Assembly: GCF_000801335.2 (NCBI RefSeq)
Contig: NZ_JSEH01000027.1
Location: 1-63,886 of the forward strand
Origin: Desulfovibrio sp. TomC
GTDB taxonomy: Bacteria; Desulfobacterota; Desulfovibrionia; Desulfovibrionales; Desulfovibrionaceae
Direction of reading: 5' to 3'
DNA: 63,886 nucleotides
Position numbers and translations under genes: made by a program. The notes beneath the pieces are model-generated. The model saw only the letters and a program-made list of their open reading frames with translations. It searched no databases and was not told the DNA's origin. Below, in pieces: positions 1 through 63,886 of the stretch (position 1 is its first letter; every line of letters begins with the position of its first letter).

Positions 1-92
1 CTTTTTAAGGGGTTTTTGATGGGGGGTGTCAAACGGGTCGGTTGTGGTCATGCCTGTCTGCCCGTTTGCCCGTGACGGCAACCACCGTTGCT

Positions 93-122
93 CCGGCGCG
101 GGGGATGATCCCCCCGGACCTC
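93..122. repeat. GC-rich intergenic palindrome, copy 1
   Basis: A run of G, then ATGAT, then a run of C followed by CGGACC (stem about 100-115). The same G-run/ATNAT/C-run core recurs at 13845-13864, 37442-37462 and near 43450, always between genes. It looks like a dispersed REP-like hairpin element. Confidence 0.55.
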
Positions 123-190
123 TCTCCTCTTTTCGTGCGGAACTGCCGCTCATCGACTCGGCAACGCCCATAGTCAAACCAAACTCCCAA

Positions 191-240
191 AGGGGATTCC
201 AAAGGGACTCAGTCCCTTTGGCCGCCGGAGGCACTCTTTC
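191..240 (+). repeat. Intergenic palindrome with GCCGCCGGAGGCA tail, copy 2
   Basis: The stem AAAGGGACT / AGTCCCTTT (201-209 and 211-219) is followed directly by GGCCGCCGGAGGCACTCTT. The same tail follows the palindromes near 37470 and 43470 and appears in reverse at 16462-16475, so this is one element family with a variable stem. It lies just downstream of the minus-strand gene ending at 263. Confidence 0.55.
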
Positions 241-262
241 TCTTCTCCCTCTCCCTCCCCCC

Positions 263-769
263 TTACTCCAGCTTGTTTTGAATAAAGGCGATGGTCTTTT
301 CGGGCAGGGCTTTTTGCCCGCCGTCGCGGCCGATCTCCGAGAGATCCTCGGTGATGGTGAGCATGAGGCTTGTAAAGCGCGTCTGCTTTTGCAGGCGTTC
401 CCGGGCATCGGGATTATGCCAGGCCTCTTTGAGCAGTTCGGCGGCGTGGTGGTGGATCATTAGGGCGATGGGCTTGGGCATGGTGCCGTAATATTCCAGC
501 ATGTTGGTCTTCATATCGTCGATGCTGGACAGGAATTCGCTGAAATTCTCGGTCTGGCGCTCTTCTTCCAGCCGCGCCCGCTTGCACTCCTCGGCAAAGC
601 GGATCTCCATCAACTCCAGGCGTTGCTTGAGTTCACGCTCGGCCACGCGCTTTTCTTCCTTGAGCCGGTCCAGGTCGGGCTGATGCGCCTTCTGCCAGTC
701 GGCGGATTCGCTTTTGACGGTATTGATCAGCCGGGAGACGAATTTCCCGATGTTTTCAGGCAGGGACAT
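263..769 (-). CDS. Hypothetical coiled-coil protein
   Basis: I do not recognise this 168-residue protein. Residues about 30-75 are dense in Glu, Lys and Arg with heptad-spaced Leu (for example LKEEKRVAERELKQRLELME), a probable coiled coil. It is followed by a more globular alpha-helical part containing MIHHHA around residue 105. There is no signal peptide and no obvious membrane segment, so it is probably cytoplasmic. It starts 2 nt after the stop of the upstream minus-strand gene (772-1209), so the two are almost certainly co-transcribed, and that partner is membrane anchored. A structural or scaffolding role with the partner is a guess. The ORF is well supported by length and by the tight spacing. 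Confidence 0.75.
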   Translation of the reverse strand: MSLPENIGKFVSRLINTVKSESADWQKAHQPDLDRLKEEKRVAERELKQRLELMEIRFAEECKRARLEEERQTENFSEFLSSIDDMKTNMLEYYGTMPKPIALMIHHHAAELLKEAWHNPDARERLQKQTRFTSLMLTITEDLSEIGRDGGQKALPEKTIAFIQNKLE

Positions 770-771
770 GC

Positions 772-1209
772 TTACCTCGTGTGCTCGAAAAATGTTTCCA
801 CGGCCGGGGAAACCTGCGCGGCGTCGTTTGCGGCCAAAAGGTTGTGCAGGGCGTAGAGCCGGTCGAAGTCCACGGTGGTGACGGCCCGTTCGATAAAGGC
901 CGAGGTGCGCTGGTTCTGGTAGGGGGTAAGCGCCCGCTCGTGCTGTTTGAGCTGGCCGTGCACGAGCTTGGCCAACTCCCGGATGTTGCGCCGCTGGGTG
1001 GCCAGGGCCATGCGCTTGCGCTTGTCCAGGCCTTTCTCGGTGATAGCGTAGCGGATGCGTTGATGTTTTTGCTGGCGACGTTCAAGCCTTGTGTGGCGGC
1101 GATACAGGAAAAAAGCCAGCCCCAGGGCGCACAACACGGCCGGGGCATAGAGGGCGAGCACGGAGAAGGAGACATAGATCAGCGAGAGTTCTGAGAAGCT
1201 GTGCGGCAT
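772..1209 (-). CDS. Hypothetical membrane-anchored small protein
   Basis: A 145-residue protein of unknown function. One strongly hydrophobic segment lies near the N-terminus (about residues 12-35, ending in FFLYRR). It is followed by a basic, Arg/Lys/Gln-rich region that by the positive-inside rule should be cytoplasmic. The rest is mostly helical and ends in a region with FDRLYALHNLLAAND. It is the first gene of a two-gene minus-strand unit with the coiled-coil gene at 263-769 (2-nt gap). No Shine-Dalgarno sequence stands out before the ATG at 1209, so the exact start is uncertain. Confidence 0.65.
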   Translation of the reverse strand: MPHSFSELSLIYVSFSVLALYAPAVLCALGLAFFLYRRHTRLERRQQKHQRIRYAITEKGLDKRKRMALATQRRNIRELAKLVHGQLKQHERALTPYQNQRTSAFIERAVTTVDFDRLYALHNLLAANDAAQVSPAVETFFEHTR

Positions 1210-1619
1210 AACAGGCTTGCTGCGAAGTGCGGCCGGCCGGCGGCCGGGCCTCGGATACGGTTAGCCTGACGGATGCGGCCCAGCCCGGAGCTCCGGGACC
1301 GCCCGCAGGGGACGGCGGCGAATGGTACAGGCATAAAGAGCGAGAGCTAGTCCAAAGCATGGGGTTCGTCAAGTTGCGCTATGCGGCGGTAACACTCTGA
1401 AATAGAATGGCTATTTGTCAAAGTTCGACTGTTTTTGTCGGTTTTCCGCAGCCTTGCGATCCGGCCCGCCCCGCGCCGTCGAGGTCGGATGGATCGAGAT
1501 CAGGCGTACCCTGGAGCGCGGATATATCCTGAGGCAAATGGCTTTGTTGCGTGCGCCGACCAGCGGCTGACAGGGCGGCGCGGACGCGGCCTGTTGGGCG
1601 CACTTCATTCTGGTCCAGT
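1210..1619. other. Intergenic region between two minus-strand units
   Basis: 410 bp with no convincing gene. Short ORFs here are GC-driven and lack ribosome binding sites. It probably holds the promoter of the 772-1209 gene and the 3' end of the PFK-2-like transcript, but I see no clear terminator hairpin with a U-tract. Confidence 0.5.
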
Positions 1620-2837
1620 CTAGAACTTGCGCAATTCAAAGAGCTTTTTGCTTTGGGTCGAGACAATGTGAAAATATTTGTCCTGGGGAATGAAGATATA
1701 GGGCACGTCTTCGGCCCGGCGAAAGAGAAAATCGGACAGGATCATGCGATTGACCGCCTGATGCCCGATAATCATGATGTATTCGGAGTTGCCGCTTAAG
1801 TAGATGGCCTTTTTGACCCCCCGGTAGACCCGGCCGGCCATGGTGGCGTAGCCCTCGCCGCCCGGATAGACGAAATTGTATTTGTTGCGGCCCCGGGCGG
1901 CAAAAAGCTCCGGCCGCGCCTCTTCCATCTCGGCGTAGCTCTGGCCGTCGCATTCGCCAACGTTGATTTCGTCGAACTCCGCAAAGGCATGGTGGACGGT
2001 CTGGCCCTTGCGGGTTTCCAGCAGCGGTTCGGCCATCTCCCGGGTGCGGGTCAGCGTGCTGGTGAACACGTAGGGCAGCGGGGTGCCGATAAAATGGCGC
2101 GACAAGGCCCAGGCCATCTTGCGGCCTTTTTCGGTCAACCCGGAATCGCCGCCCACGCGGTTTTCCAGATTGTATTCGCTCTCGGCATGGCGCACGAGAA
2201 AGAGGTTTTTGATCCAGTCGGACATGAGCAGGTCGCGGATGCGGCCGTAGTAGGGGAGTTCGCCCCGGACGCGCTCGGCAATGATCCGGTTGTTGAGGCT
2301 GTCGAGGCGCACGAAATTGGGCTCGTCGTCCAGGGGATCGGTAATGTGGCGGTAATAGCCGATGCGGGTGAAAAAGCTCTTCTTGGCTTCGGCTTCGGGC
2401 AGATGGGCGAATTCGGGCAGCCGGGCCTTGCGGGCCACGGACAGGGCCAGGATTTCCGGGTCGTCGTTGACGCATTCGACGAACAGGATGGGGTAGTTGC
2501 CTAAATTTTGCCGCAACGTCTCCCGCCGTTTGCGGGAGACGTTGGTGGCGTCGAGAATGGCGATGTGGCCTTCGGCCGAGAGAAAGGCCTTGGCCTCGGC
2601 AATGCTGACGGCGGCGATGCGTTCGCGCAGCCCCACCGCCTGGGCATTGTCCGGATCATAGAACCCGGCGTGGGACGTGTTGCCGGGGATCATGCGCCGA
2701 CGCACGTCGCCGTTGTTGAAAATGCCGACCTTGATGTCGTCTTTTTCCAGATTCTCTTTTATTTTCGAGGCGATAGTCGACTTGCCCATGGCCGGCAACC
2801 CCACCATGGCAATGCAGAGTTTGGCCGGCCGTCCCAT
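1620..2837 (-). CDS. Bifunctional 6-phosphofructo-2-kinase/fructose-2,6-bisphosphatase-like protein
   Basis: 405 residues in two domains, in the order of eukaryotic PFKFB enzymes. The N-terminal kinase domain (about 1-200) has the P-loop GLPAMGKST near residue 13 and a PFKFB-like FNNGDVRRRM segment, then ILDATNVSRKRRE. The C-terminal histidine-phosphatase domain (about 205-400) begins FLVRHAESEYNLENRVGGDSG. RxGGDSGL is typical of FBPase-2, and the second histidine lies in IMIIGHQAV. By family it would make and break fructose 2,6-bisphosphate, but that metabolite is not an established bacterial regulator, so the real substrate is open. It overlaps the upstream U32 gene by one base (TAATG), implying translational coupling. 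Confidence 0.88.
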   Translation of the reverse strand: MGRPAKLCIAMVGLPAMGKSTIASKIKENLEKDDIKVGIFNNGDVRRRMIPGNTSHAGFYDPDNAQAVGLRERIAAVSIAEAKAFLSAEGHIAILDATNVSRKRRETLRQNLGNYPILFVECVNDDPEILALSVARKARLPEFAHLPEAEAKKSFFTRIGYYRHITDPLDDEPNFVRLDSLNNRIIAERVRGELPYYGRIRDLLMSDWIKNLFLVRHAESEYNLENRVGGDSGLTEKGRKMAWALSRHFIGTPLPYVFTSTLTRTREMAEPLLETRKGQTVHHAFAEFDEINVGECDGQSYAEMEEARPELFAARGRNKYNFVYPGGEGYATMAGRVYRGVKKAIYLSGNSEYIMIIGHQAVNRMILSDFLFRRAEDVPYIFIPQDKYFHIVSTQSKKLFELRKF

Positions 2838-4816
2838 TACAGCAACCCGACGTCCCAGTTGAAGTGGCTGGTGCGTTCGCGCCGGGGCAGCTCTTTGGGC
2901 AGGGGTTCGCGCAGATCGGCAAACACCACATACCCGGCCCGGGTCAGGGCGTCGCGGTACTTGTAGAGATCAATCTCCCAGTTGGCGTAGAGCCAGTAGG
3001 TGCGGTCGTATTTGACGGCCCACAGGGATTCGTCCTTGGGGCTGACCACCGGCAGGCAGGTCTTGACCTCGCCGGAAAGGACCCGGGACAGGCCAAGCGG
3101 CCAGGCGCCCTTGTGGACAATGCCCAGCGGCAGGGGCGAGACCCGGGGCAGATTGACGAGGTCTTCGCCGGACAGCTCCGGCGAGACAAAGGCCCCGTAG
3201 AAGCCGGCGCGGGCCAGTTCGCCCAGGGCCAGCGGATTGGCGATGTTGCAAAACGGGCCGGCCCAGAAGTCGACGCCCTTGGCGTCCTTGGGGAAAAGGG
3301 CCGTCTGCCAGGGTGCGCCCAGGACAAAACGCTTGCCGCCGCGCGAGACAATGGCGGCAATGAGGCTCACAAATTCGCTTTCCTCATCCGGCCAGATGAC
3401 CGGCGGCAGCCACCACCAGACCGTGGCGGCCCGGCCAAGGGGCAGGTTGTGAGCCCGGTTGGTGGAGACCCACACGCCAAAGGGGCCATTCTCCTTGCGC
3501 ACATCGGGATGCCGCCACACGGAAAGCGACAGCGGTTCGATGCGGGCCGGCTTGGCCGGCTTGGGCAGCCGGGCGACAAATTCCGAGGGCTTGGCTTCCC
3601 TGGGCGTCACCTTGGCCACGGCGGATTCCAGAGGGCCGATCTTGGCCATGAGCGCCGGGTCGCGGCGGTCGATCAAAAAGACCGGAATGCCGGATTCCGG
3701 CCGGGTTTCGTTTTCAAAGGTCAGGGTCAGGCGGCCGCCCTTGGGCACGGTGCGCGTCACCTTGACGATGCGGTGCCCGGGCTCGTCCTCGAAACCGACG
3801 CGCAGCAGATCGCCGGGCATAAGGGCCACCCGGGTGGACAGGTTCCACTGGCCGAACTTGATGCCCCGGGAGAGCTTGCCGGCCGGCAGGCCCGAGCCGG
3901 TGCGCTCTTTGGTGTCGATGGGATTTTTGGGGCGCTGGGGCAGGAAGTTGTAATTGGTGCCCGGGCGGCCAAGGGCCTGTTCCAGGAAGCCAACGGCCAT
4001 CTTCTTGGCCGTCGGATCGTCGGCGGCGTCGCGCAACAGCTTGTAGGCGGCCACGGTATGATAGACGTAATGCGGGCCTTTCTTGCGGCCTTCTATCTTC
4101 CAGGCGGTGATCTTCGGGATGGTCAACAGCGCCTTGGTCAGGACGTCAAGGCTCAAGTCCTGGCAGGAGAAGTAGCGGCCCTTCTGGCCCCGGTGGTCGT
4201 AAATGCGCCGGCAGGGCTGGACGCAGCGGCCGCGAAGGCCGGACTTGCCGCCGAGATAGCTGCTCCAGTAGCACCGCCCAGAGACGTTATAGCACAGCGC
4301 CCCATGGATAAAGGCCTCCAGGCTGAGACCCTCGGGCGCGGCTTCGGCCATCTCGCGCATCTCGTCCACGGACAGTTCGCGCGGCAGGACCACCCGGCAG
4401 ATGGAAAACTGGGCCAGCGTGGAAAGGCCGGTCGGGCTGCTGACGTTGGCCAGGGTGGAGAGGTGCAGTTCGCCCTTGTAGCCGGCCTGCCGGGCCACGG
4501 CCGCCACGCCCAGGTCTTGGACAATGAGCGCATCGGGACCGACGTCCTCGGTCAGACGGGCGATGAGCCGGCCGGCCTTGTCGGCCTCGTCGGGCTTGAG
4601 CAGGGTATTGATGGCCACGTAGGTGCGCACGTTCCGGGCGCGGGCCACCTCGGCCAGGGCCGCCAGCTCCGAGGTGGAGAAGTTGCGGGCCAGCATCCGG
4701 GCGGAAAAATGTTTGAGGCCGCAGTACACGGCGTCGGCGCCAGCGGCCACAGCCGCCATAAAGGAATAGGGATCGCCCGCTGGGGCTAGGATTTCAGGCT
4801 TTTTCGCCTCGGTCAT
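2837..4816 (-). CDS. Peptidase U32 family protein (RlhA/TrhP type)
   Basis: 659 residues, matching the long U32 class that includes E. coli RlhA. The N-terminus EILAPAGDPYSFMAAVAAGAD and the YCGLKHFSARM stretch are typical of U32. The signature region around residues 165-205 reads EAFIHGALCYNVSGRCYWSS, followed by GRCVQPCRR, giving the conserved Cys residues. Characterised members act in rRNA or tRNA hydroxylation (prephenate-dependent, iron-sulfur) rather than as classical collagenases, so an RNA-modification role is more likely than proteolysis. That is family knowledge, not shown by this sequence. Its stop overlaps the start of the PFK-2-like gene. Confidence 0.88.
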   Translation of the reverse strand: MTEAKKPEILAPAGDPYSFMAAVAAGADAVYCGLKHFSARMLARNFSTSELAALAEVARARNVRTYVAINTLLKPDEADKAGRLIARLTEDVGPDALIVQDLGVAAVARQAGYKGELHLSTLANVSSPTGLSTLAQFSICRVVLPRELSVDEMREMAEAAPEGLSLEAFIHGALCYNVSGRCYWSSYLGGKSGLRGRCVQPCRRIYDHRGQKGRYFSCQDLSLDVLTKALLTIPKITAWKIEGRKKGPHYVYHTVAAYKLLRDAADDPTAKKMAVGFLEQALGRPGTNYNFLPQRPKNPIDTKERTGSGLPAGKLSRGIKFGQWNLSTRVALMPGDLLRVGFEDEPGHRIVKVTRTVPKGGRLTLTFENETRPESGIPVFLIDRRDPALMAKIGPLESAVAKVTPREAKPSEFVARLPKPAKPARIEPLSLSVWRHPDVRKENGPFGVWVSTNRAHNLPLGRAATVWWWLPPVIWPDEESEFVSLIAAIVSRGGKRFVLGAPWQTALFPKDAKGVDFWAGPFCNIANPLALGELARAGFYGAFVSPELSGEDLVNLPRVSPLPLGIVHKGAWPLGLSRVLSGEVKTCLPVVSPKDESLWAVKYDRTYWLYANWEIDLYKYRDALTRAGYVVFADLREPLPKELPRRERTSHFNWDVGLL

Positions 4817-5073
4817 GGGAGTCTCGTGGTGAAGGGATTAGCGGCAGGGAACGCCGTGAGGCGAAGACCATAACTGAAACTCAATGCGGAGGGAATTGTT
4901 TTTTTGAGGCAGGCTGCCGGCCGGAGGCTGGTTTTCTTGCCCGTGCTGTGTTTCCGGGAGGTAGCCAAGGCCATCCCTTTGCCTCCCCGGGCCATGCCAA
5001 ACTCGTTACCATATTGCAACGGTTCGGTTTTGATGCCATGGGTTGCCGATACGTTTTTCCGGGAGGGTGGACC

Positions 5074-6258
5074 GTGAAGCTGGTCACCGAGCAGATGGAG
5101 CAGTTTTTGGCAGGCGGAGCCTGGATTCGCCAGATTTTTGAACAGGGACTGGAGCTGAAAAAGCAGTACGGCGAAGACGCCGTGTGCGACTTCTCCCTTG
5201 GCAACCCCGATCTGCCGCCGCCGGCGGTGGTGGGCGAGTGTCTGGCCGATCTGGCCCAGCAGGCGGACCAGCCCTTTGCCTTCGGCTACATGCCAAATCC
5301 CGGCTATCCGGCCGTGCGAGCCGCCCTGGCCGAGCATCTGACCCAGGAACAGGGCATTGCCATCGCCGCCGATGACCTGCTTTTAACCTGCGGCGCGGCC
5401 GGCGGCATCAATGTCTTTTTCCGGGCGGTCCTGACCCCGGGCGACGAAGTCATCTGCCCCATCCCGTATTTTGTGGAATACGGCTTCTATGCCGGCAACT
5501 ACGGCGGGGTTCTCAAGCCCGTGCCCACCAAGGCCGAGTCCTTCGATCTGGACATCGCGGCCATCGAGGCGGCCATCACCCCGCGCACCCGGGTGGTGCT
5601 CGTCAATTCGCCCAACAACCCGACCGGGCAGGTCTACAGTATCGAGACCCTGCGCGAACTGGCGGCCATGCTGACCCGCGTCTCGGCCGGCCGGGAACGC
5701 CCCATCTATCTCTTGGCCGACGAACCCTACCGCTTCCTGGCCTACGACGGGCTCGAGGTGCCGTCGGTGCTGCCGCTGTATCCGTACTCGCTGGTCATCG
5801 GCTCATTTTCCAAAAATCTGTCCCTGCCGGGCGAGCGGGTGGGCTATGTGGTGGTGTCGCCGCAGCTGGAAGGCCGGGGGCAGCTGGTTGCGGCCATGAC
5901 CATTGCCAACCGCATTCTGGGCTTCGTCAACGCGCCGGCCGTAGGGCAGGCCCTGTTGCTGCGGGCGCTGGGGCAGGCCGTTGACCGCACCATCTATGAG
6001 CGTCGCCGGCAGGCCATGGCCGGGGTGCTGACCCGGGCCGGGTATGAATTCGTCATGCCGCGCGGGGCGTTTTATTTCTTCCCCAAATCGCCCGATGCCG
6101 ACGAGCTGGTCTTTCTCAAGCGCCTGACCGCCGAGCGGGTCCTGGCCGTGCCGGGGCGCGGCTTCGGGATGCCGGGCTATTTCCGGCTGGCCTTTTGCGT
6201 GGACGAGACCGTCATCAACCGGGCCGAAGCCGGCTTTGCCAAGGCGCTTCGGGGGTAG
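5074..6258 (+). CDS. Pyridoxal-phosphate aminotransferase, class I/II
   Basis: 394 residues when started at GTG 5074, which has a purine-rich GGGAGGG eight bases upstream. The frame is open further upstream but that extension looks non-coding. Fold-type I PLP motifs: substrate region DFSLGNPDLPPPAVV, glycine-rich AAGGINVFF, NSPNNPTGQVYS (binds PLP), LADEPYRFL with the Asp/Tyr pair, and GSFSKNLSLPGERVGY holding the Schiff-base Lys. The C-terminal FRLAFCVDE has the substrate-binding Arg. The substrate cannot be fixed from sequence; alanine, aspartate or aromatic aminotransferase are all possible. It is divergent from the U32 gene. Confidence 0.9.
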   Translation: MKLVTEQMEQFLAGGAWIRQIFEQGLELKKQYGEDAVCDFSLGNPDLPPPAVVGECLADLAQQADQPFAFGYMPNPGYPAVRAALAEHLTQEQGIAIAADDLLLTCGAAGGINVFFRAVLTPGDEVICPIPYFVEYGFYAGNYGGVLKPVPTKAESFDLDIAAIEAAITPRTRVVLVNSPNNPTGQVYSIETLRELAAMLTRVSAGRERPIYLLADEPYRFLAYDGLEVPSVLPLYPYSLVIGSFSKNLSLPGERVGYVVVSPQLEGRGQLVAAMTIANRILGFVNAPAVGQALLLRALGQAVDRTIYERRRQAMAGVLTRAGYEFVMPRGAFYFFPKSPDADELVFLKRLTAERVLAVPGRGFGMPGYFRLAFCVDETVINRAEAGFAKALRG

Positions 6259-6306
6259 GCGGTCAACTGCCGGCGCATGGTCGGAGCGCGGTAGGCAGGA
6301 AGCAAT

Positions 6307-7020
6307 ATGACGCAGGCATCGGAACAATTTGACCCTACGGCGCACTTCGATGAAGACCTCGCGGGCAGGTATGATCGCAGGATTCGGCTGTTCTGTCCCA
6401 GCTACGATGCCTTGCATCACATGATTGCATCGTTGCTGTCCCCGATCGGTGAACATGCGAGGTTGCTTGCAGCCGGTGTCGGAACCGGCGCTGAAATCGT
6501 CAATCTTGGGAGACTGTTTCCTTTTTGGACTTTTGTCGGTGTTGATATTTCCTCCGATATGCTCAGTGCCTGTCGGCGGCGTGTTTCTGAAGCCGGTATC
6601 GGGAATCGGGCGGAGTGCATCAATAGTCGTTTGCAGGAGTACCAGTCGCCGCTTTTGTTCGACGCGGCAATTTCTGTCTTTGTAGCCCATTTCATCAAAG
6701 GTCATGAGGAAAAAATAAAGTACTTCCGCGCCATAGCCGAAAATCTGAAGCCGGGTGGAACTTTTGTTCTTGCCGACCTTCATGGAGACACCGGTTCTGA
6801 TGATTGCAAAAAACTGTTGGATGCATGGCTTTTTTCGTACGCCTTGCAGGGCGTTTCCACGGAGCAATTTGCCAAGGACAAGGAGCACATTCTACGGGAT
6901 GTGGATTTTGTCCCAGAACGGGAACTTTATGCTCTGCTCACTGAAGCAGGCTTCACTTCTCCCGTTCGATTCTACCAGACGTTTCTGTTTGGAGGCTGGG
7001 TAGCAACGAAGCCTTGCTGA
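6307..7020 (+). CDS. Class I SAM-dependent methyltransferase
   Basis: 237 residues with a Rossmann methyltransferase core. Motif I is LLAAGVGTGAEIVNL around residue 55-70, motif II is TFVGVDISSDML, and the post-I region has AAISVFVAHFI and LKPGGTFVLADLHGD (motif III type). AGGAAG lies about 8 bases before the ATG. Codon use is visibly more A/T-rich than in the flanking genes, so it may have been acquired recently. It lies 48 nt after the aminotransferase and its last codons overlap possible upstream starts of the next gene, so these may form one transcript. The substrate is unknown. Confidence 0.85.
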   Translation: MTQASEQFDPTAHFDEDLAGRYDRRIRLFCPSYDALHHMIASLLSPIGEHARLLAAGVGTGAEIVNLGRLFPFWTFVGVDISSDMLSACRRRVSEAGIGNRAECINSRLQEYQSPLLFDAAISVFVAHFIKGHEEKIKYFRAIAENLKPGGTFVLADLHGDTGSDDCKKLLDAWLFSYALQGVSTEQFAKDKEHILRDVDFVPERELYALLTEAGFTSPVRFYQTFLFGGWVATKPC

Positions 7021-7061
7021 GGGGGCGTCTTTGGAGCGAGGAGGGGAGGGAGGTCGCAGTC

Positions 7062-7727
7062 GTGAAGACGATTGCCAGGAGCGACCGCGTCGCGTTGACT
7101 TTGCCCCTGGGCAGCGTAAAGTCGCCTATGGCAAACTGTTCGCCCTATCGGTTTCGCGAAGCCTGCGCCCGGCTGCCCTGGCTTGGCGCGTTGTTGGAAG
7201 CCTACGCCATCCTTGATGCCGGCATCGCCCGGGCCGTGGCCGCCGATTCCCGGAACCCGGCCTGCCACAGCGGCTGCCACGCCTGCTGCCTGCAGCCCAT
7301 CCCGGTCTCGAGCCTGGAGGTCCAGGGGCTGCGCTGGTTCGCCCTGACCCAGCTGTCCGGCCGCCCGGCCCGGCTGGTGGGCGCGGCCTTGCTGCTCTCG
7401 CCGACCGGGACGGGGGAGCGCTGTCCGTTTCTGGTGGACGGGGCCTGTTCGGTCTATGCCCTGCGGCCCATGGCCTGCCGGGAATTCGTCGTCTTTGGCC
7501 GGCCGTGCCAGTCGGAAGAACATGTCGAGGCGCTTCGGCCGGAAGATCTCCTGCCCCTGCCCGAAGCGGCCCAGAGCCGGGCCTTTGCCGCACTGTTGCC
7601 GCATTACGGCGTTGTCGGTCCGGAGGCTGTCGCAACGGCTCTTCGTGACCGCCTGATTCTTCACGATACGCGGATTCTGCGTGGGCATGACTGGTCCAGC
7701 CTGGCTGCGGCCCTGGCCTGCAAATAA
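7062..7727 (+). CDS. YkgJ-family cysteine-cluster protein
   Basis: 221 residues from GTG 7062, chosen because GAGGGGAGGGAGG lies just upstream. ATG 7128 is the main alternative, and the frame is open back to 7014. The family signature is CHSGCHACCLQP (about residues 70-80), later CPFLVDGACSVYALRPMACREFVVFG, a set of conserved Cys that in YkgJ/UPF0153 proteins is predicted to chelate zinc or iron. Function is otherwise unknown. A second, smaller member of the same family lies at 18599. The N-terminus is not a signal peptide. Confidence 0.8.
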   Translation: MKTIARSDRVALTLPLGSVKSPMANCSPYRFREACARLPWLGALLEAYAILDAGIARAVAADSRNPACHSGCHACCLQPIPVSSLEVQGLRWFALTQLSGRPARLVGAALLLSPTGTGERCPFLVDGACSVYALRPMACREFVVFGRPCQSEEHVEALRPEDLLPLPEAAQSRAFAALLPHYGVVGPEAVATALRDRLILHDTRILRGHDWSSLAAALACK

Positions 7728-7730
7728 CCG

Positions 7731-7758
7731 TTGACAGACGTGGACCGGGAGCATAGTG
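7731..7758 (+). promoter_or_regulatory. Sigma-70-type promoter for the RRM gene
   Basis: TTGACA at 7731-7736 followed after about 15-16 bp by CATAGT/ATAGTG. This leaves a 5' UTR of roughly 105 nt before the RNA-binding protein gene at 7871. The -35 is perfect, while the -10 and spacing are weaker. Long leaders are common on cold-shock RRM genes, but no specific structure is claimed. Confidence 0.5.
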
Positions 7759-7870
7759 CGGGGCATCTTTAACGTCTGGCTCGATTTTTGTCCGTGTCCT
7801 AGAGGATCTTCGCGTTTGCAAGCTCCCGACGACTTCAAGAATGAGCCGTAACAGTTTGGAGCTTTAGCAG

Positions 7871-8167
7871 ATGTCCAAGAAACTCTATGTCGGCAATCTC
7901 CCCTTTTCCACCAATGAAGACGAACTGCGCGACCTGTTTGCCGCCTACGGCGAAGTCACCTCGGTGAAGCTCATCGAGGATCGCGAGACCGGCCGTCTGC
8001 GTGGATTCGGTTTCGTGGAGATGGCCGCCGACGGCGCCGACGCCGCCATGCAGGGCCTAAACGGCAAGGCCTTTGGCGGCCGCGACCTGCGGGTCAACGA
8101 GGCCGAGGAGCGTCAGCCCCGCGCCGGCGGCTTCGGCGGCGACCGTTCCCGTCGCAACAGCTGGTAG
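7871..8167 (+). CDS. RRM-type glycine-rich RNA-binding protein
   Basis: 98 residues forming one RNA recognition motif followed by a short Arg/Gly/Ser-rich tail. RNP2 is LYVGNLPF at residues 4-11 and RNP1 is RGFGFVEM near residue 45, both with the aromatic positions that stack on RNA bases. Bacterial members of this family are cold- or stress-induced and bind single-stranded RNA in the cytoplasm. It stands alone, with its own promoter-like sequence about 140 bp upstream and a strong intrinsic terminator 36 bp after the stop. Confidence 0.92.
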   Translation: MSKKLYVGNLPFSTNEDELRDLFAAYGEVTSVKLIEDRETGRLRGFGFVEMAADGADAAMQGLNGKAFGGRDLRVNEAEERQPRAGGFGGDRSRRNSW

Positions 8168-8202
8168 TCTTTCGGCCGCCGGCTTCGCAGCAGATCCCCT
8201 GG

Positions 8203-8235
8203 CCCCGTCCGACCGCCGGACGGGGCTTTTTTTAT
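8203..8235 (+). terminator. Rho-independent terminator after the RRM gene
   Basis: The perfect stem CCCCGTCCG / CGGACGGGG (8203-8211 and 8217-8225) with a 5-nt loop is followed by CTTTTTTTATT. It separates the RRM gene from the restriction-modification cassette. Confidence 0.9.
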
Positions 8236-8309
8236 TCCAGGCACACGGCCAAGGTCCGGGGCATTGATTTCCTTGGCAGGGACGGGACTGGTCGGTATAT
8301 TCGGTCGGC

Positions 8310-8732
8310 ATGGACACGGTGAGTCCCGCGCAACGAAGCAGGGTCATGGCCAACGTCAAGGGACGCGATACCCGGCCCGAGAGAGCATTGCGTTCGCTTT
8401 TGTTTCGGCACGGTTTCCGATTCAGGCTGTATCAGGCCGGCCTGCCTGGAAAACCCGACATCGTCTTGCCGCGCTACAAGACGATCATCTTTGTTCACGG
8501 CTGTTTCTGGCACCGCCATCCTGGTTGCAAACGCGCTTCCATGCCTGCTTCCAATGCAGCCTACTGGGGACGAAAGTTTGAGCGCACGGTGGCAAGGGAT
8601 GCAACAAACAAAAGAATCTTGGAACATATGGGTTGGCGTGTGATTATTGTTTGGGAGTGTGAGTTGCGAAGCCTGGAACGCGAATTTGATGCCTTTGCGG
8701 CAATGATCCGCAGACCGGTTGCAGCATTATGA
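8310..8732 (+). CDS. vsr: Very short patch repair endonuclease
   Basis: 140 residues, the normal Vsr length. Vsr nicks next to T:G mismatches produced by deamination of 5-methylcytosine. Visible family features are DTVSPAQRSRVMANVKGRDT at the N-terminus, the catalytic PD-(D/E)xK-like LPGKPDIVLPRYK with the conserved Asp, and FVHGCFWHRHPGCK, the zinc/His motif. The stop overlaps the start of the C5 methyltransferase (ATGA), as expected for a repair enzyme that protects against that methylase's own mutagenic product. Confidence 0.93.
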   Translation: MDTVSPAQRSRVMANVKGRDTRPERALRSLLFRHGFRFRLYQAGLPGKPDIVLPRYKTIIFVHGCFWHRHPGCKRASMPASNAAYWGRKFERTVARDATNKRILEHMGWRVIIVWECELRSLEREFDAFAAMIRRPVAAL

Positions 8733-9868
8733 ATATTGCTGCCGGTCAGGCCGGGGCTGTCGCTCATGATTTTCGGGAAGTCGGCGGTGCGCGGTCGGCA
8801 AAGCCCGTCTTCCTCGATTTTTTTGCAGGCAGCGGTTTGGTCAGCCATGCCCTGTCCCGGTGGTTCGACTTGGCCTGGGCCAATGACGTGTGTGGGAAAA
8901 AAGCTGCCGTGTTCAGGGCCAACCATCCGGGAAAACCGTTTATCCTGGGGTCTGTCTCCGAGGTGCGCGGGGGCGATGTGCCGTCGGCGACCTTGTCCTG
9001 GGCGAGTTTCCCTTGCCAGGATCTTTCGCTGGCCGGGGCGGCCAAGGGCATTCGGGCCAGTCGCAGCGGGCTTGTCTGGGAGTGGCTGCGCGTCATGGAC
9101 GCCATGGACGAAAGGCCGCCTGTGGTTGTCGCGGAAAATGTCGTCGGTCTGTTGTCGGCCCATGACGGCCGGCACTACAAAGAACTGCACGAGGCCTTGA
9201 TTGGACGCGGCTACCGGGTCGGGGCCATCGTGCTTGACGCTGTGCATTTTGTGCCCCAATCACGGCCCCGGGTTTTCGTCGTCGGGGTGAGCCAGAACGT
9301 CTCTATCCCCCCTGGCCTCGTCGGGGATGGTCCGAACTGGCTGCATCCTGCTGCCATTGCGCGTGTCGCCGAGACAACAGAGGCTTTTATCTGGTGGAAA
9401 TTGCCCAAGCCGCATCTGCGGCGGCACTCCCTGTCAGACATTGTGGACCGTTCGCGTCCCTGCCATGACGAGGCGACCAGCCAGAAAAATCTGGCGCTCA
9501 TTCCTCCTGCTCACAGGCGGCGGCTGGAAGAGAGCGGGCTTGACGTGGTTCCTGGCTACCGGCGTATCCGAGACGGTCGTCAAGTCCTGGAATTGCGGTT
9601 TGATGATGTAGCCGGTTGTCTGCGTACGCCGGCCGGCGGCAGCAGCCGGCAGCTCCTGGTGATGCGGGACGGCGGGCGTTATAAAACACGTTTGCTGACG
9701 GCCGTTGAAGCGGCGCGCTTGATGGGCGCCCCGCGACAGTTCAAATTGCCGGGCAGCGACACCGACGCCTATCGGGCCATGGGCGACGCCGTGGCTGTTC
9801 CCGTCGCAGCCTTTCTGGCGAGGCATTTGCTCTCTAAATTGATCCCGGTGCATGATGAATCCACTTGA
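8729..9868 (+). CDS. DNA (cytosine-5-)-methyltransferase
   Basis: 379 residues with the ordered C5-MTase motifs. Motif I is FLDFFAGSGLVSHAL, motif IV is FPCQDLSLAG with the catalytic Cys, motif VI is VVAENVVGLL, motif VIII is QSRPRVFVVGV, and motifs IX/X are AARLMGAPRQF and AYRAMGDAVAVPV. The variable target-recognition region lies between VIII and IX (about residues 195-290). It is flanked by vsr upstream (4-nt overlap) and a DUF4928-like gene downstream (17-nt overlap), so it is the modification half of a Type II cassette. The recognition site cannot be read from sequence. Confidence 0.93.
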   Translation: MNIAAGQAGAVAHDFREVGGARSAKPVFLDFFAGSGLVSHALSRWFDLAWANDVCGKKAAVFRANHPGKPFILGSVSEVRGGDVPSATLSWASFPCQDLSLAGAAKGIRASRSGLVWEWLRVMDAMDERPPVVVAENVVGLLSAHDGRHYKELHEALIGRGYRVGAIVLDAVHFVPQSRPRVFVVGVSQNVSIPPGLVGDGPNWLHPAAIARVAETTEAFIWWKLPKPHLRRHSLSDIVDRSRPCHDEATSQKNLALIPPAHRRRLEESGLDVVPGYRRIRDGRQVLELRFDDVAGCLRTPAGGSSRQLLVMRDGGRYKTRLLTAVEAARLMGAPRQFKLPGSDTDAYRAMGDAVAVPVAAFLARHLLSKLIPVHDEST

Positions 9869-10787
9869 AAAGCGCTTGGCCGAATATCGCCGGCTTCGCC
9901 GGTTTGTCGGCAAAGGGCAGTTGGCCGTAGCCCTGCACGTCACGCGGCAGGCTATTCGTCGCGGGCTGCCGCTTTCGCCGGACGTTCTTGTGACCGAAGG
10001 GACAGGACAAGTCGCGGGGCTCAGTAAAAGCGCTGTGCAAGCTATCTTGGCTGACTACGGCATCACCCGCGTCCTGGCTGAGGAAGGGGGGCGCACCAGT
10101 CGAGGCAGCCTTGGCAACATGCGGGATTACCTAACTTTTATCAACGATCTTCACAGCTGTGGTCTCGCTGATCTGCAAGCGATTGAAGCTTGGTGGATGA
10201 AACGGGTAAAGGACTTCTTTTCCGGCAAGCCGTTTGTCCTTCGCTACGATCCTGGGAAATCTCTGCGGTCCCTTGTGGCTGATCTCCTCAGGCAGGCAGT
10301 TAAACGACAAAAAGACAATCCCGGAACCATGTATGCGGGCACGGTGTTGCAGCATCTCGTCGGCGCCAAGCTTGATCTTATTTTGCCTGAGCACAAACAG
10401 CTTGAGCATCATGGGGCCTCGGTCGCGGACGCGCCAAACGCCAGGGCAGGTGATTTTCTCGTTGAAGGCGTTGCGATTCATGTAACGACGGCAGCCACGG
10501 AAGCCTTGATCAGGAAGTGTATCCGTAATCTGGAAAGCGGCTTGACGCCCTTGATTGTGACAATATCGGAAAGTCGTCCAGGCGTTGAATCCTTGGCCAA
10601 AGGCTTTGAGGTCGATGCACGTATAGATGTTGTGGAAGCAGAACAATTTATTGCCACAAATCTCTATGAGTGGTCACAATTTGACGGCAGTCGGCGGAAA
10701 CAGGAAATTGTGAAACTTTTTTCCAGATACAATGCCATTGTGGAGTCCGTAGAAACGGATCCCAGCCTTAAAATAGAAATTCCCTGA
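9852..10787 (+). CDS. DUF4928-like protein, probable cognate restriction endonuclease
   Basis: 311 residues. I recognise the family tentatively as DUF4928, which typically sits beside C5 methyltransferases. An N-terminal helical part (about 1-130) is followed by a domain with conserved-looking charged residues (ARAGDFLVEGVAIHVTTAA, PLIVTISESRPG). The GDFLVEG...IHVT segment is consistent with a PD-(D/E)xK-type nuclease core, but I cannot place every catalytic residue. ATG codons at 9852 and 9855 both lie inside the methyltransferase 3' end, so translation is coupled. The A/T content rises toward the 3' end, suggesting foreign origin. Confidence 0.65.
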   Translation: MMNPLEKRLAEYRRLRRFVGKGQLAVALHVTRQAIRRGLPLSPDVLVTEGTGQVAGLSKSAVQAILADYGITRVLAEEGGRTSRGSLGNMRDYLTFINDLHSCGLADLQAIEAWWMKRVKDFFSGKPFVLRYDPGKSLRSLVADLLRQAVKRQKDNPGTMYAGTVLQHLVGAKLDLILPEHKQLEHHGASVADAPNARAGDFLVEGVAIHVTTAATEALIRKCIRNLESGLTPLIVTISESRPGVESLAKGFEVDARIDVVEAEQFIATNLYEWSQFDGSRRKQEIVKLFSRYNAIVESVETDPSLKIEIP

Positions 10788-10887
10788 GACCTCGCAGTAA
10801 TTTCTATAATTTGACAGACGTTCATTTTCCCAGCCGACCGAAGTGAACGCTGCCGAGCAGCCGGTTGGCGGTGTTGCAAATGAGCCC

Positions 10888-10916
10888 TTGACGTATGGAC
10901 GTCGTGCGGTTATCAA
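10888..10916 (+). promoter_or_regulatory. Candidate sigma-70 promoter for ffh and the ribosomal cluster
   Basis: TTGACG (10888-10893), an exact 17-bp spacer, then TATCAA (10911-10916). This would start transcription about 30 nt before the Ffh ATG at 10953. The -35 is 5/6 and the -10 is 4/6 to consensus. Confidence 0.55.
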
Positions 10917-10952
10917 GTCAAACTTTGCCCTTTACCGAGGTTCGCCAGGATC

Positions 10953-12488
10953 ATGTTCGACAACCTAACAGACAGACTCGAAGACGTCTTCCGCAAGATC
11001 AGGGGGCAGACCCGCCTGACCGAGGAAAATGTCCAGACCGCCCTGCGTGAAGTGCGTCTGGCCCTGCTTGAGGCCGACGTCAACTTCAAGGTCGTCAAGG
11101 ACTTCGTCGAACGCGTGCGCGAACGCGCCTCCGGGCAGGACGTCCTGAAAAGCCTCACCCCGGGGCAGCAGGTGGTCAAGATCGTCCACGAGGAACTCAT
11201 TGAGATCCTCGGCGGCCAGGCCACCGATCTTGATCTTTCCGCCAGCCCGGCCGTCATCATGGTCGTGGGGTTGCAGGGGTCGGGCAAAACCACCACCTGC
11301 GCCAAACTGGCGCTCAAGCTGCGCCGCGAGTTCAAGCGCAAGCCCTATCTGGTCCCGGCCGACGTCTACCGTCCCGCCGCCATCGACCAGCTCCACAAGC
11401 TTGCCACCCAGCTCGACATCGAGGCCTATCCGTCCACGCCGGACCAGAACCCGGTGGATATCTGCCGCGCCGCCCTGGCCGAGGCCAAGCGCACCGGGCA
11501 CGACGTGGTGCTGCTCGACACCGCCGGCCGCCTGCACATCGACGAGACGCTCATGGACGAGCTGGCGGCCATCAAGGCCGATTGCCAGCCCGGCGAAATT
11601 TTGTTCGTGGCCGATGCCATGACCGGCCAGGACGCCGTCACCGTGGCCGCGGCCTTTAACGAACGCCTGAGCATCACCGGCGTTGTCCTGACCAAGATGG
11701 ACGGCGATGCCCGGGGCGGCGCGGCTCTGTCCGTGCGCCAGGTGACGGGCAAGCCGATCAAGCTCGTGGGCACGGGTGAAAAAGTCTCTGACCTGGAGCT
11801 TTTCTATCCCGACCGGGCCGCCTCGCGCATCCTGGGCATGGGCGACATCCTGAGCCTGATTGAGAAGGCCCAGACCGACGTCAATGCCGAGGAAGCGGCC
11901 GAGATGGAGCGCAAGCTGCGAAAGGCCCAGTTCACCCTGGAAGACTTTCGCACCCAGATGCGCCGCATCAAGAAGCTCGGCTCCCTGGAGGGGCTGTTAA
12001 AGCTCATCCCGGGCATGTCCCAGGTCCGAAAGCAGCTCGGTGAAGTCCAGATGCCGGAGAAGGAGATGGACCGGGTCGAGGCCATCATCAACTCCATGAC
12101 CAAGGCCGAGCGGGAGACGCCCAAGCTCATCAACACCAGCCGTCGGGAGCGCATTGCCAAGGGTTCCGGCACCACGGTCCTGGAAGTCAGCCAGCTGCTG
12201 AAAAATTTCACCCAGATGCAGAAGATGATGCAGCGCATGATGGGCGGCAAGGGCATGCCGTCCATGCCCAAGATGCCGCCGGGCATGAAGATGCCCGGAA
12301 TGCCCCCCGGCATGGGGGGGATGGGCGGCATGGGCGGCATGCCTGGGATGCCCGGCATGCCGGGGATGCCGCCGGGCATGGGCGGTATGGGCGGAGCCCC
12401 CGGCGCGCCAAGCAAGGCTGCGGTGGAAAGTGCCCGGGCCGCTGCCAAGAAGAAGAAAGAACAACGGAAAAAACGGAAAAAACGCTAG
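10953..12488 (+). CDS. ffh: Signal recognition particle GTPase Ffh
   Basis: 511 residues. The NG domain binds GTP: GLQGSGKTTTCAKLA (P-loop, about residue 107), DTAGRLHIDE, TKMDGDARGG and GTGEKVSDLE. The C-terminal M domain (about 300-430) binds SRP RNA and signal peptides. It pairs with FtsY to send nascent membrane proteins to the translocon. After LLKNFTQMQKMMQRMMGG, about 60 residues consist of Met/Gly/Pro repeats (MPGMPGMPP, MGGMGGM), followed by a Lys/Arg tail. That linker is unusually long and low in complexity. Ffh is first in a cluster with S16, KH protein, RimM, TrmD and L19. Confidence 0.97.
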   Translation: MFDNLTDRLEDVFRKIRGQTRLTEENVQTALREVRLALLEADVNFKVVKDFVERVRERASGQDVLKSLTPGQQVVKIVHEELIEILGGQATDLDLSASPAVIMVVGLQGSGKTTTCAKLALKLRREFKRKPYLVPADVYRPAAIDQLHKLATQLDIEAYPSTPDQNPVDICRAALAEAKRTGHDVVLLDTAGRLHIDETLMDELAAIKADCQPGEILFVADAMTGQDAVTVAAAFNERLSITGVVLTKMDGDARGGAALSVRQVTGKPIKLVGTGEKVSDLELFYPDRAASRILGMGDILSLIEKAQTDVNAEEAAEMERKLRKAQFTLEDFRTQMRRIKKLGSLEGLLKLIPGMSQVRKQLGEVQMPEKEMDRVEAIINSMTKAERETPKLINTSRRERIAKGSGTTVLEVSQLLKNFTQMQKMMQRMMGGKGMPSMPKMPPGMKMPGMPPGMGGMGGMGGMPGMPGMPGMPPGMGGMGGAPGAPSKAAVESARAAAKKKKEQRKKRKKR

Positions 12489-12551
12489 CCCGACCAGGGC
12501 AGCGGGCTTCCACAACTAGAATCGTCCACCAGATACAAAGGGAGAGACACG

Positions 12552-12791
12552 ATGGCTATGAGACTGCGCCTGACCCGCATGGGTTCGAAAAAGCGCCCGT
12601 TTTACCGCATTGTCGCCATGAATTCCGAGACCCGCCGCGATGGCCGCGCCCTGGAATACCTCGGCTATTACAACCCCATGGTTGACCCGGCGGAGATAAA
12701 AGTGGATGGTGAAAGAGTACGGGCCTGGCTGGCGCTCGGCGCCAAGCCCACGGACACCGTGCGCGCCCTGCTCCAGAAGGCAGGCGTCTAG
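12552..12791 (+). CDS. rpsP: 30S ribosomal protein S16
   Basis: 79 residues, the normal size. The N-terminus [20 protein letters not shown] and the following [10 protein letters not shown] are classic S16. It is a 30S assembly protein that binds 16S rRNA. GGGAG lies just upstream of the ATG. It is 63 nt downstream of ffh and the first ribosomal gene of the cluster leading to trmD and rplS. Confidence 0.97.
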
Positions 12792-12940
12792 GCGTATCCG
12801 ACAGGATATCGCCCGGCTGTATCGATCCGGGCCGGCAGCCGCGACGCCGCCGCATCTTCCTCCGGACACGCCCGGGGGATACGCGGAATCGGAGGCGGAA
12901 GTCCTTCGCTTGCTCTTACGATTACCCTCAGGAGGTGCGT

Positions 12941-13174
12941 ATGTTGAAGGACTTGATCGAATATGTGGCGAAATCGTTAGTGGATAATCCGGACGAAGTG
13001 CATGTGTCGGAGATTGAAGGCGAGCAGACCTCGGTCATCGAACTCAAGGTGGCCAAGGAAGATCTCGGCAAAGTCATCGGCAAACAGGGGCGCACCGCCC
13101 GGGCCATGCGCACCATCCTCGGCGCGGCCTCGACCAAGGCCCGCAAGCGCTCGGTCCTGGAAATCCTCGAATAA
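12941..13174 (+). CDS. khpA: KH-domain RNA-binding protein KhpA
   Basis: 77 residues from ATG 12941, chosen because AGGAGG sits at 12930-12935, ideally spaced. The type II KH motif with the GxxG loop is [13 protein letters not shown] around residue 45-57, preceded by [11 protein letters not shown]. KhpA proteins bind structured and small RNAs and are standard neighbours of rpsP and rimM. It is encoded 149 nt after rpsP; the intervening DNA shows no gene. Confidence 0.93.
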
Positions 13175-13222
13175 AGGCCGGCCGGCGCGAACGGCCCGCG
13201 CTGCAACCAAGGCACAACGTCC

Positions 13223-13777
13223 ATGGCCGCAAGCAAATACATCATCGTGGGGGGCATAGCGCGCCCCCACGGTATCCGTGGGGAACTCATCGTGGACAGC
13301 CACGCCGATTCCCCGACCTACTTCGCCCGTGGTTCGACCCTGCGCCTGTCGCCGCCGTCGGACCCCGGGCGCGGCAGGGATTATGTCGTTCGCGCGTCCC
13401 GCCTGCATCAGGACCGCTTCCTCATCACCCTCGGCGAGATCAATGACCGCACCGCCGCCGAAACCCTGCGGGGACTGGCGGTCTGCGTGCCTGTGGAACA
13501 GCTTGTTCCGCCGGCCCCGGACGAGGTCTTTCTCCAGGATCTGTTCGGCCTGCGCGTGCGGCTGGCCGGCGCTGCTCCAACCGATCCCGATCTCGGCGTC
13601 ATCGAAGACATCCGCGACCTCGGCGGCCCGGAAATCTGGGTCATCCGCGACCCCAAAGGCCGTGAAATTTTATTTCCCGCAACCGACGAATTCGTCCCGG
13701 ACATCGACCTCGATGCCGGCGTCGTGCTCATCGACCCGCCCCCCGGACTCCTCGACCTCTACCTCGTGGACGAATAA
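13223..13777 (+). CDS. rimM: Ribosome maturation factor RimM
   Basis: 184 residues. The N-terminal RimM beta-barrel starts IIVGGIARPHGIRGELIV, and a C-terminal PRC-barrel part includes LFGLRVRL and LGVIEDIRDLGGPEIWVI, ending with the typical IDPPPGLLDL. It binds S19 and helps mature the 30S head. It sits 48 nt after khpA in the same orientation, as in many bacteria. The start ATG at 13223 fits the family N-terminus. Confidence 0.95.
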   Translation: MAASKYIIVGGIARPHGIRGELIVDSHADSPTYFARGSTLRLSPPSDPGRGRDYVVRASRLHQDRFLITLGEINDRTAAETLRGLAVCVPVEQLVPPAPDEVFLQDLFGLRVRLAGAAPTDPDLGVIEDIRDLGGPEIWVIRDPKGREILFPATDEFVPDIDLDAGVVLIDPPPGLLDLYLVDE

Positions 13778-13839
13778 ACCGGGCCGCCGGCAGAGCGCTG
13801 GCAGGGCGCTGCCCTGCACCCGCCGGGGCGCTGCCCTGG

Positions 13840-13887
13840 ACCCGCCGGGGGGATGATCCCCCCGGACCCCCCGCATGGGCGGGGGAG
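13840..13887. repeat. GC-rich intergenic palindrome, copy 3
   Basis: CCGGGGGGATGATCCCCCCGG (13845-13865) is near-perfectly self-complementary, followed by ACCCCCCGCATGGGCGGGGG, itself a second small inverted repeat. It lies between rimM and trmD. Upstream, 13795-13845 has two imperfect tandem GGGCGCTGCCCTG units. It may act as a transcript-level hairpin. Confidence 0.6.
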
Positions 13888-13980
13888 GGTGGGGTGGGAC
13901 TCTGCGCCGGGGACGGCGGGCGATGCCCGCTGCCGGCTGGGTGCGACGCGGACGGCGGGAGCGTTTCAAATAGGACGAGC

Positions 13981-15258
13981 ATGCGTTTTACCGTGTTGAC
14001 CATCTTCCCGGAATTCTTCGATTCCTTCCTCTCCTGCGGGCTCATGGCCAAAGCGGTGGAGGCGGGCGTCGTGACTGTTTCCCGGGTCAACCCGCGCGAT
14101 TTTGCCGCCGACCGGCACAATACCGTGGACGACCGGCCCTATGGTGGCGGCCCGGGCATGGTCATGGGCCTGCCCACCATGGTCGGAGCCTTGCGCAGCC
14201 TGCCCCGTCCGGGAAAGATTCTCATGCTGTCTCCGGCCGGAGCGCCGCTGACCCAGCGCATGGCCGCCGAGCTGGCCGGTGAAGACGCTGTCACGCTTCT
14301 GTGCGGCCGCTACGAAGGCATTGATGCCCGCATCTTCGACCTCTTTGACGTGACTCCGGTGTCGGTGGGCGATTTCGTGCTTTCGGGCGGGGAGTCCGCT
14401 GCCGCCTGTCTCATGGAATCGGTGGCCCGCCTTGTTCCCGGCTTCATGGGCAAGGACGCCTCGGCGGATGAAGAAAGTTTTTCCGCCGGGCTGCTGGAAT
14501 ATCCGCATTATACGCGCCCGGAGGTCTTTGAGGGCTTGCCCGTGCCGCCGGTGCTGCTTGGCGGCAACCATGCGACCATCGCGGCCTGGAGGCACGAGCG
14601 CTCCCTGGAGACCACCTTTGCCCGACGGCCGGATCTCTTTGACACCACGCCGCTGACGCCGGACGACGCCGCCTTTTTGCGCGCCATCCCGCGCACCCGG
14701 CCCGGACGCAATCTCCATCTGGGGTTGATCCATGGGCCGGTGCTGCTCAAGGACGGGTCTGTGGGCACAGTGTCTTTGACAAACCTCGACGTACACGATA
14801 TAGCGCGCGTTTCCCGTACCTACGGATTGGGCGGGTTCGAAGTGGTGTCCCCGCTTCGGGACCAGCTCACCCTGGCCGGGCGCATCGTGGACCATTGGCG
14901 CACCGGGCCGGGCTCGCGCTCCAATCCGGACCGGGCCGAGGCCCTGTCCCTGGTCCGGCTCCATGAGAGCCTGGATGCGGCCCTGGCCGCTGTTTCAGGC
15001 GATCACGGCCAACCGGCCGCCCTGGTCGCCACCAGCGCCAAGGGTCCGGCCACGCTGTCCTTTGCGGCGGCGCGGGAATTGATTGCGACGCGGGCCACCC
15101 TGGTTGTCCTTGGCACCGGCCACGGACTGGCCGAGGAAGTGCTGGCCCGGGCCGACGGAGTTTTGCCGGCGATCCGGCCGTTTTCGGACTACAACCATCT
15201 TTCGGTGCGGGCCGCGGCCGGCATCCTCACCGACAGGCTGCTTGGCGACGCCATGTAG
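13981..15258 (+). CDS. trmD: TrmD tRNA (guanine-N1-)-methyltransferase fused to a second SPOUT domain
   Basis: 425 residues from ATG 13981. Residues 1-235 are TrmD: MRFTVLTIFPEFFDSF, DDRPYGGGPGMVM, LCGRYEGIDAR and SVGDFVLSGGE form the knotted SAM site that makes m1G37. Residues about 240-425 (LHLGLIHGPVLLKDGSVGTV onward, ending FSDYNHLSVRAAAGILTDRL) are a second domain resembling the Methyltrn_RNA_4 SPOUT family, which is a separate gene next to trmD in Thermotoga. A fused form is known in Desulfovibrio relatives. The target of the second domain is unknown. The upstream in-frame extension is rejected as non-family. Confidence 0.93.
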   Translation: MRFTVLTIFPEFFDSFLSCGLMAKAVEAGVVTVSRVNPRDFAADRHNTVDDRPYGGGPGMVMGLPTMVGALRSLPRPGKILMLSPAGAPLTQRMAAELAGEDAVTLLCGRYEGIDARIFDLFDVTPVSVGDFVLSGGESAAACLMESVARLVPGFMGKDASADEESFSAGLLEYPHYTRPEVFEGLPVPPVLLGGNHATIAAWRHERSLETTFARRPDLFDTTPLTPDDAAFLRAIPRTRPGRNLHLGLIHGPVLLKDGSVGTVSLTNLDVHDIARVSRTYGLGGFEVVSPLRDQLTLAGRIVDHWRTGPGSRSNPDRAEALSLVRLHESLDAALAAVSGDHGQPAALVATSAKGPATLSFAAARELIATRATLVVLGTGHGLAEEVLARADGVLPAIRPFSDYNHLSVRAAAGILTDRLLGDAM

Positions 15259-15336
15259 GCGCGCGGGCGGCGACAACGACATTCCAAGGCCAAGGGACGC
15301 GGGGCGTCCGGCGGCTTTATCCGAGGAGAAAGCGTT

Positions 15337-15687
15337 ATGAACGTGATCGAGAAGCTTGAGCGCGAGCAGTTGCGTATGGACATGCCGGCATTTCGTCCCG
15401 GCGACACCATCAAGGTGCACCTGCGCATCATTGAGGGTGAAAAAGAGCGCATCCAGGTCTTCCAGGGTGCTGTGCTGCGTCTGCGCAAGGGTGGCGTCGA
15501 TTCCACCTTCACCGTGCGCAAGGTGTCCGACGGCGTCGGCGTCGAGCGCGTGTTCCCCATGCACTCGCCGTTTATCGAGCGCGTGGAAGTGGTTTCCCAG
15601 GGCAAGGTCCGTCGCAGCCGCCTGTACTACCTGCGGGCGTTGCGCGGCAAGGCTGCCCGTATCAAGACCAAGACCGCCTGGGATTAG
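15337..15687 (+). CDS. rplS: 50S ribosomal protein L19
   Basis: 116 residues with the L19 hallmarks [47 protein letters not shown] and the basic C-terminal [20 protein letters not shown]. It sits at the 30S-50S interface. CGAGGAGAAAG precedes the ATG. It follows trmD by 78 nt, the conserved order. Confidence 0.97.
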
Positions 15688-15801
15688 GCCCCGGCGCTTC
15701 GCCGTGGACCACGCCTGGTTCCTTTCTTTGGCCGTGGCCTGTCCGTCGTCCTTTCCGGACGCGGACAGGCGCGGCTTTTTCCGCTTGGGGGCTTTCCAAC
15801 C

Positions 15802-16425
15802 ATGCCTGACACCGGCCTGATTGCCGGCGTGGACGAGGCCGGCCGGGGCTGTCTGGCCGGCCCCGTCGTCGCCGGGGCAGTCATCCTGCCTGCCGGCTAC
15901 GACCTGCCCGGCCTGACCGATTCCAAAAAACTTACCGCTCCCCGGCGTGACGTCCTGGCCGCCGCCATCAAACGCCAGGCTGTCGCCTGGACCGTAGCCA
16001 TGGTCTGGCCCGGGGAGATCGACCGGATCAATATTTTGCAGGCCACCTTTGCCGCCATGGCCAAGGCCCTGGCCCATTTGCGCCACGCACCGTCCCTGGC
16101 CCGCATCGACGGCAATAAAATCATTCCCCTGGCCCGTCTGGGGCATCTCGCCCACGTCATCGAGCAGGAAGCGATTATTGGCGGCGATCTGACCGTGCCG
16201 GCCATCTCCGCCGCCTCCATCCTGGCCAAGACGGCCCGCGACCGCCTCCTGGCCGTCTACGACCGCCGTTACCCCGGCTACGGCTTCGCCGCCCACAAAG
16301 GCTACGGCGTGGCCGTCCACCTCGCCGCGCTTCGCACCCTGGGGCCATGCCCCATCCACCGCCTGACCTTCCGGGGCGTGCTGCCCGACGCCTCCCCCCG
16401 CCAACTCGGCCTGCCCGGAGTGTAG
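15802..16425 (+). CDS. rnhB: Ribonuclease HII
   Basis: 207 residues. The catalytic carboxylates are visible in [19 protein letters not shown] (the DE pair near residues 9-10), [11 protein letters not shown] (Asp near 97) and the later [15 protein letters not shown] motif. It removes ribonucleotides from RNA:DNA hybrids in the cytoplasm. It lies 114 nt after rplS. The intervening DNA holds an imperfect CCTGTCCG...CGGACAGG hairpin followed by CTTTTT (about 15738-15781), possibly an attenuator. Confidence 0.95.
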
Positions 16426-16461
16426 GTGTATGGTGAAGAGAGGCAGAGAGAAGGCGGAAGA

Positions 16462-16507
16462 GTGCCTCCGGCGGCCAAAGGGAGAGATAGCCCTTTGGAA
16501 TCCCACC
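16462..16507 (-). repeat. Intergenic palindrome with GCCGCCGGAGGC tail, copy 4 (inverted)
   Basis: Read on the minus strand it gives CCAAAGGGC, a short spacer, CCCTTTGG, then CCGCCGGAGGCAC, the same arrangement as copy 2 at 191-240. It lies between rnhB and yraN. Confidence 0.55.
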
Positions 16508-16671
16508 TGGGGGGAGAGGGGATGGCGTCCTTTGCTGGCGGGGATCCGCTCCCTTGTCTCTTATGACCACGGTGGCCAGTCTGAGTCGGACGGTCGTCAG
16601 GACTTGCCGCCGGGCGTGGGCGGCCATGACCATCTTTGGCTGGGGCGTCGCCCCCATGGTTGGCGCTAGTC

Positions 16672-17073
16672 GTGTGCGCCAAACATCTGGATTTCGGCCG
16701 GGAGGGCGAGGCCTGCGCCGAGGCGCTTCTTTCGGCCAAGGGCTATGTCGTGGTGGCCCGCAACTTTTCCACGCGGGGCGGCGAGGTCGATCTCATCTGC
16801 CGCGACGGCGACACCCTGGTCTTTGTCGAGGTCAAGGCGCGCCAGGCCGGGAGCCTGGCCCGGCCCGACGAGGCTGTCACCCCGGCCAAGCGGCGAAAGC
16901 TCGTGCGGGCGGCCTCGGCCTATTTGTCCGAACAGGACCTGTGGGACCGGCCCTGCCGGTTTGATGTGGTGGCCGTCGTCAGCACTGCCGGGCGTCTGAC
17001 GGCCACCCATCTGCCGGATGCGTTTTCGCTGGAGGATGCCGGCCCTGCCGGGCAGCTGTATCAGCCGTGGTAG
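16672..17073 (+). CDS. YraN family (UPF0102) predicted endonuclease
   Basis: 133 residues from GTG 16672; TTG 16636 is an upstream alternative. LDFGREGEACAEALLSAKGY is the standard N-terminal family signature, and GGEVDLICRDGDTLVFVEVK contains the PD-(D/E)xK-like Glu, Asp and ExK residues of a Holliday-resolvase fold. Members are often encoded right after rnhB, as here. The biological role is poorly defined; a DNA repair or recombination function is inferred from the fold. Confidence 0.87.
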   Translation: MCAKHLDFGREGEACAEALLSAKGYVVVARNFSTRGGEVDLICRDGDTLVFVEVKARQAGSLARPDEAVTPAKRRKLVRAASAYLSEQDLWDRPCRFDVVAVVSTAGRLTATHLPDAFSLEDAGPAGQLYQPW

Positions 17074-17095
17074 GGGCGGGCGTTGCGGAACGGGC

Positions 17096-17530
17096 TCAAT
17101 CGTCGTTGTCGACTTCGCTGTCTTCTCCCTCTTCGGGCAGGGAAAAGGCCACGGCGGCTTCGAGAATGCGGGCCTCGACGTAGCTGACGGCGTCTTCGTC
17201 GTCGGAGTCGAGGTCGAAGCAGTAGCCGTCCTGGGAGAGCAGGCCCCCGGGGATGAGGTCGCCCCGTTCTTCCGGGTCTTTGATGGTGTCGGCGTAGAAA
17301 CAGACGGACAGGAAGCGTTCGCCGTCGAGGCTGGCCACGTCGACCATGGTGATGACCGGCCGGCCGCGATGGGGTTCGGCACGCAGGCTGTAGCTGGTCG
17401 GCGGTCTGGGGACGAAGTTGACGGTGGCTCCTTGGAGGCCTTCGAGAACGGTTTTGAGGCGCAGGAAGGCTTTTTTGACCCCGTTTTGGTCATCGGTCCA
17501 GGATTCGATGAAGGCGGCAAGTTCAGTCAT
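17096..17530 (-). CDS. Hypothetical acidic protein
   Basis: 144 residues from the ATG at 17530, which is preceded by AGGAGACC at good spacing. I do not recognise the family. The protein is acidic at the C-terminus (PEEGEDSEVDNDD) and looks globular, with TVNFVPRPPTSYSLRA and DVASLDGERFLSVCFYAD resembling a beta-rich core. It is similar in style to small proteins of unknown function kept in Desulfovibrio. It is convergent with yraN (22 nt between stops) and its promoter region is shared with the divergent tRNA-Phe. Confidence 0.75.
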   Translation of the reverse strand: MTELAAFIESWTDDQNGVKKAFLRLKTVLEGLQGATVNFVPRPPTSYSLRAEPHRGRPVITMVDVASLDGERFLSVCFYADTIKDPEERGDLIPGGLLSQDGYCFDLDSDDEDAVSYVEARILEAAVAFSLPEEGEDSEVDNDD

Positions 17531-17629
17531 GGCGGGTCTCCTAGAGGTAGAACAGCACAAGCAGGTAGCTTGATAGCCCGATCAGGGAAAAAATAAAATC
17601 GCTTCTTTGCATGGATTCCTCGAAAAAAG

Positions 17630-17659
17630 TTGTTGCCAAGCCCGGCGGGTTTGGATAAT
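17630..17659 (+). promoter_or_regulatory. Promoter of tRNA-Phe
   Basis: TTGTTG (17630-17635), an 18-bp spacer and GATAAT (17654-17659), giving a start about 10 nt before the mature tRNA. TTGCCA at 17633 with a 15-bp spacer is the alternative -35. Confidence 0.5.
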
Positions 17660-17676
17660 TACCGTGTCTCGCCGCC

Positions 17677-17752
17677 GCCGAGGTAGCTCAGTCGGTAGAG
17701 CAGGGGACTGAAAATCCCCGTGTCGGGAGTTCAATTCTCTCCCTCGGCACCA
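17677..17752 (+). tRNA. tRNA-Phe (GAA)
   Basis: 76 nt folding as a complete cloverleaf. The acceptor stem is GCCGAGG / CCTCGGC (17677-17683 and 17742-17748), the D arm contains AGCTCAGTCGGTAGAGC, the anticodon arm GGGGACTGAAAATCCCC has anticodon GAA, the T arm contains GTTCAATTC, the discriminator is A, and CCA is encoded at 17750-17752. Confidence 0.97.
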
Positions 17753-17761
17753 TAAGAAATC

Positions 17762-17794
17762 AAGGGGTTAGCTGAAAGGCTGGCCCCTTTTTCT
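17762..17794 (+). terminator. Terminator after tRNA-Phe
   Basis: AAGGGG...CCCCTT stem with an inner AGC/GCT pairing, followed by TTTTTCTTTT. It starts 10 nt after the CCA end. Confidence 0.75.
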
Positions 17795-18166
17795 TTTGCC
17801 TGCGCCATGGTGTCCATCTCCGGTTCATTCTGTTTGCGTGCACGGGAATGCGGTTGAGGGAAAATAGCCCATGCCCAGAGGGAAGGGAAGGGCGGTCCAG
17901 TTGACGTCCCGGCCCGCCTGCTCCTGTCCCGCGTAAGCACTCCACCAAAAGAAGAAGTCCTGCCAAGCCAGTGGGCAATGTTGGCAGAGGTCTTGTCAAG
18001 GGTTGTCCGAGATGACAAGGACACATCTGCCCTGGCGCCTGTTTGGGGGGAGCGAAGGCCCTCGGCGCACCTCGTCCAGGGGGCTGGGGTGCTGCCCTGA
18101 CTGGTCGGCTTGCGTCTGACGTCCAGGCTGGGGCAAAGCGTTTTGGAGGAGGCACAGGAGGGGTGC
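17795..18166. other. Intergenic region downstream of tRNA-Phe
   Basis: About 370 bp with no convincing gene. Minus-strand open frames here run through the tRNA or lack start signals. No integrase fragment or direct repeat of the tRNA 3' end was noticed, so an element inserted at tRNA-Phe is not supported. Confidence 0.5.
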
Positions 18167-18448
18167 ATGACAGAGCCCAGAGGGCAGACTGAAGAATCGA
18201 TCTATCGCCGGCAGGTCCAGGCCTATCGCCGCCGTTTTCCGTATACGATGGTCCATGACCGACGGGATGGCAGGGCCGGCATCCTGCCTCGCGGCAGCAT
18301 TGTGGATGCGCCAGAGGGCGAACGGGTCGCTGTGGCCCATCCCGACGTGGCAAACGGGGAGAATCCAGCTCTGCCCGGCGTCGCTGCCGCCGTTGCCGCG
18401 ACCGACAGCCGTTTCCGGGACGCTTCGGACCCGGAAACCGGGGCATAA
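18167..18448 (+). CDS. Hypothetical small basic protein
   Basis: 93 residues from ATG 18167, which has a strong AGGAGGGG 3-10 bases upstream; this is the main support that the ORF is real. The N-terminal third is rich in Arg and Tyr (EESIYRRQVQAYRRRFPYTM) and the rest looks unstructured (Ala, Asp, Pro). I recognise no family. It precedes the YkgJ-like gene at 18599 by 150 nt in the same orientation. Confidence 0.5.
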   Translation: MTEPRGQTEESIYRRQVQAYRRRFPYTMVHDRRDGRAGILPRGSIVDAPEGERVAVAHPDVANGENPALPGVAAAVAATDSRFRDASDPETGA

Positions 18449-18598
18449 CGGCCAGACCGGCACAGCGGTTGCGGTTTGGCCAAAAAGCGGGATTGCGTCC
18501 CTCGTTGTGCTACGCTGTCCCAGGCCAGCTCCCCGGGGCGTTTTCTCATGATCTGGTCCCATCAAGCAGGAGAGAGTTCGAGGCATCAAGGAACAACT

Positions 18599-18970
18599 AT
18601 GGCAGTCATCAGACAGGAAGCTCGTATTTTCATCGGCAAGGTCCGGCGTCTTTTCGCGGTCCATTTCCGCAAAGGCTACGTGGCCCGGCAACTGCGGCGC
18701 CGCCAGGGGAACTGCCGCCAGTGCGGGACGTGCTGCCATTTCACGATTGCCTGTCCGATGCTGACAAAAGACCATTTATGCCGGGTGTACGGCAAATGCC
18801 GGCCCAAGGCCTGCCGGGTTTTCCCGCTCGACCAGAAGGACATCAACGACGTGGCCCGGTTCGGCAGGGTTTGCGGCTACGGCTTCGAGGGTGCGTCAAA
18901 AGCCGGGACGGCGCGGGGCCAAGCCGTGGAAGTGGGAGTGGACGCCCGACGGCGTTGCGACGTTCCCTGA
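18599..18970 (+). CDS. Small YkgJ-type cysteine-cluster protein
   Basis: 123 residues from ATG 18599, with CAAGGAAC upstream. The Cys signature is clear: NCRQCGTCCHF near residue 38, then ACPMLTKDHLCRVYGKCRPKACRVFP (read in parts), then VCGYGF. That gives at least nine Cys, consistent with metal binding. The N-terminus is basic, and the C-terminal 25 residues lose similarity to the family and may be poorly conserved. Function is unknown; it is the second member of this family in the window (the other is at 7062). Confidence 0.75.
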   Translation: MAVIRQEARIFIGKVRRLFAVHFRKGYVARQLRRRQGNCRQCGTCCHFTIACPMLTKDHLCRVYGKCRPKACRVFPLDQKDINDVARFGRVCGYGFEGASKAGTARGQAVEVGVDARRRCDVP

Positions 18971-19176
18971 CGCCCGCCGGGTCGGGCCGCCGTTCCCGGC
19001 TCCGCACCGGCGTTGGGACAACAGGGGCGGCGTTGCGGGGGGACGGCGGCGTGGCCGGCTGTCGGTACGACCGGCCAAAGAAGCGATGCCTTCCGGGGAG
19101 TGCGTGTCCTTAGCGGCCCTGTCCGCGGGTGTCAGACACAGAAGCGTGGCGGCGTTGCCGCGGCCGAAAGGGGCTG
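18971..19176. other. Intergenic region before the first sRNA module
   Basis: About 200 bp without a supported gene, leading into the palindrome pair at 19177-19233. The whole gap from 18971 to 19888 contains module A described in the following entries. Confidence 0.5.
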
Positions 19177-19233
19177 GTACAAATTTTTGCCCCGTGCGGG
19201 CGGTCATTCCCGAATGGGTTCAGGATTCTGTAC
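19177..19233 (+). promoter_or_regulatory. Tandem 16-bp palindromes A1 and A2 (putative enhancer sites)
   Basis: A1 GTACAAATTTTTGCCC (19177-19192) and A2 GTTCAGGATTCTGTAC (19218-19233) share the dyad pattern GTWYARRATNYTGYAC, and their starts are 41 bp apart. They lie 115 bp (start to start) upstream of the -24/-12 promoter at 19333, the usual position of activator sites for sigma-54. The cognate protein is unknown. Confidence 0.65.
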
Positions 19234-19332
19234 GGTGAGGGTGGGACTTTTTGGTGTGCAAGGTCTGGATTGGTTGTCGTAATAGGCCGAATTGACGTGA
19301 TAACTTGACGAAAAATGGTGCTCTGCGTCTTT

Positions 19333-19348
19333 TGGCACGGCTCCTGCT
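19333..19348 (+). promoter_or_regulatory. Sigma-54 promoter of sRNA copy A
   Basis: TGGCACGGCTCCTGCT: GG and GC are separated by exactly 10 bp, and it matches the TGGCACGnnnnTTGCW consensus except for one base. The predicted start is near 19359. Confidence 0.8.
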
Positions 19349-19358
19349 ATAAGAAAAA

Positions 19359-19426
19359 TACCTTCCTCTGAATGAACATTTTGCAAAAAGGCTTTTCGGG
19401 TGGCTCCCGGAAGGCCTTTTTCATTT
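19359..19426 (+). ncRNA. Putative sigma-54-dependent small RNA, copy A
   Basis: A predicted transcript of about 67 nt. The 5' single-stranded part reads ACCTTCCTCTGAATGAACAT and continues to TTTTGC. It is identical to copy B and contains TTCCTCT, complementary to an AGAGGAA ribosome-binding sequence. The 3' part is an intrinsic terminator, AAAAAGGCTTTTCGGG / CCCGGAAGGCCTTTTT (19385-19400 and 19406-19421), pairing with G-U wobbles. Differences from copy B fall mostly in the stem and keep pairing. An ATG inside (19372) has no Shine-Dalgarno and its frame is not shared with copy B. Confidence 0.7.
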
Positions 19427-19549
19427 GGACAAGGCCGAACGGCCGGCCGATGGCCTCTTTCCTGCCCCTCTCCGGCATTGTTGCCTCTCCGCTGTCCCGG
19501 CAATGCCTGCCCGGCCCCTCCCGCCCCCAACCGCCGCAGTTTTGGTCGC

Positions 19550-19565
19550 GTATAAAATCCTGCAC
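19550..19565 (+). promoter_or_regulatory. 16-bp palindrome A3
   Basis: GTATAAAATCCTGCAC, the same dyad family as A1, A2, B1 and B2, with only two mismatches to B3 at 22909. It lies about 125 bp after the sRNA A terminator, and 115 bp (start to start) before a weak -24/-12-like sequence at 19665. Confidence 0.5.
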
Positions 19566-19664
19566 TCGGACCAGTGTGGGCCAGGGGGAGGCAAGTCCGA
19601 CAAAAAAAGCACAGGCACGGTGAGCGCCAATCCGACGAGGGTGCGGCGGGGATTGCGTGAGGGC

Positions 19665-19680
19665 TGGCTTGGGCGGGGCA
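19665..19680 (+). promoter_or_regulatory. Weak sigma-54-like promoter upstream of the TPR membrane gene
   Basis: TGGCTTGGGCGGGGCA has GG and GC correctly spaced, but the -12 region lacks TT. Its distance from palindrome A3 is the same 115 bp as A2 to the sRNA promoter, which is the main reason to list it. Confidence 0.3.
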
Positions 19681-19888
19681 TTGTCGTTGCCACGGTGGTC
19701 CGGGATTGGCATAAACGGGCACAGGGCTCGGCGAAGACAGACAATTGGCAGCGCGGCATGGCATTGGAACTCACCAGCATTGACGGACACGAGCGGACGC
19801 AATTATCTGTCAGGGCGAAGCCTTTTGGGGAAGCACACCGTTTTTGTCAGGCCGGATTGTTCAAGGAGAGCACTGTGCGAGCTGTGAA

Positions 19889-20545
19889 ATGAAGGGAACG
19901 CGAAATGTCGTCATCTTTGAACGGCTCTGGCTTGGTTCGATAGTCATTGGCGTTGTGCTGGCCGTTTTTGGACCGCAACAATCGAATCCGTTTTTGAGTG
20001 ATTCGATGATGCTTTTGTTGCAGGTTGTGTCAGTCGCTTCAAATCTTTGGCTTGTCCTGTTGGTTTCCAGGAAAAACAGCAACGCTTCACGCTATCTCCT
20101 CTTGATCTCGTTTGTAGGCGGAGCCGCTTTTGACCTGCCGGATGTACTTGGGATGACGCGTCCACTTGGCCAATCGTTATTGACGATTGTTCAATATGGA
20201 ATGCAATTGTCTGGTCTGTATTATTTATTTTTAACAAAGAATTCAAGTGCATATAGGCAGGGATCGTTCGTGTCGAGCGACAAGGGCATTGAGAGTGAAA
20301 TCAATGAAAGCGGAAGATCTGTCCTGCTTGATTGCGCTCTGAATTTGCTTGAATCAAATAGGTACGATGAAGCGATAGTGCTGTTTGATGACGTCATACG
20401 GTCAAACCCTGGAAACGTGGATGCCTACTGCGGTCGTGGCCTCTGCTTCATGCGACTTGGCCAAACGGAGAAGGGGCTCTCCGATATCCAGCGAGCAGCG
20501 ATCAATGGCAGTGTCCCGGCGCAAGAGTTGTTGCGGCAGCAATAG
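19889..20545 (+). CDS. Membrane protein with C-terminal TPR repeats
   Basis: 218 residues from ATG 19889; the frame is open a little further upstream. Four hydrophobic segments lie in the first 115 residues (around VIFERLWLGSIVIGVVLAVF, MMLLLQVVSVASNLWLVLLV, YLLLISFVGGAAFDL and SLLTIVQYGMQLSGLYYLFL). A soluble tail has two TPR-like units (ALNLLESNRYDEAIVLFDDV, GRGLCFMRLGQTEKGLSDI). Codon use is markedly more A/T-rich than most of the window. Function is unknown; TPRs suggest protein binding at the inner membrane. It sits downstream of palindrome A3. Confidence 0.75.
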   Translation: MKGTRNVVIFERLWLGSIVIGVVLAVFGPQQSNPFLSDSMMLLLQVVSVASNLWLVLLVSRKNSNASRYLLLISFVGGAAFDLPDVLGMTRPLGQSLLTIVQYGMQLSGLYYLFLTKNSSAYRQGSFVSSDKGIESEINESGRSVLLDCALNLLESNRYDEAIVLFDDVIRSNPGNVDAYCGRGLCFMRLGQTEKGLSDIQRAAINGSVPAQELLRQQ

Positions 20546-20971
20546 CGCCCGTACGTCCCGGAGGTCCGGTCTCGCCGCAGGCCGCTCGGTGCGGCGACCT
20601 GGGCAGGGGAGGGGCGACGACGGCGGCGTGGTTTTTGTTGTGTCTTGCGGGGGCGATTGACGCGCCGCTCGGCTGATTGCGCCTGTGCCCCGGCGCAGGG
20701 TCATGAGGCTGTCCGTCAGGGGGCAGGGAAGAGGTGGCTGTTTTCAGGGCCTGGGGCTGTTAGGGGGGGGTGAGCGAAGCGTCTCAAGCAGGGAGCAGGA
20801 CGAAAGGCACAGGCCAAAGAAGGGAACGAGTCGGGGCAAGATGAACAAGAGTTATCGTGACAACAATATTTTTCGTTGCTAGCCCCGTTCCCGGGGGCCA
20901 ATGCCGTGTCCTTTTGCCCAGGCCTTGCAACACGGGGCGCTATTCCTCATTTTTTTTCAGGAAGAAAGAGG
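20546..20971. other. Intergenic region
   Basis: 426 bp with no supported gene; I see only short GC-driven frames. AGGAAGAAAGAGG at its right end is the ribosome binding site of the small gene at 20972. Confidence 0.5.
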
Positions 20972-21175
20972 ATGAAAAGCAAATTTGCAGCAACGATGCT
21001 CACGCTTTTCCTGACCATGAATCTCGGCTCCGGTTGGACGCAACGTCTTGACCACCAGATCTGGAAAATTGAATCGTCCCTGCGCGATGCAGTGGAGACC
21101 AGAGTCTCTACGGAGCAGTTGCTGGACGCGGAACGGAAATGCCGGTCCCGCGCCCAGGTGACCAAGGAAGGGTGA
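20972..21175 (+). CDS. Small secreted protein
   Basis: 67 residues from ATG 20972, preceded by AGGAAGAAAGAGG. The N-terminus MKSKFAATMLTLFLTMNLGS is a plausible signal peptide. The mature part is short, helical and charged (LDHQIWKIESSLRDAVETRV) with a single Cys near the end. I do not recognise a family. It lies 136 nt upstream of the histidine kinase in the same orientation and might be its periplasmic partner, which is a guess. Confidence 0.55.
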   Translation: MKSKFAATMLTLFLTMNLGSGWTQRLDHQIWKIESSLRDAVETRVSTEQLLDAERKCRSRAQVTKEG

Positions 21176-21311
21176 GGGCGCAACCCGCCGGCCGCGAGAG
21201 GTGCAAGGCCCCGATTGCCGGCCGAAGGCGCATGGTTTTTGGCGCCAAAGTCCTGGGCGGCGCACAAACTTCCACGCGCCGCTGGGCGGCTCACCATGAG
21301 GAAGGAGCAAC

Positions 21312-22418
21312 ATGGCTGAGGCCAGAGGCGAAAAGCAGCCGCCCACCGGGCTTTCTCCCCAGCCAAGCGGCTGCCAGGCTATAGCCGGACCCGTGTTGAC
21401 CCTGGCTTTGGCCGGGGCTTTGCTCTGGCTCCGAAACATCGACGTCCAGGTGCCGAACCCCATCCTTCTGTTCGCCAATTTCATTGTCCTTTCCGCCTTT
21501 CTCGGCGGCATCGCGTACGGGCTGGCCAGCGTGGCCATCGCCTTGGCCTTTGCTCTCATTTACTGGAGCATCCCCGGCCAGTTGTTTCAGTACGTGCCGA
21601 TGAACCAGGAGCGGCTTTGCGTGCTGGCCTTGACCATGCCTCCCCTCGCCCTGCTGGTAGGCTGGCTGCGGGGGGCGTATGAGCGGAAACAAGAGGAGTT
21701 GCGCGAGCAAAACGTCCAGCTGTGCACCGAGTTGCGGCGCAGAGCGATCCTGGAGGAGAGGCAGCGGGACGTGGATCATATCATGCGCCACGATTTGCGC
21801 ACGCCGCTGACCGGGATCATTGCCATCCCCGAGCTGCTTCTGGACGACGACAACCTGACGACGGCCCAACGCGAACTGGTGGCCATGATTGCCGTGACCG
21901 GGCGCAAGATGCTCAGCCAGATAAATGATTCCCTGGAATTGCGGACAATCGAAGAAGGCTCCTATACGCTTCAGGTCATGCCCTGTGATCCTGTCCAGAT
22001 CCTGCTCGATAATTTTAAAATTTTAGGGTTGGGCAGTCATGCCGATCAGTCAAAACTGCAGCTTCGTGTGCATAATCGTGTCCTCTTACAAACTGATTGC
22101 CGCCTTCTGGATGTGATTGTCGCCAATCTGCTCCGCAATGCGCTGGAAGCCAGCGACACGGACGCGCCTGTGGTTGTTGATTTGGCTGAAGAGCGGGGGG
22201 AGTGCGTCATTGTCATTGCCAACAACCGGCCTGTCCCTGCGGAAATCCGGTCTCGTTTTTTCGAGAAGTACGTCACCGCCGGCAAGGCCGGGGGGACGGG
22301 ACTTGGAACGTACAGTGCCTTGCTGATGACCACGGCCCTTGGCGGGACGCTCGCCATGGAAACCTCGGAAGAAACGGGAACGAAAGTGACGATTCGTCTT
22401 CCTCTGGGGAAGGGCTGA
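21312..22418 (+). CDS. Orphan sensor histidine kinase, membrane bound
   Basis: 368 residues. Four hydrophobic segments lie in the first 120 residues, with short loops and no large periplasmic domain. A coiled linker (EERQRDVDHIM) leads to the HisKA H-box MRHDLRTPLTGI with the phospho-accepting His near residue 158. The ATPase domain shows the N-box IVANLLRNALEAS, an F-box-like RFFEKYVTAGKAGGTGLGTY, and a C-terminal TKVTIRLPLG. It should autophosphorylate in response to a membrane-proximal signal. No response regulator is adjacent. AGGAGCAAC precedes the ATG. Sigma-54 sRNA module B lies directly downstream. Confidence 0.9.
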   Translation: MAEARGEKQPPTGLSPQPSGCQAIAGPVLTLALAGALLWLRNIDVQVPNPILLFANFIVLSAFLGGIAYGLASVAIALAFALIYWSIPGQLFQYVPMNQERLCVLALTMPPLALLVGWLRGAYERKQEELREQNVQLCTELRRRAILEERQRDVDHIMRHDLRTPLTGIIAIPELLLDDDNLTTAQRELVAMIAVTGRKMLSQINDSLELRTIEEGSYTLQVMPCDPVQILLDNFKILGLGSHADQSKLQLRVHNRVLLQTDCRLLDVIVANLLRNALEASDTDAPVVVDLAEERGECVIVIANNRPVPAEIRSRFFEKYVTAGKAGGTGLGTYSALLMTTALGGTLAMETSEETGTKVTIRLPLGKG

Positions 22419-22556
22419 CCGGCGCTTGGACGATGGCGACGCCTCGATAGCGGTGTGGCGGCTGGCCCAGGAGGCTGCCGGACCAGCGGTCGCAGACGTG
22501 GGCAGTTCACTTGTGGGCGGCAGCGTTCAGGCGCGTCGAAGGTAGTGGCCGGGGCG
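22419..22556. other. Intergenic region before the second sRNA module
   Basis: No gene seen. The gap from 22419 to 23363 (945 bp) between the histidine kinase and the mucR-like gene is occupied by module B (22557-22924). After 22925 I see nothing recognisable. Confidence 0.5.
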
Positions 22557-22613
22557 GTACAAATTTTTGCCCTCCCTGGCGGCTCCTTTTCGGCTGGGTA
22601 CAGAATTTTGTAC
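22557..22613 (+). promoter_or_regulatory. Tandem 16-bp palindromes B1 and B2 (putative enhancer sites)
   Basis: B1 GTACAAATTTTTGCCC (22557-22572) is identical to A1. B2 GTACAGAATTTTGTAC (22598-22613) is the best dyad of the set. Start-to-start spacing is 41 bp, exactly as in module A, and B2 lies 113 bp before the -24/-12 promoter at 22711. Confidence 0.7.
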
Positions 22614-22710
22614 CCCCAGGAGAAGTCTCGAAGCGCCAACGGACTTATTCGGCATAGCTATTTATTTGTATTATATGGATAAATTATTGATTTTCACGGT
22701 TTTTCAGATG

Positions 22711-22726
22711 TGGCACGACTCCTGCT
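22711..22726 (+). promoter_or_regulatory. Sigma-54 promoter of sRNA copy B
   Basis: TGGCACGACTCCTGCT, with GG and GC separated by 10 bp; it differs from the copy A promoter by a single base in the spacer. The predicted start is near 22737. Confidence 0.8.
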
Positions 22727-22736
22727 CTAAGAGAAA

Positions 22737-22802
22737 TACCTTCCTCTGAATGAACATTTTGCAAAAGGCCTTTTGGGTGGCTCCCAAAAGGCCTTTTCAT
22801 TT
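22737..22802 (+). ncRNA. Putative sigma-54-dependent small RNA, copy B
   Basis: A predicted transcript of about 65 nt. It shares with copy A the 5' region ACCTTCCTCTGAATGAACAT followed by TTTTGC. The terminator stem AAAAGGCCTTTTGGG / CCCAAAAGGCCTTTT (22763-22777 and 22783-22797) is perfectly paired, around the same TGGCT loop as copy A. Copy A changes both sides of this stem yet stays paired, which supports a selected RNA structure. No ribosome binding site or shared reading frame is present. Confidence 0.72.
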
Positions 22803-22908
22803 GGTCCAGCCAGGGCGGCGGCGGACTTTCTGCCGCCCTGTGTCGCAAAATGGCCCGTCCTGGGCAGGAGGTTGGCCGGGACATCCCCCCGCCCTCTCCT
22901 TCGGGCCG

Positions 22909-22924
22909 GTATAAAATACTGCAC
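22909..22924 (+). promoter_or_regulatory. 16-bp palindrome B3
   Basis: GTATAAAATACTGCAC, the third dyad of module B, about 110 bp after the sRNA B terminator. Unlike A3, no -24/-12-like sequence is found about 115 bp further on. Confidence 0.5.
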
Positions 22925-23363
22925 GGGCTTTGATCGATCCAGGCTGGGCGCGGCGAGTGCGGCCTCCCCTAACGGTTCCGTACGTATTTTAAAATAACCG
23001 CCCTGCGGATGTTGCCCCGAGTCTTTCCGGAAACGAATTTCGCGGACGCGACACGAACCAATCGGCCTATTCCCTGAAACGCCGGCTGCCATGGCAAGGC
23101 CTGGGATCTCCATGGGCAGCGCCGTCTCCTGTCGGCCCGGCAGGCGAAAGACGTTGCCCGGCCGGCCTGGGACGGGGCGGACGCCAGGCAACAGGCCCGA
23201 CGTCGGGTGCTGTCCTGCTCTTTGGGCCACAAGGGGTAAACGGAGGGCGAAGGCGACTGGCGTCCCGGGAAGGGGCGCAGGCGAAGGTTCCGGGCGTGGC
23301 GGTTGGTTCGGACGAAAAGGGGTCCCCGGGGCTGCCGCGCAGCCCCGGGGGCGGGGACTGTGC

Positions 23364-23774
23364 TTATTCGTTACCCGTGGGCTTTTGGCGACGCTCCCAC
23401 AATTTCATATCCTTCATTTTGGCCCGGCGCTCTCTGGCCAATGACTTACAAGCCAGGGCCTGGGTTTTCTTGAAGCCGTACTTGGCCCGGTATTCCTCAG
23501 GGGTCAGTCCGTGGGACGCAAGATGCTTCCTGGTGATGACCTTGAAGGACTTGCCGCACTCCAGACAGGTGATCGAGGCTTCCTTGATGGCCTTTTTGGG
23601 GTCCATGGCAGGCGAGGCCGGCTCTTCTTTTCCAGGCAGAATCTGGCCGGAGGTCAGGGCGGCAATGCCGTTGGCCACGGATTTGACCATACTTAAAATC
23701 TCTTCCTCGGTCATGGGACGCGATCCGGCCTGAGCCTTCACGATCTCCAGGGCACTTTGCAAATACTCTTCCAT
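23364..23774 (-). CDS. MucR/Ros family transcriptional regulator
   Basis: 136 residues. The C-terminal half carries the family zinc-finger region CLECGKSFKVITRKHLASHG followed by LTPEEYRAKYGFKKTQALA, which is diagnostic of MucR/Ros. Here the motif runs C-x2-C then a spaced His pair. The N-terminal part (EEYLQSALEIVKAQAG) is helical and in this family mediates oligomerisation. MucR proteins bind AT-rich DNA at T-A steps and often repress surface polysaccharide, motility or their own gene. The exopolysaccharide-type kinase gene at 25228 is a possible target. A promoter and an AT-rich inverted repeat lie directly upstream. Confidence 0.92.
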   Translation of the reverse strand: MEEYLQSALEIVKAQAGSRPMTEEEILSMVKSVANGIAALTSGQILPGKEEPASPAMDPKKAIKEASITCLECGKSFKVITRKHLASHGLTPEEYRAKYGFKKTQALACKSLARERRAKMKDMKLWERRQKPTGNE

Positions 23775-23809
23775 AGTTTTCCTCGCGGTGAATTCAAATT
23801 GAAGTCGGC

Positions 23810-23838
23810 GCTATACAGACTGTTCTGGTAGGAATCAA
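23810..23838 (-). promoter_or_regulatory. Promoter of the mucR-like gene
   Basis: On the minus strand TTGATT (23838-23833), a 17-bp spacer, then TATAGC (23815-23810), placing the start about 30 nt before the ATG at 23774. Confidence 0.55.
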
Positions 23839-23842
23839 GGGG

Positions 23843-23857
23843 TAATATACCATATTA
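23843..23857. promoter_or_regulatory. AT-rich inverted repeat upstream of the mucR-like gene
   Basis: TAATATACCATATTA, a 6-bp perfect dyad around ACC, sits a few bases upstream of the -35 of the mucR-like promoter. It is rich in T-A steps, the sequence feature MucR proteins prefer, so it is a candidate autoregulatory site. Confidence 0.45.
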
Positions 23858-24422
23858 GGGAGAACAGTAAAGAAGGCACTCCCCTGGCTTGGATGTGCCT
23901 GCCGACGCCCTGTTTTTGAGACTGGTGCAGTTATTCTGTCGCGCCGAGGTGAATATAGGTTATCGAAATAATGTTATGTTTGTGGCCAAAAAAGCGGCCG
24001 CAACGTCCGCACCCAGCTGCGCCCCAGGCCGGGCGCGGTTTGAGCGCCGGCGGCACGAAAAGGGCGGCTATCGGCTGCCCGGGCCTTCCCCACACGGCTG
24101 ACGACGATTTTCAGGCCAGAATACCGCACCTCCAACGGGATGCCGACGCGGGCGGTCTGGCGCTGACAATGGCGCACGGCAGCACGGCGGGCGTATGGAA
24201 GATCGTTTTGGAGTGTTTGAAAAAGTGAAAAGGTGTTTCATTCCGGCGGCGGCATCCGTCCGGCCGGTTCGGCCCGACTATTTTTAATTCTATGAAATAG
24301 CACAGTTAAAAGACTATGAATGACGTCTCTCGCACGTTGGTGCTGTTTTTGCTTTACCAGTGATGCCCGCATCAGCCTCCGCGTTGCAGGACACGAACCG
24401 AGCCTGGGGAGGTGGACACCGC
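23858..24422. other. Intergenic region between the mucR-like gene and the LysM-like gene
   Basis: About 565 bp without a supported gene. It is more A/T-rich than its surroundings in patches (23950-23990 and 24275-24320), which could carry the promoter of the 24423 gene and MucR-type binding sites; no consensus promoter is called. Confidence 0.45.
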
Positions 24423-25250
24423 ATGGACAAGCCAGGGATACCCACCGACAGCGACCAGACCATAGCCGCCGCGACCGGGACGGACCGCACGGTCCGCCAG
24501 CGGGGCGGCGTCGGGTTGGCCCTGGCCCTGGCCGCCTGGGGAAGCCTGGCCCCGCTGGCGGTGTTTCCGACCCAGGCCCGGGCTGCCGCCTCCGCGGTTT
24601 CAGGCCCCTCGGACAAAACGTCCCCCCAGGCCCAAGCCCAGTCCCAGCCCCAGGTCCAGGAACAGCCCCAGGCGGCAGCGCCGGTGTTTCTCGGCATGGC
24701 CGCCGTGCCGCCGGACTGGTCTGTGGCCGAGGCGGCCCGGCGCATCTACGGCTATGTGGACGGGCAGGTGCTGGCCCGGGTGGCCCTGGCCAATCCCGGG
24801 CCAGCCGATCCCCGCCGGGTGCGCCCGCAGCGGCAGCTTCTTTTTCCCGCGCTGGCCGCTTGCCCTCTGCCGCCCGTGGGGAGCCGGCTGGTGCGGGTGG
24901 CCCGCAAGGCCGATCTTGCCGCCGGTCTGGCCCTGGTGCGCCAGACCCAGGACGAGGGCGTGCGCCTTCGCCTGTGCCTGCATTTTCATCCGACCTACGG
25001 TCTGGCCTGCGACGTCATCGTCGACGAGACCTACGCCGACCCGGCCGCCGCCCACGCCGCCCTGGCCGGGCTGCCGCCCGGACTGGCTCAAAACGCGGTG
25101 TTGTTGGACGGTTTTTTACCCGGAACCATGCTCTATTCCAGTTTGCCGCAGCCCCGGTCCTGTCCCGCGCCCGCCATCCCGGCCGGCCCGGCCGTCTTCG
25201 CCCAAACCGCTGCGCAAGGATTACGCGATGTCCCATACTGCCTGCCGTAA
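24423..25250 (+). CDS. Exported LysM-like protein
   Basis: 275 residues from ATG 24423, preceded by GGGGAGGTGG. After a polar N-terminus there is a hydrophobic stretch (VGLALALAAWGSLAPLAVF) ending TQARA, a probable signal peptide or anchor. A Gln/Pro-rich linker (QAQAQSQPQVQEQPQ) follows. Around residues 95-145, DWSVAEAARRIYG, then LARVALANPGPADPRRVRPQ and LLFPAL, has the shape of a LysM repeat. The rest is unassigned, with several Cys. The gene overlaps the BY-kinase fusion by 23 nt, so the two probably act together in the envelope. Confidence 0.75.
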   Translation: MDKPGIPTDSDQTIAAATGTDRTVRQRGGVGLALALAAWGSLAPLAVFPTQARAAASAVSGPSDKTSPQAQAQSQPQVQEQPQAAAPVFLGMAAVPPDWSVAEAARRIYGYVDGQVLARVALANPGPADPRRVRPQRQLLFPALAACPLPPVGSRLVRVARKADLAAGLALVRQTQDEGVRLRLCLHFHPTYGLACDVIVDETYADPAAAHAALAGLPPGLAQNAVLLDGFLPGTMLYSSLPQPRSCPAPAIPAGPAVFAQTAAQGLRDVPYCLP

Positions 25251-26757
25251 GGCTTTCCAACGGGTGTCTGTGCTGCTTGCCGCCCTGCTTGCGGCTCCTC
25301 TTGCTCCGGCCTTGGCCCAGGAATCCCTGGCCCTGGTCCATTCGGTGGAAATCGTCTGCCACCACGACCAGGGACGGGCCATGGCGGCCATGCAGGAGGG
25401 CCTGGCCGTCCTGCCGCGTGAATTGTCGGGACTGATGCAGCTTGTCTCCCTTGAGGGCCTCTGGTGCCTGCGTCTGGGCGATACGGTCGACGAGGCCTCT
25501 TTGCGTCCGGTCCTGGCGGCCGTCCAGGGCCACTATCCCCAGGCGGCCATGGTTCTTGGCCAAGTGGGCCGGGGCAAGGTGGTGGCCCGGGTGACCAGCC
25601 GCCCGCCAACCGGCGGACCTGCCCCTGCCGGACCGTCCGTTGCTCCGACGTCCGCCCCGACGGCCGCTGCCGCGCCCGGAGCCATACCGGTTGCCGCCGC
25701 TCCATCGACGGCTTTGGCCGGGGAAATCCGAGCGGCCTCCTCCCTGGCTGCGGCCCGGCCTTTGCCGCCGGTGGTCCTGGCCTCCCACACCGAGCCTGTG
25801 TCCGCACCGGTATTGCCGGCCCAGCTCAGGTCTGACGGCATCCCGGCCAAGGCCCCAACGGGGATGGAGGCTGTCGCGGGCAGGGGAGACGGCATACGCG
25901 CCCAGGCGTCGGCCGAACCCGCAGCCACCGCAACGGCCGGGGCCGACGTCTGCTCGCTTTGGGCCGCGCTGGCCGCTGCCGCGACCGCCACCACCATCCT
26001 GGTTTCGGCCGTTTGGCTGTGGCTGCGCCGTCGCAGCCGATCACAGTCTGCCGCAGCCCGGCCCCGCCTGCTCCTTCGCAGGCGGGAATCCCGTTTCGCC
26101 ACACCCGGACTGGCCGCAGACGACGAACAACGCCTCCAGGGAAGTCTGCCCGAGCTGGCTCTGGCCCAGGCCAATCTCTTGGACGCCAACAGGGACCGGC
26201 CGGTCAAAAGCGTCTACGTCACCAGCTGTCATAACGGCGAGGGCAAAACCACCTGTGCCATCGGACTGGCCCATGGCCTGTCCCGCACCGGGGCCAAGGT
26301 GCTCCTGATCGACGGCAATCCCCAGGCCGCTGCCTTGGCCGGATGCTACCACACCGAGCCGTCGCCGGGTCTGTGCGAGTGCCTGCAAGGGGCGGCCCCG
26401 GCGGACTTGCCCCGGGCCACCACGTATTCCAACCTCTTTCTCTTGCCCTTTGGAGCTCAATCCAACGGCGGTCGGCCCGACCTGCTGGCCGGCAACCGCC
26501 TGGCAGAGGTGCTGGCCGGCTACGGCGAACAGTTCGATTATGTCATCATGGACGGCCATTCGGTCGATGATGCGGACACCAATGTCGTGGCCAGCCTGTT
26601 CGATGGCGTGTTGATTGCGGTGCAAAGCGGCCGCACGAACTGGGAAGTGCTCAAGCGGGCCAGCCAGAAGATGACGCTCATGGGGGCAACGATGCTGGGC
26701 CTGGTGCTGAACAGACGCCGCTGCTACAGCCCGAAGCTGCTGTGTCAACCCTTGTGA
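25228..26757 (+). CDS. SPOR-like periplasmic domain fused to a BY-kinase-type ATPase
   Basis: 509 residues from ATG 25228, inside the previous gene's 3' end. Order: signal peptide (about 1-30, ending APALAQ); a SPOR-like region (about 32-120) matching the end of the partner gene in style; a long Ala/Pro linker; one membrane segment (AATATTILVSAVWLWLRRR, near residue 255); then a cytoplasmic MinD/CpsD-like ATPase. That ATPase has Walker A HNGEGKTTCA, Walker A' VLLIDGNP and Walker B DYVIMDGHS. BY-kinases control polysaccharide export. The usual Tyr cluster at the C-terminus is absent, and the periplasmic part is not the usual Wzz domain. Confidence 0.82.
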   Translation: MSHTACRKAFQRVSVLLAALLAAPLAPALAQESLALVHSVEIVCHHDQGRAMAAMQEGLAVLPRELSGLMQLVSLEGLWCLRLGDTVDEASLRPVLAAVQGHYPQAAMVLGQVGRGKVVARVTSRPPTGGPAPAGPSVAPTSAPTAAAAPGAIPVAAAPSTALAGEIRAASSLAAARPLPPVVLASHTEPVSAPVLPAQLRSDGIPAKAPTGMEAVAGRGDGIRAQASAEPAATATAGADVCSLWAALAAAATATTILVSAVWLWLRRRSRSQSAAARPRLLLRRRESRFATPGLAADDEQRLQGSLPELALAQANLLDANRDRPVKSVYVTSCHNGEGKTTCAIGLAHGLSRTGAKVLLIDGNPQAAALAGCYHTEPSPGLCECLQGAAPADLPRATTYSNLFLLPFGAQSNGGRPDLLAGNRLAEVLAGYGEQFDYVIMDGHSVDDADTNVVASLFDGVLIAVQSGRTNWEVLKRASQKMTLMGATMLGLVLNRRRCYSPKLLCQPL

Positions 26758-27159
26758 GGCAGGCGCGTCCGGCCTGATCCCGGGCGTTCCCCCCATTTGG
26801 CTGTTCGGGATCGGCCGGCTGCGCCGGCAGACCTCGGGTCTGGTCTGCCGCAAGGGTGGGCGTTTGTCGTTGGCCCCATCGCTTCCAGCGCTTTTGTGGG
26901 CTTATTTCCCTCGTAACCTTGGGCCGACGGACCTGTTGTTGTGGCTTGGGACGGCCCGGCGGCGCTCAAGACAGACAACACTCGTCCGTTGTCGGATTGG
27001 CGGGCCTGTCTGGATTTCTTTGCCGGCAGTTGCCCCGGGGGCGGGGCAATGATAGAGAGGAATTATATCTTTACAGTTTGAGAACATCGCGTTTTTTATA
27101 GGTATCCAGACCGCCTGTCGTGTGACGCCGTCGTCCCTCGGCCCGCCAGGGAGTGCAGC
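26758..27159. other. Intergenic region before the hybrid kinase gene
   Basis: 402 bp with no supported gene and no clear terminator. The last 110 bp turn A/T-rich (around 27050-27110) and probably hold the promoter of the 27160 gene. Confidence 0.45.
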
Positions 27160-30100
27160 ATGGATGTGGACATACCCGTAAAGGGGGCTGGCGGCGACGC
27201 CTGTAGCCTGGGTTTTCCGGTTGTCGGCGTCGGGGCCTCGGCCGGGGGCGTGCCGGCGCTCACGGCCCTTCTTGGCGGACTGCCTCGGGATTTGAACGCC
27301 GCCCTGGTGGTGGTCACCCATCTGCCGGCCCAGGGCAAGAGCCGGCTGGCCGAAGTGCTCGCCGGCGCTGGCCCCCTGCCCATTGTCGAGCCTGCCGCAA
27401 ACATGCGACCGCAACCAGGCGTTGTCTATATCCTGCCGGCGGGGAACGACATCATCATGAGGGACGGGGTACTGACCCTGACCGAACGGGCCGAAGAATA
27501 TCCCCACCATCCCATAAACCGGTTCCTCTCATCCCTGGCCCGGGATCAAGGGGCGGCAAGCGTGGCCGTTATCCTGTCCGGAGCGGGCAGCGACGGCGTG
27601 ATCGGCATCCGCGACATCCATGGAGTCGGCGGATTGGTTGTCGTCCAACAGCCGGATACAGCCATCCATGAATCCATGCCGGCCAGCGCGGCCGAGACCG
27701 GTCTGGCCGACATGGTGCTGCCGGCGGCGGACATCGGCGTCTCTCTGGCCACAATTTTGCCGAACATCTGCCAGAACACCCGAACCCGGTTTCCGGATGT
27801 GGACGCAGCCGGGGAAGGCGCTGCGCTGGAATCCATCCATGCCCTGTTATTTGAACAGACCGGGCACGATATGCGGGGCTACAAGCAGAGCACGGTGATG
27901 CGCCGCCTGCGCAAACACATGCTTCTGACCGGCGCTGGCAGTCTGGCCGAGTATGCCGCCAAACTGGCGGCTGATACGGATGAACGCTCCCGGCTGTTTG
28001 GTGATCTGTTGATCGGGGTGACAGCCTTTTTTCGCGATTCCGAGGCCTTTGACCTGCTGGCCCAACGGGCGATTCCCGATATTTTTGACAATCTCGGCCC
28101 GGGCGAGGTGATGCGGACCTGGGTGGCCTGTTGCGCCTCAGGCGAAGAGGCCTACAGTGTGGCCATGCTCCTGGCCGAGCAGCAACGCCAGCGGGGCGAG
28201 GAACGGGCGGTCAAACTTTTCGCCACCGATCTGGATGCCAAGGCCCTGGAAACGGCCAGGAAGGGCGTTTATCCCAGGCGCTTGGCGGCCGACATCGGGC
28301 CGGACCGACTGGCCGTCTTTTGTCAGTGCACGGCCGACGCCTGTACCATGACCCGGGAGCTGCGCGACAACATGGTCTTTGCCGTGCACAATCTGCTGCG
28401 CGATCCTCCGTTTCTTGGCATGGACCTGATCGTGTGCCGCAATTTCCTGATCTACCTGAATTCCGACCTCCAGGCCCGGGTCCTGTCGCTTTTTGCCCAT
28501 GCCCTGCGTCCGGGCGGGTATCTGCTCCTGGGACCGGCCGAAACTATCGGTGCGGCCCAACCCTTTTTCCTCACGGTTGACAAGAAATGGCGGCTGTTTC
28601 GACGAAAGACTACGGCCGTCGGCGCATTTGAAGCGCCGCCTCGGTTTTTCTCCCACCCGGTCCCCGGGAGCGGCGCATTGTCCGGGCCGGCGAAGTTCCT
28701 GCAGCCTGATCCCGAGGGGCTGGCTGAAACAGCCCTGCTGGCTCGTTATGCCCATCCCGCCGTCCTGGCCGACCTGACCGGACGTGTGGTGCGGCTGGTG
28801 GGAGATGCCAACGCCTATCTGGAACTTGGCTCCGGCGCGCCAAGCCTTTCTGTGCACAAACTGGTGCGCAAACCCCTGCGCCCCTGTCTGCGTGAGGTGT
28901 TCGAAGGTGTTTTGGCCGATGGCGGGGAGCATGGCTGCGGTCCGGTCGCCTTGCCGGATTTCCCGGGCGTGGGCGTCGTGCTGCGGGGCACGGCCCTGCC
29001 CGATGCCTGGGGCCAGCCGGCCTTTGTGCTGCTGGTCTTCGAGCGGGTCGCCCCGGAGAAGGGGGCGGGACTTCCGATGGCCCTGCCCGGGGAAGCGCAA
29101 ACAACCCTGGTCGTCCGGTATGAGGCCGAAATCGAGCGGATGGCCGATCAGCTCAAACGGTCCGTGGGGCGCTATGAGACGTTGACCGAGGAGCTGCGCG
29201 CCTCAAATGAGGAACTCATCAGCACCAACGAGGAATTGCAGTCCTCCAATGAGGAAATGGACGCCTCGCGTGAGGAGCTGCAATCGCTCAACGAAGAACT
29301 GACTTTTTTAAACGCCGAGCTCCAGCACAAGATCGAGGAACTGGCCAAAGCCCAGAGCTTCGTGGAAAATCTGCTGGCAGCCACCAATATCGGCACCGTG
29401 GTGCTCGACGCCAAGCTCACCGTCTTGCGCTTCACCCCGGCGGCCACAGAGCTCTTTCATCTGATCGCCAGCGACGCCGGGCGGCCGATGGAGCAGGTCA
29501 AGACCACCTTTGATTCCGGGCGTCTAGTCGAGGATTGCCAGCGCGTGCTCGCCGGCGAGGGCATCGTTGAACGCGAAATCTGCTGTATTGACGACCGCTG
29601 GTTCCTCATGCGGGCGTATCCGTTCCGTTCATTGACGGGCGAGGTGGATGGCGTCGTACTGACGTTCCCCGAGGTGACGCCGCTTAAAAAGGCCGAAGCC
29701 GTGTTGCGTCGGGGCAATGCCGAACTTGAGGCCCTCGTGGCCCGGCGCACCGAGGAATTGCGGGAAAAGGCCCGTCTCCTGGATCTGGCCACGGTCATGG
29801 TGCGCGATCTGGATGGGCGCATCACCTATTGGAACACCGGCTCCGAGCGGCTTTTCGGCTGGAGTCAGGAAGAGGCCGTGGGGCGTATCTCCCACGAATT
29901 GCTGCACACCGAGTTTCCCCAACCCCTGGAAAGCCTTCTCGCCCAGCTTTTGCGCGATGGCCACTGGTCCGGGGAGTTGCGAAAGGTGGCCAAGGACGGG
30001 CGCATTGTGGATCTGGCCGTGTCCTGGGTGCTCAATCGTGATGCGGCCAGTCGGCCGGTGTCCATCCTGGAGGTGGCCAACGACGTCACCGAGCGCAATC

Positions 30101-33100
30101 GGCTGGAGGAACAGGCGCGGCGTTGGAGCCGGGTGTTCGAGAGCGCCGAGTTTGGGTTGGCCCACGTCAGTGTGCAGGATAATGCGTTTATCGAGGTCAA
30201 TGCGGCCTTTGCCCGACAGCGGGGCTACGATCCGCAGGAACTGGTCGGCCAATCGCTCCTCATGCTTATTCCTGATGAAGAGCGGGAGCGGGTTATATCC
30301 TCCATCGCCGGTTTTGACGCTTCCGGCCACGGCGTCGTTGAAACCGTGCACCGGCGCAAGGACGGCAGCCTGTTCCCGGTGCTCGTTGAGGTCACGGTGT
30401 TGCGTGACAGCGCCGGCGTCCCGGTGTCGCGCGTGGCCTACGCCCTGGATATCACCGAGCGCAAGCAGGCCGAGGAAGCCCTGCGCGACATGGCCCGTTT
30501 CCCCAGTGAAAATCCCAATCCGGTCCTGCGTCTGGCTCCGGACCTGACCGTTATCCACGCCAACCCGGCCAGCCTGGATTTTCTGGAAACGCTTGGCAGC
30601 GGTCCGGGCCGGCTTTTCCCGGAATGCCTGCATTCCATTGCCGCCGAAGCCCTGGCCACCCGGGGCAATACCCAGGGCGAGGTCGCTGTTGGCGACCGGG
30701 TCTATCAGATTACCATTCACCCGGTCCCCCAGCGCAATTATATCAATGTCTACGGACTCGACATCACCGAGCGCAAACAGGCCGAGACGGCCCTGGCTGC
30801 CAGCGAGGCCCGTTACCATGGCTTGTTCGAGTCCATGGGAGAGGGCGTGTGTCTGCTGGAAATGGTACGCGACGCTGCCGGCCGCCCGGTGGATTACCGG
30901 CTCATTGAAATCAATCCAGGCTATACGGCCATTCTCGGCGTTTCCCGGGAGCAGGCTGTGGGGGCCAGCGTCTGCCAGCTCTACGGGCTTGCTGCGCCGC
31001 CCGACCTGGATGTCTACGAACGCATTGTGGCGACCGGGGTTCCCGAATCTTTTGACGCTTATTTCGCCCCCTTGCAAAAGCATCTGCGGGTTTCGGCCTT
31101 GCGTCTGGCTCCGGACCAGTTTGCCTCCATCTTCGAGGACGTGACCCAGCGCGTCTTGGCCGCCGAGGCCCTGACACGCAGTGAACAGCGCCTGCGCCAA
31201 CTGGTGGAAAGCGCTCCCGACGCCATCATCATCCAATGCAACGGCCGGTTTGTGTCCGTCAATTCGGCTGCGCTGCGCCTTTTTGGCGCGCATACGGCCG
31301 AAGACCTGCTCGGTCGGGACATTGTCTCCCTCATGCATCCGGATTCGCGGGAAATTGTGCGGGAACGCATCCGTATCGTCAACGAGAGGCGCATTCCCCA
31401 ACCCCAGGTCGAGGTTGACTACCTGCGCCTGGATGGCGGCATCGTGCCGGTGGAGGCGATCTCCGTGCCGTTTGAGCATCAGGGCCAGCCGGCCAGTCTG
31501 GTTTTTGCCCGGGACATCACCGAACGCCGACGGGCCGCCGAGGAAAAACACCGGCAAAGCGTCCTGGGCGACGCCGTGGCCCGGATTCGTGGGGCCTATG
31601 TGGCCGGTTACACGGCCGAGGCGATCTTCAAGACAGCCCTTGGCGAACTTCTGCGCATAAGCGGCAGTCGCTACGGCTTTGTGACCGAACTTCTGGAAGA
31701 CGACCGGGGACGGCCCTTGCAGCAGTGTCTGGCAGTCTCCGCCACGTCTGGTGCCGCGACAAGCCTGCCCGCCGACGAGTCGGCTGCGCCTTGGGCCGTG
31801 ACCTGTTCCACGGTCAATGGTCTCAATGCCGCAACCATCACCTCCGGTGAAATCGGCATCGCCAACAGCCCGGACGCTGCCTCCGTCTTGGCCGGCCAAC
31901 TGCCTCCGGGCCACCCTGCCCTGGATGCTTTTGTGGGACTGCCGCTCATGCACGGTCGGGAATGCGTCGGTTCCATCGGGCTGGCCAACCGCGAGGGCGG
32001 CTACGACAGATCCCTGCTGGCCTTCCTGGGACCCATGATTGAAGCTTGCGCCCAGATCATCGAGCGGCTGCGGGCGGATCGCCGGCTGGTTGCGGCCAAG
32101 AAGGCGGCCGAGGCGGCCAGCCTGTCCAAATCCGAATTCCTGGCCAACATGAGCCATGAAATCCGCACGCCCTTAAACGGCGTGCTCGGCATGCTCCAGC
32201 TTCTGGTCACCACCGACCTCGACGAGGAGCAATCCGAGTATGTGGACAATGCCGTCAAGTCGTCCAAACGCCTCACCCGTCTGCTTTCCGACATCCTGGA
32301 TCTGTCCCTGGTGGAATCTGGCCGGCTGGTCATCCGGCAGGCTCCCTTCGCTCCGGCCGACCTGCGCGACTCGGTCATGGATCTGTTTGCTCTGCCCGCC
32401 CGGGAAAAAGGCATCAGTCTGGCCGTCAGCCTTGGCCCGGGGCTGCCGGAGCAGGTGGTGGCCGACGAAGTGCGTCTGCGCCAGATTCTTTTCAATCTCG
32501 TGGGGAACGCCGTGAAATTCACGGACAAGGGCACAGTGAGCCTGGATATCAGTCTGGCCTCCAGGCGCCATGACGCCGCCTTCCGGGTGCTCTTTACCGT
32601 GGCCGATTCCGGCATCGGCATTCCCGATGACCAGCTCGGCGCCATTTTCGAGCCTTTCGGCCAAGTGGAAGGCGTTTATATGCGCCGCTTCGGCGGGGCT
32701 GGCCTGGGCCTGTCCATTGTGCGCCGGTTGGTGCGGCTTATGGGCGGCGAAATCGCTGTGGAGAGCGTCGAGGGGCGCGGGACCGCCATGTATGTCTCTT
32801 TGCCGTTGGCCCAGGCGGCCAACGGCCAATCGGCCGTCTGTCCGGCCCAGACGCCCGGGCTGGCCAGCGCAGCCGGGCTGCGCCTGCTCTTGGCTGAAGA
32901 CGATGCCGTGAGCCTGATGAGTTTTGCCCGGATGCTGCAAAAAGCCGGACACACCGTGGACATGGTGGACAACGGGGCCAAGGTGATCGACCGGTTGCGG
33001 GAGGCGGCCTACGACTGCATCCTCATGGACGTGCAGATGCCGGTCATGGACGGCGTGGCCGCGACCAAGGCCATCCGGGCCGATGCCTCCCTGGGACCCC

Positions 33101-33282
33101 GGGCCCGTGTTCCCATCATTGCCATGACGGCCTACGCCATGGCCGGAGATCGGGAAAAATTCCTGGCTGCCGGCATGGACGATTACGTGAGCAAACCCGT
33201 GGATGTCCGGGAGCTGGCCCTGGCTCTGGGCCGGGTGCTCAGCCGGCCGTCGCCGCCGCAACAGGCTGCGGATCAGACGTGA
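27160..33282 (+). CDS. CheB-CheR-PAS-GAF hybrid histidine kinase with receiver
   Basis: 2040 residues; AGGGAG lies before ATG 27160. Order: CheB methylesterase (about 10-200; GASAGG Ser, VVTHLP His, SGAGSDG Asp, so the triad looks intact); CheR methyltransferase (about 235-500; KQSTVMRRLRKH, CCASGEEAYSVA, CRNFLIYL); a Glu/Asn-rich coiled coil (about 673-728; SNEELISTNEELQSSNEEM); six PAS-like units (about 730-1460); GAF (about 1470-1640); HisKA with MSHEIRTPLNG (His near 1665); HATPase (about 1760-1885; NLVGNAVKF, GLGLSIV); and a receiver (about 1907-2027; ILMDVQMP Asp near 1955). It is a soluble multi-input signalling hub. No chemoreceptor is nearby. Confidence 0.93.
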   Translation: MDVDIPVKGAGGDACSLGFPVVGVGASAGGVPALTALLGGLPRDLNAALVVVTHLPAQGKSRLAEVLAGAGPLPIVEPAANMRPQPGVVYILPAGNDIIMRDGVLTLTERAEEYPHHPINRFLSSLARDQGAASVAVILSGAGSDGVIGIRDIHGVGGLVVVQQPDTAIHESMPASAAETGLADMVLPAADIGVSLATILPNICQNTRTRFPDVDAAGEGAALESIHALLFEQTGHDMRGYKQSTVMRRLRKHMLLTGAGSLAEYAAKLAADTDERSRLFGDLLIGVTAFFRDSEAFDLLAQRAIPDIFDNLGPGEVMRTWVACCASGEEAYSVAMLLAEQQRQRGEERAVKLFATDLDAKALETARKGVYPRRLAADIGPDRLAVFCQCTADACTMTRELRDNMVFAVHNLLRDPPFLGMDLIVCRNFLIYLNSDLQARVLSLFAHALRPGGYLLLGPAETIGAAQPFFLTVDKKWRLFRRKTTAVGAFEAPPRFFSHPVPGSGALSGPAKFLQPDPEGLAETALLARYAHPAVLADLTGRVVRLVGDANAYLELGSGAPSLSVHKLVRKPLRPCLREVFEGVLADGGEHGCGPVALPDFPGVGVVLRGTALPDAWGQPAFVLLVFERVAPEKGAGLPMALPGEAQTTLVVRYEAEIERMADQLKRSVGRYETLTEELRASNEELISTNEELQSSNEEMDASREELQSLNEELTFLNAELQHKIEELAKAQSFVENLLAATNIGTVVLDAKLTVLRFTPAATELFHLIASDAGRPMEQVKTTFDSGRLVEDCQRVLAGEGIVEREICCIDDRWFLMRAYPFRSLTGEVDGVVLTFPEVTPLKKAEAVLRRGNAELEALVARRTEELREKARLLDLATVMVRDLDGRITYWNTGSERLFGWSQEEAVGRISHELLHTEFPQPLESLLAQLLRDGHWSGELRKVAKDGRIVDLAVSWVLNRDAASRPVSILEVANDVTERNRLEEQARRWSRVFESAEFGLAHVSVQDNAFIEVNAAFARQRGYDPQELVGQSLLMLIPDEERERVISSIAGFDASGHGVVETVHRRKDGSLFPVLVEVTVLRDSAGVPVSRVAYALDITERKQAEEALRDMARFPSENPNPVLRLAPDLTVIHANPASLDFLETLGSGPGRLFPECLHSIAAEALATRGNTQGEVAVGDRVYQITIHPVPQRNYINVYGLDITERKQAETALAASEARYHGLFESMGEGVCLLEMVRDAAGRPVDYRLIEINPGYTAILGVSREQAVGASVCQLYGLAAPPDLDVYERIVATGVPESFDAYFAPLQKHLRVSALRLAPDQFASIFEDVTQRVLAAEALTRSEQRLRQLVESAPDAIIIQCNGRFVSVNSAALRLFGAHTAEDLLGRDIVSLMHPDSREIVRERIRIVNERRIPQPQVEVDYLRLDGGIVPVEAISVPFEHQGQPASLVFARDITERRRAAEEKHRQSVLGDAVARIRGAYVAGYTAEAIFKTALGELLRISGSRYGFVTELLEDDRGRPLQQCLAVSATSGAATSLPADESAAPWAVTCSTVNGLNAATITSGEIGIANSPDAASVLAGQLPPGHPALDAFVGLPLMHGRECVGSIGLANREGGYDRSLLAFLGPMIEACAQIIERLRADRRLVAAKKAAEAASLSKSEFLANMSHEIRTPLNGVLGMLQLLVTTDLDEEQSEYVDNAVKSSKRLTRLLSDILDLSLVESGRLVIRQAPFAPADLRDSVMDLFALPAREKGISLAVSLGPGLPEQVVADEVRLRQILFNLVGNAVKFTDKGTVSLDISLASRRHDAAFRVLFTVADSGIGIPDDQLGAIFEPFGQVEGVYMRRFGGAGLGLSIVRRLVRLMGGEIAVESVEGRGTAMYVSLPLAQAANGQSAVCPAQTPGLASAAGLRLLLAEDDAVSLMSFARMLQKAGHTVDMVDNGAKVIDRLREAAYDCILMDVQMPVMDGVAATKAIRADASLGPRARVPIIAMTAYAMAGDREKFLAAGMDDYVSKPVDVRELALALGRVLSRPSPPQQAADQT

Positions 33283-33311
33283 CAAAGGCCCCGGAAGGGG
33301 GCCTTTGTCAC
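33279..33311. terminator. Bidirectional terminator between convergent genes
   Basis: GTGACAAAGGCCCC / GGGGCCTTTGTCAC, 14 perfect base pairs with a 5-nt loop, overlapping the stop codon of the hybrid kinase and lying just after the 3' end of the TPR gene on the other strand. It has no long U-tract, but the A/T part of the stem supplies one in each direction. Confidence 0.7.
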
Positions 33312-33328
33312 GGGCTCCTTCGGCTGGC

Positions 33329-33889
33329 TTATTGCGCCATCATGGGCTTGTAGTGCAGAGGAATCTTGATGGACGGATCCAGTTCCTTGGCCTTTTTGAA
33401 ATCGGCCTTGGCCTCGTCAAGCTTGCTCATGGCGCCGTAGCTGAGCGCCCGGTTTTTGTAATAGACGGCCTGGGGTTTGCCGGCCTTGCTGTGCTCGATG
33501 GCTTTGGTCAGATCGGCAATGGCCTCGGCGTGCTTGTTTTGCATGGCCAGGATCCGGGCGCGGTCATAGTAGGCGGCCGTGTAGTCGGGGTTGAGTTCGA
33601 TGGCCTTGCTGAGGTCGGCCAACGCCTCGGTGGTCATTTTCTTGTTGGCATAGGCCGTGCCCCGGTTGGTCAGGGCCAGGGGCACCAGCTCCTTGGGCGT
33701 GGCCGGGTTGTCGATCACCTTGGTCAAAAGGGCGATGCCGTCGTTCCAGTGGCGTTCATTCACAGCCTGCACACCCTTGGCGTAGTCGGCGTTTATGGGG
33801 TTCATGGCGGCTTTTTTCTTGGCCAGGGCCGGTGTGGCGCAAAGGACCAGGGCCGCTGCGACGAGGATAATGCTCTGGCGAAACTTCAT
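33329..33889 (-). CDS. Periplasmic TPR protein
   Basis: 186 residues with a clear signal peptide (MKFRQSIILVAAALVLCATPALA). About four TPR units follow: DYAKGVQAVNERHWNDGIAL, LALTNRGTAYANKKMTTEAL, AYYDRARILAMQNKHAEAI and YYKNRALSYGAMSKLDEAKA. It should be a periplasmic or outer-membrane-associated adaptor. AGGAGAACTGTC precedes the ATG on the minus strand. It is convergent with the hybrid kinase and divergent from the membrane glycosyltransferase. The specific partner is unknown. Confidence 0.9.
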   Translation of the reverse strand: MKFRQSIILVAAALVLCATPALAKKKAAMNPINADYAKGVQAVNERHWNDGIALLTKVIDNPATPKELVPLALTNRGTAYANKKMTTEALADLSKAIELNPDYTAAYYDRARILAMQNKHAEAIADLTKAIEHSKAGKPQAVYYKNRALSYGAMSKLDEAKADFKKAKELDPSIKIPLHYKPMMAQ

Positions 33890-34158
33890 GACAGTTCTCC
33901 TGGTAAATGGTTTTGGGAATATGCTCCAATTCTATGCCGGGTCGGTATATTTTTGACAAGCACTGATTTGTCTCTCAGGGGAGCATTGCCTGCGGCAATC
34001 TGCGTTGGAAGTGTGGCGACTGTCTGCAAGCCCTCATGTATACTCATGTTTGAAGAGTTCGTTTTTATGCATATGATATTTATTTGCATAGTTGTAATAG
34101 GAAATGAATGGCCCTGGCTTGGTCGTCTCCCGGCGCGTCGTCGTCGTTGGATGGCTGT

Positions 34159-37100
34159 ATGACGCGGGACCGCATCGAACAGTGGTTTTGGCGGGCGGCC
34201 TGGATACTGGTCCTGGCGACAGCACTGGGGCTTCGGCTGTACGGTCTCGACGGGCCTGCCCCCTGGGAAGACGACTATCTCAACCTGGACCGGGCCATGC
34301 TGCCCCTTCGCGATCTGCTGGCCATCCAGCAATGGCAGGGACCGGCCGACACCATCTTCGATTTCCAGCCGCCGCTGAGCTACGCTCTGGTCCATCTGGC
34401 CCTGTGGTTTGACTCCTCCACCCTGGCCGCGCGGCTGCCAAGTCTGGTGGCCGGCGTCCTGACCGTGGCCGGGCTCGGGCTGTTGGGCACGCGTCTGTTG
34501 GGCCGCGGAGCCGGGCTGTGCGCGGCGGCCCTGGCGGCCGGGCTGGTGTTTCCCATTGCCTTTGCCCAGGCCATCAAGGCCTACAGCCTGCTGTTGTGCC
34601 TGTCTGTCTTTGCCATGTGGCTGCTGGTGCGGGCTTTGGACCGCAATTCCTGGCCGGCCTGGGCCGGGTATGCCCTGTGCGCTGCGGCCATGGTCTACGC
34701 CGGGTACCAGGGGCTCGTGGTCTTTGTCGTGCAGGCGGTCTGGGCCGGCCTGGCCGGGTGGGCCATGGAGCGCCGGCAGCCCGGGACCGGGCGGGCGCGG
34801 CTGTGGCCGGGGTTGGCCGCCTTTGGCGGGGTGGTCCTGGCGATCTGGCCGCTGTTGCCGGCCGTGGTCTTTCTCCGCGATTTCCTGCACGCCCCCGGGG
34901 TTGATCCCTGGCAGGGCGTGGATATGGCCTTTGCCGTCCGGGTCCTGTCCGGGTTCATCGGCTACGATGACGGCCCCCTGCCATGGTTTGCGGCGGTCTG
35001 GGCCGGGGCCGCGGCCCTCGGGCTGACCGTGGCCGTGCGGCGCGGGCGTCTGGGCGCGGCGCTGCTGCTGCTGGGCTGGGCCGGGGGGAGCACCCTGGCC
35101 CTTATCGCCTCCAAATCGGCCCTGCGGCCCATCCTCGACAGCCGCCATCTGATCATGGCGTTTCCGGCCCTGGTGCTGCTGGCCGGGTTGGGACTGGTCT
35201 GGCTGGCGACGGCTGCGGGCCAGCGGTTGCCGGCCGGCCGGGTGCGCCGAGCCGCGCCGGCCGTGCTGGCCGGACTGGCCGGCCTGGGGCTTTTGTGGCC
35301 GAGCCTGTCCCGCTACGACGCCTACTATGGCCGGGTGCTGAGCTTTGACCGGGATTTTTACCAGTGGCTGGACCAGGGGCCGGGGGATGTGGCGGCGGTG
35401 GAATTTCACGGCTACAAGCGCAACACCCGGCGCATGGCCCTGCGTTGGATGTTGCCCGGCCGTTTTGGCGAGGCCGGGACCTTTGCCGCGCCCGGTTATC
35501 GTATCCGCGACGACGTGGACACCTTTTATACGACCCAGGCCGCCTCCCGACCGGCCCTGCCGGGGTGGCCGGTCGCCGTCTTTACTAACATGTTCGCCAC
35601 CACCCGGGTCAGTCGCGTCGCCCAGGCCAGCCGCGCCCCGGTGGTCATGGACCCGGGGGAGGACGGAACCTGGCGGTACGACGATGATTTCGCCACTCAG
35701 CGGTTTTACGCCGACGCCTTTGCCGCCGACAACATGACCCTCGATGGGGACCTGGGGCAATTGCGGCCGTCGCGCTACAGCCGCCCGGCCTCGGTCGCCT
35801 GGGTGTTCGAGACGCCCCAGGGCATGGCCCTGGCCGGGGGGCGGCTGACGGTCACGGCGGCGCTGTTTAAAAAAAGCCGTCTGCGTCCGGCCGATTCCCG
35901 ACTGACCGTGGAGGCGGCCGGGGACGACGGCCGGTTTATTCCTCTGGGCGTCATCAGCCACGACGCCTTCTTTGAACCCGGAACCGGGGCCAAGGAAATC
36001 CGCCCGGGATTTTTCGAGGAAATGGACTTTTACGACGGCCGCTGCCGGGTGGTTCCGGTCACCTACGAACTGCCGGCGGCCCTGGCCGGGGCCGGGCGGT
36101 TGACGGTGCGGCTCAACTATTTGCCGGGGCAGGCGGAGGGGTTTCTCGGCCTCGATGCCCTGGCCCTGGAGGCCCGGCTTGTTCCCGGGGACAAAGCCGG
36201 GGAGCCCCTGGTCCCGGTTCTGGCCCGGCAGGCCGAACATTGGCTGGCCAACGTCGGGGCCGTGCCCTGGCCGCAGGACGGGGCTCGGGACAGCGGGCGC
36301 TACGCCTTTGTCGCGCCGGACGCGCCAGCCGGGGATGTCCTGGCCGGTCTGGCCGGGGTCAGCCCGGCCGAGGCTCTGCCCGGGTTCCTGGCCGCCCATC
36401 CCGGCCTTGCCCCGGCCGCCGCCCTGGCCGACGCCTCGGGCCGGGCGGCCCTTCTGCTCTATGATCCGTCCCTGGCAAACCCGGGACTGGCCCTGTCTGC
36501 GGCCGCTCCGGCCGGGCAGGCGCGCCTGGCCGGCCCGCCCCCGGGCCAGGAGGCCGAGCCTGTTTCCCTGCGCCTGGACGGCCGTATCGCCATGCCGACC
36601 CTGGCCATCGACGGCCAGCAGCTTGCCGTGCCGGTCCTGGCCCCGGCCGGCAGCCGGCTGACCCTGACGCCGGGTGGGGCCGGGCGGCTGTTTTTTGCCC
36701 CGGACTGGACCGGAGCGGACCTGGGGCGCGGGGCCATGAGCTATGCCAACGACATCGCCCCCTCGCCGCGACGGCGCGGCGGCCTGGTCTGCGTTGCGGA
36801 CGCGGGCTGCGCCCTGGCCTATACCTTTGCCTCGGCTCTGCCCATGACCGAGCTGCGGCTGCGGGTTTATCCCACGGTCTACGCCAACCCCTGTCGCAAA
36901 TGCGAACCCAATGCGGCCCGGGTGCGGCTCTCAACCGACGGCGGCGCGACCTATCGCACCATCCTGGCCGATGGCGGCGGGGAGGCCTGCACCTGGAGCC
37001 CCGACGGGCATGCCCTGATCCGCCGGGTGACGTTTGACCGCCCGGTGACCTCGGCTCTTCTGATTCTTGAGATGGGGCAGGGCGATCAGGCCGGGTTTCT

Positions 37101-37317
37101 CGCCCCGTCCTGGAATGTGGACGCGATGTTTGTGGAGATCGATCTGGACGCCCGCCAGCTGCCGCCGGTGTCCCTGTCCGGGCCGCAGGCCGCAGTGTCT
37201 CTGATCGACGGCGGTGAAAACGATCTGGCCGTCTTTGTGCGGTCCGGCCCCTGGCCGATAAGCCATCGCACCGACCCGGCCCTGTCGATCTTCACTCCCC
37301 GCAGCCTCATTCGCTAA
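34159..37317 (+). CDS. Large membrane glycosyltransferase (GT39/ArnT-like) with periplasmic C-terminal domain
   Basis: 1052 residues from ATG 34159; the frame is open 51 nt further upstream. Residues 1-390 contain about ten hydrophobic segments. After the first comes PWEDDYLNLDRAM, the acidic pair expected of GT-C enzymes that use lipid-linked sugars, then FDFQPPLSYALVHLAL. Residues about 400-1052 are soluble and presumably periplasmic, beta-rich, with Cys pairs (CVADAGC, CRKCEP) and a sialidase-like STDGGATYRTI. Most GT39/83 members are about 500 residues, so the added domain is unusual. The acceptor is unknown. Confidence 0.82.
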   Translation: MTRDRIEQWFWRAAWILVLATALGLRLYGLDGPAPWEDDYLNLDRAMLPLRDLLAIQQWQGPADTIFDFQPPLSYALVHLALWFDSSTLAARLPSLVAGVLTVAGLGLLGTRLLGRGAGLCAAALAAGLVFPIAFAQAIKAYSLLLCLSVFAMWLLVRALDRNSWPAWAGYALCAAAMVYAGYQGLVVFVVQAVWAGLAGWAMERRQPGTGRARLWPGLAAFGGVVLAIWPLLPAVVFLRDFLHAPGVDPWQGVDMAFAVRVLSGFIGYDDGPLPWFAAVWAGAAALGLTVAVRRGRLGAALLLLGWAGGSTLALIASKSALRPILDSRHLIMAFPALVLLAGLGLVWLATAAGQRLPAGRVRRAAPAVLAGLAGLGLLWPSLSRYDAYYGRVLSFDRDFYQWLDQGPGDVAAVEFHGYKRNTRRMALRWMLPGRFGEAGTFAAPGYRIRDDVDTFYTTQAASRPALPGWPVAVFTNMFATTRVSRVAQASRAPVVMDPGEDGTWRYDDDFATQRFYADAFAADNMTLDGDLGQLRPSRYSRPASVAWVFETPQGMALAGGRLTVTAALFKKSRLRPADSRLTVEAAGDDGRFIPLGVISHDAFFEPGTGAKEIRPGFFEEMDFYDGRCRVVPVTYELPAALAGAGRLTVRLNYLPGQAEGFLGLDALALEARLVPGDKAGEPLVPVLARQAEHWLANVGAVPWPQDGARDSGRYAFVAPDAPAGDVLAGLAGVSPAEALPGFLAAHPGLAPAAALADASGRAALLLYDPSLANPGLALSAAAPAGQARLAGPPPGQEAEPVSLRLDGRIAMPTLAIDGQQLAVPVLAPAGSRLTLTPGGAGRLFFAPDWTGADLGRGAMSYANDIAPSPRRRGGLVCVADAGCALAYTFASALPMTELRLRVYPTVYANPCRKCEPNAARVRLSTDGGATYRTILADGGGEACTWSPDGHALIRRVTFDRPVTSALLILEMGQGDQAGFLAPSWNVDAMFVEIDLDARQLPPVSLSGPQAAVSLIDGGENDLAVFVRSGPWPISHRTDPALSIFTPRSLIR

Positions 37318-37435
37318 GGCCTTCCCAAGACGGAGCCACGATGGTTCCCGTCAAGCGCAAGGGCGGGCAAGCCGGTCCGCAACCGACCGGATTCTCAGCC
37401 CGCGCCAAGAACCCTTAACAAACTTCTCCCATTGC

Positions 37436-37480
37436 AGGGGTCCGGGGGGATCATCCCCCCGGCCGCCGGAGGCATCTTCT
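37436..37480 (+). repeat. GC-rich intergenic palindrome with GCCGCCGGAGGC tail, copy 5
   Basis: CCGGGGGGATCATCCCCCCGG (37442-37462), a perfect dyad except at the centre, followed by CCGCCGGAGGCATCTT. The same arrangement occurs at 43441. Confidence 0.65.
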
Positions 37481-37495
37481 GTCTTTGCAATATAA

Positions 37496-37530
37496 AAACG
37501 CCCGGGACGACGCATCGTCCCGGGCGTTTG
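37496..37530. terminator. Bidirectional terminator after the malic enzyme gene
   Basis: AAACGCCCGGGACGA / TCGTCCCGGGCGTTT, 15 perfect pairs with a 4-nt loop. On the minus strand it is followed by TTTATATTG, ending the C4-dicarboxylate operon; on the plus strand it can end the glycosyltransferase transcript. Confidence 0.85.
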
Positions 37531-37552
37531 CCGTTGGTCGGCGAAGCAGAGA

Positions 37553-38872
37553 CTAGAAGTCGTATTCGTAGGAGGCCACGTATTCCTTGATGCGCTTGTG
37601 GGAGGCGTCAATGCGCACGCGCAGGTCTTTTTTGTACTGTTCGAGGTCGAGGGTGATGGTGGCGACGCCGGTGTCCATGGCCGCCTTGGCCACGGCCGGG
37701 GCTTCCCATTCGAGCATACGGAAGTCCAGCGCCTTGGGGATGACGTAGTCGATGCCGAACTTCACGTCCTTTTCGCCGTACATGTCCATGACCTCGACCG
37801 GCACCGGCTCCTTGGCCAGGGCGGCCAGGGACCGGGCGGCGGCCATCTTCATCTGCTCGTTGATGCGCTTGGAACCGACGTCAAGCGCGCCGCGGAAGAT
37901 GAAGGGGAAGCCGGAGACGTTGTTGACCTGGTTGGGGAAGTCCGAGCGGCCGGTGCCCATAATGGCGTCGGGGCGGGCTTCCTTGGCGTCGTGGTAGGGA
38001 ATCTCGGGATCGGGGTTGGCCATGGCGAAGATGATGGGGTTTTTGCCCATGCTCTTGACCATGTCCTTGGTGACCAGACCCTTGGTGGACAGGCCCAGGA
38101 AGACGTCGGCGCCCTTGAAGGCTTCGGCCATGTTGGCGTAGGCCTTTTTCTGGGCGAACTGGGCCTTGGTGGGATGCAGGTCGGTGCGGCCGGCGTGGAT
38201 GTGACCTTTGGAGTCGAACATGGCGATGTTGGCCGGGTCGACGCCAAGGGTCACGTAGAACCGGGAACAGGCAATGGCGGCCGCGCCAGCGCCCGACACC
38301 ACGATCTTGAGATCTTCGATCTTTTTGCCGGCGATCTCCACGGCGTTGATGATGCCCGCGCCGGAGATGATGGCCGTGCCGTGCTGGTCGTCGTGGAAGA
38401 CCGGGATGTCCATCATTTCGATTAGGCGCTGTTCGATCTCGAAGCACTCCGGGGCCTTGATGTCTTCAAGGTTGATGGCCCCAAAGGTGGGTTCGAGGAG
38501 TTTCACCGTCTCGATGATCTTCTCGGGGTCCTTGGTATTTAAGTTGATGTCGTAGACGTCGATGTCGGCGAAGATCTTGAAGAGCACGCCCTTGCCTTCC
38601 ATGACCGGCTTGCCGGCCAGGGCCCCGATGTTGCCAAGGCCCAGGACGGCCGTGCCGTTGGAGACGACGGCCACGAGGTTTCTGCGGTTGGTGTACTTCC
38701 AGCCAAGTTCGGGATCGGCGGCGATGGCCAGACAGGCGTGGGCCACGCCCGGGGAATAGGCCAAGGACAGATCTTTCTGGTTGCGACAGGGCTTGATCGG
38801 CACGACTTCAAGTTTGCCCGTGCGCCACGTCGAATGATAGTTCAGAGCCTCTTCCTTGGTGAAAAGCGCCAT
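37553..38872 (-). CDS. Malic enzyme, NAD(P)-dependent
   Basis: 439 residues, the compact bacterial form without a phosphotransacetylase domain. The catalytic Tyr/Lys region is around [19 protein letters not shown], the metal site is [15 protein letters not shown], the nucleotide fold is [18 protein letters not shown], and [17 protein letters not shown] is characteristic. It converts malate to pyruvate and CO2 with NAD(P)H production. As the last gene of the dctA-frd-fum-nfn unit it drains imported C4-dicarboxylates into pyruvate. The ATG at 38872 lies 29 nt after the nfnB stop and has GAGGT upstream. Confidence 0.95.
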
Positions 38873-38901
38873 GTGGATACCTCGCTTGGTTGGTTATACG
38901 C

Positions 38902-40380
38902 TTATGCGTCGACGGATTGTCCCGCCGTTTCTTCCGGGGGGTGCCCGGCCTCGGTCGGGCCGAGCAGACGGTCGGCAATAGCCTTGGCCGCCCGTCGTCC
39001 CGCGCCCATGGCCGAGATGACGGTGGCTGCGCCGGTGACGATGTCGCCGCCGGCAAAGACGTTGGGAATCGAGGTTTCGCCGGTGGCCGGATCGGCCACG
39101 ATATAGCCCCGGCGGTAGGTTTCCAGACCCGGCGTGGACTGGCTGATGAGCGGATTGGCTCCGGTGCCCACGGCCACGATGGCCATGTCGGCCTCGATGG
39201 AGCAGGTGTCGCCCTGGCAGGCCACCGGCGAACAGCGGCCGGAGGCATCGGGTTCGCCAAGTTCCATGCGTTGCAGGACGATCCGGGTGAGCCGGCCGGC
39301 TTCGTTGCCGATAAACTCCACCGGGGCATTGAGGCACAGGATGTCCAGCCCCTCTTCCTTGGCATGGTGGAGTTCTTCCCGGCGACACGGCATCTCATAC
39401 TCGGTGCGGCGATAGGCCAGGGAGACTTTTTCCGCCCCCAGGCGCATGGCGGTGCGGGCGGCGTCCATGGCCACGTTGCCGCCGCCGAAGACCACGACAT
39501 GCTTGGCCGGGAAGGTCGGGGTGTCGGTGGCCGGGAACTTGTAGGCCCGGCCCAGGTTGACCCGGGTCAAGTACTCGTTGGCCGAGAACACGCCGATCAG
39601 GTTTTCGCCGGGAACGCCCAAAAAGCGCGGCAGCCCGGCTCCGACGCCGATAAAGACGGCATTGTAGCCCGATTCAAGCAGCTCGGGCACGGTGATGGTC
39701 TTGCCGCCGACCCAGTTGGGGCGAAATTCCACTCCCAGGGCCTTCATGGCGTCGATTTCCTGGCGCACCACCCCTTTGGGCAGGCGGAATTCCGGGATAC
39801 CGTAGACGAGCACCCCGCCGACCTCGTGCAGGGCCTCAAAGACCGTCACCGGGATGCCCCGGGCGGCCAGATAGCCGGCGCAGGTCAGGCTAGAGGGACC
39901 CGAACCGATGCAGGCCACCTTGAGGTCGTCGCGGGCCATGGAACAAGCCGGGCCGCCGGTGACGGTTTCGCAGGCGTCCTTGGCCAGATAGGCGTCGGCG
40001 GCGAAGCGTTCCAGCCGGCCGATGGCCACGGGCTCGCCTTTCTTGCCGAGGATGCAGGCCCCTTCACATTGGTTTTCCTGGGGACAGACCCGGCCGCACA
40101 CGGCCGGCAGGGAGTTGGTCTGGCGCAGCACGGCATAGGCTTCGTCGAGATCATGCTCCACGATCTGCTTGATAAACCCGGGGATATCGACTTCGACCGG
40201 GCAGCCCTTGCGGCAGGCCGGCTTTTTACATTGCAGGCAGCGCCCGGCTTCGATACGGGCCATTTCCGGGGTGTAGCCGAGAGCCACTTCCTGGAAATTG
40301 CGCGCCCGGACCTTGGGGTCCTGCTCGGGCATGGCGGTGCGGGGGATCTTTGCTTTCTTACTTGGAGCATTTGCAGCCAT
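38902..40380 (-). CDS. nfnB: NfnB-type NADPH-binding subunit (glutamate synthase small subunit-like)
   Basis: 492 residues. The N-terminal iron-sulfur part has CLQCKKPACRKGCPVEVD and CGRVCPQENQCEGACIL. Two dinucleotide folds follow (VACIGSGPSSLTCAGYLAARG for FAD, VVFGGGNVAMDAARTAMRLG for NADPH), with VFAGGDIVTGAATVISAMGAG at the end. Together with the preceding NfnA-like subunit this is the electron-bifurcating NADH-dependent ferredoxin:NADP oxidoreductase pair rather than GltD, because no GltB is present. It probably recycles NADPH made by malic enzyme. Its start overlaps the nfnA 3' end by 23 nt. Confidence 0.88.
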   Translation of the reverse strand: MAANAPSKKAKIPRTAMPEQDPKVRARNFQEVALGYTPEMARIEAGRCLQCKKPACRKGCPVEVDIPGFIKQIVEHDLDEAYAVLRQTNSLPAVCGRVCPQENQCEGACILGKKGEPVAIGRLERFAADAYLAKDACETVTGGPACSMARDDLKVACIGSGPSSLTCAGYLAARGIPVTVFEALHEVGGVLVYGIPEFRLPKGVVRQEIDAMKALGVEFRPNWVGGKTITVPELLESGYNAVFIGVGAGLPRFLGVPGENLIGVFSANEYLTRVNLGRAYKFPATDTPTFPAKHVVVFGGGNVAMDAARTAMRLGAEKVSLAYRRTEYEMPCRREELHHAKEEGLDILCLNAPVEFIGNEAGRLTRIVLQRMELGEPDASGRCSPVACQGDTCSIEADMAIVAVGTGANPLISQSTPGLETYRRGYIVADPATGETSIPNVFAGGDIVTGAATVISAMGAGRRAAKAIADRLLGPTEAGHPPEETAGQSVDA

Positions 40381-41209
40381 GGCTCTTAAACTCCTCGTAG
40401 GAAAGACGTTCCTGATCCTTGAAAGCCGTCAGCCGGGCGGCCAGTTCGGTGAAATCCACGGCATGGCCGTCGAATTCCGGACCGTCCACGCAGGCAAACC
40501 GGGTTTCGCCGCCCACACTGACGCGACACGCGCCGCACATGCCGATGCCGTCGACCATGATGGAATTGAGGCTGACCGTGGTTTTGACGCCAAACGGTTT
40601 GGTGGCCTCGGCCACGGCCCGCATCATGGGGACCGGACCGATGGCCACCACTTCGGCCACGGTCTTGTCGTTTGTCAGGCGTTCGACGAGCAGGTCCGTG
40701 ACCAGGCCTTCCCGGCCGCAGCTGCCGTCGTTGGTGGCAATGAGGACCTCGGGGCAAAAGGAGCATAGTTCGTCGCGAAACAGCAGCAAATCCTCGCAGC
40801 GCGCGCCGATGATGGTCACCACATGGTTGCCGGCCAGATGATGGCCTTTGGCGATGTGGTGCATGGCCGCGATCCCGGTGCCGCCGCCGACGCAGATGAC
40901 CGGTCCGTCCACCTTGTGGATTTCGGTCGCTTTGCCGAGCGGGCCGCACAGGTCCAGGATGTCGTCTCCGGCATCCAGGGTCTCCAGATGGGCGGTTGTC
41001 TTGCCCATGACCAGATAGACCAGGGTGATGGTCCCGGCGTCGGGGTCGGCGTCGGCAATCGTCAGGGGGATGCGTTCCCCGTCTTCCCAGACCCGTAGGA
41101 TCACGAAGTTGCCGGGCTTGGCCTTGGCCGCAATATGCGGGGCCTCGATGACCAGTTCGCTGGTCGCGCCCGGAATGAGCTTTCGCTTGCGCAGGATTCG
41201 GCTTGGCAT
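40358..41209 (-). CDS. nfnA: NfnA-type FAD/NAD- and [2Fe-2S]-binding subunit
   Basis: 283 residues from the ATG at 41209 (the open frame extends upstream but MPSRILRKRKLIPG is the family start). It resembles dihydroorotate dehydrogenase electron-transfer subunits: FAD site GERIPLTIADAD, NAD site VICVGGGTGIAAMHHIAKG, and a C-terminal [2Fe-2S] motif in DGIGMCGACRVSVGGETRFAC. In the Nfn complex this subunit takes electrons from or to NADH. It is 32 nt downstream of the fumarase beta gene and overlaps nfnB, so it is within the same operon. Confidence 0.9.
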   Translation of the reverse strand: MPSRILRKRKLIPGATSELVIEAPHIAAKAKPGNFVILRVWEDGERIPLTIADADPDAGTITLVYLVMGKTTAHLETLDAGDDILDLCGPLGKATEIHKVDGPVICVGGGTGIAAMHHIAKGHHLAGNHVVTIIGARCEDLLLFRDELCSFCPEVLIATNDGSCGREGLVTDLLVERLTNDKTVAEVVAIGPVPMMRAVAEATKPFGVKTTVSLNSIMVDGIGMCGACRVSVGGETRFACVDGPEFDGHAVDFTELAARLTAFKDQERLSYEEFKSHGCKCSK

Positions 41210-41241
41210 CGATGCTCCACTACGCGCCAGCCTGGCGCGAC

Positions 41242-41784
41242 TTAGCCGAGGTTTGGTTTCACGTACAGCTCCCCGCCGTGGCAATCATTGATCACCAGGA
41301 GCGGGAAGTCCTTGACCGTCAGCTCCCGAATAGCCTCCGGACCAAGTTCTTCGTAGGCGATGACCTTGGCGGCGGTAATGCGCTGGGAGAGAAGCGCGCC
41401 TGCTCCACCGGTGGCCCCCAGGTACACGGCCTTATGTTCGGCCAGGGCCGCCTTGACCTCATCGCTGCGCTTGCCCTTGCCGATGGTTCCCTTGAGTCCC
41501 AGGGAATGCAGCCGCGGGGCAAAGGTGTCCATGCGGTAGCTGGTGGTCGGGCCGGCCGAACCGATGGGGCGTCCCGGAGGTGCGGGAGAAGGCCCGACAT
41601 AGTAGATCAGCGCGCCTTTGAGGTCAAAGGGGAGGGCTTTTCCTGCGTCCAAGGTCTCAACAAGCCGTTTGTGGGCGGCATCGCGGGCGGTGTAGATGGT
41701 GCCGGTGATGTAGACCACGTCGCCGGACACGAGCGGCTCGACGTCGGCGTCGGTCAGGGGCGTCGTCAGATGGTACTCGGCCAT
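41242..41784 (-). CDS. fumB: Fumarate hydratase class I, beta subunit
   Basis: 180 residues from the ATG at 41784, overlapping the alpha-subunit stop by one base (TAATG). Family motifs are GPTTSYRMDTFAP, LKGTIGKGKRSDEV and YLGATGGAGALLSQRI, plus the C-terminal LLVINDCHGGELY. It completes the two-subunit oxygen-sensitive [4Fe-4S] fumarase, interconverting fumarate and malate. The context (after frdB and the alpha subunit, before nfnA) fits a fumarate/malate pathway. An L(+)-tartrate dehydratase beta subunit would look similar, but the neighbours favour fumarase. Confidence 0.9.
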   Translation of the reverse strand: MAEYHLTTPLTDADVEPLVSGDVVYITGTIYTARDAAHKRLVETLDAGKALPFDLKGALIYYVGPSPAPPGRPIGSAGPTTSYRMDTFAPRLHSLGLKGTIGKGKRSDEVKAALAEHKAVYLGATGGAGALLSQRITAAKVIAYEELGPEAIRELTVKDFPLLVINDCHGGELYVKPNLG

Positions 41785-42623
41785 TAGAAGATGACCTCCT
41801 TGTGGCGGGCGCTGTGGCATTGGATATTGACGGCCAGGGGCAGGCTGGCCAGATGGCACGGCGCGACGATGATTTTCACGGCCAGACTGGTGGTCTTGCC
41901 GCCAAGGCCCATGGGGCCGATGCCCAGGGCGTTGATGGCGGCCATCAGTTCGTCTTCGAGCTTGGCGATTTCGGGATCGCTGTGCCGGTCGTCCAGTTCG
42001 CGCATCAGCGCCTTTTTGGAATTGACGGCGGCCAGCTCGAAGTTGCCGCCGATGCCGATGCCGACGATGGTCGGCGGGCAGGGGTTGGGACCGGCCTCGG
42101 CCACGCGGTTGACGACGAATTCCTTGATGCCCTTCCAGCCCTGGGCCGGGGAGAGCATGGTGACCCGGGACATGTTTTCCGAACCGCCGCCCTTGGCCAT
42201 CATGAGGATTTTGAGTTTGTCGCCGGGCACGATATCGAAGTGGATAATGGCCGGGGAGTTGTCGCCGGTATTTTTGCGGGTAAACGGATCGCAGGAGGAT
42301 TTGCGGAGATACCCGTCCTTGTAGCCGTCGACCATGCCGTCGTTTATGGCTTCGCGCAGGGTCGAACCCTCCACGCGCACGTCTTCGCCGACCTCGACGA
42401 AAAAGACGCCCAGGCCGCAGTCCTGGCACAGGGGGAGTCCGGTGTCCCGGGCCAGATCGGCATTTTCCAGCAGCTGCCGGAAGATTTCCTTGGCGGCCGG
42501 GGCGTCCTCGGCGGCGTGGGCGGCCTCGAAGGCGGCGCGCACGTCGGCGGGAAGTTCCTGGTTGGCCGCGATGCACATGGCGGCCACGGCTTCGCGGATA
42601 TCCTTGGCTTGCACTGTCTTCAT
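41784..42623 (-). CDS. fumA: Fumarate hydratase class I, alpha subunit
   Basis: 279 residues from the ATG at 42623 (MKTVQAKDIREAVAAMCIAA). Cys residues for the catalytic [4Fe-4S] cluster sit in LCQDCGLGVFFVEVG, in KSSCDPF and in NPCPPTIVGIGIGGNFELA. It hydrates fumarate to malate. It lies 1 nt after the frdB stop, so it is in the same transcript, and its stop overlaps the beta-subunit start. Tartrate dehydratase alpha is the alternative homologue; context supports fumarase. Confidence 0.92.
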   Translation of the reverse strand: MKTVQAKDIREAVAAMCIAANQELPADVRAAFEAAHAAEDAPAAKEIFRQLLENADLARDTGLPLCQDCGLGVFFVEVGEDVRVEGSTLREAINDGMVDGYKDGYLRKSSCDPFTRKNTGDNSPAIIHFDIVPGDKLKILMMAKGGGSENMSRVTMLSPAQGWKGIKEFVVNRVAEAGPNPCPPTIVGIGIGGNFELAAVNSKKALMRELDDRHSDPEIAKLEDELMAAINALGIGPMGLGGKTTSLAVKIIVAPCHLASLPLAVNIQCHSARHKEVIF

Positions 42624-42624
42624 G

Positions 42625-43380
42625 CTAGAAGTCCTTTTTGAGGAACTTGGGCAGGATGTTTTTAACGGCCGCCAGGGCCATCTTGCGGCGCAGTTTGCCG
42701 AGCTGTTCCTGGAGCGGAATCTCTTTGGGGCAGACGTCTTCACAGGCTAAAAGGCCCATGCAGCCGAAGATGCCTTCGTCAGTGCCGACAACGTCAAAGT
42801 ACTCTTTTTCGGTGCGCTGATCGCGGGGGTCGAGGATGAACCGGGCCAGACGATTGAGGGCCACGGCGCCGAGGAAGTCCTCGCGCATAAGGGCCGTGCC
42901 GCAGGCGGCCACGCAGCAGCCGCATTCGATGCAGCGGTCCAGCTCGTAGATCTGCTCGGCCAGACCGTTGTCCATGCGCTCTTCCTGGGCTGTCGGGTCG
43001 AACTTCTTGTCGGTGTGCACCCAGGATTCGATCTTCTGGTACATGGTGCGAAACCAGACGCCGGTATCGACGGACAGGTCGCCGACGAGCTTGAAGACCG
43101 GCAGCGGCATGAGGGTGATTTCGTCCGGCATTTCCTTGGTCTTGGTGTGGCAGGCCAGACCCGGCCGGCCGTTAATGACCATGGCGCAGGCTCCGCAGAT
43201 GCCGGCCCGGCAGCAGAAATCGAACATGAGCGTGGGGTCGAGTTCTTCCCGGATGCGATTGAGCGCAATAAAAAGGGTCATGCGCTCGGTTTCGTCCAGG
43301 GTGAATTTGTCCATATGCGGCGTGGAGGCCGGATCGGACGGATTGTACCGGAATATATTGAAAGTCAGCGTTCTGCCCAT
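42625..43380 (-). CDS. frdB: Fumarate reductase/succinate dehydrogenase iron-sulfur subunit
   Basis: 251 residues from the ATG at 43380, preceded by AAAAGGAGAAGAAA (an in-frame start 21 nt upstream is less likely). The [2Fe-2S] motif is CCRAGICGACAMVINGRPGLAC (given here in parts across residues 65-85). The [4Fe-4S]/[3Fe-4S] motifs are CIECGCCVAACG and CMGLLACEDVCP. It passes electrons between the flavoprotein and the diheme cytochrome b. A GC-rich hairpin element lies between it and frdA. Confidence 0.94.
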   Translation of the reverse strand: MGRTLTFNIFRYNPSDPASTPHMDKFTLDETERMTLFIALNRIREELDPTLMFDFCCRAGICGACAMVINGRPGLACHTKTKEMPDEITLMPLPVFKLVGDLSVDTGVWFRTMYQKIESWVHTDKKFDPTAQEERMDNGLAEQIYELDRCIECGCCVAACGTALMREDFLGAVALNRLARFILDPRDQRTEKEYFDVVGTDEGIFGCMGLLACEDVCPKEIPLQEQLGKLRRKMALAAVKNILPKFLKKDF

Positions 43381-43440
43381 TTTCTTCTCCTTTTCGCTCA
43401 CAAGCTCACAGTCGCGCCACTTCGCCCCTAACCCCCTTGC

Positions 43441-43486
43441 GGGGGGTCCGGGGGGGATGATCCCCCCCGGCCGCCGGAGGCATTCT
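43441..43486 (+). repeat. GC-rich palindrome with GCCGCCGGAGGC tail inside the frd operon, copy 6
   Basis: TCCGGGGGGGATGATCCCCC continuing to CCGG, followed by CCGCCGGAGGCATTCTT, almost the same sequence as copy 5 at 37436. It is in the 123-nt gap between the frdA stop and frdB start, so it will be transcribed as a strong hairpin within the frd mRNA. Confidence 0.7.
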
Positions 43487-43503
43487 TTTCCCCGTCTTCT
43501 CGT

Positions 43504-45327
43504 TTACCCATTCATGGGGATAATCTTGCCGCCGCCGTAGCCGCGGTCTCCGGGGGGCATCTCGAAGGTGTGGGTGGCCGGCTCGTAGTTGAGCGTGGGC
43601 AGGTCCGCGCCGTCGGCCCAGGTGGCCAGGGTGCGGGTCAGCCAGTCGCGGTCGTTGCGCTCGGGGAAATCCTCGCGGGTGTGTGCGCCGCGCGATTCGG
43701 TGCGCTTGAGCGCGCCGTAGGCCACGCAAAGCGCCAGTTTGACCATGCCTTCGATTTTAAGCGCCATGGTCAGCTCGGGATTGGCTCCCTTGCCGTTACT
43801 GCGAAGGCCGACCTTGCGGGCGCGGCCAAGGATCTCCTGGAGTTCGCCAACGCATTTTTCCAGGTCCTGGCCGTTTCTAAAGATGCCGGCTCCTTTCATG
43901 ATGGAGTCGAACATGGCGTTGCGCACGGTGTAGGGGTTTTCGCTGCCGTGTTTGCAGGCCACGAGATCGGCGATGCGCGAGGTCTGTTTGTTCATGGCGT
44001 CGCGCACGGCAGCCGTGGAGAAGGTCGTCTCGGTGCCCTTGAGGAACTCGACGATCTTGCCGCCGATGATCATGCCGGCGACGACCGTCTCGGCCAGGGA
44101 GTTGCCGCCTAAGCGGTTAAAGCCGTGCATGTCCCAGCAGGCGGATTCGCCGGCGGAGAACAGGCCTTTGAGCCCGTAGGCCGCGCCGTCCTTGTTGGTG
44201 CGCACGCCGCCCATGGAATAGTGCTGGGTCGGGCGCACCGGGATGAGCTGGTGGACCGGATCGACGCCAAGGAACGACTGGCAGATCTCGTCGACCTCGC
44301 GCAGCTTGGTGCGGATGTGGTGTTCGCCTAAGTGCCGGATGTCCAGCCACAGGTGGTCGCCGTAAGGAGACGGGACGCCAAGCCCTTTGCGCATATGTTC
44401 GGTCATGCGGCGGGAAACGACGTCGCGGGAGGCCAGTTCGGCCTTGTCCGGCTCGTAATCCGGCATGAAGCGGTATTCGTTTTTATCCAGGAGCGTGCCG
44501 CCGTCGCCGCGACAGCCTTCGGTGACCAGGATGTCGGTGGGCACGATGCCGGTGGGGTGAAACTGCACGGCTTCCATGTTGCCAAGGGACACCACGCCGG
44601 TGTCCAGGGCGGCAATCAGGCCGCCGCCGTCGCAGATGACGGCGTTGGTGGACTCGCGGTAGATGCGGCCGAAGCCGCCGGTGGCGACCAGGGTGGCCCG
44701 GGCCAGATAGGCGGTCAGTTCGCCGGTTTTGAGGCAGCGGGCGATGGCTCCCATGCAGGTGTCGCCGTCGTGAATAAGGGCAATGGCCTCGACCTTGTCG
44801 ACGACGTTGACGCCCATCTGGGCAGCGCGGTTGTCCAAGGTATAAAGGACGCAGTGGCCGGTGCCGTCGGAGGTGTAGCAGGTGCGCCACTTGGCCGTGC
44901 CGCCGAAGTTGCGCGAGTGAATGAGCCCCTCGTTTTCAGGCTTTTCAAAGGCGGTAAAGGGCTTGCCGCCTTTATAATAGGTCTGTTCGCCGGGCACGAC
45001 GCGGTTCCAGGGCACGCCCCAGAAGGCCATCTGGCGCATGGCGATGGGGGCGGCATCGACGAACAGCCGGGCCACTTCCTGGTCGCAGCCCCAGTCGGAA
45101 CCTTTGACCGTATCGGCAAAGTGGACGTCGGGGGAATCGCCCTCGCCCATGGCCGAGTTGCCAAGCGCGGCCTGCATGCCGCCCTGGGCGGCCGAGGAGT
45201 GGGAACGCCTGGCCGGGACGATGGACAGGCAGATGACGGAGAATCCATTATCGGCAGCCTCGATGGCCACGCGCTCGCCGGCCAACCCTGCGCCGATGCA
45301 CAGCAAATCGGTCTGTATGATTTTCAT
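43504..45327 (-). CDS. frdA: Fumarate reductase/succinate dehydrogenase flavoprotein subunit
   Basis: 607 residues from the ATG at 45327 (MKIIQTDLLCIGAGLAGERV). The FAD dinucleotide motif is LLCIGAGLAGERVAIEAA. The covalent-flavin and active-site regions are SHSSAAQGGMQAAL (the His-linked FAD loop), QFHPTGIVPTDILVTEGCRGDGG and HYSMGGVRTNKDGAAYGLKGL. It catalyses fumarate/succinate interconversion on the cytoplasmic face. It is encoded 10 nt after the cytochrome b subunit gene. Direction (Frd or Sdh) cannot be set by sequence; sulfate reducers with this B-type enzyme often run it both ways. Confidence 0.95.
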   Translation of the reverse strand: MKIIQTDLLCIGAGLAGERVAIEAADNGFSVICLSIVPARRSHSSAAQGGMQAALGNSAMGEGDSPDVHFADTVKGSDWGCDQEVARLFVDAAPIAMRQMAFWGVPWNRVVPGEQTYYKGGKPFTAFEKPENEGLIHSRNFGGTAKWRTCYTSDGTGHCVLYTLDNRAAQMGVNVVDKVEAIALIHDGDTCMGAIARCLKTGELTAYLARATLVATGGFGRIYRESTNAVICDGGGLIAALDTGVVSLGNMEAVQFHPTGIVPTDILVTEGCRGDGGTLLDKNEYRFMPDYEPDKAELASRDVVSRRMTEHMRKGLGVPSPYGDHLWLDIRHLGEHHIRTKLREVDEICQSFLGVDPVHQLIPVRPTQHYSMGGVRTNKDGAAYGLKGLFSAGESACWDMHGFNRLGGNSLAETVVAGMIIGGKIVEFLKGTETTFSTAAVRDAMNKQTSRIADLVACKHGSENPYTVRNAMFDSIMKGAGIFRNGQDLEKCVGELQEILGRARKVGLRSNGKGANPELTMALKIEGMVKLALCVAYGALKRTESRGAHTREDFPERNDRDWLTRTLATWADGADLPTLNYEPATHTFEMPPGDRGYGGGKIIPMNG

Positions 45328-45337
45328 GGCAGCACCC

Positions 45338-45997
45338 TTATTTGAGCGGCAGGAAGTAGTAACGCAGCAGGGACAACAGGCCGATGCCAATGAAAATGGC
45401 GGTCAGCAGATTTTCCTTCTTTTTGATGGTCCAGCGGCCCGGCCGGTCGACGAAGCCCCATTTGACCAGGATGCGGTAGAAGCCGATGCCGACGTGGAGT
45501 TCGACCATGGGGAGCAGGAACAGGTAGAAGACGAACCAGAACCCGGTCTGGATGCGGGCGGCGGACTTTTCGGCGGTAATGGGCAGGTTGGTCAGGATCA
45601 CCCAGAGATGGATGGCGCCCATGATGAGGATGCCCATGGCGGTTACGGCCTGGACGATCCACAGCCAGGTGTCGGGATGGCGCATGCGCTGGGCATTGGC
45701 GAGCATCACCCGCTGTTGTTTGGTATTAAAGGGAATCTTGCGGGCGGCCAGGACGAAGTGGACCAGGAAGCACAGGAAAATGAGCGGCCCGCCGACTTGC
45801 GCCATGTAGGTGGCCTCAAAAAACCAGGCCAGACCGTTCATGACGCCGGGACCGAGCAGGATGCTGGAGACCAGGATCAGGTGGCTCCACATGAACAGGA
45901 TGAGCGTCGCGCCGGTCAGCATCTGGACCCAGTCGAGATAGGCCGAGAGTTTGCCGATGGGCAGTCCCTCGTGAGTTGCCGTGGTTGGAACGGACAT
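45338..45997 (-). CDS. frdC: Fumarate reductase/succinate dehydrogenase cytochrome b subunit
   Basis: 219 residues with five hydrophobic segments, the diheme cytochrome b of B-type (Wolinella-like) enzymes. Candidate heme-ligand His residues occur in LILFMWSHLILV, FLCFLVHFVLAARK, MGAIHLWVIL and MVELHVGIGFY. It anchors FrdAB and exchanges electrons with menaquinone. GGAGGATACC sits just upstream of the ATG at 45997. It is 24 nt downstream of the dctA stop, so transporter and enzyme are in one unit. Confidence 0.93.
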   Translation of the reverse strand: MSVPTTATHEGLPIGKLSAYLDWVQMLTGATLILFMWSHLILVSSILLGPGVMNGLAWFFEATYMAQVGGPLIFLCFLVHFVLAARKIPFNTKQQRVMLANAQRMRHPDTWLWIVQAVTAMGILIMGAIHLWVILTNLPITAEKSAARIQTGFWFVFYLFLLPMVELHVGIGFYRILVKWGFVDRPGRWTIKKKENLLTAIFIGIGLLSLLRYYFLPLK

Positions 45998-46021
45998 ATC
46001 TGGTATCCTCCGTCGGAGTAC

Positions 46022-47377
46022 TTACGATTTGGTGGGGACGGATTCGGCCGATTCCTCAAGGATGAGCATATCCTCGGGATCGTCGGCGTACTCGTCGTCG
46101 GCGCCGGACAGGACGGCCTGGAGCTTGTTCATGTCCAGGGCGTCTTCCCATTTGGCCACGACGATGGTGGCGATGCCGTTGCCGATCAGGTTGGTGATGG
46201 CCCGGGCTTCGGACATGAAGCGGTCAACGCCAAGGAGCAGGGTGAGCGAGGCCACCGGAATGGTGCCCACGGTCTGCAGCGTGGCGGCCAGGGTGATGAA
46301 CCCGCCGCCGGTGACGGCGGCCGCGCCCTTGGAAGTCAAAAGCAGGATGAAGAGCAGGTAGAGCTGGTGGCTGAGATCCAGCGGCGTGTTGGTGGCCTGG
46401 GCCAGGAACACGGCGGCCATGGTCAGGTAGATGCAGGTGCCGTCCAGGTTGAACGAATAGCCCATGGGCAGGCACAGGCCGACCACGGACTTGTCGGCCC
46501 CGGCGTTTTCCAGCTTGGCCATCATGCGGGGAAGCGCCGCCTCGGAGGAGGAGGTGCCAAGGACGAGGAGGATTTCTTCCTTGATGTAGCACAGATAGCG
46601 CCACAGGGAGAAGCCGGCCATTTTGCAGACCACGGCCAGGACCACGAAGATGAAAATGATGCAGGTCGTGTAGACGCCGAGCATGAGGTAGAGGAGCTTT
46701 AAGAGGGCTTCGTGTCCCTGGGAGGCGACCACGTAGGCCATGGCCCCGAACGCGCCAAGTGGCGCGAAATACATGATATAGTGGACGACCTTGAACAATC
46801 CTCTGCCAAATTCGTCAATGATCTTGATGATGTTCTTGGCCTTGTCGCCGAGGTTGGCCAGGCCGACGCCAAAGAGGATGGAGAAGAAGAGGACCTGAAG
46901 GATTTCACCCTTGGCAAAGGCATCGACCACCGAGGTGGGGACGATATTCATGAGAAAGTCCACGGTGGACATCTTCTTGGCCTTGCCGGCGTAATCTTCA
47001 ACCTTGGCAATTTCCTTCTGGTTGGCCTGCATCTTGGCGGCATAGTCGTCCATGCCGGCGCCGGGCTGGTAGAGGTTGACCACCACGAGACCGATGGCCA
47101 GGGCGAAGAGCGTCATGGTCCAGAAGTAGAGCATGCATTTGATGCCCACCCGGCCGACCTTGCCCATGTCGCCCATCTTGGCGATGCCGGTGACCACGGT
47201 GCAGAAGATGATCGGCGCGATGATCATCTTGACCATGCGGATAAAGGCCGTGCCAAATGGCTGCATGGACTCGGCAAAGCCTTTGGTCGCCGGCACGAGG
47301 CCGAGGACGATGCCGACGACGATGCCGGTAATGACCCAGAAATACAGGGACTTGTAGATCGCTTTGTGGCCGCTCAT
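46022..47377 (-). CDS. dctA: C4-dicarboxylate:cation symporter (DctA/DAACS family)
   Basis: 451 residues with eight or so membrane segments. Family signatures are [41 protein letters not shown] (the Ser-rich hairpin loop), [19 protein letters not shown] and [20 protein letters not shown]. It imports fumarate, malate or succinate with protons or sodium through the inner membrane. AGGAGCGTCC precedes the ATG. It leads the frdCAB-fumAB-nfnAB-malic enzyme unit. A sigma-54 promoter about 165 bp upstream and paired palindromes beyond it point to induction by the adjacent activator. Confidence 0.95.
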
Positions 47378-47540
47378 GTGGACGCTCCTGGACGGACGCT
47401 CAACCGAAGATCAGTGCGTCCGCGTTTGGCCGGGAAGGCCGTGAGGTGTGCGCCAGAAAACGAAGCGCATTGCTCCGTTTCGCCTCCCACCAATGTATTC
47501 CGATTTAGCGCAATCGCGCCAGATCTTTGCGCAATTATAG

Positions 47541-47555
47541 GCAAGGAACATGCCA
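47541..47555 (-). promoter_or_regulatory. Sigma-54 promoter of the dctA operon
   Basis: On the minus strand TGGCATGTTCCTTGC, with GG and GC separated by exactly 10 bp; it matches 14 of 15 positions of the consensus. Predicted transcription starts near 47530, about 150 nt before the dctA ATG. Confidence 0.85.
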
Positions 47556-47650
47556 GCTTGGCAAGTCCGGGTCACTTTGTTTAAATCGTGTAATTTTAGC
47601 GCGTTGCAGAGCGTGTGGGTGGAGGACACATTTTGGGGTGTGGCATTGAA

Positions 47651-47668
47651 GTGGGGCGTAAACGCCAC
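47651..47668. promoter_or_regulatory. Palindrome UAS1 upstream of the dctA promoter
   Basis: GTGGGGCGTAAACGCCAC, an inverted repeat sharing the half-site GTGGGGC with the next palindrome. It is about 100 bp upstream of the -24/-12 element, a usual enhancer distance. Confidence 0.65.
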
Positions 47669-47670
47669 AT

Positions 47671-47699
47671 GTGGGGCGTATATGGGACATATGCCCCAC
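47671..47699. promoter_or_regulatory. Palindrome UAS2 upstream of the dctA promoter
   Basis: Arms GTGGGGCGTATAT and ATATGCCCCAC around GGGAC, 29 bp in all. Two bases separate it from UAS1. It lies just past the 3' end of the activator gene (stop at 47736), so it could also form an RNA hairpin ending that transcript. Confidence 0.6.
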
Positions 47700-47735
47700 T
47701 CTTTGCGCCCCGCTGCCGGCAGCGTCGGAGGCGGG

Positions 47736-50513
47736 TCAGTCCACGCCCAGGCGGGCCATGTTCCGGTACAGCGTGCGCCGGTCAACGCCGAGCAGCCGGG
47801 CCGCCTGGGACCGGTTGCCCTGGGTCTGGCGCAGGGCACTGGCGATGGACTCGCGCGTGAGGCCCCCGCGCCAGGGGGGGCGGACCGTGGCCGCGGCGGG
47901 CTGCGGGACGACCGGAGACAGCAGTTCCCGGGGCAGATGCGCGATGCCCACCTCCCCTTCCGGACACAGCACGCAGGCATGTTCCATGGCGTACTTGAGT
48001 TCGCGCACGTTGCCCGGCCAGGGGTAGTCCATGAGGATGCCCATGACCTCTTCGGACAGCCGGGTGATGGTTTTGCCGAAGTTGGCGGCAAAGTGGCGCA
48101 GGAAATGCTCGGAAAGGAGCGGAATGTCTTCGGCCCGATCCCGAAGCGGCGGCAGATGCACCTGCACCACTTTGAGGCGGTAGTACAGGTCGGTCCGGAA
48201 AAGCCCGGCCCGGATGCGCTCAGGCAGGTCCACGTTGGTGGCGGCGATGACCCGGACGTCGGCCTTGCGCGTCTTGGCCTCGCCCACGCGCTCGAATTCC
48301 TTGGTCTCAAGGACGCGCAAGAGGCCGAGTTGCAGCCGGGGCGAGACGTCGCCGATTTCATCCAAGAGAATGGTGCCGCCCTGGGCCGCCTCGAACCGGC
48401 CGACCTTGTCCCGGATGGCCCCGGTAAAGGCTCCGCGGACATGGCCGAACAGTTCGCTGCCGAGCAGTTCGTCGGACAGGGCCGAGCAGTTGACCCGGAT
48501 AAAGGGTTTCTTGGCCCGGGGGCCGCCGAAGTGGATGGCCTCGGCCACCAGTTCCTTGCCGGTGCCGGATTCGCCGGTCACGAGCACGGTGGTGTCCACC
48601 TCGCCCAGCTGGTCGAGCATGGGGTAGATGTCGCGCATGGGCTTGGATTTGCCGATGATGCCCCGGTGGCTGTGCAGATCGGTCAGTCGCTTTTCCAGGT
48701 CGGCCAGGCGGGTGATGTCGCGGATGATGAGCACGGCCCCGACAAAGGCTCCGGATTCGCCGGACAGCGGCATGGAGTTGATGACCACCACCCGTCCCGG
48801 GTTTTGGCCCTGGCACTCCACCCGGTATTCGATGACCGGCTTCTGGGTGGCCAGCGTCGAGCGCAAGGCTGCAAAGCAACCCCGGCGGCAGGCCCCGGAC
48901 ACCACCTGCTGGCCGCCGGGGCCGGTCAGGATGTCGCCGACAAAGCACACGTCGGTCAGGGGGCGGTTGGTCTTGATGACCCGCATCTTGGTGTCCACCA
49001 CCACGATGGCGTCGGGGATGGCCTGGAAGATGGCTTCGAGGTTGAGCTGGAGGCTTTCCTTCTCGGCCAGAAGCTCCCGCATGGCTTTTTCGGCCCGGAC
49101 CCGCTCGGTGATGTCCTGGACAATGGGCATGAAATAAAGGGGCCGGCCGGCCACGTCGCGGATGAGGCGGACCGACAGATGGACCCAGACCGTTTCGCCG
49201 TCGCTTCGGACATAGCGCTTGTCGATTTCGTAGCGGTCGAATTCCCCGGCCAGCAACCGCTCGGCCCAGTCGATGGTCTCGGCCACATCCTCGGGGTGGG
49301 TGACCTCCAGCATGGACTTGCCTTGCAATTCCGTGGCGGCGTAGCCGGTGATGCGGCACAGGGCGTCGTTTATGCGCAGGAAACGGTAGTCCAGCGACAG
49401 AATGCTGGCTCCGATGGGCGACTGGTCAAAGGTGCGGCGAAATTTTTCTTCGTTTTCCCGCAACACGCTTTCGGCCTGTTTGCGGTCGGCGATGTTGCGC
49501 ACGATCCACACGCTATGGTCCGGGCCGCCCTTGTGGGGAAAGCCGCTGGCCGAGACTTCCAGGGGCACGGTTTCGCCGGCGGCCCCAAGGCCGGTCAGTT
49601 CGCCGCGAAACCGTCCGGTCTGAACCAGTTCGGCCAGGGCGGCGGTGAGGCGGCCCTCGGCGTCGTCGATAATGCCGGCAAGGCCCCTGGCCGCCAGTTC
49701 GGCTTCGCTGCGCCCGAAAATGCGTTCGGATTCGGGGTTGGCCGTGACAATAGCACCGGCTGCGCCGCACAGGATGACGCCGTCGATGCTGCCGGTGACG
49801 ATGGAACGGTAGCGTTCCAGGATGTCGTTGTAGGCTTCCTCGGCCTGTTTGCGGGCCGTGATGTCAATATTCAAGCCTTCGATGTAGCGCACCGTCCCGG
49901 ACTCGTCGCGCACCAGCCGGGCGGCCTGGGAAATCCATTTGATCGAGCGGTCCTTCCGGAAAAACCGGGTTTCCAGACCGGTGACAACGCCGTCCCGGGA
50001 CAGCCGTTCCAGGAAGCGGTCCCGGTCGGCCGGGTCCACATAGAGTTCGGAACGCAGGTCCGACAGGGTGGCGATCATGTCGGCGGGATCGTCGTAACCG
50101 AGGATGGCGGCCAGGGCCGGGTTGACGTCTAGAAACCGGCCGCCCGGGGTGGACTGGAAGATGCCTTCCACGGCGTTGGTGAAAAACCCCCGGTACTTGT
50201 CCAGGTCGCCGACCAGGGCGGTGACGTCGGCGACGGAAAAGACGTAGACCGGCTCGCCCCCCAGCCGCAGGGGCCGGCGCGACAGGACAAACCAGCGCAG
50301 GCTGCCGTCGTCCTCCTGGCGCGAGACCAAGGCCCCGTGACCGGCCGGCGGCTCGTGGACCGAGGCGGACAGGCCAAGTTCGCTCCAGCGCGGGGACACG
50401 ACGCCGGAGAGGTCGAGGCCGAGCAGCCGTCTGGCTTCGGCGTCGGCCTCGGCCACGGCCCCGTCGTCGCCGACCAGCACCACGCCGACGGCTATGGAAT
50501 CAAACGGCGTCAT
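47736..50513 (-). CDS. Multi-PAS sigma-54-dependent transcriptional activator
   Basis: 925 residues. About five PAS units: a short first one (residues 1-100), then about 125-245, 245-365, 375-490 (IGASILSLDYRFLRINDAL) and 510-615. The AAA+ domain (about 625-865) has Walker A GESGTGKE, the sigma-54 contact loop GAFTGA near residue 697, Walker B GGTILLDEIGD, and PWPGNVRELK. The C-terminal Fis-type helix-turn-helix is NRSQAARLLGVDRRTLYRNM. The last PAS contains four Cys, including CRRGC. It probably activates the adjacent dctA operon from UAS1/UAS2. It is 11 nt downstream of the CreA-like gene. Confidence 0.93.
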   Translation of the reverse strand: MTPFDSIAVGVVLVGDDGAVAEADAEARRLLGLDLSGVVSPRWSELGLSASVHEPPAGHGALVSRQEDDGSLRWFVLSRRPLRLGGEPVYVFSVADVTALVGDLDKYRGFFTNAVEGIFQSTPGGRFLDVNPALAAILGYDDPADMIATLSDLRSELYVDPADRDRFLERLSRDGVVTGLETRFFRKDRSIKWISQAARLVRDESGTVRYIEGLNIDITARKQAEEAYNDILERYRSIVTGSIDGVILCGAAGAIVTANPESERIFGRSEAELAARGLAGIIDDAEGRLTAALAELVQTGRFRGELTGLGAAGETVPLEVSASGFPHKGGPDHSVWIVRNIADRKQAESVLRENEEKFRRTFDQSPIGASILSLDYRFLRINDALCRITGYAATELQGKSMLEVTHPEDVAETIDWAERLLAGEFDRYEIDKRYVRSDGETVWVHLSVRLIRDVAGRPLYFMPIVQDITERVRAEKAMRELLAEKESLQLNLEAIFQAIPDAIVVVDTKMRVIKTNRPLTDVCFVGDILTGPGGQQVVSGACRRGCFAALRSTLATQKPVIEYRVECQGQNPGRVVVINSMPLSGESGAFVGAVLIIRDITRLADLEKRLTDLHSHRGIIGKSKPMRDIYPMLDQLGEVDTTVLVTGESGTGKELVAEAIHFGGPRAKKPFIRVNCSALSDELLGSELFGHVRGAFTGAIRDKVGRFEAAQGGTILLDEIGDVSPRLQLGLLRVLETKEFERVGEAKTRKADVRVIAATNVDLPERIRAGLFRTDLYYRLKVVQVHLPPLRDRAEDIPLLSEHFLRHFAANFGKTITRLSEEVMGILMDYPWPGNVRELKYAMEHACVLCPEGEVGIAHLPRELLSPVVPQPAAATVRPPWRGGLTRESIASALRQTQGNRSQAARLLGVDRRTLYRNMARLGVD

Positions 50514-50524
50514 CAGGCGCGGGG

Positions 50525-50980
50525 TTAAGGCACGATGACGGTCGAGATGGAGTTTTTGGGCGAACCGGAGACGATGCGCCGGCTGATGGCCAGATAGACA
50601 ATGGCCTTGCGCTTGGCGTCGTAGAGCCGGTTGACCTCGGTGTCTTTGAACATGATGGACGTGCCTTCGGAAAAGACTTTCTTTTTCTTGGGAAATTTTT
50701 CCGGCAGGGTGATCGGGCAGGTCTGGCGGCAGTCGAGCGAGAATTCCGAGGGGTCTTCGGCCAGTCCGACAGCGCCGGAGATGCCGCCGGTGCGGGCCTG
50801 GCTCATGTAGCAGGTGATGCAGGGCACGTCGGGATCGTCAAAGGCGTTGACGCAGACTTTGTGGTTGGCTCCGACGAGCTTCCATTCGGTAGTGACGCAG
50901 TCGAGTTCTTCGGCCAGAGCCGGGCAAGCGGCGGCCCACAGGACAGCGGCGGCAAACAGGCAACAGAGGATGTGGCGCAT
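50525..50980 (-). CDS. CreA family periplasmic protein
   Basis: 151 residues from the ATG at 50980 with a signal peptide (MRHILCCLFAAAVLWAAACPALA). The mature part matches the CreA family: VGANHKVCVNAFDDPDVPCITCYMSQARTGG (read in parts), EDPSEFSLDCRQTCPI and VFSEGTSIMFKDTEVNRLYD. Several Cys could form disulfides. The family is of unknown function despite the name. GATTATGC precedes the start with little Shine-Dalgarno character. The gene ends 11 nt before the sigma-54 activator, so the two may be co-transcribed. Confidence 0.88.
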   Translation of the reverse strand: MRHILCCLFAAAVLWAAACPALAEELDCVTTEWKLVGANHKVCVNAFDDPDVPCITCYMSQARTGGISGAVGLAEDPSEFSLDCRQTCPITLPEKFPKKKKVFSEGTSIMFKDTEVNRLYDAKRKAIVYLAISRRIVSGSPKNSISTVIVP

Positions 50981-51153
50981 AATCGGCCTCGTGGTTCGGG
51001 TTGGCTTTCTTGACGGCAACCCTACGCCAAAAGCGGCCTCTTCGCCAGACAGGGGAAAGGCGGGTCAACCTGCGGCCGGCATCGCTTCCGCGTTCGGGCC
51101 GGGGATTGGGGCACATTGCGACAGGGGAGTCTGCGACTCGTATCGTGTCCGAT

Positions 51154-51176
51154 GAAAAAAACCATTCTCGAATGGT
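51154..51176 (-). terminator. Rho-independent terminator of the ABC transporter operon
   Basis: On the minus strand the stem ACCATTC / GAATGGT is followed by TTTTTTTCAT, 60 nt after the permease stop at 51236. Confidence 0.75.
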
Positions 51177-51235
51177 GTCTGCGTCGTTGCAGGAGGGCAT
51201 TGCACCGGCGCGATACGAGGCGGGGGGGGGACAGG

Positions 51236-53011
51236 TCAGGGGGCCAGCCAGCGTTGGCTGCGCCGGGACAGGCGGGCGGCGAGTGCGCCTGAGAGCAGGC
51301 GGGCCAGAATGCTGACCGCCACGATGCACACCGACATGGCTGCGGCCGGGGCGGTGTCGCCGGCGTCGTCCATGTTGGCCACGGCCACCGAGGCCAACGG
51401 GATGTCGGCGCTGTAGAGAAAGATCACGGCCGAGACCGTGGCCATGGCGTTGACAAAGAGAAATTGGGCGATTTCCAGGACGGCCGGCAGGCATACCGGC
51501 ACAGTGACCCGCCAGAAGGTCTTGTAGAAGGGCACGGCCATGGACTCCGAGACCGCTTCAAATTCCTTGTCGAGCTGCTTGAGCGCTGTGGTGGCGGTCA
51601 GAAAACACACCGAATAAAAATGCACGACATTGGCAAGCACCAGGATGCCCATGGTGCCGTAGAGCCAATGCACCGGGTTTGGCAGATCGACGCCGGCCAG
51701 GCGCCAGCCCGGGGCGTTGAAAAAAAAGATGTAGGCCAGGCCGATGACCAGGCCCGGCAGGGCCAGCGGGACCATGGCCAGGAAATAGGCCGTCTGGCGC
51801 AGGGCCGAGGCCCCCTGGGTTTTTTCCACGAGATAGGCCGAGCCGAAGGTGGCGGCCGTGCCGATGACGGCCGAGAGAACGGCCATGGCCATGCTGTTGC
51901 CAAGGGCGGCGTAGCCGCCGCCGCCCATGTCGCCGAAGCGAAAGTGGCGCAGCGACAGGGACAGGTCATAGGGCCAGACGCGAACCAGGGAAGCAAACAG
52001 GGCTGTGGCCAGGAATGTGATTAATAAGAAGGCAATACAACTGCAAAAAACGAAATACAGACGGTTGACCCAGATCGTTTGGCACGGCGGCAGGGGCACG
52101 GCCCGGGCCACGATAAGCGAGGCCTGGCGGCGCTGGGCCAGCCGGTCGAGGAAAAAGGCCAGGAGCGTGGGGAAGAGCAGCACCACGCCGACGGTTGCTC
52201 CCATGGCGAAATTCTGCTGGCCAATCACATGCTTGTAGATGTCGGTGGCCAGCACGTTGTAGGGCCCGCCCACCACCTTGGGCGCGCCGAAATCGGTAAA
52301 CGACAGAATGAAACAGACAAAAACCGCCGAGAGCAGGCCGTATTTGACGCCGGGCAGGGTCACCGTGAAAAAGATGCGGGCCGGCGAGGCCCCAAGGGAC
52401 CGGGCTGCCTCGTAAAGCCTTGCGTCGGTGGTGCGAAGGGCAATGGACAGGATGAGCATGGCCTGGGGAAAGGTGAAGATCGTCTCGGAGATGACGATGC
52501 CGACCGGGCCGTACAGGCCGATGTCGCAGCCGGCGTCAACGCCGAGGACCCGGCTGAAAAAACCGAAAAAGCCCGTGGTCACAAGGCCTTTTCGCCCGAA
52601 CAGATAGATCAGCGTGATGCCGTAGAGGAGGGTGGGGGCAAAAAGCGGGGCCATGGCCAGCCCCCGGAAAAATCCCTTGCCCGGCATGGCCGTGCGGGTC
52701 AGGCCGTAGGCAAAGGCAAAGCCCAGGGGCACGGCCAGGGCCGTGGTCGCCAGGGCCACGCGAAGGCTGTTGGCCAAGGACCGGGACAGGGCCGGGTTGG
52801 CGAAATAGGCCCGGAAATTGGCCAGTCCGACAAAGGCGTCGTTGCCGTCGTACAGGCTTTTGGCCAGGAGTTGGCCAAGGGGCAGCACCACTGCCAGTCC
52901 CAGCCACAACACCACCCCCAGGAGCAGGAGCGTCCGGATCCGGCGTTCGGAGAAAAACGGTTCCCGCCAGTCGGACTGGTCCGGGACGCTCAGGACGGCG
53001 TGGCGGGTCAT
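51236..53011 (-). CDS. ABC transporter permease, double-domain (2-aminoethylphosphonate/iron type)
   Basis: 591 residues from the ATG at 53011 (MTRHAVLSVPDQSDW). Twelve or so membrane segments form two fused permease halves, each with an EAA loop: ARLYEAARSLGASPARIFFTVTLPG in the first and EFEAVSESMAVPFYKTFWRVTVPV in the second (given across more than one run). This arrangement is shared by FbpB-type iron and PhnU-type aminoethylphosphonate permeases. The binding protein in this operon is closer to the phosphonate type. It is third in the operon, 67 nt after the ATPase gene. Confidence 0.9.
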   Translation of the reverse strand: MTRHAVLSVPDQSDWREPFFSERRIRTLLLLGVVLWLGLAVVLPLGQLLAKSLYDGNDAFVGLANFRAYFANPALSRSLANSLRVALATTALAVPLGFAFAYGLTRTAMPGKGFFRGLAMAPLFAPTLLYGITLIYLFGRKGLVTTGFFGFFSRVLGVDAGCDIGLYGPVGIVISETIFTFPQAMLILSIALRTTDARLYEAARSLGASPARIFFTVTLPGVKYGLLSAVFVCFILSFTDFGAPKVVGGPYNVLATDIYKHVIGQQNFAMGATVGVVLLFPTLLAFFLDRLAQRRQASLIVARAVPLPPCQTIWVNRLYFVFCSCIAFLLITFLATALFASLVRVWPYDLSLSLRHFRFGDMGGGGYAALGNSMAMAVLSAVIGTAATFGSAYLVEKTQGASALRQTAYFLAMVPLALPGLVIGLAYIFFFNAPGWRLAGVDLPNPVHWLYGTMGILVLANVVHFYSVCFLTATTALKQLDKEFEAVSESMAVPFYKTFWRVTVPVCLPAVLEIAQFLFVNAMATVSAVIFLYSADIPLASVAVANMDDAGDTAPAAAMSVCIVAVSILARLLSGALAARLSRRSQRWLAP

Positions 53012-53078
53012 GTCGGTTCCGATGGCGTTTCCTGCCGCAGCCGGGCCGGGGAGGGAAACGGTTTGCCGTCCTGTCCGG

Positions 53079-54182
53079 TCAGGCCGCCAGATAGGCGCTG
53101 ACCCGGTCGGGGGGCAGGACGATTTGCAGGATACGGCCGGTTTCCAGGCCCAGTTCCCGGGCCTTGGCCGCGGGCAGATCGGCCTCAAGGGCGGTTTCGG
53201 GCCGGGGATCGGCCAGGGCCAGGCTCACACGGGTGGTCGCGCCGCGAAATTCCAGGCCCGACACCCGGGCCGGCAGGCGTTCATCGGCCGGCAGTTCTTC
53301 ATGGCCAAGGACCACGTCCTCGGGGCGGATGCCCAGGGTGGCGGTCTGGCCGGTCTCGATCGGCTGGGGTTCGCGCCAGACGGCAACCGTGCGTCGGCCC
53401 AGCTGGTAGACGCCCTGGCCGCGTTTTTGCGCCCCGGGCAGGAAATTCATGGAGCCAATGAAGGCGGCCACAAAGGGCGTGGCCGGCCGGTCGTAGATGG
53501 TCCTTGGCGTGCCCTGCTGGACCACCTGGCCGTGATCCATGACCAGGATGCGGTCGGCCATGGTCAGGGCCTCCTCCTGGTCGTGGGTGACCATGACGGC
53601 GGTCACCCCCAGGCGGGTTTGCAGGCCCTTTATTTCGCTGCGCAGCCGGGCGCGCACCTTGGCGTCCAGGGCCGAGAGCGGTTCGTCCAAAAGCAGGATG
53701 TCCGGGGAAAGGGCCATGGCCCGGGCCAGGGCCACCCGTTGCTGCTGGCCGCCCGAGAGCTGGGCCGGATATTTGCCCTGCAGCCCGGTCAGGCCCACCA
53801 GGGAGAGCAGTTCGTTGACCCGGCGGGCGATGTTGCCGCCGGCCTGGGGACCGCTGCGCAGGCCGTAGGCCACGTTGTCGGCCGCGGTCAGGTTGGGAAA
53901 CAGGGCGTAGGACTGAAAGACGATGCCCACGTTTCGTCGCGACACCGGCAAGGCCGAAACGTCGCGGCCGGCGATGACCACGCGGCCGGCGTCCTGGCGT
54001 TCCAGGCCGGCCACCACCCGAAGCAGGGTGGTCTTGCCGCAGCCGCTGGGGCCAAGCACGCTGATGAATTCGCCCTTGCCCGCTGTAAAACCCACATCGT
54101 TTAAGGCGGTGAAGCGGCCGTAGCGTTTGACCACGTGTTGCGCGGCCAGATAACTGCCGCCGGCGTCCGGTGTCTGATCCAT
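53079..54182 (-). CDS. ABC transporter ATP-binding protein (2-aminoethylphosphonate/iron type)
   Basis: 367 residues from the ATG at 54182. Walker A is [17 protein letters not shown], the Q-loop is [16 protein letters not shown], the signature is [15 protein letters not shown], Walker B is [12 protein letters not shown], and the H-loop is [11 protein letters not shown]. The C-terminal TOBE-like domain (about 240-367) contains [11 protein letters not shown]. It energises import by the fused permease. Two large overlapping hairpins separate it from the binding-protein gene upstream. Confidence 0.92.
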
Positions 54183-54202
54183 GGTGTGCCGTCCGTGATC
54201 CG

Positions 54203-54298
54203 GTTGCCCCGGGCCGGTCTGGCGGGGGAAATGTCTGCCCGCCAGACCGGCCTGGGGCAACCACTGCGGGGAAGCTGCATCCCGCCCGCAGTGGTTGC
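54203..54298 (-). promoter_or_regulatory. Two overlapping hairpins between binding-protein and ATPase genes
   Basis: Hairpin 1 (54257-54298) pairs GCAACCACTGCGGG with CCCGCAGTGGTTGC, 14 perfect pairs. Hairpin 2 (54203-54261) pairs a 24-nt arm starting GTTGCCCC with one ending GGGGCAAC, with one mismatch. They share 54257-54261, so they cannot both form fully. Such structures after a binding-protein gene typically stabilise its mRNA and reduce read-through to the ATPase and permease. Confidence 0.65.
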
Positions 54299-54306
54299 CG
54301 CTACGT

Positions 54307-55317
54307 TTATTTTTTGGGTTCGCTCTTGCCGTCGTAGCGTTTGGTCCATTCGGCCAGGATGGCGTCGCGGTTTTTGGCCGCCCAGTCGAAATCGTTTTTG
54401 ATCATTTGTTTGGTCGGCTCGGCCGGGTAGCCCTCAGGAATGGGCGTGCCGGTGGGGTAGCCGGTAACGGCGAAGCTTTGGGCATATTCCTGTATGGCCT
54501 CGGGGGATACGGCCCAGTCGAGGAAGGTCTTGGCCTCGGGCTTGATGGCCGCCTTTTTGACCAGGGCGTTGGCTTCCAGGTCCCAGCCCGAGCCTTCCTT
54601 GGGGAAAACCGTCTCGATGGGCTCGCCCTTTTTCTTCTGCTGAATGCCCCGATACCCGAACGAGATGCCGATGGTGGACTCGCCGGTGCCGGCCAGTTTG
54701 CAGGGCTTGGAACCGGAATGGGTATAGCTTGAGATGTTGTCGTTTAACTGGTCGAGATAGGCCCAGCCTTGTTCTTCGCCCATCAGCTGCAGGATGGCCG
54801 AGACCGTGAGAAAGCCCGTGCCCGAGGAGGCCGGGTTGGGCATGGTCACCTGCCCTTTGTATTCGGGCTTGACGAGGTCGGCGAAAGACGTCGGCATGGG
54901 CAGTTTTTTGTTTTCGAGTTCCACGGTGTTGACGCAAAAGCCGGTCATCCAGGCGTCGATGCCGTACCAGACCGGAGGCGTGCCCGCGTCTTTAAACGAG
55001 GGCAGCACCTTGCCGCCGTCGGCCGGGGTGTAAGGCTCAAGCAGGCCGGCGGCCTTGAACTGCATGAGGCTGACGGCAGACAGGCCCCACACGACGTCGG
55101 CTTGCGGATTGTCCTTTTCGGCCAAGAGCTTGGCCGTGACGATGCCGGTGGAATCGCGCACAAATTTGACGTCGATGTCCGGGTGTTTTTCCTTGAAGCT
55201 CTTGATGTAGCGGGGGATCTGGTCGTCTTCCAGGGCGGTGTAGACCAGGATTTCCGCCGCGAAGGCGTGGGCGGCCAGGGCCAGGACAAGGGCAAGGGCC
55301 AGAATGATGCGTTGCAT
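54307..55317 (-). CDS. ABC transporter substrate-binding protein, putative 2-aminoethylphosphonate type
   Basis: 336 residues with a signal peptide ([20 protein letters not shown]). The mature start [20 protein letters not shown], the [20 protein letters not shown] segment and [15 protein letters not shown] match the PhnS-like class of family-1/iron-type binding proteins. Alternative substrates include ferric iron, but the Tyr pair that binds iron in FbpA is not obvious. No phosphonate-degrading gene is nearby. It is first in the operon, with the ATPase and permease following, and is followed by strong hairpins. Confidence 0.85.
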
Positions 55318-55532
55318 GGCGGATGTTCCTCCGGAATTTGGGTCGACCGCTGGGTCGGGGGGAAAGTTGTACGGCGTGTGGCCGGTGCGGCCGCTTGGCA
55401 GGACCAGCCACGACGCAGTGTCCGGGATACTCCCTGCAAGCCGTTACCGTTTGATGATCAAACCGGGACGAGGGCGTGTCGGGCCGCCAGGACGGCGCGT
55501 TGGGGCAGGAAGGCGGGCAAGGCCGCAGGCCG

Positions 55533-55564
55533 GCCGCCGATGGAGGGGGGTCTCCATCGGCGGC
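55533..55564. terminator. Hairpin downstream of the GT41 gene
   Basis: GCCGCCGATGGAG / CTCCATCGGCGGC, 13 perfect pairs with a 6-nt loop, 52 nt after the stop of the minus-strand glycosyltransferase gene. There is no U-tract, so it may protect the 3' end or act with Rho. Confidence 0.5.
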
Positions 55565-55615
55565 TGGCGGACTGTCCGGTCAGGGGCGGAAAAGGGCTGT
55601 CGGGGAGGTCGGGCG

Positions 55616-57634
55616 TTAGAAATAGACGGCCGGGTCTGTGGCCAGCCGGCGGTCGCGGGAGATGGGGCGCAGCTGGTTGCGCCGGGCCAGACGTTCGGCC
55701 CACCAGCCCTGGTAGTCCTCGATGCGCTGCACCTCGGAGCCCTCGTGGTCGAACTGGCTGCCGACTTCCAGGTAGACGTCGAGGTTGGCCAGATCCGGGC
55801 GCGGCAGGGCCTTGGCGGCAAAGGCCTGCCACATGGTCTCGTACAGCCCTTCGAGGCCGGCCACCAGACCGGGCATGTCAAAGAGCGCGGCGCTGTCGTG
55901 GGCGGCGGCCAGACGCTGCCGCAGCGGGACCAGGGCGGCGGGATCATTGCCCAGGGCCACGGCCCGCTCCACGTAGGCGTCCACCGTGTCGCAGACCAGT
56001 TCCGGCAGGCCGGCGGCATGCACCAGACTGCCGCAGACCCGGGAGGCGAACGACCGGCCGCTGACGGTCAGGACCGGCACCCCGGTCCACAGGGCGTCGG
56101 AGGCGGTGGTGTGCGCGCCATAGGGCGTGGTGTCCAGGAACAGGTCGGCCAGGGCGTAGCGGGCCAGATGGGCCGGGTTGGCCGCTTTGGGGGCGAAGAC
56201 CAGCCGCTCGGGGTCGATGCCCCGGCTTTGGGCCTGCGCCCGCAGACGGGCGTTGACGTCGTCGCCGCTCCCCAGCAGCCACAGCACGCTGCCGGGAACC
56301 CGGGCCAGGATGGCGAGCCAGCGCTCGAAGGTGGCGTGGTGGATTTTGTGCGCGCCGTTAAAACAACAATAGACCATGGCGTCTTCGGGCAACCCGGCCT
56401 CGGCCCGGCCGGGGCGGTCCGGGGCCACGGTCCGGTTGCGGTTGCTTGGCTGGTAGCAGGGCAGGCGCAGGATCTTTTCGGAATAATAGGCCTCGTGGGA
56501 GGCGGGAATGATCCAGTCGTCGGCGATCAGGTAGTGGTGGTAGGGGCTGGCCATGGTCCCGGGGTAGCCAAGCCAGTTGACAATGATCGGGGCCGGGCGC
56601 AGGGCCACGAGTTTGAGCCTGGCGTCGCGGGTATAGCCGTTTAAATCGACCAGGATATGGATGCCGTCATCGGCGATGCGTTTGGCCGCGGCAGCGTCGT
56701 CGAGCTGGCTTATGGGCACGAAATGGTCGGCCGTGGCCTGGAAATGCCGGTGGAGCGGGTCTGCGGCGTCAATGCCGCAGTAATAGGCAAAGACCTCCAC
56801 CCGGCTGCGGTCGTGCAGGCCGAAAACCTCGTGCATGAGATAGCCCACGGCGTGTTCGCGCAGGTCCGAGGAGAGGTAGCCGATGCGAAGGGGAGCTGCC
56901 CCGTTCCGGACGGCCTTTGGCCAGGCGGTCATGGCCCCTGCCGGGATGCCGACGTCGAGCTTGTTGTAGTGGTCGGCCAGGGCCAGCTGCCACAAGGGAT
57001 CGTCGGTATAGGCGGCAGCAGACAGGGGCGACATGCCGTCGACCAGGAGGCTTCGCTCCACGCGCTCGGAGGCAAGCGTCACCGGCCATTTGCACTGGCG
57101 CTGGCGCAGGGCCACCAGATGCTGGATGACCTCGCGTTGCCGGCCGTCGAGTTCCAGGCTCTCGCGCAGCATGTTCTCGGCGGCGTCGTCCTGGTTGACA
57201 CCCTCGAGCGCTCGGGCGCTTTGATTGAGGGCCGTGGTCTTGTGGGTGACGGCCGGGCCGTTGACGGCGGCCATCCGGGCCAGGGCCGCCGACCATTGGA
57301 TAATGGCCAGTCCGACCTTGCCCTGGCGTTCGTAGATGCGGCCGAGATTGATGTAGGCCGGCATGAAATCGGCATTGAGGGCGATGGCCTGCTCCAGGCG
57401 CTGCTGGGCCTCGGCAAGCTTGCCGACATCGGAAAGCACCACGGAATAATTAAACAACACGGCATAGAGGAGCGGATCGTCCGGGTTGTGTCCGATCCAG
57501 GCCGCATAGGCTGCTTCGACGGAAGCCGCCTGACCGCTTTGCTTGAAGGTCTCGGTGGTCCGAATGAGATCCGGGACGCTTAAGCTCCCCACCATGGACT
57601 GTATCAGGGCCGGAGACAAAACATCATTGGACAT
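55616..57634 (-). CDS. TPR-containing O-GlcNAc transferase-like glycosyltransferase (GT41)
   Basis: 672 residues. The N-terminal half (about 1-235) has TPR-like helices (AEAQQRLEQAIALNADFMPA, YINLGRIYERQGKVGLAIIQ). The catalytic part (about 245-655) has RIGYLSSDLREHAVGYL, HILVDLNGYTRDARL, APIIVNWLGYPGTM, VYCCFNGAHKIHHATFERWL and the UDP-sugar region DLFLDTTPYGAHTTASDALW. This is the OGT/SPINDLY fold that modifies Ser or Thr on proteins in the cytoplasm. It lies 106 nt downstream of the giant Thr/Ser-rich repeat gene, its likely substrate. No Shine-Dalgarno is evident at the ATG. Confidence 0.92.
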   Translation of the reverse strand: MSNDVLSPALIQSMVGSLSVPDLIRTTETFKQSGQAASVEAAYAAWIGHNPDDPLLYAVLFNYSVVLSDVGKLAEAQQRLEQAIALNADFMPAYINLGRIYERQGKVGLAIIQWSAALARMAAVNGPAVTHKTTALNQSARALEGVNQDDAAENMLRESLELDGRQREVIQHLVALRQRQCKWPVTLASERVERSLLVDGMSPLSAAAYTDDPLWQLALADHYNKLDVGIPAGAMTAWPKAVRNGAAPLRIGYLSSDLREHAVGYLMHEVFGLHDRSRVEVFAYYCGIDAADPLHRHFQATADHFVPISQLDDAAAAKRIADDGIHILVDLNGYTRDARLKLVALRPAPIIVNWLGYPGTMASPYHHYLIADDWIIPASHEAYYSEKILRLPCYQPSNRNRTVAPDRPGRAEAGLPEDAMVYCCFNGAHKIHHATFERWLAILARVPGSVLWLLGSGDDVNARLRAQAQSRGIDPERLVFAPKAANPAHLARYALADLFLDTTPYGAHTTASDALWTGVPVLTVSGRSFASRVCGSLVHAAGLPELVCDTVDAYVERAVALGNDPAALVPLRQRLAAAHDSAALFDMPGLVAGLEGLYETMWQAFAAKALPRPDLANLDVYLEVGSQFDHEGSEVQRIEDYQGWWAERLARRNQLRPISRDRRLATDPAVYF

Positions 57635-57740
57635 GGTGCTGCTTGTGTCCTTGCGTGTCTGTGCCGGAATACGGTCTCAGGGCCGCTCCGACGTATCCGT
57701 TGCGTTGCTCGTGCCACATGCTCCATCCGGGGACCGTCCC

Positions 57741-60700
57741 CTAAGCCAGCGCGCTTTTGATGGCGGCCAGTTGTTGTGGAGTCATACCGGCAAGCTGGGT
57801 CGTTGTAAACGCATCGATCTGGGTGGCGCTTAAGGCCTCGATTTCGGTGGTGGTCAGGGCGGCAATGGTGGTCGCGGTCAGCTTGGCCACGGTGGTGGTG
57901 GTCAGCCCGGCCAGCTGGTTGGGCGACAGGGCCGCGATTTGCGTTTCGGCCATGGTTCCAAGCTGGGTGGCGGTCATGGCCCCGACCTGGGTGGAGCTAA
58001 GCGCCGCCAACTGGGTGGGCAGCAGGCTCGTCAGTTCCGTGCCGGTCAGGCTCGACACCTGGGTGGCGTCCAGGGACGCCAGCTGGGTGGTGGACAGCGC
58101 GGTAATCTGGGTGGTCTCCAGGGCGCGAATCTGCATCCGGCCCAGACCATCGATCTGGGTGGTGGTCAGGTCCGCGATCTGGGTGGTGGACAGGGCGGCG
58201 ATGGCGGTCGTGGTCAGTGCGCCGATCTGGGTCGAGGACAGGGCGGCGAACTGGGTATGATTCATCTTGGCCAGTTGGGTGGCGGCCAGTCCGGATATCC
58301 CGGCAGTTCCCAGGGCAGCGATCTGGGTGGCGCTCAGGGTCTCGATCTGGGTGGCGGTCAGACCCGCGACCTGGTCGGCGGTCAGGCCGCTCATGGCCGT
58401 GACGCCCAGGAGCTTGACCTGATCCGTGGTCAGGCTGGCCAGCTGGGTGGCGGACAGGCCGGTAATGCCCGTGGCCGACAGGCTGGCAAACTGGGTGGTG
58501 GTGAGCGCCGCCAGTTCGGTGGTTGTCAGGCCGGCAATGGCCGTGGGCGACAGGGCCGCGATCTGGGTCGCCGTCAGGCTGGCCATCTGGGTGGCGGTCA
58601 GGGCGGCCATCTGGGTTCCGGTCAGGCCGCTTATGGCCGTGGTGGACAAGCCCTTGATTTGGGTGGCGGTCAGGCTGACGAGCTGGGTGGTGGACAGCGC
58701 TGCGGCCTGGGTGGAGGCCATGCCGCCGAGTTCGGTGGTCGTCAGGGCAGCCAGCTGGGTGGTGGTCAGGCCGGCCACGACCGTGGTGGACAGGGCCGCC
58801 ATGCCGGTGGCCGACAGGCTGGCCAGCTGGGTGGTGGTCAGGGCGTCAATGGTCCCGGCAGTCAGCCCTGACAGGGCCGTGGTGGAGAGGGCCGCCATTT
58901 CACTGGCGGTCAGGGCGTTTAACTGGGTCGTCGTCAGGCTGGTGATCTGGGTGGCGCTCAGGCCCGAGACGCCCGACGTCGACAGGGCCGAAATCTGGGT
59001 CGTGGCCAAGGCGGCCAGTTGGGCGGCAGTGAGGGTGGCCACGGAGGTGGCGGTCAGTCCGGCCATCTGGGTGCGGGTCAGGGCGTCGAGGGCATGGGCC
59101 GTCAGGCCGCTGATCTGGGTGGTCGTCAGGGCGGCCACCTGGGTGGCGGTCAGACCGGCCAGTTGCTTGGCGGTCAGGTCGGCGAATTCGGTGGCGGTCA
59201 GTCCGGTCACGGCCGTGGTCGAAAGCTTGGCCATCTGGGTCGGGGTCAGGACGGCCAGTTGGCTGGTGGAGAGCGCGGCCACCTGGGTAGCGGTCAGGCC
59301 GCCCATCTGGGTCGTGGTCAGTCCGGCCACCTGGGTGGCGGACAGGGCCGCGGTCTGGGTGGCGGTCATGCTGCCGATCTGGGTTGCGGTCAGTCCGGCC
59401 ATCTGGGTGGCGGACAGGGCCGCCAGGCGCGTGGCCGGGAGGCCGGCCACCTGGGTGGTGGTCAGCGCCCCGAGTTCGGCGGCGGTGAGCTTGGCGAACT
59501 GGGTCGTGGACAAGGCGCCAAGCTGGCTTTCCGTCAGTCCCGGCACGGCGTCGGCCGACAGGGCGGCCAACTGGGTGGTGGAGAGGGACGTGAGCTGGGT
59601 GGTGCTCAGTGCGCCGATCTGGGTTGCGGTCAGGCCGCCGATTTCCGTGGCGGTCAGGACGCCGAGCTGGGTGGTGGTCAGGGCGCCGAGCTGGGCGGCA
59701 GGGATCGCCCCGATCTGGGAGGCAGTCAGTCCGGCCAGTTGTCTGGTGGTCAGGGCGGCCAGTTCGGTGGCGGTCAGTCCGGCCACCGCCGAGGTGGACA
59801 GTGCCGCCATCTGGGTCACGGTCAGGACGCCGAGCTGGGTGGCGGTAAACGCTGCCAGGGTGGTGGCAGTGAGCGCGCCGAGCTGGGTGGCGGTCAGGGT
59901 GGCGAGCTGCGTTTGATTGAGCGCACCCACCTGGGTCTCGGTCAGGGCGGCCAGTTCCGTGCCGGAGAGGCCCCGGATCTGGGTCGGGGTCAGGGCGTCG
60001 ATCTGGCTGGTGGAAAGCACGCCCATCTGGGTGGTCGAGAGGGCTCCGAGCTGGGTGGGCGTCAGCTGGCGCAGCTGGGTCATGGACAACGCGGCCAGTT
60101 GGGCGGTGGTCAGGCCTCCGACTGCGGCGGAGGACAGGGCCGCCGTCTGGGTGGCGTTTAAGGCGGCCAACTGGTCCTGACTCAGGGTCGCGACCTGCGT
60201 TTCGGTCAGACCGGCGATTTCCGAGGTGGTCAGGGAGCCGATCTGGTCAGTGGTCAGGGAGCCGATCTGGGTGGTGGTCAGCGCGCCGAATTGTGTGGAG
60301 GTGAGCGCCGCCAGCTGGCGGGTGGTCAGTCCGGCCAGTTCGGCGGCGGTCAATCCGGCCACGGCCGTGGCGGACAGGGCGGCCATTTGAGTGGCGGACA
60401 GGGCGGCCATCTGGGTGGCGGACAGCGAAGCCATTTCGGTGGCGGTCAGTGCCCCGACCTGGGTGGCGGTCAGGGAGGAAATCTGGGTGGCCGAGAGGCT
60501 GTCAAGCTGGGTGCTGGTCAGGGCGGCAATGCCGGTGGCGCTGATGGCCCGCAGCTGGGTCATGTTCAGGCTGTTGAGCTGGGTCGTGCTCATGGCCGCG
60601 ATCTGGTTGTCGTTTAAGCTGCTTATCTGGGTGGTGGTCAGGGCCGCCAGCTGGGTGGCGGTCAGGGCCGCGATCTTGGTGCTGCTAAAACCGTCCACGC

Positions 60701-63700
60701 CGGCCACGGTCAGGGCGGCCAGCTGGGTGGCCGACAGGGCGGCCAATTGGCCCAGAGACAGGGCTGCCACCTGGGTGTCGCCCATTCCGCTGATCTGATT
60801 GATGCTTAAGGACGCCAACTGGGTCGTGCTCAGGGACGCAACCTGGGTTTCAGTCAAGGCTCCGATCTGGGTGGAGGTCAGGGCGGCGAATTGTTCCCCG
60901 GTCAGAGCGGCCAGTTCGGTGGTGGTCAGACCGGCCACGGCCGTCGTGTTCAGAGCGGCCATCTGGGTCGTGGTCAAGGCTGCAAGCTGGCTGGTGCTCA
61001 GGGCGGTGAGCTGTGTTGCGGTCAGGACGGCCATGTCGGCCGCGGTCAGGGCGGCCATCTGGGTGGTGCTGAGGGCCGCCATGGCGGTGACGGTCAGGCC
61101 GGTTATGGCCGTGGCGGTCAGGGCGGCTATTTGGGTGGCGGTCAGGCCGGCCATCTGGGTGGCGGACAAGGCGGCCATTTGGGTTTCGGTCAGGCCCTGG
61201 ATCTGGGCGGCGGTCATGGCCGACCACTGGGTGGCGGTCAGGGCGGCCAACTGGGTGGTCCCCAGAGCGGCCATCTGGCCGGAGGTCAGGGCGGCGATCT
61301 GTCGGGTGGACAGGGCGGCCAGGGTCGTGGCGGTCAGTCCGGCGAGAGCCGTCGTGGTCAGGGCGGCCAGTTGGCTGGTGCTCAAGGCGGCGATCTGGCT
61401 GGCCGGCAAGGCGGCCAACTGGGTCGAGGTCAGACCGGCGATTTCCGTGCCGGACAGGGCGGCCAGCTGGGTGGTGGTCAGGGCGGCCAGCTGGGTGGCG
61501 GACAGATCGCCGATCTGGGTCTGGGTCAGGCCTTTGACCTGGGTGGTGGTCAGGGCGGCTATCTGGGTGGTGGACAGCGCGGCAATCTGGCTGTCGCTTA
61601 ACATGTTGAGCCCCTTGACGGTCAGAGCAGCCAACTGCGTCGCGGCCAGTCCCGCTATCTGGCTTGAGGTCAAGCCGGCCATGGCCGAGGTGGACAGGGC
61701 GGCTATCTGGGTGGTTCCCAGCGCGGCCAGCTGGGTCAGGGACAAGGACCCGATTTGCGCGCCGTCCAGGCCGGCGACGCCCGTGGCTGACAGGGCGGCA
61801 ATCTGGGTCTCGCGTAAGGCGGCGAGCTGGCTGGAGCCGAGTGCGCCGACCTGTGCGCCGGTCAATGCGGCCAGCTGGGTGGTGGCCAGACCGGCCAGCT
61901 GGGTCTGGGTCAGGCCGAACAGGGAGGTGGCGGACAGGGCGGCCATCTGGGTCTGATTCAGGACGGCCAGTTGGGTGGCGGTAAGCTGCCCGGCTTCGGT
62001 GGCGGTGAGGCCGGACAGGGCGGTCGGGGTCAGGGCGGCGATCTGGCTGGCCGACAAGACGGACAACTGGGTTTCGGACAGGGCGGCCACCACCGAGCTG
62101 GACAGGCCCTTGACCTGGGTGGTGGTCAGCGCGGCCATTTGCGTCCCGGTCAGCCCGGTCAGGGCCGTGGCGGTCAGCGCGGCAAACTGGGCCGCGGTCA
62201 GGGCGGCCAGTTCGGTAGTGGTCAGTTCCGCCATGTCGGTGCCGGACATGCCCCGGATCTGGCTGGCGGTGAGACTGGCCAGTTGGGCGGTGGACAGGGC
62301 GGCCATCTGGGTTGCGGTCAGGGCGCTTATGTTGGTGCTGCTCAGACTCTTGACCTGGGTGGTGGTCAGGGCGGCAATCTGGCTCGTTCCCAAGGCGGCG
62401 ACGGCCGTAGTGGTCAGTGCGCCGAGTTGGGATGGCGTCAGGCCGTGCAACTGGGTTTCGGTCAGGCTCGCCGCCTGGGTGGCGGTCAGACCGGCGATGG
62501 CCGTGGTTCCCAGGGCGGCCAGTTGGGCTGCGGACATGGCGGCCAGTTGGGTCGTGGACAGGCTGGCCAGGACGGCAGCGGTCAGACCACGGAGGCTCGT
62601 GGCGGTGAGCGCGGCCACCTGAGTCGGGTTCATGGCCATGACCTGGGTGGTCGTGAGGCTTCCGGCCGAGGTGCTGCCCAGGCCACGCAACTGGGTGGTG
62701 GTGAGCAGGGCCGTCTGGGCGGCGGTCAGTCCCTCCAGGGCGGTGGCGGTCAGCGCGGCGATCTGGGTCGAGGTCAGGGCGGCCAATTCCGTTGCGTTCA
62801 GTTCGCTGACGTCAGTGCTGGTCAGTCCCTGGATCTGGGTGGCGGTCAGGGAGGAAATCTGGGTGGCGGACATGGCGGCCATCTGGGTGGCGGTGAGGGT
62901 GCTGACGGCAGTGCCGGAAAGTTGCTTGATCTGCCTGCTGTTCAGGGCGGCCAGTTGGGTGGGGGTCAGGGCCTGGGTCGCCGTGGTGCTGAGGCCAGCG
63001 AGTTGGGCGGCGGTCAGACCGGCAACCTGGGCGGTGGTCAGGCCGGCGATCTGTGTTTGGCTCAAGCCGTTTATCGCGTCGACGCCAAGGCCGGCGATCT
63101 GGGTGGCGGTCAGGGCGGCCAGCTGGGTGTCGGCCAGACCGGCCAAGGTCGTGGCGGTCAGGCCGGACAAAGCGGCCGGGGTCAGGGCCGCCATCTGGGC
63201 GGTGCTCAGGACGGCCAGTTGGGTGGTGGTGAGGGCTGCGGTCTGGGCAGCGTTCAACGCCTGGATTTGGGTCCTGGTCAGCGCGGCCAGTTGGGGAGCG
63301 GAAAGACCGGTCGCGGCGGTGGCGGTCAGGGCGGCGATCTGCATCTTATTGAGGGCGGCCAGTTCGGTGGTGGTCAGTTCGGCCACGTCGGTGCTGTTCA
63401 GCCCGCGCAGCTGGGTGGCGGTCAGGGCGGCCAGCTGGGTGTCGGAGAGGGCGGCCATCTGGGTCTGGTTCAGTTCGCTGAGCGCCGCGCCGGACAAGCC
63501 CCGGATCTGGGTGATGGTCAGGGTTGCCAGTTGGTCGGCGGTCAGGCCGTCGGCGGCCGTGCTGGAAATCGCCCCGACCTGCGCCGCCGTCAACCGGGCC
63601 AGTTGGGTGGCGGAGAGGCTCGCCAGCTGCGTTGCGTTCAGGGCGGCGATCTGGGCGGCGGTCAGGGCGGAAATCTGAGTGGTGGCCAGGCTGGCCAGCT

Positions 63701-63886
63701 GGGTGGCGGTCAGGGCGGCCATCTGGGTGGTGGTCAGGCCCGCGATGGCCGTGGCCGAGAGGGTCGGGAGAAATACGCTATCCAGGCTGGCCAGCTGGGT
63801 TTCGTTCAAAGCGCCGACCGCTGCGCTGCTTAAGGCCTGGATCTGGGTGGCGGACAGGCTGGTCAGCTGGGTGGCGTCCAGTCCGG
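57741..63886 (-). CDS. Giant octapeptide-repeat protein, 5' end outside window
   Basis: The frame is open from the stop at 57741 to the window edge, giving at least 2047 residues. The repeats continue through 63810-63886 (GLDATQLTSLSATQIQALSS), so the true start lies further along. Apart from a short SVFLP break and a C-terminal end (MTPQQLAAIKSALA), the protein is a run of about 250 octapeptides of form [LIMV]-A-[AGS]-L-[TS]-x-[TS]-Q. It has almost no aromatic, charged or Cys residues. T-x-x-Q fits a helix N-capping box, so each unit may be one short helix of a solenoid. It is probably secreted or on the cell surface. The GT41 gene follows immediately. Confidence 0.9.
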   Translation of the reverse strand, partial: GLDATQLTSLSATQIQALSSAAVGALNETQLASLDSVFLPTLSATAIAGLTTTQMAALTATQLASLATTQISALTAAQIAALNATQLASLSATQLARLTAAQVGAISSTAADGLTADQLATLTITQIRGLSGAALSELNQTQMAALSDTQLAALTATQLRGLNSTDVAELTTTELAALNKMQIAALTATAATGLSAPQLAALTRTQIQALNAAQTAALTTTQLAVLSTAQMAALTPAALSGLTATTLAGLADTQLAALTATQIAGLGVDAINGLSQTQIAGLTTAQVAGLTAAQLAGLSTTATQALTPTQLAALNSRQIKQLSGTAVSTLTATQMAAMSATQISSLTATQIQGLTSTDVSELNATELAALTSTQIAALTATALEGLTAAQTALLTTTQLRGLGSTSAGSLTTTQVMAMNPTQVAALTATSLRGLTAAVLASLSTTQLAAMSAAQLAALGTTAIAGLTATQAASLTETQLHGLTPSQLGALTTTAVAALGTSQIAALTTTQVKSLSSTNISALTATQMAALSTAQLASLTASQIRGMSGTDMAELTTTELAALTAAQFAALTATALTGLTGTQMAALTTTQVKGLSSSVVAALSETQLSVLSASQIAALTPTALSGLTATEAGQLTATQLAVLNQTQMAALSATSLFGLTQTQLAGLATTQLAALTGAQVGALGSSQLAALRETQIAALSATGVAGLDGAQIGSLSLTQLAALGTTQIAALSTSAMAGLTSSQIAGLAATQLAALTVKGLNMLSDSQIAALSTTQIAALTTTQVKGLTQTQIGDLSATQLAALTTTQLAALSGTEIAGLTSTQLAALPASQIAALSTSQLAALTTTALAGLTATTLAALSTRQIAALTSGQMAALGTTQLAALTATQWSAMTAAQIQGLTETQMAALSATQMAGLTATQIAALTATAITGLTVTAMAALSTTQMAALTAADMAVLTATQLTALSTSQLAALTTTQMAALNTTAVAGLTTTELAALTGEQFAALTSTQIGALTETQVASLSTTQLASLSINQISGMGDTQVAALSLGQLAALSATQLAALTVAGVDGFSSTKIAALTATQLAALTTTQISSLNDNQIAAMSTTQLNSLNMTQLRAISATGIAALTSTQLDSLSATQISSLTATQVGALTATEMASLSATQMAALSATQMAALSATAVAGLTAAELAGLTTRQLAALTSTQFGALTTTQIGSLTTDQIGSLTTSEIAGLTETQVATLSQDQLAALNATQTAALSSAAVGGLTTAQLAALSMTQLRQLTPTQLGALSTTQMGVLSTSQIDALTPTQIRGLSGTELAALTETQVGALNQTQLATLTATQLGALTATTLAAFTATQLGVLTVTQMAALSTSAVAGLTATELAALTTRQLAGLTASQIGAIPAAQLGALTTTQLGVLTATEIGGLTATQIGALSTTQLTSLSTTQLAALSADAVPGLTESQLGALSTTQFAKLTAAELGALTTTQVAGLPATRLAALSATQMAGLTATQIGSMTATQTAALSATQVAGLTTTQMGGLTATQVAALSTSQLAVLTPTQMAKLSTTAVTGLTATEFADLTAKQLAGLTATQVAALTTTQISGLTAHALDALTRTQMAGLTATSVATLTAAQLAALATTQISALSTSGVSGLSATQITSLTTTQLNALTASEMAALSTTALSGLTAGTIDALTTTQLASLSATGMAALSTTVVAGLTTTQLAALTTTELGGMASTQAAALSTTQLVSLTATQIKGLSTTAISGLTGTQMAALTATQMASLTATQIAALSPTAIAGLTTTELAALTTTQFASLSATGITGLSATQLASLTTDQVKLLGVTAMSGLTADQVAGLTATQIETLSATQIAALGTAGISGLAATQLAKMNHTQFAALSSTQIGALTTTAIAALSTTQIADLTTTQIDGLGRMQIRALETTQITALSTTQLASLDATQVSSLTGTELTSLLPTQLAALSSTQVGAMTATQLGTMAETQIAALSPNQLAGLTTTTVAKLTATTIAALTTTEIEALSATQIDAFTTTQLAGMTPQQLAAIKSALA
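57770..63886 (-). repeat. 24-bp coding repeat array (octapeptide units)
   Basis: About 250 tandem 24-bp units encoding variants of LTATQIAA. Units differ in synonymous and conservative positions, so the DNA is not locally identical; exact repeats longer than a few units were not seen. Some double units break the octad with inserts such as STDVAELTTTELA or TAVAGLTATELA, recurring at intervals and suggesting a higher-order period. Confidence 0.85.

Follow-up and report, generated by a model that had tools for sequence, protein, structure and literature searches.

A previously unnamed family of small RNA genes with sigma-54 type promoters in Desulfovibrio sp. TomC and its relatives, with predicted base pairing to porin translation starts

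A contig of Desulfovibrio sp. TomC (63,886 nt in its whole length, hereafter the window; its source genus is probably Solidesulfovibrio) carries the same layout twice, about 3.4 kb apart, which raises the question of what these two segments, copies A and B, encode and on what their products might act. The original prediction described them as twin sigma-54-dependent small RNAs, and both segments were confirmed at their positions (the window features given here lie on the + strand). The -24/-12 promoters predicted at 19333 and 22711 were found at both copies, with TGGCACGGCTCCTGCT at 19333..19348 in copy A, identified by pattern and conserved in relatives, and TGGCACGACTCCTGCT at 22711..22726 in copy B, identified by pattern and having the same TGGCACG-N5-TGCT. 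The 5' region, described as identical over about 28 nt, was found by sequence comparison to contain a longest identical block of 33 nt, which starts at 19356 in copy A and at 22734 in copy B. The promoter stands at the correct distance from the predicted RNA, as expected for sigma-54 dependence. The start of the copy A RNA (19360..19426) was placed at 19360 because of the spacing from the -12 element, and that of the copy B RNA (22738..22802) was likewise deduced, both RNAs being supported by model match and fold. Judged from the sequences, copies A and B are members of a previously unnamed family of small RNA (sRNA) genes with sigma-54 promoters, and they appear to be paralogous genes for a predicted trans-acting RNA of about 65 nt. 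The reading that we favor as a whole, in which a sigma-54 system of sibling sRNAs represses porins, is given a probability of roughly 0.8.

The predicted RNA consists of a single-stranded 5' pyrimidine seed followed directly by an intrinsic terminator. Folding indicated one UGGCU-loop hairpin per copy, in agreement with the terminators with a TGGCT loop that had been proposed; the hairpin has 16 pairs in copy A (19385..19421) and 15 perfect pairs in copy B (22763..22797), the stem of which had indeed been called perfect. The folding z-scores were -3.77 and -4.49 for copies A and B, respectively, and none of 200 shuffled sequences was equally stable for either copy. The compensatory change suggested for the two arms of the stem proved to be real: among 17 distinct sequences of the genus, pairing was retained in 255 of 255 alignment cells, with one stem pair being UA in 9 sequences and CG in 8. 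Across 34 sequences from several genera, changes on both sides were observed in 12 of 13 stem pairs, 90.1% of the cells were paired, and the covariation score was 0.490, vs 0.206 for shuffled alignments and at most 0.200 when the partners were slid. A protein-coding reading was rejected, because the short ATG frame within the RNA (ATGAACATT...) is not preserved across the species of the genus, being lost in others (GAACAACCC and further variants).

A duplicated activator-type site is an addition to what had been predicted. Upstream of the -24 element stand two palindromes (GGTacAAaAtTTTgtACC, also written GGTACAAAATTTTGTACC), with starts about 115 and 157 bp away from it; they were located by site matrix or pattern at 19176..19193 (GGTACAAATTTTTGCCCC) and 19217..19234 (GGTTCAGGATTCTGTACG) in copy A and at 22556..22573 and 22597..22614 (GGTACAGAATTTTGTACC) in copy B. 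Such paired palindromes, as expected of upstream enhancer sites, were present in 66 of 83 copies vs 3 of 709 control windows, where the 66/83 count was made on the same copies that served as the training set of the site matrix and the 83-copy set still contains at least three spurious-looking promoter-pattern matches (L084, L097 and L220). Loci L126, L136, L140 and L146, which look like chance, and L148, which is cut off, were excluded from the family alignment and the site set. When up to one mismatch was allowed, the site pattern gave 13 strand-hits in the genome of the window, all at copies A and B, at the copies on contigs C7 and C28 and at a remnant on C17, and its backward control gave 2. 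A third activator-type site was found in copy A at 19550..19565, 373 bp after site 1, and may be what is left of a tandem copy since lost, namely its first site; copy B also has a third site, at 22909..22924, 352 bp after its site 1. The segment originally pointed out, starting at 19177, already begins inside the first upstream palindrome, which was left unmentioned.

The label "twin" is too narrow, because three further copies exist in the genome (C7:87236, and C28:49870 and C14:34606 by the promoter-plus-RNA model), so that the total is five copies plus a remnant. In the C7 copy, the -24/-12 element is altered (TGCC...CGCC), and the C17 remnant retains activator-type sites while the RNA is absent. 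Conservation of promoter and stem in relatives, a check that had been set beforehand, was also borne out. The sRNA was detected in 12 of 14 genomes of the genus by plain DNA match and in 14 of 14 by the RNA-only model; the Solidesulfovibrio species S. aerotolerans and S. alcoholivorans are among the carriers. With the promoter-plus-RNA model, matching genomes numbered 167 of 288 in the family and 201 of 348 in the order, and each of them had between one and five copies. Outside the genus, many of the RNA-only matches lie behind a -24/-12 promoter, an element absent from that model. As traced by these models, and beyond the original prediction, the RNA family is multi-copy and order-wide in an order of sulfate-reducing bacteria.

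With regard to targets, the suggested pairing of CUUCCUCU with purine-rich ribosome-binding sites was supported, with porins emerging as the specific target class. In comparisons with porin starts, the copy A seed ACCUUCCUCU (19360..19369) was found to complement the ribosome-binding sites of porins. A contiguous stretch of at least 9 bases able to pair with an sRNA of the same genome was present at 37 of 59 DESULF_POR1 porin starts vs 3 of 328 other starts, with porin and control starts assigned by rule rather than annotation; this complementarity at the translation start exceeds chance, as expected of a trans-acting sRNA that base-pairs with porin mRNAs. The 59-porin set omits three of the ten matches in the genome of the window (one on C13, where the match starts late, and two C15 fragments) and one second piece in G104, and the ten porins of G052, a genome without a model match, also lie outside it. 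Porin starts in the genome of the window lie, among other places, on C4, C5, C8 and C16. The three non-porin exceptions were two reading frames that overlap the sRNA itself on the opposite strand and the gene of a histidine kinase located between the copies. With the genus that first gave rise to the porin idea set aside, the counts were 18 of 30 porin starts vs 1 of 105 others. As an example of the complementarity, in G139 the CUUCUUUCUUUUGC region of the sRNA matches the porin GCAAAAGAAAGAAGG over 15 nt. When seeds were permuted among ten genera, with several spurious seed candidates removed and a third G077 seed entered by hand beforehand, the p-value was 0.00035 for the longest complement and the count was 0 of 20000 for energy, values that are optimistic because the genera share ancestry. 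These results suggest that, from genus to genus, changes in the sRNA seed tend to go along with changes in the porin site, although the own-genus seed was the single best fit in only 2 of the ten genera.

An explanation that we consider unlikely, although it deserves weighing, is that the same sigma-54 sRNA family has its main job on other mRNAs or in protein titration, and that the porin match is a by-product, with pyrimidine seeds happening upon the strong, purine-rich ribosome-binding sites that highly expressed genes possess. The seeds do look like an anti-Shine-Dalgarno stretch, but the porin matches extend to bases beyond the Shine-Dalgarno core, such as GCAAAAG. The lack of a 9-nt match in 22 of 59 porins (including all five of G249) would fit such a by-product and counts against the preferred reading, as does the fit of the seeds: the own-genus seed was the single best in only 2 of ten genera by longest complement (with one further tie) and in 3 of ten by energy, and those of related genera often fitted the porin sites equally well or better. 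Furthermore, porins accounted for only 2 of 10 hits of AGAGGAAGG-N4-10-ATG in four genomes, and another of these hits starts a 501-residue open frame. The histidine kinase between the copies, with its 9-nt match, points the same way, but matches of at least 9 nt are confined to those three exceptions among the 328 non-porin gene starts of these genomes. Because the comparison covered 59 porin and 328 other starts, short of a genome-wide target ranking, other mRNAs may be hit besides porins.

In the porin-repressing reading, which we prefer, an enhancer-binding protein would sit on the two upstream palindromes, and sigma-54 RNA polymerase would then make the trans-acting RNA of about 65 nt, the seed of which would pair with the Shine-Dalgarno region of the mRNAs of DESULF_POR1 outer-membrane porins. 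This pairing would block ribosome entry on the porin mRNA and, therefore, porin synthesis would fall once the activator fires, with the siblings adding dose and perhaps a choice of porin. Pore production is probably turned down, because the first bases of the RNA are predicted to pair with porin ribosome-binding sites. The family, promoter, activator-type sites, structure and porin complementarity are established by sequence, whereas we infer that the genes are transcribed, that the effect is repressing and not activating, what part the siblings play, and that the signal could be envelope stress or a nutrient change. It is also possible, though we lean somewhat against it, that the system forms an order-wide circuit of outer-membrane permeability, in which one sigma-54 activator would have the sibling sRNAs as its whole regulon and these sRNAs would address the porin repertoire via seeds changing along with the porin ribosome-binding sites.

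It is highly improbable that there is no free sRNA and that the segments instead serve a downstream gene as its 5' leader or attenuator, or reflect transcription noise stopping at the terminator: a NUDIX gene is immediately downstream in some genera (L068, L069), but the downstream genes vary among copies and genera, conservation of the 5' segment and of the activator sites holds even where different genes follow, and the terminator is strong. A dispersed mobile or repeat element in place of genes under selection is hardly credible because the stem covaries, and, although there are several copies per genome and the damaged C7 copy and C17 remnant show gain and loss, no listed genome has more than five copies, the spacing of the upstream sites is fixed, and neither window copy is flanked by notable repeats.

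As for the putative activator, activator-type genes were found near the copies in 1 of 43, 0 of 35 and 1 of 20 neighborhoods, the two lying 8.7 and 3.3 kb away, and in 0 of 4 neighborhoods of copies in the genus nearest D. vulgaris. The genome G254 carries the sRNA and seven activator-type genes. For comparison of such genes, 6 of 7 were extracted in G254, 8 of 9 in G206 and 28 of 42 matches in the genome of the window, and the clearest shared orthologues were G000 C15:126548 (63%), C12:171647 (68%) and C5:212708 (59%), which presumably resemble ZraR-, DVU3220- and flagellar-type regulators. None of them is claimed as the activator, because nothing connects any shared orthologue to the palindrome.

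In an Rfam scan of the sRNAs, no family, the Qrr model included, reached the threshold, and sub-threshold matches over the copies (flavi_FSE, ctRNA and similar hairpins) were taken as chance. The predicted mode of action is like those of Qrr and of MicA and RybB, a likeness in working rather than a claim of kinship. Qrr1-5 of Vibrio are sibling sRNAs with sigma-54 promoters and the enhancer-binding activator LuxO, and they act by base pairing; the present family shares the several siblings and sigma-54 promoters as well as the activator proposed and the base pairing predicted here, whereas its sequence, host phylum and targets differ and no activator gene adjoins any examined copy. MicA and RybB of enterobacteria are sigma-E-dependent sRNAs that reduce the synthesis of outer-membrane proteins through base pairing at, or close to, translation starts. 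Pairing of a small RNA at the translation starts of outer-membrane proteins is likewise predicted here, but with sigma-54 instead of sigma-E promoters, an unrelated sequence and repression as a prediction only. The cia-dependent and LhrC sRNAs of Gram-positives are also multi-copy siblings and use pyrimidine stretches to pair with ribosome-binding sites; the siblings here have such complementary stretches but belong to other bacteria and have other promoters and targets, and they are likened by description, not sequence. Four sigma-54 ncRNAs, including Dv_sRNA2, are described in D. vulgaris (PMC4641369; PMC3333781), and, in the ncRNA table of one of these sources, two are downstream of their own activator genes and a third is near its own (PMC4641369). 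As far as those descriptions go, sigma-54 control, predicted here, and the bacterial family are shared, and the copies here, unlike three of those four, have no adjoining activator gene. The present family may coincide with the D. vulgaris ncRNA upstream of DVU3282; in the genus nearest D. vulgaris, the genome of D. vulgaris itself being outside the comparison, three copies are at loci that look other than that of this ncRNA. For Oleidesulfovibrio alaskensis G20, two hits to "Pseudomonas P10" and seven to "sX4" are reported (PMC11124144). The scanned sRNA loci match neither, and G20 was not identified among the genomes compared.

To our knowledge, there are few small RNAs of sulfate reducers with a known target, and our literature search found no porin-targeting sRNA of sulfate reducers. 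The family offers a likely target class (porins) together with a duplicated DNA site for fishing out the regulator, and its seeds and targets, differing between ten genera, provide material for comparison. If the preferred reading is true, sRNA control of porins in this lineage would be wired through sigma-54, where enterobacteria use sigma-E, and uptake from the surroundings by these organisms would have a testable switch. The order-wide circuit, if true, would be a counterpart, made from other parts, of the enterobacterial sigma-E porin brake.

The siblings may, moreover, be specialized by porin in the genome of the window. The C14 copy (CCUCCGAAA) is the best fit to the UUUCGGAGGAGGG porin, with -28.9 kcal/mol vs -22.1 kcal/mol for the window copies, and an 11-nt match was found for the S. 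aerotolerans porin that resembles the UUUCGGAGGAGGG porin.

Copies A (19333-19426) and B (22711-22802) of the predicted sRNA each consist of a TGGCACG-N5-TGCT promoter and an RNA with a strong terminator, and they share an identical block of 33 nt. The fold z-scores were -3.77 for copy A and -4.49 for copy B, with equally stable shuffles found in 0 of 200. Among 17 distinct sequences of the genus, 255 of 255 stem cells were paired, one stem pair being UA in 9 and CG in 8, and 34 sequences from several genera exhibited both-sided changes at 12 of 13 stem pairs and a covariation of 0.490, compared with 0.206 when shuffled and at most 0.200 when slid, the stem structures having been taken from the very sequences scored, which biases the result in their favour. 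The terminator hairpins were matched by the model on the minus strand as well (22760-22797 and 19385-19420), so they may halt transcription from either side. A histidine kinase gene (21312-22418) lies between the two copies, and a ROS/MUCR regulator gene (23364-23774, minus strand) and a TPR protein gene, the latter with weak matches, are located nearby.

A plain DNA search gave matches in 12 of the 14 genomes of the genus, and the RNA-only model extended these to 42 of 199 family genomes, including all 14 of the genus. A -24/-12 promoter, which is absent from this model, precedes several of its matches that were read outside the genus (for example, loci L063-L065, L068-L070, and L074); the matches at L066, L067, and L071-L073, also outside the genus, were without such a promoter and resemble chance terminators. 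The promoter-plus-RNA model, built from 34 sequences of at least nine genera, matched 167 of 288 family genomes in 34 of 44 genera, with one to five matches per genome; the E-values are rough and, if exact, a value of 0.001 would correspond to about 0.3 false genomes per 288. Across the order, 201 of 348 genomes were matched, 34 of the 60 outside the family with a single match each, and G288, the sole one of these 34 that was read, fits the family. Furthermore, a pattern scan of named genomes yielded 35 stretches, 31 of them member-like, in Solidesulfovibrio, Humidesulfovibrio, Halodesulfovibrio, Salidesulfovibrio, Pseudodesulfovibrio, and others. The promoter and seed were also observed at L116:6708-6804, on a contig labelled Betaproteobacteria that is perhaps misassigned, and in two genomes of genus g22 a NUDIX-domain gene lies directly downstream of the sRNA (L068:1584-2096 and L069:1627-2079). 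No Rfam family reached the threshold on the sRNAs scanned, for which there were weaker matches only.

The activator-type sites upstream of the promoters gave, by an iterated weight matrix, the consensus GGTwcAAaAtTTTgwACC. Two sites of more than 6 bits were present in 66 of 83 copies compared with 3 of 709 windows drawn at random from these loci, the matrix having been trained on the 83 copies on which it was then counted. Most sites start about 115 and 157 bp ahead of the -24 element, at an inter-site spacing of mostly 41-42 or about 52 bp. When GTAYARAATYYTGYAC was sought with at most one mismatch across the TomC genome (5.07 Mb, the window being its contig C27), all 13 strand-hits, against 2 in the backward control, fell at copies A and B, at those on contigs C7 and C28, or at a remnant on C17, so the activator regulon may consist of the sRNA genes alone; the sites of the C14 copy are weaker and were missed by this pattern. 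Activator-type genes, as sought by a motif rule, were rare near the sRNA (1 of 43 loci, 8.7 kb off; 0 of 35; 0 of 4; and 1 of 20, 3.3 kb off). Of the four sigma-54 ncRNAs of D. vulgaris, three are described as close to their activators in the available portions of the regulome work (PMC4641369, PMC3333781), in which no targets of the four were found.

The members in this genome are A, B, C7:87236, C28:49870, and C14:34606, the C28 and C14 copies being of a second type with a loop resembling GAUGGCGAC. The C7 copy (C7:87236-87331, equal to L014:5237-5332) is damaged, with its -24/-12 element altered, and at about C17:79160-79420 (L043:5160-5420) the activator-type sites are present and the RNA is gone; the two illustrate how siblings are gained and lost. 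Tandem units are frequent in other genera, with spacings of 339-398 bp in 12 of the genomes compared and 415-658 bp in others, and the third activator-type site lies 373 bp past site 1 in copy A and 352 bp in copy B, which would fit site 1 of a lost tandem copy. A box resembling GCGTTTCCGCCC, about 45 nt past the terminator and ahead of the third site, is kept in most copies of the genus (for example, L017 and L028).

In the mechanism considered most likely, a signal would activate an enhancer-binding protein, which would occupy both palindromes and switch on the sRNA genes via sigma-54; the 5' pyrimidine seed would then mask the Shine-Dalgarno region of porin mRNAs and keep ribosomes away, and the hairpin would both terminate and shield the sRNA. 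The outcome is taken to be porin repression because this is the usual result of such pairing. In the literature searched, mostly without subscription papers, neither this RNA nor any sRNA that acts on Desulfovibrio porins was described, and the term sRNA is absent from the main text of the D. vulgaris major porin paper (PMC5686591). The system is like Qrr in having sigma-54 siblings and like MicA/RybB in addressing porins, likenesses of working that need not reflect common ancestry.

The pattern AGAGGAAGG-N4-10-ATG had 10 matches in four genomes of the genus, and two of these start porins (NF033939, DESULF_POR1), one in TomC and one in G011; TomC itself had 6 matches compared with 1 in the backward control. 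Porins were then collected from 13 genomes of 10 genera, and their starts were compared with same-genome seeds in the 12 having the sRNA. At least 9 contiguous Watson-Crick bases were found for 37 of 59 porin starts compared with 3 of 328 other predicted starts, and for 18 of 30 compared with 1 of 105 when the genus where the idea arose was left out. Such pairings are predicted for ACCUUCUUUCUUUUGC of the sRNA with GCAAAAGAAAGAAGG of the porin in G139, AUCCUUUCUUUUGC with GCAAAAGAAAGGA in G040, UUUCCUCCUUUUGCA with UGCAAAAGGAG in G104, and AUCCUUCCUC with GAGGAAGGAU in Solidesulfovibrio. The best complements added up to 112, compared with 88.6 (sd 6.0; p=0.00035) after seeds had been permuted among the ten genera; for duplex energy the corresponding sums were 228.6 and 190.7 (sd 8.5), and 0 of 20000 permutations attained the former. 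Of the three non-porin matches, two belong to reading frames that overlap the sRNA itself on the opposite strand, and the remaining one belongs to the histidine kinase gene located between the two window copies, which has a 9-nt seed match, GAGGAAGGA, at its start; judging from this match, the kinase may be a real target regulated by the neighbouring sRNAs.

Against the porin reading, 22 of the 59 porin starts fall short of 9 nt, and G249 reaches this length in 0 of 5. Ranked by longest complement, the own-genus seed was the single best fit in only 2 of 10 genera, with one further tie; ranked by energy, it was so in 3 of 10. The G040 porin, for example, fits seeds of genus g38 over 16 nt. The apparent co-change of seed and porin site is therefore a tendency, aided by shared ancestry. 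G052 was without a model match, yet its porins L332 and L339 fit the seed of G249, a sister species of the same genus, over 12 and 11 nt; thus, the model probably misses members in this group, and the fit suggests either a missed sRNA or the trace of a lost one in G052. In TomC, the porin gene at C15:109287-110327 gave two separate matches, one of whose frames contains a TAG, and is probably a broken gene.
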